The notes under the pieces: generated by a model
Databases searched by the model: none
Seen by the model: the letters and a program-made list of their open reading frames with translations, nothing else
Told to the model about the DNA's origin: nothing
Program-made: the position numbers and the translations under genes
Shown here: positions 1 through 64,000 of the stretch, one piece after another
Numbering within the stretch: position 1 is the stretch's first letter
How the letters are laid out: every line of letters begins with the position of its first letter
Source of the DNA: Promethearchaeia archaeon
GTDB taxonomy: Archaea; Asgardarchaeota; Lokiarchaeia; Sigyniarchaeales; SOKP01
DNA: 64,000 nucleotides
Direction of reading: 5' to 3'
NCBI GenBank assembly: GCA_029856105.1
Contig: JAHQWH010000193.1
Coordinates: 1-64,000, forward strand

Positions 1-700
1 CTGCAGTTTTTTTCAGCATCCTTCCATATCTCACAAGAATATCTTTTGCAGTATGTGAAGAGGTAATAGTCATAATAATCTTAATTAAATGAGATTTAAG
101 AAATTCATCTACGGCCCATTCTCCGGGGGCTATAACCAAATCTAATGCATCTAACCCAGGAAAATCCATATCTTTCATGGTTGAATAAGCTTCTAGCATG
201 GTTAAGGGGCATGCGGTAGATGGTTTAACAATCGCACTATTTCCTACTAAATAATTTGCGCCCATTTGATAAAGGGGGAGGCTAATAGGTGTGTTACGCG
301 GAGAAATACAAGCAGATAATCCATGTGGAATATATTTAATTGTTGCATTTTGTTCTCCTTCAATACCAGTTAACGGTTTGTCTTCTATAAACTGATAATA
401 CCAATCGCAAAATTTGAATCCTGTTAGAACAATTGATAATTCCCATTCACTATATTTGATTGGTAACCCACCTTCTGCCACAATCAAATCCTTTAATTGG
501 GCTTTTTTAAAGCGTAATTTTGTAGCTAATTTACCAAGAATTTGAGCTCGTTCAAAAAAATCCATTTCTCTTAGCAAATGTTGATTTTTATGAACTTTTT
601 TTATTTTTTCTCTAACCGTTTCTGGTGTGTCAGCAGGAACAGTTCCTATAATCTCGCCAGTGTATTTATTTTTTATTTCTAGTTCTTGAACTTTTGCCAT
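1..700 (-). CDS. Aldehyde dehydrogenase family protein, C-terminally truncated by window edge
   Basis: Translated from minus strand starting at ATG 700..698: MAKVQELEIKNKYTGEIIGTVPADTPETVREKI...; ALDH-type N-terminus and ...SACISPRNTPISLPLYQMGANYLVGNSAIVKPS. Not in the ORF track because the stop is outside the window. Confidence 0.85.
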   Translation of the reverse strand, partial: MAKVQELEIKNKYTGEIIGTVPADTPETVREKIKKVHKNQHLLREMDFFERAQILGKLATKLRFKKAQLKDLIVAEGGLPIKYSEWELSIVLTGFKFCDWYYQFIEDKPLTGIEGEQNATIKYIPHGLSACISPRNTPISLPLYQMGANYLVGNSAIVKPSTACPLTMLEAYSTMKDMDFPGLDALDLVIAPGEWAVDEFLKSHLIKIIMTITSSHTAKDILVRYGRMLKKTA

Positions 701-757
701 ATTTTTCAGTACCTTTCTAATTTTAATGATGTGTTTACAATTTATTCAAAAAGAGTT

Positions 758-1237
758 TTACATGCTATAAATATCGTCATCATCTTTGAGGACTCCAGCA
801 GTTTGAGCAAATTTACCATAACCCATGTCAATTAAGGCTTGCGTTCTTTTGTGCAAAACAAAATCAATCCATCCTTTTTCCTCGTCTGGCTCATTGCAAA
901 AATGTCCAAAAAGTTTTGTATATTCCAATTTTGTTTTTGTTTGGGTTAATTTTTCTATAGCCTTGCTCGAGAGCGCTAGTTCCAAATCAGAACTAACCGC
1001 ATTCCCCGGTTTTATTTCGATCCCATGCCCATTACGTAACACATTAAAAATATCTACGGGAGAATCATCGTCATATGCCTCAAATGAATCATAAATTGCA
1101 AAATCAAAGTTTGATCCATGAACTAAATCAGAAAAAATCTCGGAATATTTTAACAGAAATGTGGTGTATCTTTTCGCTATTTCAGTCTTATATTCATTCA
1201 AATCAGTAATTTGAGCTGATGCTTCTTTTTCAACCAT
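758..1237 (-). CDS. Small protein, possibly SCP2 sterol-binding-like
   Basis: ORF 159 aa; C-terminal pattern resembles SCP2-like lipid-binding proteins; weak call. Confidence 0.4.
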   Translation of the reverse strand: MVEKEASAQITDLNEYKTEIAKRYTTFLLKYSEIFSDLVHGSNFDFAIYDSFEAYDDDSPVDIFNVLRNGHGIEIKPGNAVSSDLELALSSKAIEKLTQTKTKLEYTKLFGHFCNEPDEEKGWIDFVLHKRTQALIDMGYGKFAQTAGVLKDDDDIYSM

Positions 1238-1255
1238 TTTTTTAAAACCTCATTC

Positions 1256-1402
1256 TTACAATTTTTCTTTTTCAATTGTTTTTGTTAAACCTTCGTCCGA
1301 AATTGGGAAGTGTCTAGGTTTTTTAGTTTCAACAATTTCGGCAATTAAATTGAGATAATCTCCAAATGCTATATTTTCTTCACCAATTACACTTGAATTC
1401 AT
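1256..1402 (-). pseudogene. 48-codon remnant of a duplicated NAD-dependent epimerase C-terminus, with internal deletion
   Basis: Minus strand ATG 1402..1400 to TAA 1256: MNSSVIGEENIAFGDYLNLIAEIVETKKPRHFPISDEGLTKTIEKEKL, matching GGENIKIGDFLDLIAEIEGVKKPRHFP...NEGLTRTVKWYKD of the adjacent epimerase. Confidence 0.75.
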
Positions 1403-2484
1403 TTAATCACCCTAATTCCAATTTTTTTTTTTTTTTTCCCATTAACATTTATAAAATCTTTGTACCATTTTACCGTCCTAGTTAATCCTTCATTTATAGG
1501 CGTTATTTTATATCCTAACTTTTCTATAGCAGATTCTGAAGAGAATGCCCAATTATAATCCATTCCAATTATCATATCGGGTGTAATATAAGGGACTCTC
1601 TTTTTTGAAAAAATAGTTTTAGATTTACATAATCTAGCATAGGTCACTCCGAGCCATTTTGGGAAATGTCTGGGTTTCTTAACTCCTTCTATCTCGGCAA
1701 TTAAATCAAGAAAATCTCCAATTTTTATATTCTCTCCCCCTAAAACGAATCCTTGACTATATAAATCGTTTCTACCAATAACACTGACCATTCCATTTAT
1801 TACATCATCTAAATAACACATGCAAAAAACAGCTTCTCCTTTTCCAGGAAGGCCTAAGAACTGCCCAGCAACTATGTCAAAAACCATTTCTCCATAAATG
1901 TTGAAGTCACCCGGACCATAAACAAAACCAGGATAAAATAATACTGATTTAAGTCCTTTTTCAATGTATTCCTTTATTTTCTCACATCCAAGATATTTTG
2001 TTTTCTCATATTTATTTATGAAAAAATCTACATGTTGAAAGTTTTCATTCGTTGGTTCAGCGCTATTAACTGGATTTGGTCCGAGTGCTCCAAAAGAGCT
2101 CATATACATAAGAGGAACATTATTATCTAATGCTACTTTAGCGATATTTTCAGCACCTAGAACATTAATGTTATAATAAGAAGCCTTATCTTTTGCCCAA
2201 ACCTTTACATAGCCAGCTAAATGGTATATAATATCAATATTATCTACAGCCTTTTCCAAGCTATTGATATCTTGAACATCACCAGTAATATATCCAATAT
2301 TACTAAGTTCTTTGAAAGGGGCTGTGTTACTATTCTCCCGTACTAAAAGTTTTAAGTTATGTCCTAGTTGATGCAGTTTTTTAACTAAAGGAATGCCAAT
2401 AAATCCCGTACCGCCAGTCACTAATATATTAGCCATCGCAAAAAGATAAGTAATTTTATTCAAATTTTGAATATTTAAAATCAT
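1399..2484 (-). CDS. NAD-dependent epimerase/dehydratase (extended SDR)
   Basis: TGGTGFIG Rossmann motif, YxxxK (YEKTKYLGC); likely true start at MANILVTGG (about 2436). Confidence 0.88.
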   Translation of the reverse strand: MILNIQNLNKITYLFAMANILVTGGTGFIGIPLVKKLHQLGHNLKLLVRENSNTAPFKELSNIGYITGDVQDINSLEKAVDNIDIIYHLAGYVKVWAKDKASYYNINVLGAENIAKVALDNNVPLMYMSSFGALGPNPVNSAEPTNENFQHVDFFINKYEKTKYLGCEKIKEYIEKGLKSVLFYPGFVYGPGDFNIYGEMVFDIVAGQFLGLPGKGEAVFCMCYLDDVINGMVSVIGRNDLYSQGFVLGGENIKIGDFLDLIAEIEGVKKPRHFPKWLGVTYARLCKSKTIFSKKRVPYITPDMIIGMDYNWAFSSESAIEKLGYKITPINEGLTRTVKWYKDFINVNGKKKKKIGIRVIK

Positions 2485-2656
2485 TAAAATTGGTTTTTAA
2501 AGCTTCTCAAATCTTAAGGGTTTGTCACTCTTAAGAGTATGGAAAATAGGAGAATTAGAATTTTTCATTTTAAATAATTTACTTCTTTTTTAGCTTAAAT
2601 TTTAATTTAAAAATGTAATAATAAAATTAGTGGTTTAAATAAAATTCTTAGTTAAT

Positions 2657-3220
2657 TTGTCAAATTTTAATAGGTTAAAGAAGAATAGAGGGAATTTTCT
2701 ATCACAACTTCAATTACCTTATTCAGAAACCCCCCATAATCTGTTGGAAGAAATATTTCATATTCTTCAAGTTAAATTTGGTTTAACGAGAAACTCTAAC
2801 CAAAAATTTGTAGATTTGGGGGCGGGGAATGGTCAAATAATCCTCTATTCTGCTTTAAATTACGGAATAAAGTCATTTGGTATTGAAATTAATGGGAATT
2901 TAATAACTGAAGCAAAATCAAAAATAAAAATGCTAAAAAGAGAAAAGAAATATAAGAAAAAGTTATTTCGCAAAATTAAATTAATAACTAAAGACTTTTT
3001 TAACATTTCTCTAAAAAATTATGACTTTATATATATTTTTTCCTTGCCTACAATGCAAAAATTATTACATCACGTTTTTTTAACAGCAAAAACAGGAGCA
3101 ATCGTTATATCTTTTAAATACCCATTGAATAATTTTGAGAAGATTCTGAAATTGTCGTATAAATTAGAGATAAAGGATGTTCAGCAAGATATTGAAGTAT
3201 ATTATTACTTTAAATTATAA
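2657..3220 (+). CDS. Class I SAM-dependent methyltransferase-like protein
   Basis: FVDLGAGNGQIILYSALNYGIKSFGIEI motif I/II; TTG start. Confidence 0.7.
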   Translation: MSNFNRLKKNRGNFLSQLQLPYSETPHNLLEEIFHILQVKFGLTRNSNQKFVDLGAGNGQIILYSALNYGIKSFGIEINGNLITEAKSKIKMLKREKKYKKKLFRKIKLITKDFFNISLKNYDFIYIFSLPTMQKLLHHVFLTAKTGAIVISFKYPLNNFEKILKLSYKLEIKDVQQDIEVYYYFKL

Positions 3221-3313
3221 AAAATTAATCAATATTAATTTATCTCTGCTTAAATTCTAATTAAGATTGTTAAATCGTAATATTCTGATATTACCTTGGT
3301 ATGTAAGGAATCC

Positions 3314-3337
3314 CGTGAAATGAGTGTTTCACGATCT
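3314..3337. repeat. Hairpin element copy 1 (CGTGAAA-tgagtg-TTTCACG)
   Basis: Perfect 7-bp inverted repeat between convergent genes; related to copy at 49914-49937. Confidence 0.6.
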
Positions 3338-3388
3338 GAAATAATAAAAAATCTTTATCTCTTTAAAAAAAGTATAAAATTTAGAAGA

Positions 3389-4264
3389 TTATATACCATT
3401 CCACGATATTACATATTTTAATTCTTCGGGTTTCTCAATATTTGGCTCTGAAAACGCCCATTTTCCACCTATTCCGGCTTCTTTCGCACTTAGATCAAAG
3501 TGACATACAGCAATCCCAATATCGAGACGCACAAATTTGTTATAAATCAAACCTTTCTTATCTTTTGAGAACTTTACGTAAAAATGAAAATTATCAGCGT
3601 CCAGTTCTTTTATTATTCTCCATGGTTGTTTATTACCCGCAGATGGACCAAGACGAATCATTTCTAGTAAAGTTGCGTATTTGCCAATATTTTCTTGAGA
3701 AAGAGTAGTAGAAAAATCTCGTTCAAAAAAAAGTTGATCCCATGGATACCTCGCGTTAGCTTTTACGAACGAACGAATTATTTTTTCTTTTGCTCTTCTA
3801 GTTTCTGCGGGGTATCCTACAGGTGTAATTGCGGGTACAACTTCGTTAAGTTCACATTCGATTTTTTTAGAAAAAAGACTTCGATTAAAAAAACCTCCTA
3901 ACCAACACGTGCCTAAATTCATATCAGTTGCAGACAAAATAATAACTTCTAAAAGATAGCCATAATTTTCCCGGTCATACTGATCATAATCAGATTTTTC
4001 AACTGCTCCAACAATAAATTCTTGGGCACCCTTTATTAAACCATAGGTTCCCAATTTTTTCTTTTCATCCGGGTCAAATTCTGGCATACCTATTAAATCA
4101 AATCGACATTTTCCAGCAATCTCACTAAACGGACTTTTAAAATTACGCAATTTTAAAATTTCATAGAGCTTTTCCTTTACTTGATCTTCAAGTAACCGTT
4201 TAGAATAAGTCCTCCAAGAAGTTCGCTGCTTTATAATATCAAATATTGATTTAGAAAATACCAT
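3389..4264 (-). CDS. Nitroreductase family protein
   Basis: Repeated nitroreductase halves: IIKQRTSWRTYSKRLLEDQV, LIKGAQEFIVGAVE, DMNLGTCWLGGFFNRSLF, GPSAGNKQPWRI. Confidence 0.82.
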   Translation of the reverse strand: MVFSKSIFDIIKQRTSWRTYSKRLLEDQVKEKLYEILKLRNFKSPFSEIAGKCRFDLIGMPEFDPDEKKKLGTYGLIKGAQEFIVGAVEKSDYDQYDRENYGYLLEVIILSATDMNLGTCWLGGFFNRSLFSKKIECELNEVVPAITPVGYPAETRRAKEKIIRSFVKANARYPWDQLFFERDFSTTLSQENIGKYATLLEMIRLGPSAGNKQPWRIIKELDADNFHFYVKFSKDKKGLIYNKFVRLDIGIAVCHFDLSAKEAGIGGKWAFSEPNIEKPEELKYVISWNGI

Positions 4265-4607
4265 AACATTTCATAATCATTAACATTATATATAATCATA
4301 AGAAAAATTAGGAAAGAAAAAGAAAAAGAAAAAATCACTATATTGAAAAATGCTGAATTACGCAAATAACTTATCTAAAGCGCACAAAGACAAGATTATC
4401 AACTAAAAATGTGATGGAATATTGACCGTAGGCATCGAGTTAAGGCTTTTAAACCGCTATATTGAATAAACAAAAACTATGTAGAATCAACAAATTTAAA
4501 TATCATATTTTCTTTTAAATTATTAATTAAATTAAATCTAGCTTAACTTTTTCGCGATTGCTAAGGATAGGCTTAATTTTTAAAAATAAAAAACATTCAA
4601 GCTAAAA

Positions 4608-6194
4608 ATGAAGATCTTATATGTAAATCCAGCTCGGTTACAGTCGGGGTTGGATGCAATAATTACGGGTTCTCCCTTAAGTTTAATCTCAATAGCTGCT
4701 ATGGTACCAGAGCACGATGCAAAATTATTTGATTTTAAGGTAGATAAATATCGTGAAAAGCAATTTCGTAGCGAACTAAACCAATACGATGTGGTAGCTA
4801 TTACAAGTATGACACCTCAAATTTACTCTGCATTGGAGGTTGCAAAAATGGCTAAAGAACACGGATGTACCACAATTATAGGGGGATATCATCCTACACT
4901 AGTACCTGAATTCGTAGCAAAGCACGATTATGTAGATTTTACCGTCCGTGGTGAAGGAGAACATACCTTTAAAGAGATTATTGATTATATCGATGGCAAC
5001 AAAAACAATGTTTCGATAAAAGAAATTGACGGAATATCGTACTTGAATAAAGACGGTAAAATAATCCACAATAATGAGCGACAGTTGGAATGTAATTTAG
5101 ATAATTTTCCGTTGCCTCGTAGAGATCTTTTAAAAGGAAAACTTTACACTTATTTAGGAACAACAACTCAACAAGTTGAAACTTCTCGAGGTTGTCCACA
5201 CAATTGCAAGTTTTGTTGCATAATTAAGATGTGGCGAAATTCGAATCAAAATATTACTTACAGAACTAAATCAATTACACGAATTATGCAAGAGATTTAC
5301 GATGTAGATTGGAAAAACGATTTTATATTCTTTTGCGAAGATAATTTTACCATAAACGCAAAACGAACGCATAAAATTTTAGATACAATTATTAAGTCGG
5401 GTGTCCCAAATAAGATGCACTTTTCCTGCCAATCTCGGGTTGATACTTTGTATAGAAACCCTATATTAATCGAAAAACTTTATAAAGCTGGATTTAAGCA
5501 AGTATTTCTAGGTATTGAATCAGTACATCAACAAAGTTTAGATGCTATGAATAAGAGAAACACAACGCCCGCTATGGTTCAAAAAGTGGTAAAAAGTCTA
5601 CGAGATAAAGGCATATCCATCTTTGGAGGTGTTATTATTGGCTTCCCGGGCGAAACAAAACGGATGGTTCGGCAAAATATCCAGTATGCGATTGATTTAG
5701 ATTTAGATGTTGTTCAGTTTACACCGATTACCGCTTTTCCTGGAACCGATTTTTACACCGAAGTAAAAGAAAAGGGCATGGTAACTGCTCATAATTACAA
5801 GTTTTACGATTTGTTTCATCCAATGATGAGAACTGAAGAATTGTCGTCTAAAGATTTTCTTCAATTAGTTGCTGAAGGTTACGCTGCTTTCTACTTAAGA
5901 GACTGGATTATCAGAAGAGCAAAAGAGTATATGAATCCGTTTGGAAAATTTAATTGGATGCTTTCATGTATGCATAGATTAATCAAACAAGGTGTTTTAG
6001 GTGGATTGGGCATGTTATACACCCAAGGAATTACAGGTAAAGTTATATCTGACGAATTAAAAGACCCTGAGGAATTAATGAAGGGTATTTATCTTTCCAG
6101 CGAAAATCACATCATAAAAGTGACACAAGAAAATAATAAACCCAAAATTTTAACACACGATAAAACTATAGAAGCAATAAGTGAACAAACTTAA
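4608..6194 (+). CDS. B12-binding domain radical SAM protein
   Basis: N-terminal B12-binding-like domain; TSRGCPHNCKFCCI radical SAM CxxxCxxC motif. Confidence 0.9.
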   Translation: MKILYVNPARLQSGLDAIITGSPLSLISIAAMVPEHDAKLFDFKVDKYREKQFRSELNQYDVVAITSMTPQIYSALEVAKMAKEHGCTTIIGGYHPTLVPEFVAKHDYVDFTVRGEGEHTFKEIIDYIDGNKNNVSIKEIDGISYLNKDGKIIHNNERQLECNLDNFPLPRRDLLKGKLYTYLGTTTQQVETSRGCPHNCKFCCIIKMWRNSNQNITYRTKSITRIMQEIYDVDWKNDFIFFCEDNFTINAKRTHKILDTIIKSGVPNKMHFSCQSRVDTLYRNPILIEKLYKAGFKQVFLGIESVHQQSLDAMNKRNTTPAMVQKVVKSLRDKGISIFGGVIIGFPGETKRMVRQNIQYAIDLDLDVVQFTPITAFPGTDFYTEVKEKGMVTAHNYKFYDLFHPMMRTEELSSKDFLQLVAEGYAAFYLRDWIIRRAKEYMNPFGKFNWMLSCMHRLIKQGVLGGLGMLYTQGITGKVISDELKDPEELMKGIYLSSENHIIKVTQENNKPKILTHDKTIEAISEQT

Positions 6195-6290
6195 TTTCTT
6201 TGATAATATCGGAAATATTCTTGTTTTATAGATTAATTTTATTCAAAATCTTTTTTTAGATTCGTTTATTTATTCAAATGATTATTTATC

Positions 6291-7301
6291 ATGGAAGAAG
6301 TGATTCCCGGTATATTTTTGATTAAAGAAAAAAGTGGTTTCGAGCGAATTAAGCCTTCAGAAAACATTTACATTATAGCAGGTCCTGATGGATTAATCTT
6401 TGATGCTGGTTTTGGCAATAAAAAGGTTATTAAATTCCTTATTAAAGAAATTAACAAAATAGAACAGAAATATAGAGATAACAACAAAGATTTTAAAATA
6501 ACGCAAATCCTTGTGTCTCATGGCCATCCTGATCATTTTGCAGGGTTAAAAAGGATAAAAAATTCACTTGGAGTTAAAATTATTTTAACAGAGAAAACAG
6601 CTGATATTATAAAAAACAAAAAAAGTTTTATGAAATCGTTTAACTCAGATAGTTATGAGGATTATCTAATCATACAAAAAGGGTTTCGGTATAGAATAAG
6701 GAGCTTCTTAGAAAAACTTATGTTTAGCTTTTTTTTTAAAAGAATATATGGTCTTTCTTTTATCGCCAAACCTGATGAAATTATTAAAGACAATACTGAA
6801 ATTTCAATAAACGGTGAGACTTGGAAGGTGTTTCCATCGCCTGGACATGCAATAGACCATATTTCTTTGTACAACGAAGAAAAGGGAGTTCTACTTTCTG
6901 GAGATAATGTTTTATCAAAGACTACTTGGCTTGGCCCTCCAAATTGCAACATAGGCGATTATATTGAATCTATTGAGACGATTCAGAAATTACCAAACCT
7001 TAAAATTATATTAGCCGCTCATGGAGCCCTTATAAATAACCCAAGAGAGCGAACTATTGAGATATTGGAACATAGAAAAGAGCGGACCCAGCAAGTATTA
7101 GATATTGTTAAAGAATTTACTGAAAATGGGACATCTCCCGATGAGATCATTCAAAAATTGTATTCAAATAAAAAGAAAATGCGAACCGAAATCGCTCGTG
7201 GATGGGTGTGCCTAACGCTAAAGATGCTCGAAGAACAAAATGTTATAAAACGAATTGAAGGTAAGAAAGAGATAAAGTTTTACACACCAAATAAATTATA
7301 A
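6291..7301 (+). CDS. Metallo-beta-lactamase fold hydrolase
   Basis: SHGHPDHFAG motif (HxHxDH), SPGHAIDHI, LSGDNVL; C-terminal winged-helix-like tail. Confidence 0.88.
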   Translation: MEEVIPGIFLIKEKSGFERIKPSENIYIIAGPDGLIFDAGFGNKKVIKFLIKEINKIEQKYRDNNKDFKITQILVSHGHPDHFAGLKRIKNSLGVKIILTEKTADIIKNKKSFMKSFNSDSYEDYLIIQKGFRYRIRSFLEKLMFSFFFKRIYGLSFIAKPDEIIKDNTEISINGETWKVFPSPGHAIDHISLYNEEKGVLLSGDNVLSKTTWLGPPNCNIGDYIESIETIQKLPNLKIILAAHGALINNPRERTIEILEHRKERTQQVLDIVKEFTENGTSPDEIIQKLYSNKKKMRTEIARGWVCLTLKMLEEQNVIKRIEGKKEIKFYTPNKL

Positions 7302-7361
7302 TTTACTGGCTAAACTATTATTATCTTAAATATTGAAAATATCAATTTAATTTTTTTATAG

Positions 7362-8744
7362 GTGAAAAATCTGAAAATTACTATGATTGGAGCGGGAAGT
7401 ATCGTATTTGGGCACAATATCCTCACAGACATCCTCGCACATCCTGCTCTAAGAGAAGATACTCTAATTTGTCTAGAGGACATCGATCCGACTCGTTTAG
7501 ATTTAATGTATAAATTAATGCTAAAGTATAAGGAATCAAATCCAGAACAGTTGGAGGGCGTATCGTTTGAGAAGACAACTGATCTAAGAAAAGCTATCAC
7601 TAACGCCAAATACTTAATCAGTGCTATTCATGTGGGTGGCCTAAATGCTTTTAAGCTCGATATAGAAATCCCATTTAAGTATGGTGTTACTCAGTGTGTA
7701 GGGGATACTCTTGGTCCAGGAGGTATATTTCGATTTTTACGCCAATCCACAGCACTTAAGAAAATAGTTGAATTAATCAAAGATGTTGGATATAATTCTG
7801 AATTAAAACCCTTATTACTTAACTACGCTAATCCAATGGCAATGAATACCTGGTACTCTAATTTCATTTATCCCGATTCAACTGTAGGACTATGTCATGG
7901 CGTGCAAGGAACAGCAGCTCTATTACGGCATTGGATAGGTGTAAAACGGGAAGATTTCAGTTATTTATGTGCGGGAATCAACCATATGGCTTGGTTCTTA
8001 AATGCATGGTATAAAAACCCTACTGATCCAAATAAAACTTGGAAAAACATATATCCGTTATTATATAACGCCTATAAAAAGAATCCTGAATTAGCTGGAA
8101 GTGAAAAACTCCGTTGGGATATGATGGAAGCTACGGGATATTTTATGACTGAATCCTCGGGGCATCTAAGTGAATATTTGCCATATTACAGAAAAAGGAA
8201 AGTTTTACTCGAACAATATAAAGGTGCTGAAATTTTCCATAACAGCCTGATACACGGAGAGGTATTAAGATTTGATATTATTGAAGCGGACAAAATAGAA
8301 AAACGCCTAAATAGACGAATTGAACGAAAAAGACTTAAATTAAAAAAAACCCCTACCGATGAATACGCTTCACACATTATTAACGCAATAGAAACGAATA
8401 AACCTTTCAGGTTTAATGGTAATGTAATTAACAAAGAAGGCGGTTTGATAACAAATTTACCAAAAGATTGTTGTGTCGAGGTACCTGTATTTGCTGATTA
8501 TCAAGGATTACATCCACAAGGGGGAATAAAATTGCCTACGATCTGTCAAGCACTGTGTATATCAAACGTAATGGTCCAAAAAGCGGCAGTTGAAGGCGCT
8601 CTTGAATTAGATCGAGAAAAAATTTATCACGCAGTATTACTCGATCCTAATACAGCAAGCGTGTGTTCTCCAAAAGAAATTAGAGAAATGGTAGATGATA
8701 TGTTTGACGCCGAAAAAAAATGGCTCCCTCAGTTTGAAAGTTAA
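7362..8744 (+). CDS. Glycoside hydrolase family 4 (alpha-glucosidase/alpha-galactosidase-like)
   Basis: KITMIGAGSIVFGHNILTDIL, YANPMAMNTW, CHGVQGT, AGINHMAWF motifs of GH4. Confidence 0.9.
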   Translation: MKNLKITMIGAGSIVFGHNILTDILAHPALREDTLICLEDIDPTRLDLMYKLMLKYKESNPEQLEGVSFEKTTDLRKAITNAKYLISAIHVGGLNAFKLDIEIPFKYGVTQCVGDTLGPGGIFRFLRQSTALKKIVELIKDVGYNSELKPLLLNYANPMAMNTWYSNFIYPDSTVGLCHGVQGTAALLRHWIGVKREDFSYLCAGINHMAWFLNAWYKNPTDPNKTWKNIYPLLYNAYKKNPELAGSEKLRWDMMEATGYFMTESSGHLSEYLPYYRKRKVLLEQYKGAEIFHNSLIHGEVLRFDIIEADKIEKRLNRRIERKRLKLKKTPTDEYASHIINAIETNKPFRFNGNVINKEGGLITNLPKDCCVEVPVFADYQGLHPQGGIKLPTICQALCISNVMVQKAAVEGALELDREKIYHAVLLDPNTASVCSPKEIREMVDDMFDAEKKWLPQFES

Positions 8745-8780
8745 AAAAAATAAAATAAAATAGTTAGAAAAAGTTTCTTT

Positions 8781-10199
8781 TTAAATTTTGCCTTCCCGTT
8801 TTAGACCCTCTAAATACGCTTTTTCTTTTTCCGCGTGAATTCTTTGTAACTCCATTTTCTGTTCTTTCCATTTAGGACCGCTTAAAGGGAAAAATTTTAT
8901 AACAAGAGCAGCGAGTAAAATAAGCACCGCTGGGATAATTGTAAAGCCAATCATTATCCCTAATTGGGCGTCTGGTGTTTGAGTCGCTGCTTCGTTATCA
9001 AATCCAAAAATCGCGATTATTGTCAAGAAAAGCCAAGGGGCAATTGATACTGCAGGCTTAGTTAATAACGCGTTGACCCCAGAATAACTCGTTTCGCGAC
9101 GTTTTTTCGTGCGTATCTCGTCGTAATCAATAACATCAGCCATCATTAATTGTCCAGTCATGAAATATCCCGAAAAACCAATTCCTAAAAGAACCATTCC
9201 AAGTATTGCAGAAATAAAATTCCATCCTATAAAGAAGAACACTATGAAACTTAACCCCGTCATTAACAGCATTAAAAAGTATACTTTTTTTAATTCGTAC
9301 TTTCCTAAAATTTTGTTGTAAACGACAGTGAACGCAAAAATAACGACGAAAAATATAAGTAATGGCAACATCGATAATACTCCCTCAACCATTAAAACGA
9401 AACCTATGTAATAAAACACAGAAGTCGTAAGAATGTATTGTGCAATCGTGAAGCAGAAATTTGAGGCTTCAAAAATTAAAAACGATTTGTTCTTAAAAGT
9501 TTCAATCAAGCCAGTCCAATATCCTAACGGTTCCTCAAGTTGCGTATATTTATTTTCCTTTAGGAAATAACTACTAATAAACAAAATAATACCACAGGCT
9601 ATACCAATAATTACCATAGCTGTTAAGAAAACATCAACAGGTGGTGAAGATTCGCCCGTTAACAATAGAGTAGGTAGTAAAAAAGTGATTAGAAGCCCTA
9701 AACCGCTAAAAATTGAGCTGAAAATCATTATTCCTGCTCGAGCTTTAGACGATATTGCCATTTCTGCCGGTAACGAATATGTGATAAGGCCAATTATCGT
9801 ATAAATGGTATCAAAAGCAAAAAGAATAATTAAAAAGTTGAAAAAAAGTGCTACTTCGTTGTTTATGTCAACAAGCGGGAACCAACAAAACATAAACAAT
9901 ATTGCATAAACTGGCGCCCCAAATCGAATGTAAGGGATTCTACGGCCATATTTCTTTGATTTAGTACGGTCTTCCAAGAATCCAAATAATGGGTCGTTAA
10001 TTGCGTTCCATACGATAAAAATCATCCATGCCAAACCCAGTAAAGATCCACTTAAACCTAATGTTATATTGTAATAGAATGTGATTGGTCCTAAACCTAA
10101 ACCTGAAAGTATTCCGTTGGCGAAAACTGCTCCTCCATATGCAAATTTGGAGCGCGTTGGTACTTTTTCCTCAAATAATGTGTTTTTTTGTTCAATCAT
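8781..10199 (-). CDS. GPH-family / MFS sugar:cation symporter (MelB-like)
   Basis: About 12 TM; NDPLFGFLEDRTKSKKYGRRIPYIRFGAP motif and DVIDYDEIRTKKRRE typical of GPH family. Confidence 0.88.
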   Translation of the reverse strand: MIEQKNTLFEEKVPTRSKFAYGGAVFANGILSGLGLGPITFYYNITLGLSGSLLGLAWMIFIVWNAINDPLFGFLEDRTKSKKYGRRIPYIRFGAPVYAILFMFCWFPLVDINNEVALFFNFLIILFAFDTIYTIIGLITYSLPAEMAISSKARAGIMIFSSIFSGLGLLITFLLPTLLLTGESSPPVDVFLTAMVIIGIACGIILFISSYFLKENKYTQLEEPLGYWTGLIETFKNKSFLIFEASNFCFTIAQYILTTSVFYYIGFVLMVEGVLSMLPLLIFFVVIFAFTVVYNKILGKYELKKVYFLMLLMTGLSFIVFFFIGWNFISAILGMVLLGIGFSGYFMTGQLMMADVIDYDEIRTKKRRETSYSGVNALLTKPAVSIAPWLFLTIIAIFGFDNEAATQTPDAQLGIMIGFTIIPAVLILLAALVIKFFPLSGPKWKEQKMELQRIHAEKEKAYLEGLKREGKI

Positions 10200-10329
10200 A
10201 CTAATCTCACATATAATTTTTAAAATAGAAAAAAAATATTATTTAATTCTTTACTTGATGTTATAAAAATCTATCAGAAATCTTAACCCTCTTTGAATTA
10301 AAAAGGTTTAATTTCAAATTTTCTGTATA

Positions 10330-12495
10330 TTGCAAAGTGAAGCTGAATATTTTAACGAACCTTTCTTAAAAAAGAACAGAGTATTTTACCGACAATACCA
10401 GAATAATATTATTAAAAAGTGTAAAGGAAGAAATTCGTTAGTAGTATTACCAACTGGCTTAGGAAAAACAATTATAGGGATTTTACTTATAGGTAAAGCT
10501 CTGGAAAAATATTCAAAATCAAAAGTCATTATTCTTGCCCCAACTAGACCTTTAGTTTCGCAACATAAAGCTTCGTGTGAGGACTTTTTAAATATTGATT
10601 CTAATTTAATTACTTCATTTACAGGCAAGATTTCGCCAGAAAAGAGAATTGTACTTTTCAACAACTCTAAAATTATAGTGTCGACCCCTCAAGTAATAAA
10701 AAACGATGTAGAAAGGGGGCGATACGATTTGAAACAAGTTTCTCTAATAATTTTCGACGAAGCACACAGAACGAGAGGTAATTACGCCTATTGTTTTATC
10801 TCAAATGAATATCTTAATACGTGTAAAGACCCGCTTGTTTTAGGGCTAACTGCCTCTCCAGGAAAAAGTTATTTTCACATTCAACAATTGTGCGATAATT
10901 TGTTTATTGAGAATGTTATATTTAAAACCTACGAAGATAAAGATGTAAAACAGTATATTTACGATATTGACACGTATTTAGAATTTGTCGATTTGCCTAT
11001 TAAAGTTTTAGAGTTAAGTGCGATTTGGTATAACTTATTTGAAAAATTTCTAAGATTCTTTATAGAAAAAAAATTAATTCCACCCAATAAAGGTTATTAC
11101 TCTAAGTTGGATTTCTTAGGAGTATCGCGAGATTTAACTCTCTCTCTAAGGTATATTAATGGTAATTTACCAGAGTTATCAGAGGAAGAATACCAAGAAG
11201 CTCTTTATTTTCAATCTCCACGAATCATAGATTTAGTAAAAGAGAATTCGCTCAATGTCGAATTGATTTATTCTTACAGTTCAAGCTGTATTTCTTTACT
11301 ACATGGGAAAGACTTGCTGGAATCTCAAAATATCTCGTTATTTGAAACTTTTTTAGAAAAAATAGAATATAAATCTGGCCATGATATTCTTTCAGCTAAG
11401 AGAATTATTAATTCCGATCACTATAAGTTCATTAAAAACATTTTTGAGCAGGACAACCGTGATAATTACTTGCATCCTAAAATTGAAAAGTTATTTTCAA
11501 TTATAACGGAAGAAATCGAAGATTTTCATAATAATAAAATCATAGTTTTTACTCAGTACCGAGAAATGGCAGAATTTTTGAAAGGAAAGCTAATGGAACG
11601 CTTTGGAACTCGATTGAATGTAGAAAAATTTATAGGTCAGTCAACCAAGATAAATGATATAGGCTTTTCACAATATCAGCAAGGAGAAATAATAAAGCAG
11701 TTTAAAGCTGGTGCGATAGACATTCTTGTGGCTACAAGTGTCGCAGAAGAAGGGCTTGATATTCCAAATGTCGACGCTATTATCTTTTACGAACCCGTAC
11801 CTTCTGAGATAAGGTTAATTCAAAGACGAGGTAGAACCGGACGACACGCCCCTGGAAGGTGTTATTTGCTAATTGCTAAAGGGACTATAGACGTTCCCTT
11901 TTACAAAGCCGCCGAGCGAAAAGAAATGGCTATGAATTCGGTGCTATCCGACTCAAAACAATTAGATTTATGTGATGTAGTTAACCGTGGACAGATTTGC
12001 TTTAAGGCAGTTTCTAATAAAATCTCAGAATTAGATTTAATTAAAAATTATAAAGAACGGCGTAAAAGAGAAAAAGAACTTCTTGCAAACCGTTCCATTG
12101 AAGAAATCATTTCAGAACTTGATAGTTTCGTCCAAAGCAATGAGTTTAAAAAATTAAAAGATTCTGGTGTAACTTTTTATTCCGATGTAATAGGTTTGGA
12201 TAAATTGAAATTGAAATCTTCCATATTAAAAATAAAAGGAAATCAAGAAGGAAAAAAAAAAAATAAGAAAATGACAGAAAGAAAAATTTATTTAAATCAT
12301 AATGTAAAAACATTAATAAGAATTGCTAAAACTTATAGCGTAGACGGGAAAATGTCTCTTTCTGATTTTAAAGAATTTGCTGAAGAAGAAGATATAATTG
12401 AAAAAAAATTTTATGCTCATTTAAATCAAGCTTGCTATTTAGGGTATCTTAAAAGAACTTCTGATACGATAGAATTCATAATGGATTACGACTAA
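10330..12495 (+). CDS. DEAH-box helicase, Hef/Mph1/FANCM-like
   Basis: LPTGLGKTIIGILL, IIFDEAHR, LGLTASPG, VATSVAEEGLDIPNVDAIIFYEPVPSEIRLIQRRGRTGR; no ERCC4 nuclease seen; TTG start. Confidence 0.88.
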   Translation: MQSEAEYFNEPFLKKNRVFYRQYQNNIIKKCKGRNSLVVLPTGLGKTIIGILLIGKALEKYSKSKVIILAPTRPLVSQHKASCEDFLNIDSNLITSFTGKISPEKRIVLFNNSKIIVSTPQVIKNDVERGRYDLKQVSLIIFDEAHRTRGNYAYCFISNEYLNTCKDPLVLGLTASPGKSYFHIQQLCDNLFIENVIFKTYEDKDVKQYIYDIDTYLEFVDLPIKVLELSAIWYNLFEKFLRFFIEKKLIPPNKGYYSKLDFLGVSRDLTLSLRYINGNLPELSEEEYQEALYFQSPRIIDLVKENSLNVELIYSYSSSCISLLHGKDLLESQNISLFETFLEKIEYKSGHDILSAKRIINSDHYKFIKNIFEQDNRDNYLHPKIEKLFSIITEEIEDFHNNKIIVFTQYREMAEFLKGKLMERFGTRLNVEKFIGQSTKINDIGFSQYQQGEIIKQFKAGAIDILVATSVAEEGLDIPNVDAIIFYEPVPSEIRLIQRRGRTGRHAPGRCYLLIAKGTIDVPFYKAAERKEMAMNSVLSDSKQLDLCDVVNRGQICFKAVSNKISELDLIKNYKERRKREKELLANRSIEEIISELDSFVQSNEFKKLKDSGVTFYSDVIGLDKLKLKSSILKIKGNQEGKKKNKKMTERKIYLNHNVKTLIRIAKTYSVDGKMSLSDFKEFAEEEDIIEKKFYAHLNQACYLGYLKRTSDTIEFIMDYD

Positions 12496-12543
12496 ATTCC
12501 TTCTTTAATTTTTTTTTTTAATTTTCCTTTCTTAAGAATTAAT

Positions 12544-13035
12544 TTAACCATGATCTATTTCTTTTTTTCTTAGCTTGCGTTGTGAGATTAGGGTCTTATT
12601 CTTTTTTTTTCTAATAATTATTATCAAATAACCAGCAGGAATTGAAATAACAAATCCCCATAGTGGAGATTTGAATATTAATAAAATACTGCCAATTGGA
12701 TAAAGAACACGACATACTAATTTAACTGTTCGATTTTTAAGTGATTTCTTTCCTGTAATTTGAATTGCATATTGGAAAATTGAGGGTATCCAGCAAACTA
12801 AAAAAATAATGAGAAATATAGGTAAACTAATGGAATTTACAATATAAAAATAAAATGCGTTACTTATTATTAATGCAAAAGCAGCGCCCAAAGCAAAAGC
12901 AAAACATCCTATACAAACAGCATAGTTAAAGATGTAAAATACATGATCATCGAAATCGTCGCGTTTTGGATTATGATGTGCTAACCAATGGATTACTTTT
13001 TTATCCTTTTGAAAATCATCTTTTTGGTAATGCAT
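12544..13035 (-). CDS. Membrane protein, DUF2085-like
   Basis: 3-4 hydrophobic segments, HxxN...CIGCFAF motif. Confidence 0.5.
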   Translation of the reverse strand: MHYQKDDFQKDKKVIHWLAHHNPKRDDFDDHVFYIFNYAVCIGCFAFALGAAFALIISNAFYFYIVNSISLPIFLIIFLVCWIPSIFQYAIQITGKKSLKNRTVKLVCRVLYPIGSILLIFKSPLWGFVISIPAGYLIIIIRKKKNKTLISQRKLRKKEIDHG

Positions 13036-13131
13036 CTTTCTATTCTGGTTATAGTATGTAAAATTTTATGATCATTAAATTATGCATTAGTCCTTATTAA
13101 TCGAAATAAAGGGATTGCAAGAACGGGTGCT

Positions 13132-13572
13132 CTAGCAATCACAACCTCCGCAATCGCAATCGCCACAATCACAACCACTACAATCGGAACCACCGCCACC
13201 GCAACCACCATAACTGCTTCGGCGTCTTCCAGTACCACATACACTACATCCTATACAAAGAATTACAATAACCCCTATTACAAGTATCGTTATTCCTGTA
13301 CTGGGCATGGCGTATATCATTTCTGTTCCAAAAATAATCAATAGGAATCCAACTATAAAAACAGTACAAACAGCTGCAATAATTCTACCTGTAGTCCTTG
13401 ATGATCTTGTTGTGGTATTTGAAGTTCCTTGATAGGGTTTTGGTGTTGGTGTTGATTGAGTTGGTTGAGTTGGTTGAGTTTGACGGCTAGTTAAACCATC
13501 AGTAGGTTCTCCACAAAAACCACAAAATTTTGCATCATCAAGTATTTCTGAACCACATTTAGTACAATACAT
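13132..13572 (-). CDS. Zinc-ribbon membrane protein with Cys/Gly/Asp-rich tail
   Basis: MYCTKCGSEILDDAKFCGFCGEP zinc ribbon; QPTQPTQ linker; TM; tail GGCGGGGSDCSGCDCGDCDCGGCDC. Confidence 0.75.
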   Translation of the reverse strand: MYCTKCGSEILDDAKFCGFCGEPTDGLTSRQTQPTQPTQSTPTPKPYQGTSNTTTRSSRTTGRIIAAVCTVFIVGFLLIIFGTEMIYAMPSTGITILVIGVIVILCIGCSVCGTGRRRSSYGGCGGGGSDCSGCDCGDCDCGGCDC

Positions 13573-13819
13573 TTTAATTCAAAATTTATTTTATTGAAAT
13601 CCTTTTAATATTTAATATAAAATAAATGAAGTTACTCTACAATTTAAATGTAGAAGCATTAGATAGAAAAGAATTTTTCTAAAATGAAAAAATTAAAATA
13701 TAAATTTTGATCATAAATTTTTTTTCTATTGTTTAATATTTTTTCTTCAACAAATTGTCATAATGCTTATTAATAAAAAATTCGAAGTCTAATTTATCAA
13801 TAAATAATTTAATAAATCA

Positions 13820-15364
13820 ATGGTAAAAATGGATATCAACTCGTTTCTAAGAAGAAAAGGAAAAAAATGGTTGCTGCTTGACTCGTTACTAATAATAAAC
13901 ATGGCTATTTTAACATTAATAATGCTAATTTTTCAAGTATATTGGGGGGATATTAATTTAATTGTTTCTGATTATGTCGGTTTTGATATAAACCTCGTTT
14001 TTATAATTATTGTGATCGTATTACTTCCGTTAATTTATGGGGGTGCGATTCTTCAAGTGCATTTTAAAAATATTAAAAAACATAACGAAATTAAACCTTG
14101 TATCCTGAACAAAATTTTACCAATAGTTCTAATGTTCATATATTCAAGTCTATTCGCTTTATTATTAGACTCTTTAGAACAATACTCCAGATTAATTCCT
14201 CAAGTTATAGAATTTTATAGCATATTTTTAACAATACCACTTTCGCTCTTACTTATTTTGGGCTTATATCCTTTGATAAAATCAATCCCACAATGGAAAA
14301 CTCATTTATCAAATAGGATATTAAATGTAGAAATAAAATCAAAAATTATTTTAATATTATTAATTGCGGGATATTTTTTCGCATTCGCGTCCCCGCTATT
14401 GTTTATCCCCTCAAATGTGATTTCTGGCGATCTTCCTCCCAAACCCGAAATTATAGCTCATAGAGGTGCATCGCATTTAGCCCCCGAAAACACTATCGTA
14501 GCAGGAGAATTAGCAGTAGAACACGGGGCTGTAGGTTGGGAAGTTGACATAAGAATTTCTGTTGACGGAGAATTAATTTTGATGCATGATGATACTCTCA
14601 CACGAACCACTAATGTAGAGGATGTTTTTCCAAATCGTAAGAACGATCGCACTGAAACATTCACGCTTTCTGAACTCAGACAATTAGACGCTGGTAGTTG
14701 GTTTGTAGAAAAAGATCCATACGGGGCTTTAGCTTTTGGTCGTATTTCAAAAGAAGATGGAGACAATTACAGGGGCATACAAATTCCCACATTTGAAGAA
14801 ATTTTAAATTTCACAAGAGATAATGACTTTATAATAGATTTTGATACTAAATTACCGTCATCCAGCCATCTCTATAGTGATGTTTATTTTGAAACAATTT
14901 TAAACGAAACAATCGAATCGGGAATTAATTTAACAAAGGTTATGATTTTCACGAGCGACGCTGAATGGATTGATTTGATCAACCAAAAAAATGCCACTGA
15001 TATATTATTAGGCATGGATATGAGCTCTAATCCTTCCTTAGAAGAATTTGAAATGTCTGAATACAATTATACCATTATCAAAACGGGAGATGAATACTCT
15101 AATGAGTTATATAGATCATTTTATTTAAACAGTATCCCTGTTATGGTCTATACAATCGATAGTGTCGAAAGATTCAGTCAACTATGGTGCTTAGGGACGG
15201 CTTTTGTTATGACTAACGAAGTACACACTTTTAACGATCTGAAAAACCCAATCTGGTATCTTAATATAGAAATTTACATCGTTATTTGGAGTATTATATA
15301 CGTCGCAGCTTTAAGTTTTCTGTTTATTACGAAATTTTACCTACTTAAAAAAAGAAAAGAATAA
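13820..15364 (+). CDS. Membrane-anchored glycerophosphodiester phosphodiesterase (GDPD)
   Basis: N-terminal TM bundle then IAHRGASHLAPENTIVAGELAVEHGAVGWEVDIRISVDGELILMHDDTLTRTTN. Confidence 0.9.
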   Translation: MVKMDINSFLRRKGKKWLLLDSLLIINMAILTLIMLIFQVYWGDINLIVSDYVGFDINLVFIIIVIVLLPLIYGGAILQVHFKNIKKHNEIKPCILNKILPIVLMFIYSSLFALLLDSLEQYSRLIPQVIEFYSIFLTIPLSLLLILGLYPLIKSIPQWKTHLSNRILNVEIKSKIILILLIAGYFFAFASPLLFIPSNVISGDLPPKPEIIAHRGASHLAPENTIVAGELAVEHGAVGWEVDIRISVDGELILMHDDTLTRTTNVEDVFPNRKNDRTETFTLSELRQLDAGSWFVEKDPYGALAFGRISKEDGDNYRGIQIPTFEEILNFTRDNDFIIDFDTKLPSSSHLYSDVYFETILNETIESGINLTKVMIFTSDAEWIDLINQKNATDILLGMDMSSNPSLEEFEMSEYNYTIIKTGDEYSNELYRSFYLNSIPVMVYTIDSVERFSQLWCLGTAFVMTNEVHTFNDLKNPIWYLNIEIYIVIWSIIYVAALSFLFITKFYLLKKRKE

Positions 15365-15382
15365 AACAACATTTTATCAAAA

Positions 15383-18300
15383 TCAAATTTTATCTTCCTT
15401 CCTTTTTTTGACAAAGAAGAAAAAGAATACTATTAACGTCAAAAGAACAGGAATTAAAATTATAATTGGATTTTCTCCAGTAAGTCTGAAGATATAATAA
15501 GATATCGTCAAGATTGAGGCAAAGAAAGCAATGATTGACCCGTATTGGTTTGTAAAATTCTTTAAGCGCCTAATAAACATGTATACTCGGAAATTCATTT
15601 TCTTTATAACTTCTAACTCTTTCTCATCCAACTTTGCTAAAACATCTGGATTTTCGTAGTATAACCCTATTTGGGGATCAAATTTTCCATTCAATTTTCC
15701 AGCGCTAATCAAAGAGATAAGATGTTTCTGGATTTGCTGTTTTTTTATTTTTAATTCATTCTGTAAAAAGCTTAACGTAAGAAATTCGTTAGCTACAGCT
15801 TTTATTGCCATTTCAACGTACGACTTTATAACCAACTCTTCTAAGGATTTAACTTTCTCCCTTAAAATGTCGCTAAACTCTTTTATGAAGTGGTCAAAAT
15901 CGGCAATTATGTGCTTATTTTTAGTTTCAAAATTATTTGATTGCTTGTTAAATTCTTTAATTAACTCTTTGTTCCTTTTATTAACATCTTTTATTTCTTG
16001 TTCAATGTTTTTCTGTCTTTTATTTACTTTTAGATATGCCCTTTTAAATTGTTCTGTTTCAATATAATCTTCGACTCTCGCTTGAAGGGTACCTAATAAT
16101 TGACTCAAATGAATTTTATTCCTATTTATATCGATCAATAATTTGCCGCGGCAAGTTTCAAATCTAAAAGTATTTATCTGCTCGTTAGTGAGATATACCT
16201 TTTCTTCGTATCTTTTCAGCGTTTCATTTTTTTTCTTAATGTAGAATTCTCTTGCTTCGATCTCAAATTTTCTCGATTCGTAGGTATTATTAATGACTAA
16301 ATTTAACTTTTCTTCGATCTTTTCGTCAACTTGTTTAAATTTACTTTCGACTTTTTTCTTTCTATTTTCAAGAATTTCTCTCATTTTCTCGTAAGATTCG
16401 ATCTTTTTAATGTCTTCCGAGAATTTATCAAATTGATTATTTAGTTCTATTTGAAGGGCGCTATATTTGCTACTTATAAAATTTAGTAACTCATTAAAAA
16501 GTATTAGATTCTGTTTTATATTATCTATTGCTAACCGATTATTATTGATAATTGAGTTAACTCCTTTTTTGAGCTCCATGTTTTCGATTCTTGCTTCGTC
16601 AACATTTAACTCTTTAATCTTCACATCGTATCGCTTATTAACAGATTCCTCTAATTTGCTCAAATCATCAATTCTATTCTGAATTTCTAACAAATTAACT
16701 CCTAAAGTTTTATTTTTTATACAAGAATCGTAAAGTGCTAAAAATTTTCCAATGGATTCCTGCGTTTGTTTCAAAATCCTGTTATCTACGTAATTTTTTA
16801 GTTCTCGACTCTTATAATATTCCTCTGTATGAACTATTAGTTCCTTTTTATCTTCAAATAAATCTCCTTGTAATTTAGAAATTTCTATCAAATTCTTTAT
16901 CCTCGGAATTACGGCTTTACATTTGAGGTCTATTTTGCCAGCTAGCTTTTTGATATCTATTTTATCTGTGTTTTCCTCTTTACTCATAAGAATTATTTCG
17001 TTAGAAATTATATTGTCTACATATTCTTCTTTTAATTTGGTTATTTCTTCGCTTATAAAATCTTTAAATTTGTTCCATTGTATTGTCGTAATCGAATTTT
17101 CTTCAAACTTATCAACAATCTCTTTTAGAACATTCAACTTTTTAGAAAATTTATTATTATGCTCGTTAAATTCAATAAGTATCTTGTCAAATCCGTTAAC
17201 TATATCAACAATTTTTTTAACTCTATTTTGAGCGAGATATATTTTATAATTCTCTAATTTATCCTTGAAGCGTGTAATTGTACTAGATATAAAATTATCA
17301 AAGTCTTCAATCTTCGCCCTATTTCTCTCTTCAATAACTTTTTCCTTTATATTTTGCACTTGTTCAGCTACTAAATCAATAATGTTTTCTTCAAGACGAT
17401 CTAACTTCTCCTGCAAGTATTTATAGAGAAGATAAAGCTTTTGTTTGAATTTTATTTCCTTTTTCACAATCGATTTTAAATCTTTAATTTCTTCAGTTTT
17501 TTGTTTTAATAAAATATCGGTTTCCTTTTTGATGGCTTTAACCGCGTCATGAAATTGATTATTAATAACTTTATTTTTCACATTTTCTTTTATTTCTAAT
17601 ATTCCCGTTTGGATATTATCCTTGACATTCCCGATTTTCTCATTTAATTCGTTAAAAAATTGAAATCCATTTGTGTAATCTGCAAAAATCGAATCAAATT
17701 TCTCCTTAAAATTAACCCAATTATTAATTATTTTTCTATGTTTTTTGACTACTTTTTTTTCCTTTGCTGTAATTTGGTGTGAAATTTTGTAAACGATTTC
17801 ATCGTATTTATTTATGTACTGCGATATCTTGTTAAACGCTTGAACGATAAGATCAAATTTTTCCTTACTATACCCGTCTTCGAGAATTTCTACAACGAAA
17901 TTCTTAAAAGTATCTAATTCGCGATTTATATAATCTTGAATATCATATACTTTAGTATCTAATTCATCTAAGATTACAATATACTTTTTTAATTGTTCTT
18001 TTTCTTGGATCCTTCCTTGAAGATAATTATTTAATTCATTCAATCTATTCTGCAAAAGCGAGTAGGTTTTGTTCCATTGCGATATTTCAGACCCTAAGGT
18101 AGCTTGTAAATTAATATAAATTAATTCTTGACTAAACCCGGTTTCAATGTTTTCGTTTAAGAAGTCAGCTTCCATTAAAGCGTCTCTCATAATAAACTTT
18201 AACCGTTCTTTAGCAATCTCAACTTCGTCTAATAAAAGATAAGATTCAATTTCTTCCCTAATCTGTGGAATAGTATTCTCTAACTTTAATGTCATATTAT

Positions 18301-19795
18301 AAATATCGTTTTTGAATTCTTTTAATTTCTCCTTTTCCTCGATTAGCCTCTCCGTATTAATCTCGTTATCAGAAACAACTACTTTCTCAAAAAGAAAGTC
18401 GAGGCATAAATAAAATTTAGTTCTAAATAAAAAAGCTTTTTTAGTTCTAATTTCTCCTTCAAAAAAATAATTGCTAATTAAGTCGTAAATTAAAGGAAAA
18501 ATATCTTCTTTCAATTTTAAAGGTTCATAATGGTAAGAAGCTTTATACCTCTTAAAAATATCAGAAAGAGAGATAACGCTATTTTTGTTCAGTTGGTTAT
18601 AGATTTCCTCAATAATAATTTTTTTACCTTGACTAAGGTTTTGAAGATAACGATTGAATTCTACCGCATTATCTAAGATCCTCAAATTTATGGTGTAATT
18701 AAGATTAATGTACAAGATGATCTCTTCTATACCATAACTCAAACCAAATGTTGTTTTAATTTGGTTTAAATCGATAAAGTTACGCTCTTCTAAGCGTTTA
18801 AACACAACTCTTTCAATATCTTCTATAAAGCGATGCCATATTAAAGATAATAAAATTACTAATTGTGTTACTTCTTTTAAGGTCCTTAAACTCCATCTTT
18901 CCCGTTCTTTTAATGTGTTATCTAAACTTCTTGTGATAAAAGAATAAATCCTCGCGGGATTATAATCAATTAACCAGGAATATATATCTAGAACATTAAC
19001 AAGCCAAAAAGTAGTAGAAACCTCCGCATCTTCAGAATCAAAACCAAATCCACCGTGACCTTTTTGAAATGAATAGAGAAATTGAATTTCTTTATCTTTT
19101 ACATCTGAATCTAAATCAAAGAATTTAAGACATAATAACTTAAAAATTATGGAAAAATCTTTTTTCCGATCGTTAATATATTGACGAAATTGCTCCTTGA
19201 ATAACCGTGCATCTACACCAAGAAGGAGTAAACTCTCAATTACAAAATATAGGGTTTTAACGTTAGGCGTTTTATTATCTTCTGCACATTCTTTATCTAG
19301 ACAGTGCAAAAATCCGCTGTTTCTTTTATGGTCGTAAATGAAGTTTTTAATTTTCCTGATATTTTCATTCTGACCCTTAGAAGAAAGATATTCCTTCAAA
19401 ACTCCTAACAATTTTAAACTTGCTAATGCAAAATACGATGACCAAACATCAGGTTTTTTGGTAGAATTTGGAGATGCTCTAAAACCTAATTGATCTTTTT
19501 CAACAATTTCAACTTCGCAACTTTTTATAAATTCTAAATATTTTTCTCCATTATCATTCTCTTTTTGTTTGAGATATTTCCTTAACAAGAGAAACCAATA
19601 TATATTCTCTAAAAGTAAGTTGGATTCATTTAACAAACTTTTGTTGTAAGTATGATATAATTCTAAGACTTTTTCGTAATCACTGAGGTAAAAACTCCCA
19701 ATTTCCCTTCTTTTAACAAAAACAAAGGATCTAAATGGTTCTTTTTTAAATTTCGTAATATAAGGATAGGCGGTCTTGTTTTCCACATTAGTCAA
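15383..19795 (-). CDS. Giant coiled-coil protein: N-terminal prenyltransferase/squalene-cyclase-like toroid repeats, about 1000-aa coiled coil, winged-helix (PCI-like) segment, two C-terminal TM helices
   Basis: QKGHGGFGFDSEDAEVSTTFWLVNVLDIY toroid-like repeat; long K/E/I-rich heptads; FLTLSFLQNELKIKKQQIQKHLISLISAGKLNGKFDPQIGLYY; two terminal hydrophobic helices. Confidence 0.8.
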   Translation of the reverse strand: MTNVENKTAYPYITKFKKEPFRSFVFVKRREIGSFYLSDYEKVLELYHTYNKSLLNESNLLLENIYWFLLLRKYLKQKENDNGEKYLEFIKSCEVEIVEKDQLGFRASPNSTKKPDVWSSYFALASLKLLGVLKEYLSSKGQNENIRKIKNFIYDHKRNSGFLHCLDKECAEDNKTPNVKTLYFVIESLLLLGVDARLFKEQFRQYINDRKKDFSIIFKLLCLKFFDLDSDVKDKEIQFLYSFQKGHGGFGFDSEDAEVSTTFWLVNVLDIYSWLIDYNPARIYSFITRSLDNTLKERERWSLRTLKEVTQLVILLSLIWHRFIEDIERVVFKRLEERNFIDLNQIKTTFGLSYGIEEIILYINLNYTINLRILDNAVEFNRYLQNLSQGKKIIIEEIYNQLNKNSVISLSDIFKRYKASYHYEPLKLKEDIFPLIYDLISNYFFEGEIRTKKAFLFRTKFYLCLDFLFEKVVVSDNEINTERLIEEKEKLKEFKNDIYNMTLKLENTIPQIREEIESYLLLDEVEIAKERLKFIMRDALMEADFLNENIETGFSQELIYINLQATLGSEISQWNKTYSLLQNRLNELNNYLQGRIQEKEQLKKYIVILDELDTKVYDIQDYINRELDTFKNFVVEILEDGYSKEKFDLIVQAFNKISQYINKYDEIVYKISHQITAKEKKVVKKHRKIINNWVNFKEKFDSIFADYTNGFQFFNELNEKIGNVKDNIQTGILEIKENVKNKVINNQFHDAVKAIKKETDILLKQKTEEIKDLKSIVKKEIKFKQKLYLLYKYLQEKLDRLEENIIDLVAEQVQNIKEKVIEERNRAKIEDFDNFISSTITRFKDKLENYKIYLAQNRVKKIVDIVNGFDKILIEFNEHNNKFSKKLNVLKEIVDKFEENSITTIQWNKFKDFISEEITKLKEEYVDNIISNEIILMSKEENTDKIDIKKLAGKIDLKCKAVIPRIKNLIEISKLQGDLFEDKKELIVHTEEYYKSRELKNYVDNRILKQTQESIGKFLALYDSCIKNKTLGVNLLEIQNRIDDLSKLEESVNKRYDVKIKELNVDEARIENMELKKGVNSIINNNRLAIDNIKQNLILFNELLNFISSKYSALQIELNNQFDKFSEDIKKIESYEKMREILENRKKKVESKFKQVDEKIEEKLNLVINNTYESRKFEIEAREFYIKKKNETLKRYEEKVYLTNEQINTFRFETCRGKLLIDINRNKIHLSQLLGTLQARVEDYIETEQFKRAYLKVNKRQKNIEQEIKDVNKRNKELIKEFNKQSNNFETKNKHIIADFDHFIKEFSDILREKVKSLEELVIKSYVEMAIKAVANEFLTLSFLQNELKIKKQQIQKHLISLISAGKLNGKFDPQIGLYYENPDVLAKLDEKELEVIKKMNFRVYMFIRRLKNFTNQYGSIIAFFASILTISYYIFRLTGENPIIILIPVLLTLIVFFFFFVKKRKEDKI

Positions 19796-20182
19796 CTAAA
19801 AAACCCCAGCAAACGTTATAATAATAATAAAAATTTGAGAATATATTTTTTTGTAATTGTTTTTTATTTCAGCTTTTCGAACTTTTATTAGATTGTTAAA
19901 TAAAGTAAAAAAGAATAGAAATAAAAAAATAAAAGAAATTTATAAGGGCGGGTCACTGTTAAAACTCAGCGTGGTATTTATTCCCATGTCATCGTACATT
20001 AATGGCATTTGAGTTGCGATTAGTGGCATAAATTTATTCCACGGTATGAAATTAATAACAAAGAAAAACGCGTTACTTATCGTCTGATTTTGATCTAATT
20101 ATCTGTTGATAATAATAAGTCTTATAAATAAAAAAATAAAACAAAAAAAGAAAATTTAATGAGCGAATTGCTCATATTTTTT

Positions 20183-21565
20183 TTAGCCTAAAAAATCTGC
20201 TTCGGTCGGTTTTTCGACAATATCTAATAAGTTATATTCTATAATCAATTGTAAAACGCCCTTAACTTGCATACCATGATTGTAGAGGTTATTCGCATCG
20301 TCCAAATTCCTCCAACAGAAGGGACACTCTGTTAGCAAGAAGTCTGCCCCTACTGCGTTAGCTTCATCGCACCTCAAACTAGCCGTTCTAATCGAGAAAT
20401 CAGGGTATCCTGCTCGAACGCCACCCCCAGCTCCACAGCACATAGAATTCATTTTTATTCGATACATTTCGTTAAACTTGAGTCCCACATCTTCCTCTAG
20501 CTTTTTAAGTATAACTCGCGGTTTATCGAACCATTCGTCAATCATTTTATTAACTTTTCTCATATCGAACATGAGGTTCTTAGATTCTCTGATCATTTCC
20601 TGTTCCATATCGATCGCGAAGTGTCTCCCCGTATGGCAGGGGTCGTGGTAGGTAATTACTTTTCCCTTTAATTCCTTGTTAGCTTTAAACTTTATCTTCT
20701 CTTTTTGAATAAGCGTAGTTATTAATTCAAAGGCGTGTAAGGTTTTAAAAGGAAGTTTTTCACCTTCTGCCATCCACTTTGGATAATCAATCGTTATCGT
20801 TCTGTAGCATCCAGCACACGAGAAATAAACCATCTCCAAATCCTTAAAATTTTCAAGATTCTTTCTCATTAATTCCTGTGCTGTTTCTACTGCACCAATT
20901 CTAAAGAAAGGGCTCCCACAACACACTTCTTCTTCAATTAAAGTAAAATTGATTCCTAATTTCTCGAAAAGTTTTGCGGTCGCTATGGCGACTTCTATTT
21001 GACGATAACTAGCAGTACATCCTACGTAATAACCTACTTTTGCACCTTTATTATTAACGAACTTTCCTAAACCAGCATCTTTTGCCCATTTAAATCGTTC
21101 TTCAGCTTTGCCACCATATGGATTGTTCAATTCTTTGACTAATCTATCAACCAATTCGTGTTTTTCGATCATAGGTACTCCTGATTCTATTAACGCAGCC
21201 CGTAAAGATTCGATAATATCTACGGTAGGGATTTTATTTTCGCATTGAGCAGAACATTGACCACATGTTATGCAGGGCAAAATGACATCTCTTACATCTT
21301 CAGAAAATTCTAAATCTCCGCTTAATATCGACCTAGCTATCCACATCTTGCCAGCGTTCCAAAAAGCTTCCCATCCGTATTCTATACCAGCAGGACACGA
21401 ATCAATCATACCTTCGTAAAGAATGGTACCTTGTTTTCCAGTGAATTCCCCTATTCCCTCTCTACTAGGCTCGCCCGAATAAGCAAACCTACACGCTTTA
21501 CAGTGGATACACTTATATATTTCCTTCTCCAATTCTTTTAATCTTTCCATTCCAGTTTTAGCCAT
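20183..21565 (-). CDS. (Fe-S)-binding protein with CCG domains (GlpC/GlcF/HdrB-D-like)
   Basis: CIHCKACRFA, CITCGQCSAQCEN, CCGSPFFR, CCGAGGGVRAGYPDFSIR motifs. Confidence 0.88.
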   Translation of the reverse strand: MAKTGMERLKELEKEIYKCIHCKACRFAYSGEPSREGIGEFTGKQGTILYEGMIDSCPAGIEYGWEAFWNAGKMWIARSILSGDLEFSEDVRDVILPCITCGQCSAQCENKIPTVDIIESLRAALIESGVPMIEKHELVDRLVKELNNPYGGKAEERFKWAKDAGLGKFVNNKGAKVGYYVGCTASYRQIEVAIATAKLFEKLGINFTLIEEEVCCGSPFFRIGAVETAQELMRKNLENFKDLEMVYFSCAGCYRTITIDYPKWMAEGEKLPFKTLHAFELITTLIQKEKIKFKANKELKGKVITYHDPCHTGRHFAIDMEQEMIRESKNLMFDMRKVNKMIDEWFDKPRVILKKLEEDVGLKFNEMYRIKMNSMCCGAGGGVRAGYPDFSIRTASLRCDEANAVGADFLLTECPFCWRNLDDANNLYNHGMQVKGVLQLIIEYNLLDIVEKPTEADFLG

Positions 21566-21587
21566 TTTTTTTTACCTCCTTACTCAG

Positions 21588-23075
21588 TTATGGAAGAGCA
21601 AGCCTCCCAGGATGCATTATCATATTAGGGTCAAAAATCTTCTTCAGCGTTCTCAAATATTTCCAATACATTCCTGCTTGAGAATAAGTGAGGGGCGCGT
21701 GGATGTATGGATCTGGCCTGTAATTAATCCATCCTTGTTTAAGTGCGTACTCTGTTGTTTCTCTATTCATCTCTTGAACTTTTTCGATATCTGATTGTTT
21801 TGTGCTATCGAAACAAATGATGGGCATACAAATTGCTTGCCTACAACGCTCAATGCTCGCGATCCACATAACTGGGGGGAAACCATATTTCTCCATAGCA
21901 GCCGTATACATATTAGCAAAATGGGCGCATTCGTTCCAAGGGGTATAGAATGTGATAAATAAGAATCCTGCCTCCCAAAACGCATATGGAACCGCGATCT
22001 TATTGGGTTTCTTCAATCTGCTTGCGATTTGTTTGGGATGTAGTTCCTGAGGTTTCATGCTATCAGGGTCTTTAGCTCTATTTTTTTTGAAATCTTCAGC
22101 CATTTTATTGATTCTATTAACCACGTAATCTAACTCTTCTTGAGTTTGTGCCCAGCACTCCCAATTCATCCACCACTTACTAATTCCCATCTGTTCGTAG
22201 AACTCGTAATCGTGAGGGACTTTATCTTTTGGCCAACGTGTCATCACCAAAGGGTAATTCCCACCTTGAACCATAACGGTGTTGTGAGCAATCCCGAATT
22301 CCTGTTTCCCAATTTCGAGGGTTAAATCTTGCATATCCTCAGGATTGGACATACCCCATACAACCACAGTCTTAAATTTTGGATGTGGGTATATTTTAAC
22401 TGCAACTTTAGTCATTACGCCTAGAGCACCTTGTGAACCCATCAAAAAGGACCAGATATCTGGACCTAGTCCGTATTTATAGAATGGTTTAGCAAATGGA
22501 AGAGCCCAAGAGCCAGTTCGTACTATATCTCCGTTTGGAAATACTATCTCACCGCACATAAAGTTATCACCTTGTGGGCCAACGGAACTAGTGTAAAGGG
22601 AAAATCCTCGATCGATAGCATCTCCCATTACGGTAGAAGCTGGTGGAGCACCGTCTGGTACTGGAGGTGCCCACTCTGGATAATTTTTGTGCATGTAAGC
22701 CCAAAGCCCCCCAATCGTGACTCCCGGTTCCACTACAACGTATCGATTCTCTGTATCGACTTCGATGATTCTATTCATTCTACCTAAATCAAGCATAACT
22801 CCAGCAGGCTTAATGGTTGGACACGCAAAGCCGCCAGATAGTCCGCCTGAAATCGGTGAGACTCCAATTTTTTCTGCAGAGCAATAAAGCAGTATTTTAC
22901 GAATCTCTTCCATGTATTTAGGGCGTACGACGATATCAGGAATTTGGGATTCTAATCCCATTACAGATTTGGAAAGATATGACGCTGTAATTGCCTTGTT
23001 ATTGGTAGCGTACTCCTTGCCTACAATACCAATCATGGCATCTAAATCTTTATCATCTGGTAATTTATAGCTCAT
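21588..23075 (-). CDS. FAD-binding (VAO/PCMH type) oxidoreductase, GlcD/4-cresol dehydrogenase-like
   Basis: VVRPKYMEEIRKILLYC...PISGGLSGGFACPTIKPAGVMLDLGRMNRIIEVD...VVVEPGVTIGGL; paired with CCG Fe-S protein. Confidence 0.88.
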   Translation of the reverse strand: MSYKLPDDKDLDAMIGIVGKEYATNNKAITASYLSKSVMGLESQIPDIVVRPKYMEEIRKILLYCSAEKIGVSPISGGLSGGFACPTIKPAGVMLDLGRMNRIIEVDTENRYVVVEPGVTIGGLWAYMHKNYPEWAPPVPDGAPPASTVMGDAIDRGFSLYTSSVGPQGDNFMCGEIVFPNGDIVRTGSWALPFAKPFYKYGLGPDIWSFLMGSQGALGVMTKVAVKIYPHPKFKTVVVWGMSNPEDMQDLTLEIGKQEFGIAHNTVMVQGGNYPLVMTRWPKDKVPHDYEFYEQMGISKWWMNWECWAQTQEELDYVVNRINKMAEDFKKNRAKDPDSMKPQELHPKQIASRLKKPNKIAVPYAFWEAGFLFITFYTPWNECAHFANMYTAAMEKYGFPPVMWIASIERCRQAICMPIICFDSTKQSDIEKVQEMNRETTEYALKQGWINYRPDPYIHAPLTYSQAGMYWKYLRTLKKIFDPNMIMHPGRLALP

Positions 23076-23290
23076 ATTTTTTTACCTTTTAATCAATCTT
23101 CATACTTTTTGATTTTTGAATAAAACAATTTTTATAATTCCGAAAATTAAATATTAGATTTTAAATTTGTCATAAAAGTTTTTCATAAACAGATGTATTT
23201 TTCTTATAATTGTATTGTTGAATTCTTAAAAATAGATTTGAATAATGGTAAGAATTAGAGTATAAATTTTTATTAAGAAATCGAATAGCC

Positions 23291-23671
23291 TTAAACTAAG
23301 TTAACTACTCTGTTGATTTCGGCATGTAGTTGAATTACAGAAAAGGGTTTTTCAATAAATGAAATAGCACCTATTTCAAGCGCTCGTCCTTTAATTGAAT
23401 TATCTGCGCTTGTAAAAATAACTTTAGTGTGGTTATTGAATTTCATCAATTCGATGGTCGCGTCAATTCCATTTTTAACTGGCATTCGATGATCCATTAA
23501 AATTACATCCGGTTTAGGCGAGAGGGATTTGAATTTTTCAATGGCTTCTTTTCCGTTGCTTGCTTTATCAACGACTTTAAATCCGAACGTCGTTAGCATC
23601 ATCTCGTATAATCTTTGCAACGACAAATCGTCTTCTACGATAAATACGGAAACCATTATACCAAATACCAT
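23291..23671 (-). CDS. Stand-alone response regulator receiver (CheY-like)
   Basis: VSVFIVEDDLSLQRLYEMML...DVILMDHRMPVKNGIDA...KVIFTSADNSIKGRALEIGAISFIEKPF; likely start at second Met (about 23656). Confidence 0.88.
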   Translation of the reverse strand: MVFGIMVSVFIVEDDLSLQRLYEMMLTTFGFKVVDKASNGKEAIEKFKSLSPKPDVILMDHRMPVKNGIDATIELMKFNNHTKVIFTSADNSIKGRALEIGAISFIEKPFSVIQLHAEINRVVNLV

Positions 23672-23851
23672 TATTAATATATTCTAGGTTGAAATATTCA
23701 ACTCATTCATTTAAAAATTTCGAAATTTAATTAAAATTCTACTAATCAAGATAACACAAAAAACATTTTTTATTTAATAATTTCCATTTAAGTTATAGTT
23801 AAAATTAGTTAAAAAATAAAAAAGAAAAGGAAGGGAAAACTTATCTTTTTT

Positions 23852-24664
23852 TTAATTCTTTAAAAACCTTTTTGAAGAGAATCGTATGCCGGTAAACAGG
23901 AAAAACAAAGAGAAAATCAATGTTAACGGTAAATGTCCAATAACAATGTAGGCAAAAACAGGTTCTGATGAGTAAGCAAATAATACAATAGTTACCGCTA
24001 AATGGATGATAGAGTTCGCAATGGCAATTCTTCGATTTGGAGATAGAATACCAAAAAGAAAATTAGGAAATAGAAATAGAATTATGATATTTCCAGTTGA
24101 TAACAGAATCAAAGCCGGAAAAAATTTTGTGAACAGATCATCACCATAAAGAAATCGAGTTAGGTCAAGAGTCGCAAAAATAAAAAGAGTGGCATAAATA
24201 CTGAGCAAAATTAAAGGGTAGATTAGCGATCCGTTAATTAACCACGATATTGCCACTCTAATTATGGGGGAGCTTATAGTTTTTCCTTTTAAGTTGCTTT
24301 GAATGTTTTTTTCCATTTCTTCTTGAATGATTTTTTCTGTGTCATAATCAGGCGAATAGGAGTCGATAAATTCTTGTAAAATGTTTTTCAAAATCTTAGC
24401 AACTAATTCGTTGTTATCTTTTGAACTCACGATCGCGGCTCCGAGTATCCGTTCGTCTTGTTTTGGGACTACGATAAGTTTATTATTTTCCCCAAGATCA
24501 ACGGTTTTGACTGCCGTACCTAAGGCTTCTCTACTAAAATTAGTGATAGATGTGAAAAACCCTATTAATAAATTATCGTCGTACTTTTGTTCTCTCTTAA
24601 AATCTTTGGAATATAATAACCTTCCGTTTTCGTCCATAAGATAAAGATTTTTTAGCATACTCAT
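23852..24664 (-). CDS. Longin/roadblock-like N-terminal domain fused to four TM helices
   Basis: LYLMDENGRLLYSKDF...DDNLLIGFFTSITNFSREALGTAVKTVDLGENNKLIVVPKQDERILGAAIVSSKDNNELVAKILKNILQEFIDSY pattern followed by about 4 hydrophobic segments. Confidence 0.6.
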   Translation of the reverse strand: MSMLKNLYLMDENGRLLYSKDFKREQKYDDNLLIGFFTSITNFSREALGTAVKTVDLGENNKLIVVPKQDERILGAAIVSSKDNNELVAKILKNILQEFIDSYSPDYDTEKIIQEEMEKNIQSNLKGKTISSPIIRVAISWLINGSLIYPLILLSIYATLFIFATLDLTRFLYGDDLFTKFFPALILLSTGNIIILFLFPNFLFGILSPNRRIAIANSIIHLAVTIVLFAYSSEPVFAYIVIGHLPLTLIFSLFFLFTGIRFSSKRFLKN

Positions 24665-24697
24665 TCCTCATATTTTATTATAATTTGGTTTTAAATT

Positions 24698-26404
24698 TTA
24701 TATATTATCAACAAATTCTAAATATTCTCCAATGGAGGCAGTAGATTTTTTAAAACATTGCAAACGCGGACCAAATAATTCTGTTATCTTTACGATTACA
24801 TTATTTGTATTTGATTTAAGAAAAATCTTATATTTTTCATTCTTTCTTTCTTCAATTATTACTTCAATTTCTTCCATTTCTTTTAGTTTTCTAATTAAGA
24901 ACTCTTCAGGATCGTTTAGTTCTATCGTTACAATCTCGCCATATTGAGGCAATTCTTTAATATAATCCTTAAAAGCTCCTATTTTTGATGCTCTTTTGGT
25001 GATCGTTAAAATTTGGTCGCAATTTAATACGACCTCTTCAGATCCATGGAAGATCATAATCACGTGAAATTCTTGCTTAATTTTATCCATGTAATTGTTA
25101 AATTTTTCGTATTCAAATTTTCCTAGAATTCCATAAGGTATTGAAAACATAATAATCGTTGGTGTCTGGATTAAAGCGCGTGCTATTGAAAAAAGAAGAT
25201 ATTCTAAAGGTGTTAACTCTGAGAATTTCTTATTTTTCTTATTTAGCATCCCAGTTACTTCTAAAACATTTTTTAAGAACTGTTTTTTACGACTGTATTT
25301 ATATGTTGTATCCGAAATTAAATCTTCAATAATTTCATCTATACCTTGACCTAATCCTGCATCTTTTAAAATTGCGTTGAATGCGTTCTTTCTCTCTTTA
25401 TATCTCTCATTCAAATTTATCTTGTATTGAATTGCTTTCTTTACTTTCATATTTGTTATTACTGAGTCGTAAGCTGGAGGTAAAAGAAAAATTTTCTCTT
25501 TTTCTTTTTTTGATAACGATTTTATTGGGTGTCCAAAAATTTCTATTGACCCCATAAAATCTAGTTGAGAGCCTGCTATGGTCTCAAACAGATTCAATAA
25601 GTCCAATCTGTGATCGACATTATTTAAATACTCTTCGTCGTACATTATGCCAATAGACTTTCCTCTATGAATTTTAAAAGAAAGATTATTAATTACTTCT
25701 CCCACTGACACGCCGTTAAGAACTAAATATTGGGAATCTTCTTTTAAAGGTTCGAGATTGACTTGGTTAGAAACAATTTCACATATTTTTTCTATTATTT
25801 CAAGAACATGCAGAGGATTTTCTATATCCCAATTTCTTATAATTTCTTTTTCGTTAAATTTTCTTTCAGTAATAATCCTTGATAAGGATCTTGAAAATGA
25901 AAAGGATGGTAAAATTGGGTATTTTTCAAATTTAATTTTTAATTTAGTAGCGAAATTGGGATAACAGATTCGAATCTCTCTGTAGTATGGGTTATTTTTT
26001 ATTTGATAATTTTCAAACTTACTATCAATTAGTTCAACTTCATAGTCCAAAATTTCTAAGCGTTTTTGAAATTCTTGTCTAATAAGTCTTCTCATATGCC
26101 GGATGATCTTCATTGGATTAATAAGACCATCTTCATCGAAGTCTGGATTAAATATAATCTCACTGAAATCAATCTCATCTTCAATAGGGGTATAAATTTT
26201 TAATAATGGAACTCCTTTCTCAAAGACATCGCTATTAGTAAAAAATAGTACTTCAATAAAGGATTTTTTATAAATCAAATCAATAATAGAAGCAATTCCA
26301 AAAGTATTTTCTCTGTAAGTCATCCAAAAACGTTTAGAAACTCTGACTGCGTCCAAAACCTTTAATCTTAATCGTTCTAATTCTACTTCTCTAGATTTCT
26401 TCAA
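24698..26404 (-). CDS. Catalytically degenerate ABC ATPase-like protein with N-terminal RWD/UBC-like region
   Basis: ABC-NBD layout (VLNGVSVGEVINNLSFKIHRGKSIGI...FSELTPLEYLLFSIARALIQTPTIIMFSIPYGILG) but Walker A, signature and Walker B residues absent. Start refined to TTG 26404..26402, 7 nt after GAGGTG. Confidence 0.7.
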   Translation of the reverse strand: MKKSREVELERLRLKVLDAVRVSKRFWMTYRENTFGIASIIDLIYKKSFIEVLFFTNSDVFEKGVPLLKIYTPIEDEIDFSEIIFNPDFDEDGLINPMKIIRHMRRLIRQEFQKRLEILDYEVELIDSKFENYQIKNNPYYREIRICYPNFATKLKIKFEKYPILPSFSFSRSLSRIITERKFNEKEIIRNWDIENPLHVLEIIEKICEIVSNQVNLEPLKEDSQYLVLNGVSVGEVINNLSFKIHRGKSIGIMYDEEYLNNVDHRLDLLNLFETIAGSQLDFMGSIEIFGHPIKSLSKKEKEKIFLLPPAYDSVITNMKVKKAIQYKINLNERYKERKNAFNAILKDAGLGQGIDEIIEDLISDTTYKYSRKKQFLKNVLEVTGMLNKKNKKFSELTPLEYLLFSIARALIQTPTIIMFSIPYGILGKFEYEKFNNYMDKIKQEFHVIMIFHGSEEVVLNCDQILTITKRASKIGAFKDYIKELPQYGEIVTIELNDPEEFLIRKLKEMEEIEVIIEERKNEKYKIFLKSNTNNVIVKITELFGPRLQCFKKSTASIGEYLEFVDNI

Positions 26405-29400
26405 TTTCAGGCACCTCAATTAATTTGTATCTAAAGAATTGTTCCATTTTAGAATCGATTTGCTTTATTTCTTGGATGGAATCCTTACCAATTTTATTTT
26501 CGATTTTTTCAATTAGTTTTTTTAAGTTTAATTCGGTAAATAACGAATAATCAGTTCCCGCTTTATTTTCAAGAACGCTTTCTATGCCATCTATAGATTC
26601 GAGCGTTTCAATTAAGTTCTCATTTATCTCTTTGAAACATACTTCTATAGAACGTCCTTTTCCAGGTAATTGAGCTAAAAGGTTCTTTGGTTTCCCGAAG
26701 TCTATTACGCCGCGATCTCTACCGAAAATAGCAACGCGGTGGCAGAAGCGAGACTCTTCGGGGTAATGAGTTATTACAATTAGAGTAGTTCCAAATTGCT
26801 CGTTGATTTTTGTAAGGGCTAACCATAAGTTTTCACGTATGATAGGATCTAAGCCTGAAGTAGGTTCGTCTAAAATAAGAAATATTGGGGCGTGAATTAG
26901 CCCGATTGCAATGCTAACCCTTCTTTTTTGACCCCCCGAAAGATTTTTAATTAATTCATTTATTTTATCTTCAATCTCTAAGCTTCGCAAGAGTCTTTTT
27001 GACCTGCTTATTATTTCTTGCTCAGTTAGACCGTATTGATTTCCAAATGAGAGTAAATTATCAAGAACAGTGAAATTATGATAGATTTTCCCTAGATCTT
27101 GGGGTACATAGCCATATATGGGTCTAATCTTTTTAGAGTTTTTTTTGTTAATGTCCATTCCATAAATTTTACAAAATCCAGTAATTTTTCTCATTCCCAA
27201 CAACCCTTTTACAAAAGTAGATTTTCCTGCCCCACTTTCTCCTAAGATTCCTAATATTTGCCCATGATCTATTTTCATTGACACAGAGTCAACAATCAAT
27301 CTTCCACCAGCATACACACTAAAGTTTTCGCAATTAATTGCTGGAAATCTTTGTAAATAGGATGGAGTAATTTTTCCGCCAAGACCTACCTTTTCTATAA
27401 TGCGTTTTATTAAAGAAATTTTTTTACGAATTTTTAAAAATATATATAGCCCAATAAATCCAGCTTCAGTAAGTAAGATATAAATCAATAAATAATTCCA
27501 AGGTTTTGAATCAAAACTCTGGTCATATTTTAATTCGTCTATAATAATAATTCCATAGGGAGTGTTTCGTAAATCGGCTCCAAAATCGGGATTATCTCCT
27601 ACACCTCCAGTATTGGTGCTTATACATTCCGAAAACCAGATTAAAGCTTCTTGAATGTTATCTGGTTGAAAATTGTAGTCGTAAAGAGCCTTAGAAGCGA
27701 GATAGGTCACTAGAAAAGACGAAGGTAAATCTAAAAATTCCCCCATCATAGGTAGAAGGGAAAAACTTCCATCGGAAGTTTGAGAAAGCTTTAAAAAATC
27801 AATTGCGGTCATTTTAGACATTGGACCTTCAACAAAACCCTCGTAAAAAATTTGCAAACCGTAATAAGTAGAAATAACATCGCTATGAAATCCTATAACG
27901 ATTGAAAATCCTCCATCAGCATTTTGGCACGACCTTACCCATTGAGAAAGATTATTATAATGAATCCGATCTAACCCATTAATTAAATATAGAGAAGATA
28001 ACGCCCAATATGTACTTTCTACAGTGGACACATTCATATTGATCAAATTAGTAAATACTATAGAATAAGACCCAAAAAGAGATAATAAATATTCGATATC
28101 TTTCCCAACTCTGAAACCTCCATCAGAGTTTTGCAAGTTAGATAAGAAGTTTTTTGTCAGATTTAACGCATCTGGAGGAAACCAAGGCCAATATGCGGGA
28201 ATAAGCATTTGCAACAGATTTAATCCACAATAAGTAGCAAAAAGCGTTGCTTCTTGACCTGGTTGCGAACTAAATCCTCCATCGTGAATATTATAGCACG
28301 ATATTGTAAAATTTAAGATTTGGCTTTTTAAATATTGAAATTGCGCGGTCTGTATTGAATCGAGATACCCCATACTAAAATATGTTAAAATTCCGAAATA
28401 ATTAGTTTCAATTGTTATTTGCCCAAATAGAGCGTTCTTTGCTTGGAAAAAGTGTAGCCAATCGTAATAATCAATTTTAGTCTGGTTTATAAAATTACTT
28501 TGTAAAGGAGTAAGAAGTAACATGCTTTCTAAAATCTTGATTGATTTCATCGCCGCCCAACCAGATGTGAAATCAGACATAGTTACATTTGGACGTATAC
28601 CAAATCCCCCATCATTATTTGAACAATTTAAGACATATTCTAATGTTTTAGAAGCGTTTTTTAAAGGAAGCCCTAATAAATCTAGCGAAGAAATGGCATA
28701 ATAAGTTGATTGGACATCAGTAGTACCCGTTAATGTGTTAATATAACCCCCATCGAATGGGTTATACGATGCGTTAAAATAAGCTCCAATAAGTAATAGT
28801 TCAATTGAATTATAGGACATATTCATTCCTAAAAAAGATTTTACACCATAGAAGGTCGTTTCTGGATTTGAAACTAAAGAATTATTTGTTAATCGATAAC
28901 TACCTAAAAACCATGTAGAATTAATAAATTCTTCAATATTTTGGTTTAGAAGTAAAGAACTCTCTGATAAACTATATGCGAGTTCAATCGCACAGAATGT
29001 AGAAATAATATCAGAATCATTTAAGTATTGATTAGCCTTAAAACCCCAACCCCCTTCATTTAAAGAAGTTGAAATGTAGTTTGCGATATTACTCGTATCT
29101 CCAAGATTTATCTTGTGTTCAAGATACGATTTATTGGTTATTTCTAAAGTTTCGATTGCTTCATAGGTTGAAATTAAATTTCCAAATCCCGCTATATCTG
29201 AATAGGATCCATCTATATTTTGTTTTTCAAAGATATAATCAAAAAAGAAATTACGGTAAAAAGACTCAATATTTAGATTAGAATTAGGATTTATTAATTC
29301 AGGAGTATTAATACTTGAAAATGTGAAATTAATAGAGTCAATGGCTCTAAAATTTGAATCAATGTCGGGTTCTACAAATAGTCCTACATCGTTATGGTGA

Positions 29401-29573
29401 GTGCTTGTAAAGGAAGTTGCCATATTTTTAACTTGTTCTACGTTTTTTTCGTCAATATAATAAGTCCAACGAACATTTACTAAAACCAAAGTTATAACTG
29501 GAGTTCCTATGAGAATAAAGACTATAATAAAATTTTTTAGTCTTTTTTCGTTTTTCCGACTTAATTTTAAGAT
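26391..29573 (-). CDS. Fusion: N-terminal TM anchor, extracytoplasmic prenyltransferase/squalene-cyclase-like toroid, TM, ABC ATPase
   Basis: Repeats DGGYINTLTGTTDVQSTYYAISSL, NDGGFGIRPNVTMSDFTSGWAAMKSI, HDGGFSSQPGQEATLFATYCGL, ADGGFSIVIGFHSDVISTYYGL; TM WNYLLIYILLTEAGFIGLYIFLKI; GESGAGKST, LSGGQKRR, LILDEPTSGLDP. Upstream extension adds NYILKLSRKNEKRLKNFIIVFILIGTPVIT; candidate ATC start at 29573. Confidence 0.85.
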   Translation of the reverse strand: MLKLSRKNEKRLKNFIIVFILIGTPVITLVLVNVRWTYYIDEKNVEQVKNMATSFTSTHHNDVGLFVEPDIDSNFRAIDSINFTFSSINTPELINPNSNLNIESFYRNFFFDYIFEKQNIDGSYSDIAGFGNLISTYEAIETLEITNKSYLEHKINLGDTSNIANYISTSLNEGGWGFKANQYLNDSDIISTFCAIELAYSLSESSLLLNQNIEEFINSTWFLGSYRLTNNSLVSNPETTFYGVKSFLGMNMSYNSIELLLIGAYFNASYNPFDGGYINTLTGTTDVQSTYYAISSLDLLGLPLKNASKTLEYVLNCSNNDGGFGIRPNVTMSDFTSGWAAMKSIKILESMLLLTPLQSNFINQTKIDYYDWLHFFQAKNALFGQITIETNYFGILTYFSMGYLDSIQTAQFQYLKSQILNFTISCYNIHDGGFSSQPGQEATLFATYCGLNLLQMLIPAYWPWFPPDALNLTKNFLSNLQNSDGGFRVGKDIEYLLSLFGSYSIVFTNLINMNVSTVESTYWALSSLYLINGLDRIHYNNLSQWVRSCQNADGGFSIVIGFHSDVISTYYGLQIFYEGFVEGPMSKMTAIDFLKLSQTSDGSFSLLPMMGEFLDLPSSFLVTYLASKALYDYNFQPDNIQEALIWFSECISTNTGGVGDNPDFGADLRNTPYGIIIIDELKYDQSFDSKPWNYLLIYILLTEAGFIGLYIFLKIRKKISLIKRIIEKVGLGGKITPSYLQRFPAINCENFSVYAGGRLIVDSVSMKIDHGQILGILGESGAGKSTFVKGLLGMRKITGFCKIYGMDINKKNSKKIRPIYGYVPQDLGKIYHNFTVLDNLLSFGNQYGLTEQEIISRSKRLLRSLEIEDKINELIKNLSGGQKRRVSIAIGLIHAPIFLILDEPTSGLDPIIRENLWLALTKINEQFGTTLIVITHYPEESRFCHRVAIFGRDRGVIDFGKPKNLLAQLPGKGRSIEVCFKEINENLIETLESIDGIESVLENKAGTDYSLFTELNLKKLIEKIENKIGKDSIQEIKQIDSKMEQFFRYKLIEVPEIEEI

Positions 29574-30604
29574 ATAATTCCACCCTCACTATTTATTTCG
29601 CTAATATCCACTTCATTTTCTTTTGTTTCTTCCTCTTGGATTCTAATCTGAAAGAGCCTTCTAAAATTTGCGATATCTCTACTCATGGAATTAATTTTAA
29701 CTTCATTCTCAAATAAATATTTCATTAATTTAGGTAAATTGTTCTCAAAATTCTCCATTAATACTTCGATTGTTTCATTTCCAACGCGTAATACATTTTT
29801 GACTGAATTAAATTGTTGAACCGTTTTTATTCCTTTTTGATCTAAATTTTCGATTGAAATTCTCGCTACTAAACCACCACTTGGTAAAGAAGATATTAAA
29901 TTTTGAGGTGTGTCAAATTCGAGTAATTTTCCCTGCCTTAATATCGCAGTTTTATCACATATTAGTGCTGCTTCTAAATCGTGTGTAATAATAAACATAG
30001 TTGTGTTTAAATGCTGGTTTAACTTCTTTAGATAACTGAGTATATCATAGCGTTTCGACGCATCCACACCAGTCGTGGGTTCGTCAAGAAAGAGAACTTT
30101 TGGGTTATGTATTAAACCAATAGCCATTGAGAGTCGCTTCTTTTCGCCCCCGCTCATCTGCGATACCTTTTTTTTCCAAGTGTCCTCAGGAATGTCTAAT
30201 ATTTTAAACAGCTTTTCAGCGGTTTCTTTAGCCTTTTTTTTGTCCATTCCATAAGTAGATGTAAAAACTTCGACATTTGCCATAGGATTTAATTCAAAAT
30301 ATAAATTCAATAGTTCTAGTTGAGGAACGTATCCAATATTACTTAGAATTTTTGAATGATTTTTTTTTTTACTCGGATTTAAACCTGTAACTACTACATT
30401 TCCACTCCAATTTTTCTTTTCAATTTGGCATGTTAATACCCTAATAATTGTTGTTTTTCCTGCACCTGAAATTCCAAACATACCAATGATTTCTCCTTGC
30501 TTCACATTAAAAGATACATCATGCACTATTTGGTTTTTCCCAAATGTAACATTTAAGTTTTCCACAAGTACCATTGAATTATCAGAAGGCTTAGAAATCT
30601 CCAT
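29567..30604 (-). CDS. ABC transporter ATP-binding protein
   Basis: GISGAGKTT Walker A, MSGGEKKRLS signature, VLFLDEPTTGVD Walker B; ATG 30604 preceded by GAGGTG. Confidence 0.92.
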   Translation of the reverse strand: MEISKPSDNSMVLVENLNVTFGKNQIVHDVSFNVKQGEIIGMFGISGAGKTTIIRVLTCQIEKKNWSGNVVVTGLNPSKKKNHSKILSNIGYVPQLELLNLYFELNPMANVEVFTSTYGMDKKKAKETAEKLFKILDIPEDTWKKKVSQMSGGEKKRLSMAIGLIHNPKVLFLDEPTTGVDASKRYDILSYLKKLNQHLNTTMFIITHDLEAALICDKTAILRQGKLLEFDTPQNLISSLPSGGLVARISIENLDQKGIKTVQQFNSVKNVLRVGNETIEVLMENFENNLPKLMKYLFENEVKINSMSRDIANFRRLFQIRIQEEETKENEVDISEINSEGGIIS

Positions 30605-30605
30605 T

Positions 30606-31790
30606 TTACACCTCATATTTCCTTCTTTGAAAGATTATGAAAGAGATAATTACAAGAAAAACGCTAACACCTAACAAAGTAAAAAAATCAAAACCAAATA
30701 CTGATTTTCCCTTAGTAACTATTCCTGTTATTAACGGACTTCCATGAGATAACGGAAGCGCGTATGCTATTATTTGTAAGTAAATCGGCATTGCATCAAT
30801 AGGAATAAATATTCCACTTAGAAGAATTAAAACCAGAAAAGTAGCAAAAAATAATTGGTTTGCTTGAGTTTTAGTTTTGCTAAATGTGCTAATAAAAATA
30901 CCTATAGCAAGGCCGGTAAATCCTAAAATGAATAATGCGAGGAATAAATCGAACAATGAACCTACTACATATAACCCAAATGCTAAAGCACTAATAACAA
31001 GTGAAAGATCTTGAATAATCAAAATGCTTGTATAAGTGATATATTTTGCAGATAGAATCTCAGCCCTTTTAACGGGAGTGAGCAATAATCTCGCAATTGG
31101 TTTTTCTTGAACTATTATTAAGATTGTTGAGACCATCCCAACGCCTATAACCATAAAAGAGAGAACAAGTACCATGTTATAATTATATTTAAAACTATAG
31201 CCTTCAGGTATCGAAAATTCTTCATTTCCAATAACTTCAAATTGAGGGGTTAAATTATTTTGGTTAACAAAAATTTTAATAGAATCGTAAACGGCATTTA
31301 AATTTTCTTGAATTTTTTTGATATCTGATGAATCTGATATACAATCTATTAAACCAGGATAACCCCAGATTAATAATTCAGAAAAGTCAACTGGAATTGC
31401 GATAATAACCTTAATTTTCTTTGAAGTTAAATAATTTCTAGCCGTTTCCATCGCATAAATCTCTTCAGAAGCGTTAAAAAATTGTATAAGATTCAATAAA
31501 TTTGAGCTGTTTACAGCCTCAACATATTTCATATTGTAATCATCTAATTTTGACTCGGTAAAATTATTTTCATTAATAAATGTATTTGAATCGTAGGAAA
31601 CTACAACACAATCTATAGGGTTTAAAGAAGAACCTGAAATATTAGCGGTTACTCCTAATAAGGCTACTACAAGAGGTGGAACTATCAGAGCTATAAAGAT
31701 ATTAAATTTATCAGTCCATAAGAGTTTAAATTCTTTCTTTATTTGTCTAACTAATCGAAATATGTTATTCTTAAAATTGCTCCGTTTAAT
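30606..31790 (-). CDS. ABC-2 type permease, apparent AUU start codon
   Basis: Track ORF starts internally at 31532; open frame continues upstream encoding RSNFKNNIFRLVRQIKKEFKLLWTDKFNIFIALIVPPLVVALLGVTANISG, homologous in layout to the paralogue N-terminus; only AUU at 31790..31788 fits SD GGAGGTG. Confidence 0.8.
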   Translation of the reverse strand: MKRSNFKNNIFRLVRQIKKEFKLLWTDKFNIFIALIVPPLVVALLGVTANISGSSLNPIDCVVVSYDSNTFINENNFTESKLDDYNMKYVEAVNSSNLLNLIQFFNASEEIYAMETARNYLTSKKIKVIIAIPVDFSELLIWGYPGLIDCISDSSDIKKIQENLNAVYDSIKIFVNQNNLTPQFEVIGNEEFSIPEGYSFKYNYNMVLVLSFMVIGVGMVSTILIIVQEKPIARLLLTPVKRAEILSAKYITYTSILIIQDLSLVISALAFGLYVVGSLFDLFLALFILGFTGLAIGIFISTFSKTKTQANQLFFATFLVLILLSGIFIPIDAMPIYLQIIAYALPLSHGSPLITGIVTKGKSVFGFDFFTLLGVSVFLVIISFIIFQRRKYEV

Positions 31791-31793
31791 TCT

Positions 31794-32945
31794 TTACACC
31801 TCCACTTTTTTAAACTTATATGCGATATAAGCAATTAGTAGAAAAACAAAAGAAATTAAAAGAATAGAAAGAACATGCTCTAAATTTAACGATAAACCTC
31901 TTAATGTTATATCTGTTATGAGGACTGAAGCGTGGCTTAAAGGAAGCATGTCTGAAAGAAATCGCGCACTCCCCAAAGACTCAGGCGGCATTATAGTTCC
32001 TGAAAAAATTATTATAATAATAAACAGCATCAAGTACATTTGATTAGCTCCTTGTTCTGTTGGGCTAATTGCAGAGATAAATAAACCTATGGCTATTCCA
32101 CTAAAGCCAATCATTATTAAAACTAGATAAAAATTAAATAACGAGCCTAAACTATATAAACCGAAAAATGATGTCATTACGAATATTTCTGTAGCTTGCA
32201 TTATCATTATTATAGTGTTTGCAATTAGTTTACTAAGGATTATATCCCTTTTTGCCGTAGGAGTTATAAGCATTCGCGGAAGCGGACCCTCAGAAACAAT
32301 TGTTAGAGATGTTAAATTCATCGTAGTCCCAATTATTATTATTGGTAGGATCAGAGCTAATGAATAATTAAGTAATTGAGATTCCCATGAAGGCACTCCA
32401 AATTCAAGATGAGGGACCATTATTGTAAAATTTTCCAACATATTAATCTCAACGCGAAAAAGAGCAAGTGGTTCTTGGAGAGCCACTTCAATTGCACCAA
32501 CAGCGCTTAGATCAGAGCCATCTATATAATAGATTAATATAGGATTAGTTTTATTTGCTACAGATTCTGAGAAATTTTGAGGGAGTACAATAAAAACATC
32601 GATTACTTCATTTTTTAATAAATTAACACACCGATAATATGCTTCGTCATACTCTACACTGGTGCTACTATTATAGTATCGATAAAGATCCCATGTTGTT
32701 GTGTTTTGTTCCATAATCGAGATAAAAATATCATCGTATTGAGAAGAATTTGACGGGAAATTATCGTAAGTAGGCATTTCATCGAGAGTTATAATCGCAG
32801 AGGTAAAAAATTTCATAGGGCCAACGCCCGTAGTTAGCCCAAAAATGACAATTAATATCATAGGTATTGTAAATAATAGAATTAAAGTTCTTTTATCCGA
32901 TTTAATTCTACCAAATTCTTTTTGTATTAATCCGCCTAAGCTCAT
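31794..32945 (-). CDS. ABC-2 type permease
   Basis: MSLGGLIQKEFGRIKSDKRTLILLFTIPMILIVIFGLTTG; 6 TM with large extracytoplasmic loop. Confidence 0.9.
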   Translation of the reverse strand: MSLGGLIQKEFGRIKSDKRTLILLFTIPMILIVIFGLTTGVGPMKFFTSAIITLDEMPTYDNFPSNSSQYDDIFISIMEQNTTTWDLYRYYNSSTSVEYDEAYYRCVNLLKNEVIDVFIVLPQNFSESVANKTNPILIYYIDGSDLSAVGAIEVALQEPLALFRVEINMLENFTIMVPHLEFGVPSWESQLLNYSLALILPIIIIGTTMNLTSLTIVSEGPLPRMLITPTAKRDIILSKLIANTIIMIMQATEIFVMTSFFGLYSLGSLFNFYLVLIMIGFSGIAIGLFISAISPTEQGANQMYLMLFIIIIIFSGTIMPPESLGSARFLSDMLPLSHASVLITDITLRGLSLNLEHVLSILLISFVFLLIAYIAYKFKKVEV

Positions 32946-33037
32946 TATATTAAGCTCTTACAAGAAGTATTCTATAAATTTGAAGATTTGAATAATAATA
33001 AATGATTAATGATATTTAGGCGAATTTTCTTAAAAAT

Positions 33038-33601
33038 TTACTGCACAGTTTTGTCAACTGTTTGAAAAAATTTAAGATCCGATACTGGTGTTAATTCATT
33101 CATTTTCAAAAGAGACCTTCTTTTTTTGTCTTTAACAATAAATTTTTGAAAAATTTCATTGTTATCACTTATAAATTCCCAAAATTCTTCATAAATATCT
33201 TGTAATGTTCTAGGATTTTTCCTATTAAAGCTCTCTTTGATTATTTTTGTTTCTTTTTTAATATCTGGCTTTTTTTGCATGTTTTTGATAGAATTTTCCT
33301 TTGATACTGAAGATTTGTATAGCTTTAAACTATTTACAAAACTTTCTTCGTAATTGTGTCTTAGATTGTTCTTCTTTTTGTCATTCTCTAATTGAAAATC
33401 AACTTTTTGATATCCCCGTATTTTAAAATTTTTGTCTATAAATAATTGGAAGTGATGTTGACAAATCTCTCCTTTAGGAACAGAGACGGTAGTTAATTGA
33501 GAAGCTTGGTTAATTACGGACTTAGGAATCCTTATCGTGTTCTGTGCTTTACACACAGGACAAATAACTTGAATATATCTATTAACTGTTATAGCTTCCA
33601 T
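33038..33601 (-). CDS. Zn-binding N-terminal module protein of unknown function
   Basis: ICPVCKAQNTIRIPKSVINQ...TVSVPKGEICQHHFQLFIDKNFKIRGYQKVDF; shares module with 57916-58764. Confidence 0.65.
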   Translation of the reverse strand: MEAITVNRYIQVICPVCKAQNTIRIPKSVINQASQLTTVSVPKGEICQHHFQLFIDKNFKIRGYQKVDFQLENDKKKNNLRHNYEESFVNSLKLYKSSVSKENSIKNMQKKPDIKKETKIIKESFNRKNPRTLQDIYEEFWEFISDNNEIFQKFIVKDKKRRSLLKMNELTPVSDLKFFQTVDKTVQ

Positions 33602-33774
33602 ACAATTTTTACAAAAATAAATTAATTTTTTCGTCTTTAAATTTATCTACATCTTAGAATATAAATACCCCTAATTTCGAAAACAATATAGTTTCAACCT
33701 TCAAAACTAAATTTTAAGTTCAATAAATTATAATCTTTTATAATACTAATCTTTTCAATGGGACAAATTAAATT

Positions 33775-35187
33775 ATGAGCGATCAAATAACTGATATGGA
33801 TGTTTTCTTTAACCCTAAATCCATTGCTATTATAGGTGCTTCAGATACTTTCAAATTTGGTTATACTATGACAAAGTATTTATTAGAGTCGAATTTTAAA
33901 ACGTATCCCGTAAATATAAATAAAGATGTTATTTTTGGTCATAAAATGTTCAAAAATATTAATGATATACCAGATGATATCGAATTAGTAATTGTCGTAG
34001 TAAATAATGAACATGTGCTTCAAATAGTGAAAGATTCTGTCAAAAAAGGAGTTAAAGGAATAATTATAGAAACTGCAGGCTTTGCTGAAACGGGTATAGA
34101 GAAATTTGTTAAAATCCAAGAAGAAATAGAGTTAATTGCTAAAAATTCGAATGTAAGAATAATTGGTCCTAATTGTGTGGGTGTTACTAATTTTAACAAC
34201 AAATTTACAACCACAGAAATAGATTTTAATCAATCTATAGAAGGAGGAACTATTTCTATTATTGCACAGTCAGGTGTGTTAGGAAATATATTTGTCGAAT
34301 GGTCAGCAAGTCAGAAAATTGGTTTTTCGAAAACTATAACTCTTGGAAATAAAGTAGATGTTGATGAGATTGATATGCTGGAATATCTTGAGAAAGATGA
34401 GAATACAAATGTAATAACTCTTTATTTAGAAGGCGTGAAACGGGGACCAAAATTAATAGAAATATTAAGAAAATTGACTAAACCTGTTTTAATTCTAAAA
34501 AATGGTCGCAGCGAAATTGGTTCTAAAGCGATAAAGAGTCACACTGGCTCTATCGCTGGAGACGACAAAATTTACGATGCGATTTTCAAACAATATTCCG
34601 GTATTTATCGCGTAAATAATTTTTACGAGATGTTTGATATAGCTCAAGTATTTGCTACTCAACCCTTACCCAAAGGAAAGAACATCGCAATAATTACATC
34701 TTCTGGAAGTTTAGGTATATTAGCATGCGATGAAATTGAAAGACTAGGTTTAAAACTTGCAGTTCTAAATGAGTCCACTATCCAAGAAATGAAATCGATC
34801 TCACCCAATTGGACTTCTTTGAAGAATCCTGTAGACTTGGGCCCATCTCTATTTATGACCTTTAACAAATCGTTAAAAGCGATACTAAACGATGAGAACG
34901 TTGATGCCTTACTACACATTTTCGCTGTCCCTCAAAAACCTTTAGAAACCTTTTCTATACCTATAACACCACACTTGAAAGAAATGAGAAATCTTTCAAC
35001 TAAGCTTAATAAACCCATTATTACTTGCGTTTTTGGGTCCCGTTGGGTTCTTGAATACTTTTTAAAACATTCGCACAAATATAAAATTCCAATAATGACT
35101 CAGATAAGCCACGCAATAAAGACGTTCAGATTTATGTATGATTTTAGTAAATCAAATAAAAACATGAATACAGATATCGAAATTTAA
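33775..35187 (+). CDS. CoA-binding / acyl-CoA synthetase (NDP-forming) alpha-type subunit
   Basis: FFNPKSIAIIGASD...FGYTMTKYLLE, IGPNCVGVTN, SQSGVLGN, SHTGSIAGDDKIYDAIFKQ. Confidence 0.88.
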   Translation: MSDQITDMDVFFNPKSIAIIGASDTFKFGYTMTKYLLESNFKTYPVNINKDVIFGHKMFKNINDIPDDIELVIVVVNNEHVLQIVKDSVKKGVKGIIIETAGFAETGIEKFVKIQEEIELIAKNSNVRIIGPNCVGVTNFNNKFTTTEIDFNQSIEGGTISIIAQSGVLGNIFVEWSASQKIGFSKTITLGNKVDVDEIDMLEYLEKDENTNVITLYLEGVKRGPKLIEILRKLTKPVLILKNGRSEIGSKAIKSHTGSIAGDDKIYDAIFKQYSGIYRVNNFYEMFDIAQVFATQPLPKGKNIAIITSSGSLGILACDEIERLGLKLAVLNESTIQEMKSISPNWTSLKNPVDLGPSLFMTFNKSLKAILNDENVDALLHIFAVPQKPLETFSIPITPHLKEMRNLSTKLNKPIITCVFGSRWVLEYFLKHSHKYKIPIMTQISHAIKTFRFMYDFSKSNKNMNTDIEI

Positions 35188-35586
35188 TGTTTATTAATAC
35201 CTTTCAATTTAAAAAATTTTACTTATACATAGAGAAATAATCGCAGTAGGAAGTGAACTTGGATTCTTACCGTTTATTTTTATTGCTCCTTTTGTTTCTA
35301 CCGCTATTTCCATGCCACCCTTGTTATTTTACGATTGGAAAATAAAAAGTTTACACAATAAATTTGTCAGTAAATTAACTAAAAGGGGACTAAGAATTGT
35401 TGATAATGTTAATGATATCTAATTTTACTAATTCCTTTTTTTCTAGTGAATTAAAAATTCTCTTTTAAGCTTTTTTAAGTAAAAGGCCATTATAAAAACT
35501 GGACTCCAAATTTTTTATAATCGACTCCAAACTCCTTTTAATTAAAAATAAAACATTAAATATAATAGTTAAAAAGGTGGTAATTA

Positions 35587-36117
35587 GTGAATAATAACTG
35601 GGACCAAATTTCGGATCAAGCTTTATTATATTGGGAGGAATTTATGACATGGTTTTTAAGTATGCCTATCCCTGCTCAAGTCTTACTCATAATTGGTACT
35701 GTAGCGTCGTTAATTCTAGCCGTACTTATCGTATATTTTGTGTTAAAGGGAGTCTGCTATTTAATTTATTACATATTAAAAGGAGTTTATCTTCTATTAA
35801 AGGGTATTTTTGTAGGCCTATACAAATTATTTGAAGAAATATATTATGATATTTCTGGAAAACCTAAACCTGTTAAGAAAGCTTCTAGTAGCGAAGAACA
35901 AAAAGTTAATCCGCCCCAAGCTTATGTAGAGCCTGAAATCATTAAACCGGTACTAAAACAAGTTGAAATTATACAGCCTAATGCCGTATACTGTAGTGAA
36001 TGCGGAAGTCAATATACCGAAAAAATGCTTGAACAATTAGCTGAAACCGGAATTGCTTTCTGCGTTTATTGTGGAAAAGGATACAAATCTACTAAAGTTG
36101 CAGTAGAACAATACTAA
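35587..36117 (+). CDS. TM protein with C-terminal zinc ribbon
   Basis: Hydrophobic helices then YCSECGSQYTEKMLEQLAETGIAFCVYCGKGY; GTG start. Confidence 0.7.
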   Translation: MNNNWDQISDQALLYWEEFMTWFLSMPIPAQVLLIIGTVASLILAVLIVYFVLKGVCYLIYYILKGVYLLLKGIFVGLYKLFEEIYYDISGKPKPVKKASSSEEQKVNPPQAYVEPEIIKPVLKQVEIIQPNAVYCSECGSQYTEKMLEQLAETGIAFCVYCGKGYKSTKVAVEQY

Positions 36118-36279
36118 ATAATTTAATTTTTTTAATTTCTTTTTTTATATAGCAATTTTAAAATTATTATTGTTATTTATTGGCTATTTCAGAAGAATAA
36201 TTTTAAATATTGATCTAACAATAAAGTAATTACCAAATTTCGTTAATTATATTAAAATAATATTAGAATCTGATAAAAA

Positions 36280-38010
36280 ATGAATAACGAAGATGCCAAA
36301 AATAGTCCATATTTGGAAAAAATATGGCTTAAATCTTACGATACTCATGTAAAACCAAAAATTGATCTAGAGTATTATTCTATAGCAGAAATGATGAAAC
36401 GTACAGCTAATAAATACCCTAATAGTTTATGCTACGATTTTCAAGGTTCTTGTGCGACTTTTAAAGAAGCAGAAAAATATATTAACAGTTTTGCTAACTT
36501 TCTTGTTGAGAGTGGCGTAAAAAAAGGAGAACGCGTCGTAATAAATTTACCAAATCTTCCCCAATTTATCGTAGCGTTATTTGGAACTTTTTTCGCTGGA
36601 TGTGCTGCTTCAGGGATGAATTTTTTATTACAACCAAATGAAATAAGGTATCAGTTAAAAGACAGCGGAGCGGTTGCGATAATTACTCTTGACTCTTTTT
36701 ACGAAGAGAAAGTAAGGGAAGCGCTCCAAACGGGGGACACAGATGTAAAAATTGTGATTACTACTAGCGTAGCTGACGTTATGGATTTAGAACCTGCTAT
36801 GAAAGAACAACTAATTAAAATAGGAAAAGTTCCTTATGGAAAAGTTGAGCCAATTAATAGTATAAAATATTTTACCTATAAAGATATTGTGGATAAATAT
36901 CCAAACGATAAATCGCCTAATGTTGAAATAGGTCCAGAAGATGTTTTATTACTTCAATACACGGGTGGAACGACTGGCCCCCCTAAAGGGGCAATACTAA
37001 CTCATCGAAATTTAATACAAATAATGCAAATAGTAGCTCATTGGTTTGATCCTGGTTCCAATCCTGGTGAAGATATTTACATGTCAGGATTTCCATTTTT
37101 CCATTTAGCAGGTTTACAATTTTGCCTTCAGAGTGTTTTTTTGGGTAGTGCACAGATTTTAGTTCCTGATCCAAGAGATACTAATTATATGACTGGAAAA
37201 ATGAAAGAATATGAAGGTAAAATAGCGCTAATGTACAACGTTCCAACTCTTTATATGATGCTTTTAAAGAATCGAAAATTTAAAAAATTAGACTTAAGTT
37301 CTGTAATAGGTTACATCTCTGGCGCTGCTCCTTTCCCCACCAAAAACATAAACGAATTCGAAGGTGTAGTCGGCGAAGGGAAACTTGTAGAAGCTTATGG
37401 AATGACGGAGGCGTCTCCTGGAGTAACTATGAATCCTTACCTTGGAAAGAAGAAAGTTGGAACTGTTGGTGTTCCATTTCCTAACACAGAAGTAAAACTA
37501 GTAGATGTTACAGATCGAAATAAGGAAGTCCCTATAGGGACACCTGGAGAAATAGCCATAAAAGGCCCTCAAATATTCAAAGGCTATTGGAATAAACCAA
37601 AAGAAACTGAAAATGCGCTTGTTGACGGTTGGTTCTATTCTGGTGATGTTGGTGTGATGGATGAGGATGGGTATCTTACCATAGTTGACCGTACAAAAGA
37701 TATGATAATTGTCAGCGGCTTTAAGGTTTTTAGCGTTGAAGTTGACGATAAGATGAATAAGCATCCCGCAATTGAGTTATGTTCTACCGTTGGAATCCCT
37801 GACTCAGATCGTCCAGGTTCAGAAATAGTTAAATTGTATGTGCTGCTTAAGGAAGGTTACCAAGCTTCAGAGGAAGTTAAAGCAGATATTTTAAAATATG
37901 CTCAAGATAATTTAGCAAAATATAAAGTTCCTAAATTCATTGAATTTCTCGATCAATTACCATTAACAACAATAGGCAAAGTCGATAAAAAAGCTTTAAG
38001 AAAGATGTAA
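36280..38010 (+). CDS. AMP-dependent acyl-CoA synthetase/ligase
   Basis: YTGGTTGPPKGAILTHRNL, YGMTEASP, GWFYSGDVGVMDEDGYLTIVDRTKDMI. Confidence 0.93.
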   Translation: MNNEDAKNSPYLEKIWLKSYDTHVKPKIDLEYYSIAEMMKRTANKYPNSLCYDFQGSCATFKEAEKYINSFANFLVESGVKKGERVVINLPNLPQFIVALFGTFFAGCAASGMNFLLQPNEIRYQLKDSGAVAIITLDSFYEEKVREALQTGDTDVKIVITTSVADVMDLEPAMKEQLIKIGKVPYGKVEPINSIKYFTYKDIVDKYPNDKSPNVEIGPEDVLLLQYTGGTTGPPKGAILTHRNLIQIMQIVAHWFDPGSNPGEDIYMSGFPFFHLAGLQFCLQSVFLGSAQILVPDPRDTNYMTGKMKEYEGKIALMYNVPTLYMMLLKNRKFKKLDLSSVIGYISGAAPFPTKNINEFEGVVGEGKLVEAYGMTEASPGVTMNPYLGKKKVGTVGVPFPNTEVKLVDVTDRNKEVPIGTPGEIAIKGPQIFKGYWNKPKETENALVDGWFYSGDVGVMDEDGYLTIVDRTKDMIIVSGFKVFSVEVDDKMNKHPAIELCSTVGIPDSDRPGSEIVKLYVLLKEGYQASEEVKADILKYAQDNLAKYKVPKFIEFLDQLPLTTIGKVDKKALRKM

Positions 38011-38021
38011 TTCCTTTTTTT

Positions 38022-38894
38022 TTATTTTAATTTTTTTTCATAAAGAATAACCGCTACGGGTTCGTCTTCCCAAGAGGGATCTTTAAACCCTAATTCTTTT
38101 ACATACTTTACTACTTCAGCCTTACAGTAAAGCTCAACTAAATCGATCTCATCTTCATCAATCTCGAAGCTTAATGTATAAGTTATTAATTGACAAGCGG
38201 CTAATGGATCACCGTAAACTATGATCCATACTTCGCTTTCTCTAGGTTTTTCCGGTTGAGCAAGACTCTTAATATCTATTTTCTGTAAAATTGCTTCAGA
38301 ATTAGTCAACCATAAAGAATTTATATCCTCTAAATTTAATAACGGTATATACGACCATCCAATATTTAATTCATCTCCAGGGCCAATATCCATTTTTTTA
38401 TAAATAATTTTTGCCTCTTCGTTAGTTATTTTCCGTATTTGAGAAAAATCGCTTTTACTTAGTTTTAACTCGTTCATTTTACATTCTAAGACTTCCATCT
38501 TTTTTTTCTCTTTAAATCCGTGAAATTTTGCTAAAGAAAGTGAGCCAAAATTTCTCGAAGATGTATCGTATTGAGCGACCGTAGCGCCTGCTTGAATCGC
38601 GTAATCTATTGCATATTTCATCAAATATCGCCCTATTCCTTGTTTTTGGTGAGTTATCTTAACTCGACCACCCTCTAACCAAGCTACTCCATTAGAAAAC
38701 ATCTTTACTCTTCCAAATCCAATTAATTCCTTCATTTCTTTTTCAAGAAATGCTCCATAAACTAACTTATCATCCTCATTTAACCACCTTTTTATAACAT
38801 CGGGAATGTAATCATCTCCTTCCCATATATCTTTACTTATATCTAAGATTGCTGGTATATCTTTTTCTGTTAAATCTCGGAAGAATAATTTCAT
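38022..38894 (-). CDS. GNAT family N-acetyltransferase
   Basis: GRVKITHQKQGIGRYLMKYAIDYAIQAGATVAQYDTSSRNFGSLSLAKFHGFKE. Confidence 0.82.
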   Translation of the reverse strand: MKLFFRDLTEKDIPAILDISKDIWEGDDYIPDVIKRWLNEDDKLVYGAFLEKEMKELIGFGRVKMFSNGVAWLEGGRVKITHQKQGIGRYLMKYAIDYAIQAGATVAQYDTSSRNFGSLSLAKFHGFKEKKKMEVLECKMNELKLSKSDFSQIRKITNEEAKIIYKKMDIGPGDELNIGWSYIPLLNLEDINSLWLTNSEAILQKIDIKSLAQPEKPRESEVWIIVYGDPLAACQLITYTLSFEIDEDEIDLVELYCKAEVVKYVKELGFKDPSWEDEPVAVILYEKKLK

Positions 38895-38946
38895 AATATC
38901 AACTTAAAATAAACAAATTGTTTATATTAAAATAATAAGAATGTAT

Positions 38947-39537
38947 TTAAGAAAGTTTTTTGTATAAGTTATAATATATTATAAAGACCAAGCTAAAATG
39001 AACTATAATACACGCAAATATGCCTAATGTAAAAAGGAGATATGCGTTATAGATTCCTAAAAGGAATGAAAATATAATATAAGAAATCAGAATTTTTAAG
39101 TCTTTAAATCTAAACCATGTATGAATGTGATATAGCGAAAAAATTAAACTTGAAATCATAATTGTTGAAATTATTTCTAAATTTAGATGGTTTAATAAAA
39201 TCCCTATAAGATAATAGCGAAAAATTAATTCCTCCATTATCATAGTCAACGGAAAAAAGACGAGTAAAACTATTTTACCTTCATCGTTCAAAAGTACCCT
39301 GATAACATCGTGTTGTTTCATTTTTTCTTTACTTTTTTTACCGTACAAAAATGATTCCATCACTTTTCCTAAAACTAAAAGAAGCACAAGCCCTATCAAT
39401 AAAAATAACAAAATCTCTAAGTTAATTTCGCTTACGGTGAGAAAATCGGCGTAAATTCCAAAAAATATTGGAATAATTAAAACTATAACTATTGAAATTA
39501 TAGCTAAATACTTTTTTCCTAATTTCAATTCTTTCAA
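38947..39537 (-). CDS. CPBP family intramembrane metalloprotease
   Basis: MEELIFRYYLIGIL and SLIFSLYHIHTWF motifs; multi-TM. Confidence 0.8.
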   Translation of the reverse strand: MKELKLGKKYLAIISIVIVLIIPIFFGIYADFLTVSEINLEILLFLLIGLVLLLVLGKVMESFLYGKKSKEKMKQHDVIRVLLNDEGKIVLLVFFPLTMIMEELIFRYYLIGILLNHLNLEIISTIMISSLIFSLYHIHTWFRFKDLKILISYIIFSFLLGIYNAYLLFTLGIFACIIVHFSLVFIIYYNLYKKLS

Positions 39538-39638
39538 ACCAATCTTATGATGTTGAAAATAGTAAATTGAATTACATTTAAGTAGTTGAAGCTTTCTAAT
39601 ATATATTATTTTAATCCATATAAATTAAGGTTTAAAAC

Positions 39639-41156
39639 TTGTCAGAATTGTTTCAAAAATTAGAAAATATAGTTAAGGAGAAATATATCTCGAACAGTCT
39701 TTATGTAAGACACGCATATTCGAGGAATGTAGATCCCGTATTGCAAGGTGTCCCTGACATCGTAATTAGACCGAAAGATGCAAAAGAAATTTCTGAGATT
39801 TTGAAAGTTGCAAACGAGGATAATGTCCCCGTTACTCCCCGTGGCGGCGGTGATTGTGAATTTGGCGGTAGTAAACCAATAGGAGATGGCGGCATTGTCT
39901 TGGATTTAAAACGTATGAATAATATAGTTAATTTAGATCAAGAAAATCTTATCGTAACCGTTGAGGCTGGAATCTCTTGGGCAAAGTTAAACGAATACTT
40001 GTGTCATTTTGGATTATACACTGGATGTTTAGGTCCAGGCTCCGGGTTAACTGCATCAGTGGGAGGAGGCATTTCACATCAATCAGTAGGAGGTGGGGGG
40101 TGTGCGAAATACGGTTCGTGCACAAATCAATTAGTTTCTTTAGAAGTAGTTTTACCAACAGGCGAAATTATTGAAACTGGATCTCAAGCAAATAAGTTTT
40201 CAAAGTTTCCGTTTAATAGATTTGGGAATGGGCCAGACTTAGCAAGTCTTTTTTGTGGTGATAATGGCATTTTAGGTGTAAAAACAAAAGCTTCGCTACA
40301 AATATTTCCAAAACCTCCATTTGCGGATTATAAAACATTTCTCATGCCACGAAAATCTGAAGAAGTATCAGCAAAAATTTTTACAGAATTTAGGCGTAAA
40401 GGGATTGATGTTTACGATTCGATGTATTTTATGGATTTATTAGTAAGAGTAGGCACAGAAAAAGGAATTTTTCCTTTATGGGAAAACTTAAAGAGAAAAA
40501 GGGGTACAATGTTTTACACCGTAGAAGCTAACTCGGAAAAAGAACTTGAAGAGAAAGTTAAACAGTTAGATAAGATTTTTCTACAAAATAAAGCAGAAGA
40601 ATTAGGTCCAGAAATTGCAGACGGGAACATAGGGAAATGGCACTACGAAGAGCAAGGACATTGGTTAATTGCACATAATTTATGGGGGTTAGTCCCTGGC
40701 TTTACAGCATTAGACGCAGAATGTCACACGCCAATAACCGCTTATCCCGGAATTTTAAAAGATGTAGAACTTTGGGATTTTGAACATTCTAATGAAATGG
40801 AACAAATTTTAGATGTTTCAGGAATGCGACCAATTTCTGGAGCGGGTCCAATTATACTAATTGGAGATCACAACGTTGAGCTAACAACCGGATTTACAAG
40901 CTTCGAAAGCTATATTGATGGAAAAAATTATGAATTTCTTAAAGAATTAAACATCAAACTTTGGAAATCGCTACTCGAAAGAATAACTAAACACGGAGTA
41001 ACATGGTACATGGTAGGGGATATTCTCAGTAGACTTTTGGTAGAAATTGGAGCGTTTCAGCCAGAATATTTTAAATTTATGAAATCAATAAAAAAAATGC
41101 TTGACCCTGAATTCATTTTAAGCAGAGGAAAATTTAATTTTTGGGGAGAAAAATAA
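39639..41156 (+). CDS. FAD-binding oxidoreductase (GlcD-like), tandem paralogue 1
   Basis: PDIVIRPKDAKEISEILKVANEDNVPVTPRGGGDCEFGGSKPIGDGGIVLDLKRMNNIVNLDQENLIVTVEAGISW. Confidence 0.9.
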   Translation: MSELFQKLENIVKEKYISNSLYVRHAYSRNVDPVLQGVPDIVIRPKDAKEISEILKVANEDNVPVTPRGGGDCEFGGSKPIGDGGIVLDLKRMNNIVNLDQENLIVTVEAGISWAKLNEYLCHFGLYTGCLGPGSGLTASVGGGISHQSVGGGGCAKYGSCTNQLVSLEVVLPTGEIIETGSQANKFSKFPFNRFGNGPDLASLFCGDNGILGVKTKASLQIFPKPPFADYKTFLMPRKSEEVSAKIFTEFRRKGIDVYDSMYFMDLLVRVGTEKGIFPLWENLKRKRGTMFYTVEANSEKELEEKVKQLDKIFLQNKAEELGPEIADGNIGKWHYEEQGHWLIAHNLWGLVPGFTALDAECHTPITAYPGILKDVELWDFEHSNEMEQILDVSGMRPISGAGPIILIGDHNVELTTGFTSFESYIDGKNYEFLKELNIKLWKSLLERITKHGVTWYMVGDILSRLLVEIGAFQPEYFKFMKSIKKMLDPEFILSRGKFNFWGEK

Positions 41157-41189
41157 AAAGCAAATGTCATTAGAAAAAGGAGCAAAAAA

Positions 41190-41504
41190 ATGTTTAGTAA
41201 AAGGACTTATCTTGAAAATAACGTTGGGAATATAGTTAAAGTAAAAGGTAGAATTTCTAAAGTAATCTGGCAACATATGACAGCTCTTATTAATTCTCAT
41301 CCACACATGAATTATTTCGACTTAGCTGATAGTTATCAAATTATAGTTTATACTAAGGACCAGATTTCTTGTGAAGGTCAGATCGAAATAACTGGGAAAG
41401 TAACGATGCTAGAGAGTGATTACAATAATCCTGAAGCCAAAATTAGCGATAAATTTGCTGAATATCATATAATTGCAGATTCTTGGAAATGTATTGAAGA
41501 ATGA
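41190..41504 (+). CDS. Small protein, possible OB-fold
   Basis: VGNIVKVKGRISKVIWQHMTAL...QIIVYTKDQISCEGQIEITGKVTMLE...YHIIADSWKCIEE pattern. Confidence 0.55.
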   Translation: MFSKRTYLENNVGNIVKVKGRISKVIWQHMTALINSHPHMNYFDLADSYQIIVYTKDQISCEGQIEITGKVTMLESDYNNPEAKISDKFAEYHIIADSWKCIEE

Positions 41505-41634
41505 TTAAAAAATGAGAAAGTTTGAAAATAAATAAATCAAAAATTTTAATTTGATTAGAATTAGAAAACATTTAAGTAATTTATAGAGTCTATTATAAAT
41601 TGTTTTTATTAAATTGTTAAGAGGTTTAAGAAAA

Positions 41635-43149
41635 TTGTCTGAAGTATATAAAAAATTAGAAAATATCGTTAAAGAGAAATTCATCTCTAATAGTATTTAT
41701 GTCCGGCACGCGTATTCAAGAAATGTAGATCCCGTTTTACAAGGCGTACCTGATATAGTAATTAGACCGAAAGATGCTCAAGAGATTGCAGAAATTCTTA
41801 AAATTGCAAACATTGAAAATATCCCCGTTACACCTCGTGGAGGCGGGGATTGTGAATTCGGTGGAAGCAAACCCATAGGGGATGGTGGAATTGTATTAGA
41901 TATGAAAAGAATGAACGAGGTTATCAATTTAGACCAAGAAAATCTTATTGTAACCGTTGAAGCCGGAATTTCTTGGGGAAAATTAAACGAATACTTGTGT
42001 CATTATGGACTTTATACGGGTTGTATGGGACCGGGTTCCGGAATGACTGCGGCGATAGGAGGAGGAATATCTCATCATTCAGTAGGTGGAGGGGGGTGTG
42101 CGAAATATGGAGCCTGTACTAATCAATTGGTTTCATTGGAAGTAGTCCTTCCGACGGGTGATATCATAGAAACGGGCTCTCAAGCTAATAAGTACTCCAA
42201 ATTCCCATTCAATCGATTTGGTAATGGTCCTGATTTAGCGGGACTTTTCTGTGGTGACAATGGAATTTTTGGCGTGAAAACTAAAGTTTCGTTACAAATA
42301 TTTCCAAGACCACCATTCGCAGCATATAAAACATTTCAATTACCTCGAAAAGAGAGGGAAGTTTCGGCAAAAATAATGACTGACATTAGGCAAAAGGGAA
42401 TTGATGTTTACGATGTTATGTATATAATGGATCTTATTGTTAGAATAGGTTGTGAGCAAGGAATGTTTCCTTTTTGGGAAAACTTGAAAAAAAAGAGAGG
42501 TATAATCTTTTATACGATCGAAGCAAATTCGGAAAAAGAATTAGAGGAGAAAATAAAACAATTAGACGAAATTATGCTAAATAATAAGACAGAAAAATTA
42601 GATCCAGAAATTTCTGACGGGAACATGGCTAAATGGCATTATACTGAACAAGGTCATTGGCAATTCTATCATAACTTATGGGGCATGTCTCCCTGCATGG
42701 AACCATTAACAGCAGAATGTTTTAGCTCGATCAATTCATATCCTCCAATTTTAAACGACATTGACCAATGGGATATGGAACATAACGAAGATATGCAAAA
42801 AATTTTAAATATAACAAAAAGTCGTCCGATTGCAGGGAGTGGACCAATATTATTAATTGATGGAAATAACGTAGAAATAACATGTGGTTTTACTAGCTTT
42901 GGAAGTTATTTCGATGGAGAAATTCATGAAATTCTTAAGGAACTAGATTTAAAGCTCTGGAAATCGCTATTAGAAAGAGTGACAAAAAGCGGGGTTCAGT
43001 GGTATATGATGGGAGATTTTATGTCTCGTTTGATGGTCGATATTGGAGCTTATACGCCAGAGTATTATAATTTTATGAAATCAATAAAAAAAGTTCTTGA
43101 CCCTAAATCAATACTAAGTAGAGGAAAATTTAATTTTTGGGGGGATTGA
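41635..43149 (+). CDS. FAD-binding oxidoreductase (GlcD-like), tandem paralogue 2
   Basis: Aligns along its length to paralogue 1; start refined to TTG aligned with MSELFQKLEN of paralogue 1. Confidence 0.9.
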   Translation: MSEVYKKLENIVKEKFISNSIYVRHAYSRNVDPVLQGVPDIVIRPKDAQEIAEILKIANIENIPVTPRGGGDCEFGGSKPIGDGGIVLDMKRMNEVINLDQENLIVTVEAGISWGKLNEYLCHYGLYTGCMGPGSGMTAAIGGGISHHSVGGGGCAKYGACTNQLVSLEVVLPTGDIIETGSQANKYSKFPFNRFGNGPDLAGLFCGDNGIFGVKTKVSLQIFPRPPFAAYKTFQLPRKEREVSAKIMTDIRQKGIDVYDVMYIMDLIVRIGCEQGMFPFWENLKKKRGIIFYTIEANSEKELEEKIKQLDEIMLNNKTEKLDPEISDGNMAKWHYTEQGHWQFYHNLWGMSPCMEPLTAECFSSINSYPPILNDIDQWDMEHNEDMQKILNITKSRPIAGSGPILLIDGNNVEITCGFTSFGSYFDGEIHEILKELDLKLWKSLLERVTKSGVQWYMMGDFMSRLMVDIGAYTPEYYNFMKSIKKVLDPKSILSRGKFNFWGD

Positions 43150-43153
43150 AAAA

Positions 43154-44386
43154 ATGAGTGAGTTAAAACATTTAAAGAATGAATGGAAAGCCATATTCAG
43201 CTGTATGGGGTGCGGAGACTGTGGGTATGCCATAAGACCCGCAGTTGATAGATATTTAACTTGTCCGGTTTTAGAAGCTAAAGGAGAAGGAGGTTTTGAA
43301 ATTTATTTTGCTCGAGGAAGAATGAACGTTCTTAAAAGCATATTAGAAGGACAGATTCCTCTTTCCAGAGAGCTCGCAGAATTCGTTTACGAGTGTATGG
43401 AATGCGGAAATTGCACAGAAGTGTGTCATATGTCTCAAAACGAGTATATCGTTCTTAATACATCTAAATGGATCGACCATGTAAAAGTATGGGAAGCGTT
43501 ACGAAAAGATCTAATAGAAGCTGGATTCGCTCCCCTTGATAGACACGGTAAATTAATTGATTACATGAACGACGAAGGTATGAGAAATCCTTACGGCGAA
43601 GAAGAAGCAAAAAAATTCGAGTGGACAACCGAATTTCCGGAAATCAAGGATAAAGGAGATTTAGTGTTTTTTGGAGGGTGCACGATGCCTTTAAGACAAG
43701 TAGATGCATTGAAAAGTATGATGAAAATTTTAAAAGCTGCTGGAAAAGTTATCGCAATGTCTAAAAATGAGTGGTGCTGTGGTTCGGTTGCCTTAAGAAT
43801 CGGCGACGAAAAAGCTTTAACAGATATAATTAGGCATAACATAGAAGTTTTTAAGAATATGGGCGCTAAAACAGTCTTTACAGCGTGTGCAGGATGTTAT
43901 CGAACTTGGAAAAAGGATTATCCTGAATTGCTCGGTGAGGAATTACCGTTTGAAATAAAGCATATTACGGAAATTTTAGTTGAGATGTTAAATAATGACG
44001 AAATACCATTTAAATCCGTAGAAGGTTCGGAAATGATAACTTGGCACGATCCTTGCCATTTAGGCCGTCACATGGATCTTTACGAAATACCTAGAGAAGT
44101 ACTATCGAAAATTCCGGGAATTGAACTAGTAGAAATGAAAAGAAACCGTAAGAATGCCTGGTGTTGTGGAGCTGGAGGAGGCGTAAAAAGTCAATTTCCC
44201 GAATTAGCTCTTGACATCTCAAAAGAGAGAATTCAAGAAGCCATAGATACGGGCGCAAATATCTTAACTACGAGTTGTCCATTCTGTATTGGCAATTTTA
44301 GAGACGCTTATAAGGAAATGGAAACGGAAGTTCGAGAAAAAATTCAAGTTATTGATATAATTGATTTGATCGCAAATAAAATTTAA
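43154..44386 (+). CDS. (Fe-S)-binding CCG-domain oxidoreductase partner
   Basis: CMGCGDCGYAIRP, CMECGNCTEVCHM, CCGSVALRIGD, WHDPCHLGRHMDLYEIPREVL, CCGAGGGVKSQFPELA. Confidence 0.9.
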   Translation: MSELKHLKNEWKAIFSCMGCGDCGYAIRPAVDRYLTCPVLEAKGEGGFEIYFARGRMNVLKSILEGQIPLSRELAEFVYECMECGNCTEVCHMSQNEYIVLNTSKWIDHVKVWEALRKDLIEAGFAPLDRHGKLIDYMNDEGMRNPYGEEEAKKFEWTTEFPEIKDKGDLVFFGGCTMPLRQVDALKSMMKILKAAGKVIAMSKNEWCCGSVALRIGDEKALTDIIRHNIEVFKNMGAKTVFTACAGCYRTWKKDYPELLGEELPFEIKHITEILVEMLNNDEIPFKSVEGSEMITWHDPCHLGRHMDLYEIPREVLSKIPGIELVEMKRNRKNAWCCGAGGGVKSQFPELALDISKERIQEAIDTGANILTTSCPFCIGNFRDAYKEMETEVREKIQVIDIIDLIANKI

Positions 44387-44462
44387 AATATTAAATTTTT
44401 TTCTATTTCTACTTTTTATTAAGTATGGAAATATTCAAAAATGACCAAATTTTTTCCTTATT

Positions 44463-45140
44463 ATGGGGAATTTGGATATTTATCTACAACCTACTAAATT
44501 TTTTGATTTTAACAAGAAATTTGTTCGGGATAAAGCTTTTAAAATTACAGAAGGGTTAGAAACTGAAAAAGAAAAAGCAATTGCTCTTTTCTATTGGGTA
44601 AGAGATGAAATTAAATATAACATGCACACATATATTCCGTCAATAAAGGCAAATTTTAAAGCAAGCGTAACTCTACGACGAAAAAATGGTTTTTGCGTCT
44701 CAAAATCCGTACTATTATCTTCCTTTGCGAGGGCTATTGGAATTCCCGCGAGTATTCATTTAGTAGACTTGATAAATCATAAGATCTCTCAAAAAATTAT
44801 AGATTTTATGGGAACTAATGTCATGCATTATCATGGCTATAGCGAGCTTTATCTGAATAATAAATGGGTAAAATTAACGCCTTCATTTGACCCGAAAACA
44901 GCAATAAAGGGTGGTTTTATTCCTATGGTTGAATTCGATGGCGAAAACGACGCTGTTTTTGCTGTATACGATAATGAAGGTAAGCTATTTGGAGAATACA
45001 CCATGGATAGAGGGATACACGCAGATTTACCGCTTGAGGAAATTGAACGAGTATTTGAAGAAAAATATCCCATATTTTCTGAATATAAAAAAGGACTCCC
45101 TATTCTACCCGTAAAAGATAAAACTTTAACATATAAATAA
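44463..45140 (+). CDS. Transglutaminase-like domain protein
   Basis: ETEKEKAIALFYWVRDEIKYNMHT...RRKNGFCVSKSVLLSSFARAIGIPASIHLVDL...HGYSELYLNNKWVKLTPSFDP; Cys-His-Asp arrangement. Confidence 0.88.
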   Translation: MGNLDIYLQPTKFFDFNKKFVRDKAFKITEGLETEKEKAIALFYWVRDEIKYNMHTYIPSIKANFKASVTLRRKNGFCVSKSVLLSSFARAIGIPASIHLVDLINHKISQKIIDFMGTNVMHYHGYSELYLNNKWVKLTPSFDPKTAIKGGFIPMVEFDGENDAVFAVYDNEGKLFGEYTMDRGIHADLPLEEIERVFEEKYPIFSEYKKGLPILPVKDKTLTYK

Positions 45141-45149
45141 AATAGAAAT

Positions 45150-46076
45150 TTAACTAAAATAGCTTTCTTTTAAACCTAATTCTCGTAAATATATTTTAAA
45201 TTTACCTAATTTTCCCTCATAGTTTCCGGCAGAAATCTTAAGCAAGCCATCCATGTCTAAAATTCCTTCTATTACTTTTGCCATTGTTAACTCAACGGTT
45301 TCAAGATCAAGGGCGTTGAAAATTATTTCAGGAATAGATAAAGCTCCTTCAGGAACCTCAAATTCTTCTGGGGATAATTTATCTTTCAACGTTGGGCAGA
45401 AAGGATGATTTGTAGGTGGTCCAATCTCAGGAAATTTAGCATCTGCTGGAACTGGTTTAGATCCTGCTGAACATATGTCAAAAGTGGTGCATACATTGTT
45501 TAATCCTGCGATAATTCTTACGGCTTCTCGCCCTACCTTGATACCCGAATCGACAGAATCGCAAAATAACCATAAATTTCCCCCCATTATTCCTTTCGCA
45601 TAAGATATTTCTTCTTCAATTAAAAAATCGAAACCCATCATAATCGGAACTGAAATTAGCTTTCGATCGAATTTTTCAACTATTTCTTCGTATCCATCTC
45701 CGCAATGTCCCACATTATCCATCATATTAAATTTAGTATCAATTTTTTTAGGATAATAATCAAAAACGGCCGTGGTTGGAACTACAAGAATACCTTGTCT
45801 CATTCTCCTTCCTAATTGTTCGTAGAATTTAGCTTGAGCTTTTTTTCCCGTACCAGTGACCCACAATTGAACGATTGCCCCTAATCTTCCATCAATTGTC
45901 TCTTTTTCAGAAAGCCACCTTACGATCCCCCCTTCAGCATCTCCAAAAACCGTAGAAGGTAACGCAGTGAAGGCATTTACGGCTCTATTTAGGAATTCAG
46001 CATCTTGAGCAGTCACCATTAACTGAATAACAAGGCCTTCAAAAGCTTCACAATAAGTATTATCAATAATCGTCAT
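45150..46076 (-). CDS. ftr: Formylmethanofuran:tetrahydromethanopterin formyltransferase
   Basis: DTYCEAF-type start, VPTTAVFDYYP, GDGYEEIVEKFDRKLISVPIMMGFDFLIEEE, GIMGGNLWLFCDS, characteristic of Ftr. Confidence 0.87.
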   Translation of the reverse strand: MTIIDNTYCEAFEGLVIQLMVTAQDAEFLNRAVNAFTALPSTVFGDAEGGIVRWLSEKETIDGRLGAIVQLWVTGTGKKAQAKFYEQLGRRMRQGILVVPTTAVFDYYPKKIDTKFNMMDNVGHCGDGYEEIVEKFDRKLISVPIMMGFDFLIEEEISYAKGIMGGNLWLFCDSVDSGIKVGREAVRIIAGLNNVCTTFDICSAGSKPVPADAKFPEIGPPTNHPFCPTLKDKLSPEEFEVPEGALSIPEIIFNALDLETVELTMAKVIEGILDMDGLLKISAGNYEGKLGKFKIYLRELGLKESYFS

Positions 46077-46215
46077 TTTATAAATTCACTATTTAAATTC
46101 TCATAATTCTAAGATAATATCAAAATGTTTTGATTAGATAAAAATTTAAAATCAAATGCTTATTAACTAGTAATTAATATTAAGTATAATTTTAATATGA
46201 AAAAATATACTGTGA

Positions 46216-47148
46216 ATGAATATTATGCCAGTTGGAATATATCTCTATGAAATTGACGAATCATTTGGACCAAATGTATTAGCAGAATATTATTTGGCTC
46301 AAGAAAATAAAATTGATCTAGAAATTTTAAAAGAATTCGAAGAACAACACATCCAAAAAGAATTTTTGGATACAATATGTTGGAGAGAAGATTTAAGGTT
46401 TTACTCATCAAAGATAAGTGCAGAATCTATTGAAAGAGACAATCTCTTTTTAGGTTTCGTCTTTAAAAAAGACGAGGACTTAGTTTCTTTGAAGAGTATA
46501 CTCGATAACATCGCTGCTAAAGTTGTTGAAGAATTTTCAAAGGAGAAAGGAAAATTAGAAGCGTTGCTTAAAAAAGAATTTGATTCCATTTTCACTTTAA
46601 TGGAAAAATTAAAAGAACCGACTCTGATTAAAGAAACCATCAATGATAAAACTAAAAAAATGCTTGACAACGGAAAGTTGCAAGAAGCTAGAGAATTAAT
46701 CAATTTAGGTGAAGACATTCCTGAGAAGTTGTCAGAGGAGATCAAACTTGCTGAGCAATTATTAATTGATAAATTTTATAAAAAGGCTAGGAAAAGCTTT
46801 CTTAAAGCTGCTGAATTAGCCAATATCATCCAAGAAAACGATGTTGTCTTGTTTTTGACAAGCAAAGCTGACCAAGTAGTAAAATTTCCCGAATTAATTA
46901 AAGATCGCGAAAAGATACATGGAGATATGGAAAAAAAAATTGAGGAGTTCCAACAAAATAAGCTTCATCTATATCACGAGTTAATCAGACCTGTAGATGC
47001 TTTAATAAATATTTCAAATTCGTTTGAGAATCACGAATTAACAATGAGTTTAACTGAATTGTTAAAGAATTTCAAGAGAGCAGACCAACTAGCAAAGGAA
47101 TTATTTAATTTAGATACAAAAATTAAAGAAAATTTCGAAAAACTTTAA
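46216..47148 (+). CDS. Longin-like N-terminal domain with helical C-terminus, unknown function
   Basis: VGIYLYEIDESFGPNVLAEYYL...LRFYSSKISAESIERDNLFLGFVFKKDEDLVSLKSILDNIAAKVVEEF pattern; helical remainder. Confidence 0.5.
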   Translation: MNIMPVGIYLYEIDESFGPNVLAEYYLAQENKIDLEILKEFEEQHIQKEFLDTICWREDLRFYSSKISAESIERDNLFLGFVFKKDEDLVSLKSILDNIAAKVVEEFSKEKGKLEALLKKEFDSIFTLMEKLKEPTLIKETINDKTKKMLDNGKLQEARELINLGEDIPEKLSEEIKLAEQLLIDKFYKKARKSFLKAAELANIIQENDVVLFLTSKADQVVKFPELIKDREKIHGDMEKKIEEFQQNKLHLYHELIRPVDALINISNSFENHELTMSLTELLKNFKRADQLAKELFNLDTKIKENFEKL

Positions 47149-47184
47149 TTATTTTTAAATTAAAAAAGAGATGTTTTAAGCTTT

Positions 47185-49014
47185 TTATAATTCAGTATCC
47201 TCTGAAGGTTCTTCAACTTGAGGAGGGACATATTCTCCAATATCGGTGAAAATTATCTTTGCAATATTCCATCCTTCTTTAGTTGGGGATTTTAACGCAT
47301 TTGCTATTAAATTTTCTCCTAACTCGTTGTTCAACTCTACTTTATGAATATCTTTATTGTTTTGCAAAATCATGTCAAATTTCGCACCGCCGCTACCCGT
47401 TGGCACGATTAGTATAGCTGAATCAATAGCTTTTTGATCAATTGCATCTTTCAATCTTTTAGCTGCGTAATAACCAGCAACCCCTGCACTTCTATCGAAA
47501 TTCTTGCAGGAAGGTATTTCTAAACCCCATTTTTTACCACCAGTTTCAATTAAAGCAGCTAAAGTTTGAGATTTCTTGCCAAGCATAAATTTATATTCCA
47601 TTTGAGTTTTAAATTTTTTTCCTTTTTGATCTCCTACGTTATCAATACATTTTAGTGCGGCACCCGCAACCGATTGAGGATTAACATCAATAGCATATTC
47701 CTCTTCCGCTAATATTTCTTCAATAGTCCTTTTAATAATTTCTCTAGGCTTCGAAAAATCTATTACTTCTTCCTCTTCTGTTTGCGGTTTTGCTGTTGCT
47801 ACCATATCTATGCCTGCCTCTAATAATTCTTCTACGCTCATTTCGTCAGTCACAATTTTCTCAATAAATCTCCTGCAAAGTTTGATTGAATTCCTTGGAT
47901 TTCCTTGAGTCTTTTCGTAAATCATCTCAATTAATTTTTCGTTTAATGGAAATAACGGGTATAATGGAGGATTTAAATTATTATCTTCCCAAAAGACTTC
48001 CATAGACTTACTAAAGTAAATTTTTAAATCGTTCAAACTAAAAGGTTTTAACTCTTGTTCAGGTTCCATCCTTGAGCGTAGTGGTTGATCTGCGATCTCT
48101 AAAATACGTGGCCAGATTTCTTTTAAAACAGCAACAACGATAACCAAACTTTTAACTTCATTATATAATCGTTTTAATATTTCAAGCAATTTTTGTTCTG
48201 CAAGTTCGCCATGCATCCTATAAGGAGACTCTAACTCGTCAAAATAAAGAATAAGCACTCTATCTAAATTTTCAGTAATAATTTTAATCATGGCAAGGCA
48301 TACATCGTCCTCTTCCACAACTGAATTAATTCCAAGTTCACTCAATTCTTCGTCTTGTAAGTCTTCACCGAGAAGCCATCTTTCAGCAAGACCTCTTTTA
48401 TTTTTATCTAATTGATAAGTTACAAGGGCCTTAACACAATCAGCAAATACTCCAGGGAATTCTCTTATGCCTATTTGAATAACTTCATCGATTTTAGGTT
48501 TCTGAAACAATCCCCCCTTTTTACCTCCCCATTTTTCTCTAACTAGTTTTTTTGAGACGATATCGAGAATTTCTGGTCCACATTCTTCAATAATGCAAGT
48601 ATATACGTGGAGTAAAACTCGAATTGCCGCAGGTGGGCTCGGTACATAAACTATTGTCCAATCAACTGGTTCCAGTTGACTCGCCTCTATTTCTTCTGCT
48701 TCAACAGTTTGTTCTATCTTTCTTTTATTTTCTCTCTCTTTGTCCTTAAATGAATGGTAGGCGTGAGTTTTTCCTGTGCCCGCTGAACCTAACAACGGTA
48801 ACATTCTACTTGATTTATCGCGCGATGTCTGGCGTACTAATCTATAAACTTCACGATCAATATAACTTCTTGGCCTACTTATATCAATTTTGTCGGGGAT
48901 ATCTCCTCGTGAGACAAAATTGCTGAATGGCAAGATCGGGGCTTCTCTTAGAACATCTAAATACATTTCTTTATCGTCGTCACTTAATTCTGAATAAATA
49001 AAAATCAACTCCAT
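47185..49014 (-). CDS. AAA+ ATPase with C-terminal alpha/beta domain (possibly nuclease-like)
   Basis: LLGSAGTGKTHAYHSF Walker A; RVLILYFDELESPY Walker B; C-terminal GGKKWGLEIPS...SAILIVPTGSGGAKFDMIL. Confidence 0.8.
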   Translation of the reverse strand: MELIFIYSELSDDDKEMYLDVLREAPILPFSNFVSRGDIPDKIDISRPRSYIDREVYRLVRQTSRDKSSRMLPLLGSAGTGKTHAYHSFKDKERENKRKIEQTVEAEEIEASQLEPVDWTIVYVPSPPAAIRVLLHVYTCIIEECGPEILDIVSKKLVREKWGGKKGGLFQKPKIDEVIQIGIREFPGVFADCVKALVTYQLDKNKRGLAERWLLGEDLQDEELSELGINSVVEEDDVCLAMIKIITENLDRVLILYFDELESPYRMHGELAEQKLLEILKRLYNEVKSLVIVVAVLKEIWPRILEIADQPLRSRMEPEQELKPFSLNDLKIYFSKSMEVFWEDNNLNPPLYPLFPLNEKLIEMIYEKTQGNPRNSIKLCRRFIEKIVTDEMSVEELLEAGIDMVATAKPQTEEEEVIDFSKPREIIKRTIEEILAEEEYAIDVNPQSVAGAALKCIDNVGDQKGKKFKTQMEYKFMLGKKSQTLAALIETGGKKWGLEIPSCKNFDRSAGVAGYYAAKRLKDAIDQKAIDSAILIVPTGSGGAKFDMILQNNKDIHKVELNNELGENLIANALKSPTKEGWNIAKIIFTDIGEYVPPQVEEPSEDTEL

Positions 49015-49091
49015 TTAATTACTTTAAATATTATGTATCAAATTTTTTGATTGGAATAACTTTATTAAACTAAACAATTTTTTCTAGAATA

Positions 49092-49114
49092 AAAGCTATT
49101 ATGTTTATAGCTTT
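49092..49114. promoter_or_regulatory. Inverted repeat AAAGCTAT-N7-ATAGCTTT in the divergent AAA+/Hsp20 promoter region
   Basis: Perfect 8-bp arms just upstream of AT-rich TATA-like stretch before hsp20. Confidence 0.5.
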
Positions 49115-49191
49115 AGTATTTATATTTAAATCTATATTTAAAAATTTAAGTGTAATTAATATCTACATATATTTTACTAGGATGTGATACT

Positions 49192-49860
49192 ATGCCGGGA
49201 AAAGACGATTACGAGGACGAAGAAGAAGATGAAGAAGATGAATACAATGACATTTTTAATATGATTAAAGGTTTTGGGGGTCCCAACAACCCTTTCAAAA
49301 ATTTAGACCCTGCCAAATTATTTAATTCAAAAGAATTTCAGAAAATGTTTAAAGAAATTTTTAAACAAATCTCAAAAAATTTACCAAAAGATTTACAAGG
49401 ACTCACACCAGAAGATTTTACAAAAGAATTAATGAAAAATAAATCTAAAGTTGGAGCTAAAGGGCCAATAATATATGGATTCAATATCGGGATCGGTCCA
49501 GACGGAAAACCTAGTATGGGTTCGTTCGGTAATATTGAAAAGGAACCCCTTACAGGCGAAACCAAAGTAAGAAAGACGAGAGAACCACTAGTGGAAGTGA
49601 ATGAAGAGGAAGACCAAATCATAGTTATTGCTGAAATGCCGGGAGTGAGAAAAGAAGATATTGAAATAAACGCTACAAACCGATCTCTAACTATTTCTAC
49701 CGAAAAAATTGTTTTAGGGAGGAAATATTACAAAGAGATAGAATTGCCAAACGCTATTAACTCTGATTACGCTAAGGCTCGCTATACCAATGGGATTCTT
49801 GAGATCAAGTTGAAAAAATTAAAAGGAAAAGAAAAAGGAACAAGTATTGAAATCGATTAA
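49192..49860 (+). CDS. Hsp20/alpha-crystallin family small heat-shock protein with acidic N-terminus
   Basis: ACD: PLVEVNEEEDQIIVIAEMPGVRKEDIEINATNRSLTIST...ELPNAINSDYAKARYTNGILEIKLKK. Confidence 0.9.
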   Translation: MPGKDDYEDEEEDEEDEYNDIFNMIKGFGGPNNPFKNLDPAKLFNSKEFQKMFKEIFKQISKNLPKDLQGLTPEDFTKELMKNKSKVGAKGPIIYGFNIGIGPDGKPSMGSFGNIEKEPLTGETKVRKTREPLVEVNEEEDQIIVIAEMPGVRKEDIEINATNRSLTISTEKIVLGRKYYKEIELPNAINSDYAKARYTNGILEIKLKKLKGKEKGTSIEID

Positions 49861-49913
49861 GAAATTTTAAGAAATATCAATATTATTTCTATAAATCTAC
49901 AACTAAAACAAAA

Positions 49914-49937
49914 AGATCGTGAAACGCCAATTTCACG
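49914..49937. repeat. Hairpin element copy 2 (AGATCGTGAAAcgccaaTTTCACG)
   Basis: Same stem sequence as 3314-3337 (reverse complement), in convergent intergenic gap. Confidence 0.6.
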
Positions 49938-50027
49938 CCCTTGAATATATCAAATAGTGCTATTCTAATTCATACATAAATATTATATTCAAATCAAAAA
50001 ATACTTTAAATTAAAGAAATAGATTCA

Positions 50028-50978
50028 TCAAATCTGTTTAAGGATGGTTTCTTTTATATCATCAATAAAGGATTTGTTTAACACATTATCCTTTTCGAAA
50101 ATTTGAGGATATTTGAACCCAGCTCGATCTTTATGACCTCCTCCTGTAAAAGCCCTCGCAAAATCCCTACAGTTAATAAAATCGCTATGGATTATAATTT
50201 CATTGTGTCGAGTATCAACCCCAATACGAGCTTTTGCTTCGGGAAATTTCTCTTTCAATAAATTAGCTATCTTTCCTCCGCCAATTTTTGCCCATGAAAT
50301 AATTATTTTACCAAAAGATTTCATTGGAATAGATTTAGCGTGATTTAAAGCAAAAGTAGACTCGTCTTCGTGCCATTTTTTTAAAATTTTTAGTTGCGAA
50401 CTAAACCAAGAGTTCTCAAAATCGCCTTGAGACAATAATTCAACTATTCTAAGTTTATTTTGATCGTTATGAGCTCCACGGTTAAAACCGATAATTAACT
50501 GCAAATCTGATGCTAATTTATATATATCAGTCCTAAAATCAGTATCTCTAGCAAATTCAGCGATCTTTGAGGCGATAGGGTCATCTGGTAAATAATAATC
50601 TTTAACGATTTCAGCAGCACATTTTTTAGTGTCATTTGAGTAAATATGAACTAAATTTCTTAGTTTTTCTTTTGTTAAATCGTCTACAATGTGATGATCG
50701 AACCACGATATCTTACATTCTCGTTTTTTCGCATTTTTGAAAACAGAGAACAAATCTACAAAATCTTCGTTAAATCCTATATCAGAAATTATTAGTTGTG
50801 AAGGGAGAGATTCTGAATCTAAGATATTGCTAACTTTTTCAACGAAATCAATGTAATGAGCGTAAAAACATCTGATCTCATCTGGATGGATTTCTCGGTT
50901 TAAATTGAAATATCGTTGAATAATTGCTTGTGACCCTAATCCATCGAGATCATGTTCATGAGTAATAGAAACGATCAT
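50028..50978 (-). CDS. DHH family phosphoesterase
   Basis: THEHDLDGLGSQAIIQRYF, ISDIGFNED, WFDHHIVDD, FTGGGHKDRAGFK. Confidence 0.9.
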   Translation of the reverse strand: MIVSITHEHDLDGLGSQAIIQRYFNLNREIHPDEIRCFYAHYIDFVEKVSNILDSESLPSQLIISDIGFNEDFVDLFSVFKNAKKRECKISWFDHHIVDDLTKEKLRNLVHIYSNDTKKCAAEIVKDYYLPDDPIASKIAEFARDTDFRTDIYKLASDLQLIIGFNRGAHNDQNKLRIVELLSQGDFENSWFSSQLKILKKWHEDESTFALNHAKSIPMKSFGKIIISWAKIGGGKIANLLKEKFPEAKARIGVDTRHNEIIIHSDFINCRDFARAFTGGGHKDRAGFKYPQIFEKDNVLNKSFIDDIKETILKQI

Positions 50979-51043
50979 TCTTAGTTAACTTCTCAATAAA
51001 ATTTATTAAATTATAAGAGTAAAGATGTTTTTTAAATTTTAAC

Positions 51044-51496
51044 TTAAAATAAATCCAAATACGGTCTAACTTTTTTCTTATTTTGAGGATCTTTTACCGA
51101 TTCTAATATCTTTTTCGCTAATTGCTTTTTTTTTTCGTAATATATTTTCATGTACTCTTCTTTAGTTTTATCGGGATATCTCTTTTCTAAGGCTGGATCT
51201 CTTCTGGGGCAACCTCCTCTTCGCATACAACAATACGAAATAGAGCCAAAACAAACTAAATCAGAATCCCAGTCATTATCTTTTGAAAATTCTTCCTTTA
51301 TTTTAATAAATTCTTCTTGACTTATCCCCAACTCTTTTAATGTTTCATCTCTCTTGCACTTAAAGCCAAAGGTGAGAGAATAGCCTGGTTTACAGCAAAA
51401 AGTTAACCCTCGATAATCTGCATCCATACATATGTGAATAGGTGCATTCTCCCATCCTGTTACATCTCGAAGTTTGTCTGGATCTAATTCAACCAT
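51044..51496 (-). CDS. Methanogenesis marker 9-like (eight-cysteine) domain protein
   Basis: WENAPIHICMDADYRGLTFCCKPGYSLTFGFKCKR...LVCFGSISYCCMRRGGCPRRDP: eight Cys with two aromatic-Cys-Cys motifs. Confidence 0.7.
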   Translation of the reverse strand: MVELDPDKLRDVTGWENAPIHICMDADYRGLTFCCKPGYSLTFGFKCKRDETLKELGISQEEFIKIKEEFSKDNDWDSDLVCFGSISYCCMRRGGCPRRDPALEKRYPDKTKEEYMKIYYEKKKQLAKKILESVKDPQNKKKVRPYLDLF

Positions 51497-51619
51497 GATA
51501 TAAAATAAATCCCCATCCTAAAATTGAATAAGTAAATTCACTAAAAGATATTAATTTTCTACTTTATAGGTTATAAAAAAGAATGTAAGTAAAAAAGTTG
51601 AATTTATTAATTATAAGAG

Positions 51620-51783
51620 GGCTCGGAGGGGGATTTTCATACTGCTGATAAATTCAACAATATATTGAACCCCCCTTTCCCCAATACAAGAGAATTCCCT
51701 TGTATTTCTAGGGATTCACAGTGGGGATTCTCGAAAGAACCTCAAGATTTGTCCCCAATACTAACCACTATACGACCCGAGCC
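51620..51783 (-). tRNA. tRNA-His (GUG) with three BHB-type introns (51750..51721, 51707..51677, 51663..51634)
   Basis: Spliced: G-1 + GCTCGGG TC GTAT AGTGGTTA GTAT T GGGGA CTGTGAA TCCCT AGAG GGGGG TTCAATT CCCCC TCCGAGC C73. G-1:C73, GUG anticodon and all four stems pair. Confidence 0.88.
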
Positions 51784-51849
51784 ATGTTTTTTTTTAATTA
51801 AGTTATAAAATTTAATCTTTCTTTCTAAAAAAATTTGTCCTTTGTTAAT

Positions 51850-52455
51850 TTAAAATATTTCTTTTCCCCCAACCACACTTACTAGATAGTTTAAAAATTG
51901 ATTAATTGCATTTTCTAATTCTTCAGAATTATCAACAGCAAAATCAGCATCAGGAAATTTCTGATTCCTTTTTGCTCTTTCTATTCTTTCTTCTAATCTT
52001 TTTCCGCTCTCTCTGGCGCGGGCTTTTAACCTTTTTAAAGTAATTTCAAAAGGAACTTCAATAAATATTATTTTTAAATTTCTATAAATTTCACAAGCTT
52101 TTTTCACAATTGTTCGACTAACATTTACGAGCACGGGATGTCCTTTTTTTAACCAACTATCAATTTCTATAGGAACTCCGTAATCAAGACCATAAATGTG
52201 CCATTTTAAGGTAAATTTACCTTGTTTTGACATCTCTCTGAACTCTTCTGGGCTAATCGATATATTGTCTTCGTCTTCAGAAGGAGGTCTTGTAATATAC
52301 CGTTGAGTAAGGCGAATACTTTTTAAATCAGAAGGATACCTTTCTAATACAGCTTTGATAATAGAATCTTTACCCGAACCAGAGTTTCCGACAACTAAGA
52401 ATAATGTTCCAGAAAATACTTTTCTATTTTTTTCTTTTGTTTTCATCTGTTTCAA
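51850..52455 (-). CDS. PhnN-like ribose 1,5-bisphosphokinase / guanylate-kinase-like P-loop kinase
   Basis: VVGNSGSGKDSIIKAVLERYP...RYITRPPSEDEDNISISPEEFREM...WHIYGLDYGVP. Confidence 0.82.
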   Translation of the reverse strand: MKQMKTKEKNRKVFSGTLFLVVGNSGSGKDSIIKAVLERYPSDLKSIRLTQRYITRPPSEDEDNISISPEEFREMSKQGKFTLKWHIYGLDYGVPIEIDSWLKKGHPVLVNVSRTIVKKACEIYRNLKIIFIEVPFEITLKRLKARARESGKRLEERIERAKRNQKFPDADFAVDNSEELENAINQFLNYLVSVVGGKEIF

Positions 52456-52594
52456 AATTAATAATTATTATTTCAATTTTAGTTTTAATGGTAAAAAATT
52501 AATAACTTTATTTATAAAAACGAAAAGAAATATTAAGAATAATAAATGTTATGAGACTTGGCAAAGAAAAAAATAAATATTTCTTAATTAGAAA

Positions 52595-53011
52595 ATGACA
52601 AGTAGTACAAAAAGCACTGGAGAAATTTCAGAAATACCCGAGAGCTACCAGAGATATATAGATGTCATTTATACTATTTCAAAGAAAAAAAGAGGAGGAT
52701 GGGTAACAAATAAAGGAATTGCTGAAAGCCTCCAAGTTGAGCCTGCCTCGGTGTCAGGAATGCTCGAAAAATTAAGAAAAAAAGGTTTAATTAACTGGGA
52801 GCCACGAAAATCAATAAGACTTACAGATAAGGGGAAGATGTATGCGCAACAGTTAGAAGAAATTGAAAAATTGCTCCACACTTTTTTTAAAGAAGTATTA
52901 AAAATCGACGACGAAGAGCTTGTTGAAAAGATATCTTGTGAAATAGAACATCATATTACTCGAGAAGTAAAAGAGTCCTTTAAAGACTTCTTGTCAAATT
53001 ATCATAAATAG
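52595..53011 (+). CDS. DtxR/MntR-family metal-dependent transcriptional regulator
   Basis: YQRYIDVIYTISKKKRGGWVTNKGIAESLQVEPASVSGMLEKLRKKGLINWEPRKSIRLTDKGK...EIEHHITREV. Confidence 0.88.
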   Translation: MTSSTKSTGEISEIPESYQRYIDVIYTISKKKRGGWVTNKGIAESLQVEPASVSGMLEKLRKKGLINWEPRKSIRLTDKGKMYAQQLEEIEKLLHTFFKEVLKIDDEELVEKISCEIEHHITREVKESFKDFLSNYHK

Positions 53012-53078
53012 ATTTAATTATAATTAACAATTTATTGATTTAACTAATTTAAATCAAACCTACAAAGAGTTTAGATAT

Positions 53079-53831
53079 ATGTCTGAAGAATTAATTGGGA
53101 AAATAAAAGTTGTTAATGAATACTTTAAAGATTTCAATAATTTTCTTGAACTCAAAGATTTTCGAGCTTTCCTATTATTGACGTTAACAAGTCAAGCCGT
53201 AACGAATATTATGGCTCAACTTGGTATAGGGGGTGATAAAGATGTTATTAATCTACCTTATAACCCTAACTATAAATTCTATTATCAAAAAATCAATTTA
53301 ATGTCTTCAAGCTCGATAATATTATACGTAAAGTCTGAACCAATAACAAACGAGCTTATTTTGGAAAAAAATAACGAAGTTTTTAAAAAATATTTAAGTT
53401 CAAATGAGATAGCTCTCGCATTTAGAGGCAAAGAAAAGTTTTTATTTCCGAAAGTTAGCGATTGCAGCACATTGGAAGCTTCAGACATTACTGTGAAGGT
53501 TGACGATTTATTTCACACTTTAGATTCTTTCATTTCTTATGCTCAACCAAATATCCTGTTTGTCTTTGATGCTGAAACATCTTCGAAACCAGATTTAGTA
53601 TTTACATTTAACATGATGCCACAATTGCCAAAAAAATTAAATGAAAATGTGTTAAAAGTTGATACCTTTTTGGATTACGAAAGAAAGACAAAAGATATTA
53701 CTTACATTAAGCGGGAGGAAGATTATAGTCTAACTTATTTAGAAGATATCAAAGAAATCAGCCACGCGGAATTATACAAGTCATCCTTTTCCTTAGTGAT
53801 ACATTTAAAATCTATAAATAAACCTACTTGA
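53079..53831 (+). CDS. Hypothetical protein, about 250 aa
   Basis: Open reading frame with coding-like composition; no family recognised. Confidence 0.6.
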   Translation: MSEELIGKIKVVNEYFKDFNNFLELKDFRAFLLLTLTSQAVTNIMAQLGIGGDKDVINLPYNPNYKFYYQKINLMSSSSIILYVKSEPITNELILEKNNEVFKKYLSSNEIALAFRGKEKFLFPKVSDCSTLEASDITVKVDDLFHTLDSFISYAQPNILFVFDAETSSKPDLVFTFNMMPQLPKKLNENVLKVDTFLDYERKTKDITYIKREEDYSLTYLEDIKEISHAELYKSSFSLVIHLKSINKPT

Positions 53832-53966
53832 ACAATTTCTTTTTTATTTTATCAATCATATTAAGCGTTTAATATTAATTATTCGTTAATGATTAAGCCG
53901 TTAACACCATTAAAGGATTAATACTCTTAATTTATAAATTATCCGACAAAATATGATTAGTAATTA

Positions 53967-53982
53967 AACTGTTAAAACAGTT
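53967..53982. promoter_or_regulatory. Inverted repeat AACTGTT-AA-AACAGTT upstream of RHH regulator
   Basis: Perfect 7-bp arms, 2-nt spacer, about 45 nt upstream of the RHH start codon. Confidence 0.5.
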
Positions 53983-54026
53983 AAAACTTCAATTTAATAT
54001 TTCAAACAAATTAAGGGTTGGTAGTA

Positions 54027-54230
54027 ATGAAAATAATAACTATTAATTTACCTGAGAAGTATTTAGCAGCAATTCAAGTCTTAAATGACTTGGGCGTGTA
54101 TCCAAGTCGAAGCGAAGCAATAAGAACTGCTTTAAGAGATTTCTTAGATGACGAATTAAAAATGTTTAACAATTTAGAAGACGAAACTTTTAAAATGCTT
54201 GTTAGAAACACAGCAAATAATAGACGATAA
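54027..54230 (+). CDS. Ribbon-helix-helix (CopG/NikR-like) transcriptional regulator
   Basis: MKIITINLPEKYLAAIQVLNDLGVYPSRSEAIRTALRDFLDDEL; track start TTG at 54018, ATG at 54027 preferred. Confidence 0.85.
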   Translation: MKIITINLPEKYLAAIQVLNDLGVYPSRSEAIRTALRDFLDDELKMFNNLEDETFKMLVRNTANNRR

Positions 54231-54256
54231 TTTCTATTTTTTTTTAATTTTAAGAA

Positions 54257-54721
54257 TTAATCTACATTTACATCGACTTTACACTTATTACAACGTTTTG
54301 ATCCCCGAAATAATTGATTGCCACAATTTGGACAATGATATCTATTCTCTTCTTGTTTTACAAATTCTTCTGTGCCATTTTCTCGCCAAAATGGGATTGC
54401 TCGGAGGATAACTTTCTTCCCTACTGTTATCGGAAAGTTATTAATAAATTTACACGGAAACTCGTCGCACTGATGACATCCTTCAATCCCTTTATCGTTA
54501 CAACACTTTTTAATAGAACATACTCTGCAAACCGGGAAAACAATTCCATCTGATAAGCATCCCGTACAAGCTATGTCGTCTACGCTTTTTGCAAACGCTT
54601 TATAGACGGGCAATAATTTTTCTTTAAATTTCAAATTATTATCTCGGTGAGCGATATAAATCGAGCAAACTCCACAATACAATCCACAAGGTGCTAATAA
54701 ATTTTCTTTGATCTCAACCAT
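54257..54721 (-). CDS. DUF3795-like cysteine-rich protein with C-terminal zinc ribbon
   Basis: LLAPCGLYCGVCSIYIAHRDN...GCHQCDEFPCKFINNFP; C-terminal CPNCGNQLFRGSKRCNKCK. Confidence 0.8.
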   Translation of the reverse strand: MVEIKENLLAPCGLYCGVCSIYIAHRDNNLKFKEKLLPVYKAFAKSVDDIACTGCLSDGIVFPVCRVCSIKKCCNDKGIEGCHQCDEFPCKFINNFPITVGKKVILRAIPFWRENGTEEFVKQEENRYHCPNCGNQLFRGSKRCNKCKVDVNVD

Positions 54722-54862
54722 TTAATATCATCATTTAAACATTCTAAATATTAAAAATTAATAATATCGAATTAAATCTTTTGATTTAAGATCTTACTTT
54801 TAATAATTATAAAAACATATTATTTTTAATACTGTTAATTTTGAATTTATGTAGGTATTACA

Positions 54863-55912
54863 ATGAAAATTGCACGATATTATAACAATAACGATGTTAG
54901 GCTTGACGAGATACCAAAACCAATAATTGGTTCAGGAGAATTTTTGGTAAAAGTAGTAAAGTCAGGTATTTGTGGTTCGGATGTTCTAGAATATTATAGA
55001 TTTGCCAAAATGAAAAAACTAGGCGTAGATAATCTAATTCTTGGGCATGAAATAGCAGGCGATATTGTTGAGGTAGGAAAGGATGTAAGACGCTTCAAAG
55101 TCGGAGATCGTGTTTTTGTTTCTCACCATGTTCCTTGTTATGATTGTTATTATTGTCATCATGGGCACCATACTGCGTGTGCTCTACTTCACAGTACCAA
55201 TTTCGATCCAGGCGGTTTTTCTGAATATGTTAGAATTCCTAAGATTAATATCGAGAAAAAAGGAGTATTTGTTTTAGATAAGTCGGTATCGTATGATGAA
55301 GCAGTTTTTATCGAACCCTTTGGGTGTGTGTGTAGGGCACAAAGATTAGCTATTGTTGGAAAAGGATTAACAGTTTTAATACTCGGTATTGGAGTTTCTG
55401 GAATTTTGCATATTCAACTAGCAAAATTGCGAGGGGTGGCAAAAGTGTTTGCAACGGACATCAATGAATATAGGTTAAAAATGGCGAAGAAGTTTGGGGC
55501 TGATGAGGCTTTTTTTGCTAGTGAGGATATCCCTTCAAACCTTTTGGAATTGAACGATCATCGATTAGCAGATATTGTTATCGTATGTACTGGTGCTTTA
55601 TCTGCCGCAAATCAAGCTTTAAAATGTGCTGCTCCTGGTGGTAAAATTATATTTTTTGCAGTTCCTGCCCCCGGTATTAATTTAGAAGTCCCTATAAACG
55701 AATATTGGAGAAATGAGATAACAATAACGACATCATATGGTGCAGCACCTGAAGATCTTCAAGAGTCTTATATATGGATATTATCTAAGAAAATAAAAGT
55801 CTTAGAATTAATAACTCATAGATTCCCCCTAAGTCAAGCTGGAAAAGCCTTCAAGGTCGTTTGTGAAGCAAAAGAATCCCTAAAAGTTGTTTTAGAGCCC
55901 AATAAAGAATGA
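54863..55912 (+). CDS. Zinc-dependent medium-chain alcohol/polyol dehydrogenase
   Basis: GICGSDVLEYY, LGHEIAGDIVEVG, CYDCYYCHHGHHTACA, GIGVSGILHIQLAKLRG. Confidence 0.92.
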   Translation: MKIARYYNNNDVRLDEIPKPIIGSGEFLVKVVKSGICGSDVLEYYRFAKMKKLGVDNLILGHEIAGDIVEVGKDVRRFKVGDRVFVSHHVPCYDCYYCHHGHHTACALLHSTNFDPGGFSEYVRIPKINIEKKGVFVLDKSVSYDEAVFIEPFGCVCRAQRLAIVGKGLTVLILGIGVSGILHIQLAKLRGVAKVFATDINEYRLKMAKKFGADEAFFASEDIPSNLLELNDHRLADIVIVCTGALSAANQALKCAAPGGKIIFFAVPAPGINLEVPINEYWRNEITITTSYGAAPEDLQESYIWILSKKIKVLELITHRFPLSQAGKAFKVVCEAKESLKVVLEPNKE

Positions 55913-55917
55913 GTTAT

Positions 55918-56880
55918 TTATAGATTTGTTCTTATACTTCTTTCAATATGCTTTCTTATTATCCAGGATTCCCAAAAAGCGTAAACCTTTAGCATTGCTC
56001 CTTTCATTTTTCTTTTAGGAAAAAAAATATCTAATTTAAGCAACGCTTCTGTTTTTTCGCTAATTGCAAGTTTATGATCAAGCGTTTTTAGTGCAGAATT
56101 AACTTTCTCTTGATTTTCTTCTATTTTTTTTCTCATATAATTAAACGGTGTTCTATCGGGATTTTTAACTACATACGAATGACTCGAAGTTAATTTAATT
56201 GCTTTCTCAAGAAAAAATTCTTCAGCAAGATTAATATCCCTGATAGTCTGCTCAATAGAGCAATCCCTAAATCCGTACCAAGGGCCAAAACCATTTACTT
56301 CTGGTTGAGTTTGGTCAAATCCCATACAACTTATATGTAAAATTTTTTCGGAAGGAAAAAAAAATCCAACATGACCTAAGGAGTGTCCTGGAAAAGAGAT
56401 GGTTTGCAGTTCGAAATTATCGAATCTTAACATATCACCGGGTTTAAACGAAATAACTTCATTACATTTTTTATAACCCATTGAATTAACGAAACTCATT
56501 CCAGTTTCTAAGTCAAGATCCTCTAAAAATCCAAAGTTATTTAAAAAATTATAACTATCTAACAAATTCGTATGTTCTGGAACAGGAGCATATATATTTA
56601 CTCTTTTTTCGCTCCAAATATGCACATGAGCTGCGTGATCTAAATGCGTGTGACTACATACATAATCCGAAATGGGCTTAAACAAATTGTATATGGTATT
56701 TGCATACCGTGGCTCAATATTAAGATCTATAATAATAGCGTGCCTATTTACACCCTTTTCGGGTAATTTAATTAAACCGTCGCACCTTGTAAAGACGGCT
56801 GATGCTTTTATTTGGTGAACTCTTAATAAATTTTTAGTAACCTTAGAAATTTGAAGATTATCAATATTAGGTAAAGACAT
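55918..56880 (-). CDS. Metallo-beta-lactamase fold hydrolase
   Basis: CSHTHLDHAAHVHIW, SFPGHSLGHVGFFF motifs. Confidence 0.85.
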   Translation of the reverse strand: MSLPNIDNLQISKVTKNLLRVHQIKASAVFTRCDGLIKLPEKGVNRHAIIIDLNIEPRYANTIYNLFKPISDYVCSHTHLDHAAHVHIWSEKRVNIYAPVPEHTNLLDSYNFLNNFGFLEDLDLETGMSFVNSMGYKKCNEVISFKPGDMLRFDNFELQTISFPGHSLGHVGFFFPSEKILHISCMGFDQTQPEVNGFGPWYGFRDCSIEQTIRDINLAEEFFLEKAIKLTSSHSYVVKNPDRTPFNYMRKKIEENQEKVNSALKTLDHKLAISEKTEALLKLDIFFPKRKMKGAMLKVYAFWESWIIRKHIERSIRTNL

Positions 56881-56988
56881 TAGTGCGAATATAATCTCTA
56901 TAGTAATTATAAAGGAAAATTATGAAATATTTAAGAACTTAATCTTAACACAAAATATTCTTAAAATATAGAAATAAAAAAAATAAAA

Positions 56989-57771
56989 TTATAATCCTAC
57001 TGGACCATTACTATAGATTTCATATGCTTCATCTACGGAAGCATTTTCGTGAACTATTGCTCTTACTGCTTGAATCATTCCAATTGGTTTATCAGATTGG
57101 AAGATATTCCTCCCCATGTCTACACCGATAGCTCCAGAATTAATAGCATTCTTTGCCATTTGTAATGCATCCCTCTCCGATGTTTTTTTCCCTCCCGCAA
57201 TAACTACAGGTACAGGACAAATACTTGTTACGTTTTCAAAATTTTCACAATAGTATGTTTTTACAAATGTAGCACCTAACTCCGCGGCCATTCTACTAGC
57301 CATCCCTAAGTAACGGTGATCTCTAACCATTTCCCTACCAACTGCGGTGACTGCTAAGGTAGGAATTCCATATTCTTGTCCCCAATTTACTATTTTCGAT
57401 AAATTCATTAAGCTTTGCTTTTCAAACTCTCCGCCGACAAAAATCGAGCAAGTTATTGCTGAAACATTTAATCTTATGGCTTCTTCAATAGTTACGTTAA
57501 TTTCTTCATTTGAAAGGTCTTTTAACATGCTAGCTCCAGCCGATACTCTTAATACTATCGGAATATCAAAATCAGCGGAAACGCAACTTCTTAGCATCCC
57601 CCGAGTAAGCATTAAAGCATCAGCATATTGAAATAACGGATTTAAATCTCCAAAACATTTCAATTGACCAGGTATATTACCAAAGTATCCATGATCGACG
57701 GCAAGCATTACACAACGCCCAGACTTAGGTTTGATAATCCTTGCTAATCGATTTTGCATTCCCCAATCCAT
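56989..57771 (-). CDS. lsrF: LsrF-like class I aldolase/thiolase
   Basis: MDWGMQNRLARIIKPKSGRCVMLAVDHGYFG...YADALMLTRGMLRS...VKTYYCENFENVTSICPVPVVIAGGKK...SGAIGVDMGRNIFQSD. Confidence 0.82.
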   Translation of the reverse strand: MDWGMQNRLARIIKPKSGRCVMLAVDHGYFGNIPGQLKCFGDLNPLFQYADALMLTRGMLRSCVSADFDIPIVLRVSAGASMLKDLSNEEINVTIEEAIRLNVSAITCSIFVGGEFEKQSLMNLSKIVNWGQEYGIPTLAVTAVGREMVRDHRYLGMASRMAAELGATFVKTYYCENFENVTSICPVPVVIAGGKKTSERDALQMAKNAINSGAIGVDMGRNIFQSDKPIGMIQAVRAIVHENASVDEAYEIYSNGPVGL

Positions 57772-57915
57772 TTTTAATTCACTTTATTTGATTTTCAATT
57801 AAATTATTGCATTGATAAATTATGAAAATTATTAATTTATTATCTTTTTTGTGCTTTTGCATAGAAATGTCTTTAAAGAAGAGAGTGTAAAGAAAATGGT
57901 TAATGATTCATCAAA

Positions 57916-58764
57916 TTAGTTCCTTATTTTTTTACCTAAATCCTTCGAAATTCGTCTACTAATAAATTCTTTTATTAAAACGATTCTGTTTCTATTGATC
58001 GTAGAAACTATTAACTTTTCTTTTAACTTTTTTGTTAATTCTTTTTCGTTGATACCTTTAGCGTTCTCTAAAAGCGAAATAGTAAATTCTACATCACTTA
58101 AAAATTGTTTAATATAGAGCGCTAAATACTTTAATTGATCGTTTTTATCTGTCTTACCCAGAGCGTTGCTTAATATAGACTTTTCAAAATCAATCTGCGA
58201 ATGCCATGGTACTTGGATAACCAATTTACGATTATTGATTAAAAACGCGTTGGAATATTCTTGTTTAGTCATAGTATAGAAATAATTTGGATTAGGAAAC
58301 ACATAAGAGTCAAATTCTTCGTCTATTATAACATTCGAATTTCGATACTCGACAGGGATTAATCTGTCAAATAATTCGTTTAATTGCTCTATGTTGAGAC
58401 TAGTTTCTTCGTTTCTAATAATTCGGGAGTCGTAATCGAATAATTTAGCGTGTATGAAACCTGCAACACAATTGAAACCAAAAGCATCGATTAATTCATC
58501 TAATGTCAAACTGATTAAATCAATCGGTAATTTATCTTTTTGATCTAACGATACGGAAGCATCAATTATGTCGTATCCAATAACATTTCCTTTAGTAGAA
58601 ATAAAAACGATAAAATTGTGCTCTTCACAAACTACTCCTTTAGGTACTTTAATCTTAACGGTACCAAACTTTTTATCAACAAACAATGATTCTGGAACGG
58701 ATATTTCTTTTCCCACGCCACATCGGGGGCAAGAAACCTCAAACTTTTTCAAGTTACTACTCAT
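57916..58764 (-). CDS. Zn-binding N-terminal module protein of unknown function
   Basis: SCPRCGVGKEISVPESLFVDKKFGTVKIKVPKGVVCEEHNFIVFISTKGNVIGYDIIDA; shared module with 33038-33601. Confidence 0.65.
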   Translation of the reverse strand: MSSNLKKFEVSCPRCGVGKEISVPESLFVDKKFGTVKIKVPKGVVCEEHNFIVFISTKGNVIGYDIIDASVSLDQKDKLPIDLISLTLDELIDAFGFNCVAGFIHAKLFDYDSRIIRNEETSLNIEQLNELFDRLIPVEYRNSNVIIDEEFDSYVFPNPNYFYTMTKQEYSNAFLINNRKLVIQVPWHSQIDFEKSILSNALGKTDKNDQLKYLALYIKQFLSDVEFTISLLENAKGINEKELTKKLKEKLIVSTINRNRIVLIKEFISRRISKDLGKKIRN

Positions 58765-59010
58765 TTAATCCCTAAATTTAGATTATTTGTTTAGTTAATT
58801 TTTTTTTATTTTTATATTTTTTTTTAGACAAAAATACTAAAAAAGTTTTCATTAAAAAGCTTAAACATTTCGTCAAAAAATATTATAAAATATTATAAAA
58901 TTTTAAATACAATTTAAATATCAAATACAATTTTTAAATTCGTCTTAAATTAAATATTAAATTTTTTAAAGCAATTTTAAAATCAATTAACTAGTATTAG
59001 GTAAAAATTA

Positions 59011-60288
59011 ATGATTGTAATTTCAAGCGAAGATTCAAAATATATGTATGAAATAATCCAAAGGATTATCGAAGAATGTGGCCCAAGAATGCCTTGTAGT
59101 CCTCAAGAGGCTCAAAGTGCGGAAATAATCAAAGAGGAATTAGAACATGTCTGTGATAAGACGGTAATAGAACCCTTCTCGTGTAATCCTCGCGCCTTCT
59201 TAGGATTTATAAAGGTTAATCTTACTTTAGTTGTTATGTCGTTTATAGCCTTTTTTCTTATACCGTTTAATTTAGTAAATTATTGGAGCTATTTAATGAC
59301 ATTTTTATCGTTCGGTTTGAACGTAATTGCGTTCCTAATCATATGGAATGAATTTTTTAATTATCGAGAATTCATTGATCCATTATTTAAATCAAGAGAA
59401 TCACAAAATGTTATTGGAAAGATTTCCTCTGAGGAAGAATTAAAAAAAATCGTGATCTTTTCTGGACATCACGATAGTGCGCTTCAGTTTAATTTATTAA
59501 CTCATTTAAAAATAGGCTATCCCATTATTATCTTTTTAGGCCTAGGTATTATGTTCTTGTGGTTGTTTGTATCAACCCTTATATTACTCTTAACCTTAAT
59601 GGGTTTATTTTTCTACGAAATCTTTTTTATTTTTGTATTAAGCCTGTTTTTAATAGGAACCCCAGCTTTTATTGGTTTATTTTTCTTCGTATCGTTTGGA
59701 AAAAAGGCTAATAAAGTACCAGGAGCCGTTGATAATTTAAGCGCTGTAGCAATCGTGTTAGCTATTGGAAAATACCTAAAAAATCATAAAGAAATTATAC
59801 CCAAAAACACAGAGATTAGATTAATATCTTTTGGGTGCGAAGAAGCCGGTTTAAGAGGCGCTTATAGATATGTTAAAGAACATTACGACGAGTTAGTAAA
59901 GTACGACGCAGAATGCGTCAATATGGATGGAATTCACAGCAAAGACAATATTTCTATCATAGATTTTGAACCAACAACTCGTACAAAACATTCTGATATT
60001 GTTGTTCAAAAAATAATTAATGCTGCTAAAAATTCCGAAATTAAACTTCAATCATCAGGATTAGGAGGATCAAGTAAGTTAGAAAAATTATTTGGCCAAA
60101 TTACTGGTGGCACAGATGCTACAGCATTCTCAAAAGCAAAGATCAAAGCTGCTAATATTTCTGCCATGAATTTAAAACAAATGGTTGGATTTTACCACCA
60201 ACATACAGACACAGTGGATAAAATTGAAAAAGGATCCCTTGAGAATGTTTTAAAGATTTGTATTTCCTACATTAATGGCGAATCTTAA
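59011..60288 (+). CDS. M28 family metallopeptidase with internal TM helices
   Basis: FSGHHDSA, GAVDNLSAVAIVLAIGKYL, RLISFGCEEAGLRGAYRYV, GGTDATAFSKAKIKAA. Confidence 0.88.
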   Translation: MIVISSEDSKYMYEIIQRIIEECGPRMPCSPQEAQSAEIIKEELEHVCDKTVIEPFSCNPRAFLGFIKVNLTLVVMSFIAFFLIPFNLVNYWSYLMTFLSFGLNVIAFLIIWNEFFNYREFIDPLFKSRESQNVIGKISSEEELKKIVIFSGHHDSALQFNLLTHLKIGYPIIIFLGLGIMFLWLFVSTLILLLTLMGLFFYEIFFIFVLSLFLIGTPAFIGLFFFVSFGKKANKVPGAVDNLSAVAIVLAIGKYLKNHKEIIPKNTEIRLISFGCEEAGLRGAYRYVKEHYDELVKYDAECVNMDGIHSKDNISIIDFEPTTRTKHSDIVVQKIINAAKNSEIKLQSSGLGGSSKLEKLFGQITGGTDATAFSKAKIKAANISAMNLKQMVGFYHQHTDTVDKIEKGSLENVLKICISYINGES

Positions 60289-60314
60289 AAAAAGTTGAAA
60301 GAGATAAAAAAAAA

Positions 60315-62948
60315 TTAGTTAATTAAATCAATTCTCTCGTCTTTTTCTTTAACAACTAATTTAATTAACAATATTCCAAAAACAGTTGGAAGAATTCCGA
60401 CACCTATTACTGCAAATAAAATAAGTTGACCCATATTCTCAAAACTCACAAATAAAAATAGTTGTCCAACAGAATCTATGAGATAGTGCGCAATTATGCT
60501 AGGTATTATACTCTTAGTTTTGAGAAACATGTATCCGAAGAGAAACCCTAATAGAGCCGCGTATATTACTTGTAAAATTGTTAGAACCAAATATCTCCCA
60601 ACTAATAAATTAACAAAATGAAATAATCCAAATAATACGGATACTATTATCCACGTTGTTCTTTGAGAATATCTCCTTAAATTTAATTTAGTGATTACAC
60701 CCCTAAATGCTACTTCCTCCCATATCCCTGGAATCAACATTATAATAAATAAAAACCATCCAAAGAGCGCAATACTAGAACCAGGGGTTCCAAAAATCAC
60801 CTCTAAATCAAAGATATAATGCCCGAAAAGATTAGCTGTAATATAAGTGCTAATGAAAAATATAATAGAACATCCAATTCCAAGCATGATATTGCGAACT
60901 ATTTTATTATCAAATTTCAACCCAATGTTTTTTACGAATTCTTTTAGAGATTGTTTTCCCTCTGGAAGATTTAAGGAGCGTGGAACAATTAATAACCAAA
61001 ATAATGCCATTACTCCAAAAGTGACAAAGAAATCAAAAAAGAGTAACGCAATAAAGGGGATATCTACGAAAATATCTACGATAATGATTAAAGGTAATTC
61101 AATAAATATTGGTAAAAATAAGAATCCCGCATATAATAACAATAGAATTCCTGTACCAAAGATAGGGTATTTTCTGAAGCCTTCCCTTATACTTATCATT
61201 ATCTTCTTTCCTAGTACTTTTGGAAACATGCCATTAAATGAAATTAGTAAAATGCCCAAAGAGAACAAGCCCGCAATAAAAGTTACTAAAAACATCAAAC
61301 TGGCACCGTAAAAAATTAATAATATGCCCCCTAAGACGTTAAATGCTAAGTAAATCAAATGTAAACCAACTCCTATTATAATCCATTTAATTACTTTTTT
61401 TTCTGGATTAACTTCCTCAACAACAAATTTATATTTCATTCTACCGAAAAATCGAATTTTCAATTGGAACATGGATAATAGCAATGTTAATACTACTGGA
61501 TACCATGCAATAAACGACAGCAAATAGTTTAAAAATTCGGGATTTCCAATAAACAGAAAAATCGGTAGGAAATAAGAAATCGTCTGAATTGAACCCAATA
61601 AAAACAATTTCGCTTTAGCTTGGTCGCGAGGATTAATTGGTAAAGATGAGAGTATTGCCGCCCCAGAATCTTCCATATTTAAAAATGCTGAAGTAAGCAT
61701 CATTGAAACCATGGGTTGGTACATAGTTAGAAAAGACCAAATTACAATATAGTCTTCATAATAAGAAGCGCCTAGTCCGCTTGAACTCATCAAAAGGGGA
61801 ATTAAAGTTATAAAAGGGAAGATGAAAGGTATAATTACAAACATAAATGTTTGCATATCTCTTGTCGTAGTAGATAAATCCTTACGAATATAAGCTTTTA
61901 TTGGGGATCGTGATTCAATAAGCACTTCTATTTCTTTTTCAGGTTTTTTTTTGGAAGTAGTCTTTTTTTTTGTTTCAAGTGCGGCTGAAGAAGTTACTAT
62001 CCGCATTGACTTTAACGCTCTTTTATAGGCGAATCGGGTTAATAATATGGAGAGCGCGACTCCTAAAATAGTAGTAATCCAAAAAATAGCAGAAAAACTC
62101 GTTGGTTCAATAGCCAATGTTAATAAATTAGTTGATGCAAAAGGAAACGGGATTAAACTCATAATGATTTTTACTATAAAGGGAATTTCAAGTGAAGCGC
62201 TTAAATAAAATAATTCACTCGAAACAGTTATTATCCATTGAATAAAAAACGAAGCGGAAAATATTACGATTACATAACTCAACATAGTAAATATACGGAT
62301 AAGTGTCGCCTTCTTAGAACCTGCTTCGCTAACTTTTAATACGCGACTAATCCTTTCTGCTATTAAAACCAGTACGCTAAAAGAAAACATAACGTTAATT
62401 ATAGAAACAAATGCAGCAATTAAAGCCAATATTATATTTAGAGATATGATGAACATTATAACAGGAAAAGCAAGAGTCATAGTTATAAGTCCGATATCTA
62501 AATTGCGAAAAACCGTCATAAATCCTAATTTCCTTAATTTATCCTTAGAGATGGGTAGGGTCTCGTACCACCTAAAAGCCTCTCCAGACATCATAGCCGC
62601 AATACTGAACATCCCCAACATTGTTAAATATAATAATTGCATAATAAAAAATGCTCCAAAAAGAATACTTCCGGGGATTAAGACCGAATCTGCAGAAATT
62701 AGAGGATTGCCAAGGGCGTATTTAGCTTCTAGATAAGTACTTATTGGTAAAAATGAGATAGATAAAAACAATCCTGAAAATATTATTTTGATAGCAATAA
62801 CTTGTTGTTTAATAGATTTTTTATTTTTTTTGTATTTCTCCATAAGGCGGGCTTGGTTAGCTCCAGAAGATTGAACCTGCCCCTCCATCGTGATCTCTAA
62901 ATTAGTGAATTTAGCCAGTTTATAGAGCGTTAAATCCTTTTCTGTCAT
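60315..62948 (-). CDS. ABC-2-like permease fused to C-terminal CPBP intramembrane protease domain
   Basis: Multi-TM N-terminal half; C-terminal EEVAFRGVITKLNLRRYSQRTTWIIVSVLFGLFHFVNLLVGRY...SIIAHYLIDSVGQ. Confidence 0.85.
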   Translation of the reverse strand: MTEKDLTLYKLAKFTNLEITMEGQVQSSGANQARLMEKYKKNKKSIKQQVIAIKIIFSGLFLSISFLPISTYLEAKYALGNPLISADSVLIPGSILFGAFFIMQLLYLTMLGMFSIAAMMSGEAFRWYETLPISKDKLRKLGFMTVFRNLDIGLITMTLAFPVIMFIISLNIILALIAAFVSIINVMFSFSVLVLIAERISRVLKVSEAGSKKATLIRIFTMLSYVIVIFSASFFIQWIITVSSELFYLSASLEIPFIVKIIMSLIPFPFASTNLLTLAIEPTSFSAIFWITTILGVALSILLTRFAYKRALKSMRIVTSSAALETKKKTTSKKKPEKEIEVLIESRSPIKAYIRKDLSTTTRDMQTFMFVIIPFIFPFITLIPLLMSSSGLGASYYEDYIVIWSFLTMYQPMVSMMLTSAFLNMEDSGAAILSSLPINPRDQAKAKLFLLGSIQTISYFLPIFLFIGNPEFLNYLLSFIAWYPVVLTLLLSMFQLKIRFFGRMKYKFVVEEVNPEKKVIKWIIIGVGLHLIYLAFNVLGGILLIFYGASLMFLVTFIAGLFSLGILLISFNGMFPKVLGKKIMISIREGFRKYPIFGTGILLLLYAGFLFLPIFIELPLIIIVDIFVDIPFIALLFFDFFVTFGVMALFWLLIVPRSLNLPEGKQSLKEFVKNIGLKFDNKIVRNIMLGIGCSIIFFISTYITANLFGHYIFDLEVIFGTPGSSIALFGWFLFIIMLIPGIWEEVAFRGVITKLNLRRYSQRTTWIIVSVLFGLFHFVNLLVGRYLVLTILQVIYAALLGFLFGYMFLKTKSIIPSIIAHYLIDSVGQLFLFVSFENMGQLILFAVIGVGILPTVFGILLIKLVVKEKDERIDLIN

Positions 62949-62962
62949 AAAAATGAATCACC

Positions 62963-63760
62963 TTATTTTTTGGTGTTTTTAAAAGATTTTCGCAATTTTT
63001 TAACAATTTCGTTGACGCTCGTATCTTGTTCTGTCAATCTTAAGAAAACGTCTTCTAAACTCGCACCTAACTTGTCGGCTTGCTGTCGAAGTTCGTCCAT
63101 CGTTCCAATTCCAACCAATTTTCCCTTACTCATTATTGCTATTCGGTTACATAAATCTTCTGCTATTTCCATGATATGGGTAGAAAAAAGAACGGAACCT
63201 CCTTTCTCAATATGTATATCCAATATTTCTTTAACAACTCTTACGGACTTCGCGTCAAGTCCTGCCAAAGGCTCGTCTAAAATTAGTAAATCTGGGTCGT
63301 GAAGAATTGCCGAAATAATTTGAATTTTCTGCTTATTCCCGTGGGATAAAGTTGCTACTAATTGTTCGTAATAATCCAAGGCTCCCAAACTTTCCAGATA
63401 CTCTTTCGCTCGCTCTGTGGTTTCCTCTGCGTCTAATCTACGAATAGAAGCTATAAAATTAAACAAATCTTTAGGCGTGAGGGATTTGAATATGAGGGGC
63501 TCTTCTGAGACATAGCCTACTCGACTCTTAATTTGGACCTCATCTGTTTCTGGGTTTAAGCCCATTATAGTTATATTTCCTTCTTTGGGCTCTAATAACC
63601 CTAACAACATTTTTAAAGTAGTTGTCTTACCCGCTCCGTTCGGCCCTAAGAGCCCGAAAACTTCACCCTTTTTTACGTCAAAGGATATTCCATTTACTGC
63701 TTTAACATCCCCAAAAAACTTTTTCAATTCGTTAACAGAAATCATAACATTATCGTTCAT
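62963..63760 (-). CDS. ABC transporter ATP-binding protein (CcmA/NatA-like)
   Basis: GLLGPNGAGKTTTLKMLLGLLEP, LSHGNKQKIQII, LLILDEPLAGLD. Confidence 0.93.
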   Translation of the reverse strand: MNDNVMISVNELKKFFGDVKAVNGISFDVKKGEVFGLLGPNGAGKTTTLKMLLGLLEPKEGNITIMGLNPETDEVQIKSRVGYVSEEPLIFKSLTPKDLFNFIASIRRLDAEETTERAKEYLESLGALDYYEQLVATLSHGNKQKIQIISAILHDPDLLILDEPLAGLDAKSVRVVKEILDIHIEKGGSVLFSTHIMEIAEDLCNRIAIMSKGKLVGIGTMDELRQQADKLGASLEDVFLRLTEQDTSVNEIVKKLRKSFKNTKK

Positions 63761-63793
63761 TCTTTATCACTCTAACAAAATTATACAAAATTT

Positions 63794-64000
63794 TTAATAT
63801 TTTTTAAATTGTAAATCTTTTTTTTTCTCTTTCCTAAAAAGTAATTTTATAAAGAGAATATTTAAAATTGTTGGGATTACGCCAACAAACCCGATTAAAT
63901 ATATTCCAATAATAAATATATTTTCTATATAACAGCTCATCAAGATTAGACCTACTGTATCAATTAAATAATGATATATGATAGATGGAAGCAGACTTTT
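63794..64000 (-). CDS. C-terminus of a second CPBP (probably permease-CPBP) protein, truncated by window edge
   Basis: Translated from the edge: KSLLPSIIYHYLIDTVGLILMSCYIENIFIIGIYLIGFVGVIPTILNILFIKLLFRKEKKKDLQFKKY*, matching KSIIPSIIAHYLIDSVGQLFLF...GILPTVFGILLIKLVVKEKDE of the 877-aa protein. Confidence 0.75.
   Translation of the reverse strand, partial: KSLLPSIIYHYLIDTVGLILMSCYIENIFIIGIYLIGFVGVIPTILNILFIKLLFRKEKKKDLQFKKY

What the first reader, a model, noticed from the sequence alone, without database searches (positions are those of the whole stretch)
23852..33601. Candidate undescribed system: ABC exporter-like operon with a toroid-ATPase fusion, a dead ATPase and a longin-like membrane protein
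Seven consecutive minus-strand genes with overlaps or short gaps (the largest are 93 nt after the first gene and 34 nt before the last): Zn-module protein, ABC-2 permease, ABC-2 permease, ABC ATPase, toroid-TM-ABC ATPase, degenerate ABC ATPase, longin-like 4-TM protein. Two permeases plus two intact and one inactive NBD, plus a GTPase-adaptor-type domain, is not a standard ABC-2 exporter layout. Inference: a membrane machine whose extracytoplasmic toroid captures or guides a substrate and is mechanically coupled to ATP hydrolysis, with the longin-like and RWD-like parts linking it to cytosolic regulation.
Basis: partly seen in the sequence, partly recalled or inferred. Interest (0 to 1): 0.9.

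Follow-up and report, generated by a model that had tools for sequence, protein, structure and literature searches.

The report
Lokiarchaeal ABC machine with extracellular toroid
Lokiarchaea and their relatives the Helarchaea, archaea close to the ancestry of eukaryotes, share a six-gene membrane machine that joins an ATP-driven exporter to a ring-shaped domain predicted to lie outside the cell and to two folds best known from eukaryotic trafficking and ubiquitin proteins; its substrate is unknown, and in several species one of its motor genes carries what looks like a tiny RNA intron.

Summary
Six of the seven minus-strand genes (23852-32945) form a conserved unit: two ABC-2 permeases, an intact ABC ATPase, a TM1-toroid-TM2-ABC ATPase fusion, a pseudo-ATPase with two RWD/UBC-like domains, and a longin-fold four-TM protein. 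The marker g6 is in 46 of 83 genomes of the class (Lokiarchaeota plus Helarchaeota) and none of 144 other Asgard genomes; the fusion is contiguous in dozens of assemblies, so no artefact. The seventh gene (Zn module) is resident flank: it remains in relatives that lack the six genes as a block. One relative keeps a truncated permease scar. The toroid resembles prenyltransferase beta subunits but lacks the Zn ligands and the DxDD motif, so it is probably a binding ring, not an enzyme. Best model (inferred): a heterodimeric type V ABC machine that passes ATP-driven motion to an external toroid handling a hydrophobic, perhaps isoprenoid, ligand; pseudo-ATPase and longin protein are cytosolic scaffold. 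Side discovery: in seven genomes the intact ATPase gene is interrupted at one identical codon by a 31-34 nt bulge-helix-bulge intron candidate whose removal restores DEPTTGVD exactly. No matching description was found in the open-access library searched.

The parts
31794..32945 (-). g2: ABC-2 permease 1 (383 aa, 6 TM, large external loop between TM1 and TM2)
   Evidence: Pfam ABC2_membrane_3 5.5e-21; TM scan; conserved first gene of the unit
30606..31790 (-). g3: ABC-2 permease 2 (~394 aa, 6 TM); start most likely ATT at 31790 (GGAGGTG-TAAAGA-ATT)
   Evidence: Pfam ABC2_membrane_3 4e-20; a relative has ATG at the aligned position
29567..30604 (-). g4: intact ABC ATPase (start ATG 30604 or 30616)
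   Evidence: Pfam ABC_tran 2.3e-26; best NCBIfam models DrrA/GldA-like, below cut-off
30071..30072 (-). position in g4 (DEPTT^GVDA) where 7 relatives carry a bulge-helix-bulge intron candidate; the window copy has none
26391..29573 (-). g5: toroid-ABC ATPase fusion (~1060 aa), TM1 - toroid - TM2 - NBD
29472..29528 (-). g5 TM1 (N-terminal anchor)
   Evidence: hydropathy
27516..29393 (-). g5 alpha/alpha toroid, predicted extracellular; closest solved relatives RabGGTase/FTase beta subunits, without Zn ligands
   Evidence: PF00432 3.3e-34; phmmer PDB 5e-15; no conserved DxC or DxDD
27435..27491 (-). g5 TM2
   Evidence: hydropathy
26391..27290 (-). g5 NBD (26856-27290) with C-terminal extension; all ABC motifs intact in 21/21
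24698..26404 (-). g6: pseudo-ATPase (~568 aa) = tandem RWD/UBC-like units + degenerate NBD; likely start TTG 26404
   Evidence: AF2 pLDDT 88; ABC fold by profile 1.2e-14 and Foldseek; motifs lost in 24/24
25739..26383 (-). g6 tandem RWD/UBC-like region with invariant P163 and P166 and nearly invariant Y162 (YPxxP)
23852..24664 (-). g7: longin-fold domain (residues 1-105) + 4 TM
   Evidence: AF2; Foldseek to AP-2 sigma, COPI zeta, AP-3, TRAPP; weak Pfam Sybindin / Intu_longin_1
23291..23671 (-). single-domain response regulator, often adjacent within the genus (with a PAS-histidine kinase in several relatives); separable from the machine
   Evidence: PF00072 6.4e-23; HKs in L049, L051, L054, L056; G013 keeps HK+RR without the six genes
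33038..33601 (-). g1: Zn-module protein, NOT part of the machine (resident flank)
   Evidence: present in the empty-site relatives

Best explanation
A class-restricted (Lokiarchaeota/Helarchaeota) heterodimeric type V (ABC-2) ABC machine. Shown by sequence: permeases g2+g3, two intact NBDs (g4 and the C-terminal part of g5), and a toroid between two TM segments in the same chain as one NBD. Inferred: g2/g3 form the membrane core, with g4 and the g5 NBD as the ATP-hydrolysing pair beneath it. The toroid sits outside, tied through TM2 directly to its NBD, so NBD closure moves or opens it. Its ring, built like a prenyltransferase beta barrel but without catalytic residues, receives or guides a hydrophobic ligand (an isoprenoid lipid, lipid-linked glycan or lipidated protein) taken from the membrane by the permeases. 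g6 (pseudo-NBD with RWD-like domains) and g7 (longin on 4 TM) are a non-hydrolytic cytosolic scaffold that regulates the motor or links it to cytosolic partners.
For: Unit conserved in order across genera, families of the order and of the class, and still clustered after rearrangement in one Helarchaeon; g6 in 46 of 83 class genomes and 0 of 144 others. Lost as a block at a precise site, with a truncated-permease scar in one relative. Two canonical NBDs and one conserved pseudo-NBD. The NBD tree groups g4 with ATPase A of a sister ABC-2 system and puts g6 on a separate long branch; ATPase B of the sister system is the closest non-orthologous match to the g5 NBD (41-44% identity), although the tree does not resolve that grouping. 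Topology of the fusion. Toroid most like prenyltransferase beta, which binds isoprenoids, without DxC/DxDD. Longin and RWD-like folds. Foldseek places the g6 NBD near ABCA and NosDFY NBDs.
Against: No structure of the complex or of the toroid was computed; the ligand, direction of transport and interaction of g6/g7 with the core are inferred. Sequon density does not discriminate the outside location. No GTPase or substrate gene is linked. The RWD assignment rests on fold order, the YPxxP motif and intermediates, not on a strong direct match.
Confidence: 0.42

Rival explanations
1. An ordinary DrrAB/NatAB-like small-molecule or peptide exporter whose toroid, pseudo-ATPase and longin protein are accessory decorations.
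For: Best NCBIfam models of g4 and the g5 NBD are DrrA/GldA/NodI types, all below cut-off; ABC-2 permeases are generic.
Against: All six genes are kept and lost together; the pseudo-ATPase is preserved as a pseudo-ATPase in 24/24, which suggests a required non-catalytic role.
Confidence: 0.2
2. The toroid is an ecto-enzyme (cyclase, transferase or lyase of a new type) that acts on the exported product.
For: Toroid kinship to prenyltransferases; invariant residues of a GGxGDxPxFGxDLRN block and two invariant Cys in 21/21.
Against: No Zn-ligand DxC pattern and no DxDD conserved; aligned RabGGTase ligand positions differ.
Confidence: 0.15
3. A Bce-like detection module: the ABC machine senses an extracellular compound through the toroid and signals through the neighbouring two-component genes.
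For: Response regulator in the window, PAS-HisKA-HATPase kinases between g7 and the regulator in several relatives.
Against: The two-component genes were not seen next to the unit in most other genera and persist without it in G013; the response regulator has no output domain.
Confidence: 0.1
4. Two or more independent functions: a four-gene exporter (g2-g5) plus an unrelated g6-g7 pair that is only co-located.
For: g7 paralogues exist apart from the unit, as tandem pairs, in other class members; g6 is on the opposite strand in one Helarchaeon.
Against: g6 and g7 presence tracks the fusion across dozens of genomes; they are lost together.
Confidence: 0.13

Closest known systems
Type V / ABC-2 exporters (DrrAB, GldAFG, ABCA)
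   Same: Two ABC-2 permeases, NBDs of the DrrA/GldA/ABCA sequence and fold group
   Different: Extracellular toroid fused in the same chain as one NBD; conserved third pseudo-NBD with RWD-like units; longin-4TM subunit
NosDFY (ABC-2 machine acting on the periplasmic NosD)
   Same: ABC-2 NBD fold neighbour in Foldseek (7osf, 7o0y); works-like analogy of an outside protein driven by an inside motor (mechanism from general knowledge)
   Different: NosD is a separate beta-helix protein for copper delivery; here the outer part is an alpha toroid covalently tied to an NBD
YbbAP-TesA (type VII ABC with a lipid hydrolase, PMC12646458)
   Same: ATP-driven extraction of hydrophobic compounds from the membrane for an external partner (title and abstract)
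   Different: Type VII permease, separate hydrolase, bacterial
Protein prenyltransferase beta subunits (RabGGTase, FTase)
   Same: Closest solved relatives of the toroid
   Different: No Zn ligands, about 650 aa instead of about 330-430, predicted extracellular, fused to an ABC ATPase
Longin-fold subunits (AP sigma, COPI zeta, TRAPP)
   Same: Fold and topology
   Different: Fused to four TM helices, encoded in an ABC operon
Asgard subtilase-linked ABC-2 system
   Same: Paired NBDs; its ATPase A groups with g4 in the tree and its ATPase B is 41-44% identical to the g5 NBD; ABC-2 permeases beside a large external protein
   Different: External part is a separate subtilase; its ATPase B has a soluble N-terminus (TrmB-like in one member); no pseudo-ATPase or longin-TM gene seen there

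Membership tests
ABC-2 (type V) ABC exporter | ABC-2 permease domain, two protomers | tested here: met
   PF12698 above cut-off in g2 and g3
ABC-2 (type V) ABC exporter | two ATP-hydrolysing NBDs with complete motifs | tested here: met
   g4 above the PF00005 cut-off, motifs readable in the translation; g5 canonical in 21/21
ABC-2 (type V) ABC exporter | export activity | not testable with these tools
   needs a bench assay
Protein prenyltransferase beta / class II terpene cyclase | alpha/alpha toroid repeats | tested here: met
   PF00432 3.3e-34
Protein prenyltransferase beta / class II terpene cyclase | Zn ligands (DxC...H) or DxDD acid | tested here: not met
   absent or unconserved in 21 orthologues; aligned positions differ
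ABC ATPase (g6) | Walker A, signature, Walker B | tested here: not met
   lost in 24/24; fold kept: pseudo-ATPase
RWD/UBC superfamily (g6 N-terminus) | alpha-beta4-alpha fold with YPxxP | tested here: inconclusive
   fold order and motif fit; one member matches Pfam RWD at 0.0007; intermediate proteins match UQ_con above cut-off
Longin fold (g7 N-terminus) | beta2-alpha-beta3-alpha longin fold | tested here: met
Archaeal BHB intron (g4 of 7 relatives) | two 3-nt bulges flanking a 4-bp helix, exact restoration of the frame | tested here: met
   bulges and restoration 7/7; helix 4/4 in six, 3/4 in one
Archaeal BHB intron (g4 of 7 relatives) | splicing shown in RNA | not testable with these tools
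   genomes encode two tRNA_int_endo proteins but no RNA data
NosDFY-type ABC-2 machine | beta-helix NosD-type periplasmic partner | tested here: not met
   the outer part is an alpha toroid
Known anti-phage defence systems | match to a defence family | tested here: not met
   only generic ATPase cross-matches in PADLOC

The most novel reading that the evidence does not exclude
A previously undescribed Asgard membrane machine in which folds later used by eukaryotic vesicle-coat/tethering (longin) and ubiquitin-type (RWD/UBC) systems serve as regulatory subunits of an ABC motor that drives an extracellular isoprenoid-binding ring; expression of its motor gene in some species depends on tRNA-type splicing of the mRNA.
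Probability: 0.22. Interest if true: 0.88.

Novelty: new variant of a known kind. Interest (0 to 1): 0.72.

Why it matters
It is a defined six-gene unit in the Asgard class that contains Lokiarchaeota and Helarchaeota. It ties an ATP motor to an external ring and to two fold families known mainly from eukaryotic trafficking and ubiquitin biology, so it gives a concrete, testable setting for what longin and RWD-type domains did outside eukaryotic trafficking. The pseudo-ATPase kept as such over a class points to a third, non-hydrolytic NBD as a structural part. The intron candidate in its ATPase gene, in seven genomes of five genera, would be a pre-mRNA intron of the tRNA-splicing type in Asgard archaea; pre-mRNA introns of this type were first shown for cbf5 in Crenarchaea (PMC2738675), and gene callers would break such genes.

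Tried and rejected
Frameshift/assembly artefact of the fusion: rejected. Seventh gene as a part: rejected. Prenyltransferase or terpene-cyclase catalysis: not supported. Defence system: no specific match. Toroid-ABC association outside the class: weak toroid relatives in other archaea and bacteria have no ABC hit in the DNA held around them. N-glycosylation sequons as evidence of outside location: not discriminating, enriched in the NBD too. Profile searches of g7 and of the g6 N-terminus against PDB sequences gave nothing useful; the fold comparison was needed. Looking at downstream neighbours for a shared pathway: two genomes have a glycerol-3-phosphate oxidase, others do not, so no pathway link is claimed. 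Literature searches for the unit, for Asgard RWD and for Asgard mRNA BHB introns found no match; the library lacks most subscription journals.
Full report
What is there. The window is contig C194 of a 3.66 Mb genome; named relatives of the fusion are Candidatus Lokiarchaeota, Lokiarchaeia and Helarchaeota MAGs. Pfam supports two ABC-2 permeases, one ABC ATPase and one toroid-ABC ATPase fusion. The reading frame of the fusion extends upstream of the first ATG/GTG/TTG and adds a TM helix, giving the order cytosol-TM1-toroid-TM2-NBD, so the toroid is predicted outside.

Is it a real unit. The fusion is one open frame in about 30 relatives in the first genome search, at roughly 36-89% identity, and in about 40 named contigs (the two sets overlap). 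The order perm-perm-ABC-fusion-pseudoABC-longin recurs in the same genus, other genera of the family, another family of the order (L037) and another family of the class (L038); L039 shows the same order up to the contig end; in L040 (Helarchaeota) five genes remain clustered after rearrangement. Using the tandem RWD-like region of g6 as marker, 46 of 83 genomes of the class have a strong match and none of the 144 other Asgard genomes reaches E 0.001 (counted). Full-length g7 follows nearly the same set.

Presence and absence. In G003, G009, G021, G019 and G150 the upstream CoA-ligase-like gene, the Zn-module gene and the downstream FAD oxidase are contiguous, with the six genes and the response regulator missing. 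The Zn-module protein is therefore resident flank. G001 keeps the first ~130 codons of permease 1 followed by the response regulator, a deletion scar; G013 keeps the kinase and regulator without the six genes. Block loss in at least these cases fits a dispensable machine that works as a whole.

Subunits. g4 and the g5 NBD have intact motifs. g6 keeps the ABC fold but has lost Walker A, signature and Walker B in all 24 orthologues. Its N-terminal 215 residues form two alpha-beta4-alpha units in a confident model (pLDDT 88) with the YPxxP motif; direct Pfam support is weak (RWD 0.0007 in one member), but proteins that match the second unit (iE about 1e-14) also match UQ_con and RWD. g7 is a longin fold with four TM helices; the closest solved structures are AP-2 sigma, COPI zeta, AP-3 and TRAPP subunits at Foldseek E about 6e-4 to 1e-3. 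The toroid's closest solved relatives are RabGGTase and FTase beta, but neither the Zn-ligand DxC pattern nor DxDD is conserved.

Kin. Other Asgards, including some lacking the fusion, have a sister arrangement: ABC-2 permeases, an ATPase that groups with g4 (sisA), an ATPase that is 41-44% identical to the g5 NBD (sisB) with a soluble N-terminus, and a large subtilase with GldG-like and, in one member, MBTPS1-like domains. In the NBD tree sisA and g4 fall in one clade; g5 and sisB are each coherent but their grouping is not resolved. This suggests an old paired-NBD ABC-2 core to which different external parts were attached. Outside the class, weak toroid relatives were not found beside ABC genes.

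Mechanism. Shown: composition, topology signals, motif status, predicted folds of g6 and g7, linkage. Inferred: the core is g2/g3 with g4 and g5 NBDs; ATP-driven motion reaches the toroid through TM2 and the permease loops; the toroid binds a hydrophobic, perhaps isoprenoid, ligand; g6 and g7 are regulatory scaffold. Works-like analogues are NosDFY (NBD neighbour) and YbbAP-TesA (PMC12646458); it is not a member of either.

Intron candidate. In seven genomes of five genera the g4 gene is interrupted at the same codon, LDEPTT^GVDA, by 31-34 nt with stops or frameshifts. All seven have an ACA 5' bulge and a three-base 3' bulge on opposite strands of a 4-bp helix that changes together (UACC/GGUA, GACU/AGUU, AACU/AGUU; one copy has 3 of 4 pairs), and cutting after the second base of each bulge restores DEPTTGVD in 7/7. 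The reversed pattern gave no match in 79 genomes. The five genomes tested each encode two splicing-endonuclease proteins. This fits a bulge-helix-bulge pre-mRNA intron as described for cbf5 in Crenarchaea (PMC2738675); splicing itself is not shown.

Limits. Genome incompleteness inflates absences, though G009 (100%) and G019 (99%) lack the unit. Literature searches cover open-access papers only.

Noticed in passing
g4 of L192 (G014), L193 (G020), L190 (G026), L189 (G025), L194 (G023), L191 (G149), L195 (G161); window site 30071/30072: 31-34 nt bulge-helix-bulge intron candidate at one identical codon of the ABC ATPase gene, with covarying central helix and exact frame restoration in 7/7; absent in the window copy.
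   Followed up: yes
window 31790 (g3), ~29573 (g5), 26404 (g6): Internal genes appear to start at ATT, ATC/ATA and TTG behind Shine-Dalgarno-like GGAGG; no ATG/GTG/TTG near the start of g3 and g5 in most relatives, suggesting non-canonical, coupled initiation.
   Followed up: partly
L031-L036, L042-L045: Sister ABC-2 system in other Asgards with a large subtilase carrying GldG-like and, in L033, MBTPS1 (site-1 protease) fourth-domain matches.
   Followed up: partly
L180:4956-6617, L181:3482-5257, L183:475-2232: Asgard proteins of 550-590 aa with several tandem UBC/RWD-like units, matching UQ_con above cut-off.
   Followed up: partly
L184:4991-5671 (own genome C19): 226-aa protein with an RWD-like unit followed by a Prok-JAB match.
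   Followed up: no
L185:7180-9029, L186:6604-8568, L187:7082-8954: Tandem pairs of longin-4TM genes in other class members, apparently without the ABC genes.
   Followed up: partly
L048:5887-8623 (Loki_b31): About 2 kb insert with a 276-aa ORF and a duplicated 5' end of g4 ahead of the intact copy.
   Followed up: no
window 60315-63760: 877-aa ORF followed by a further ABC ATPase gene (ABC_tran at 63263-63697), another possible exporter.
   Followed up: no
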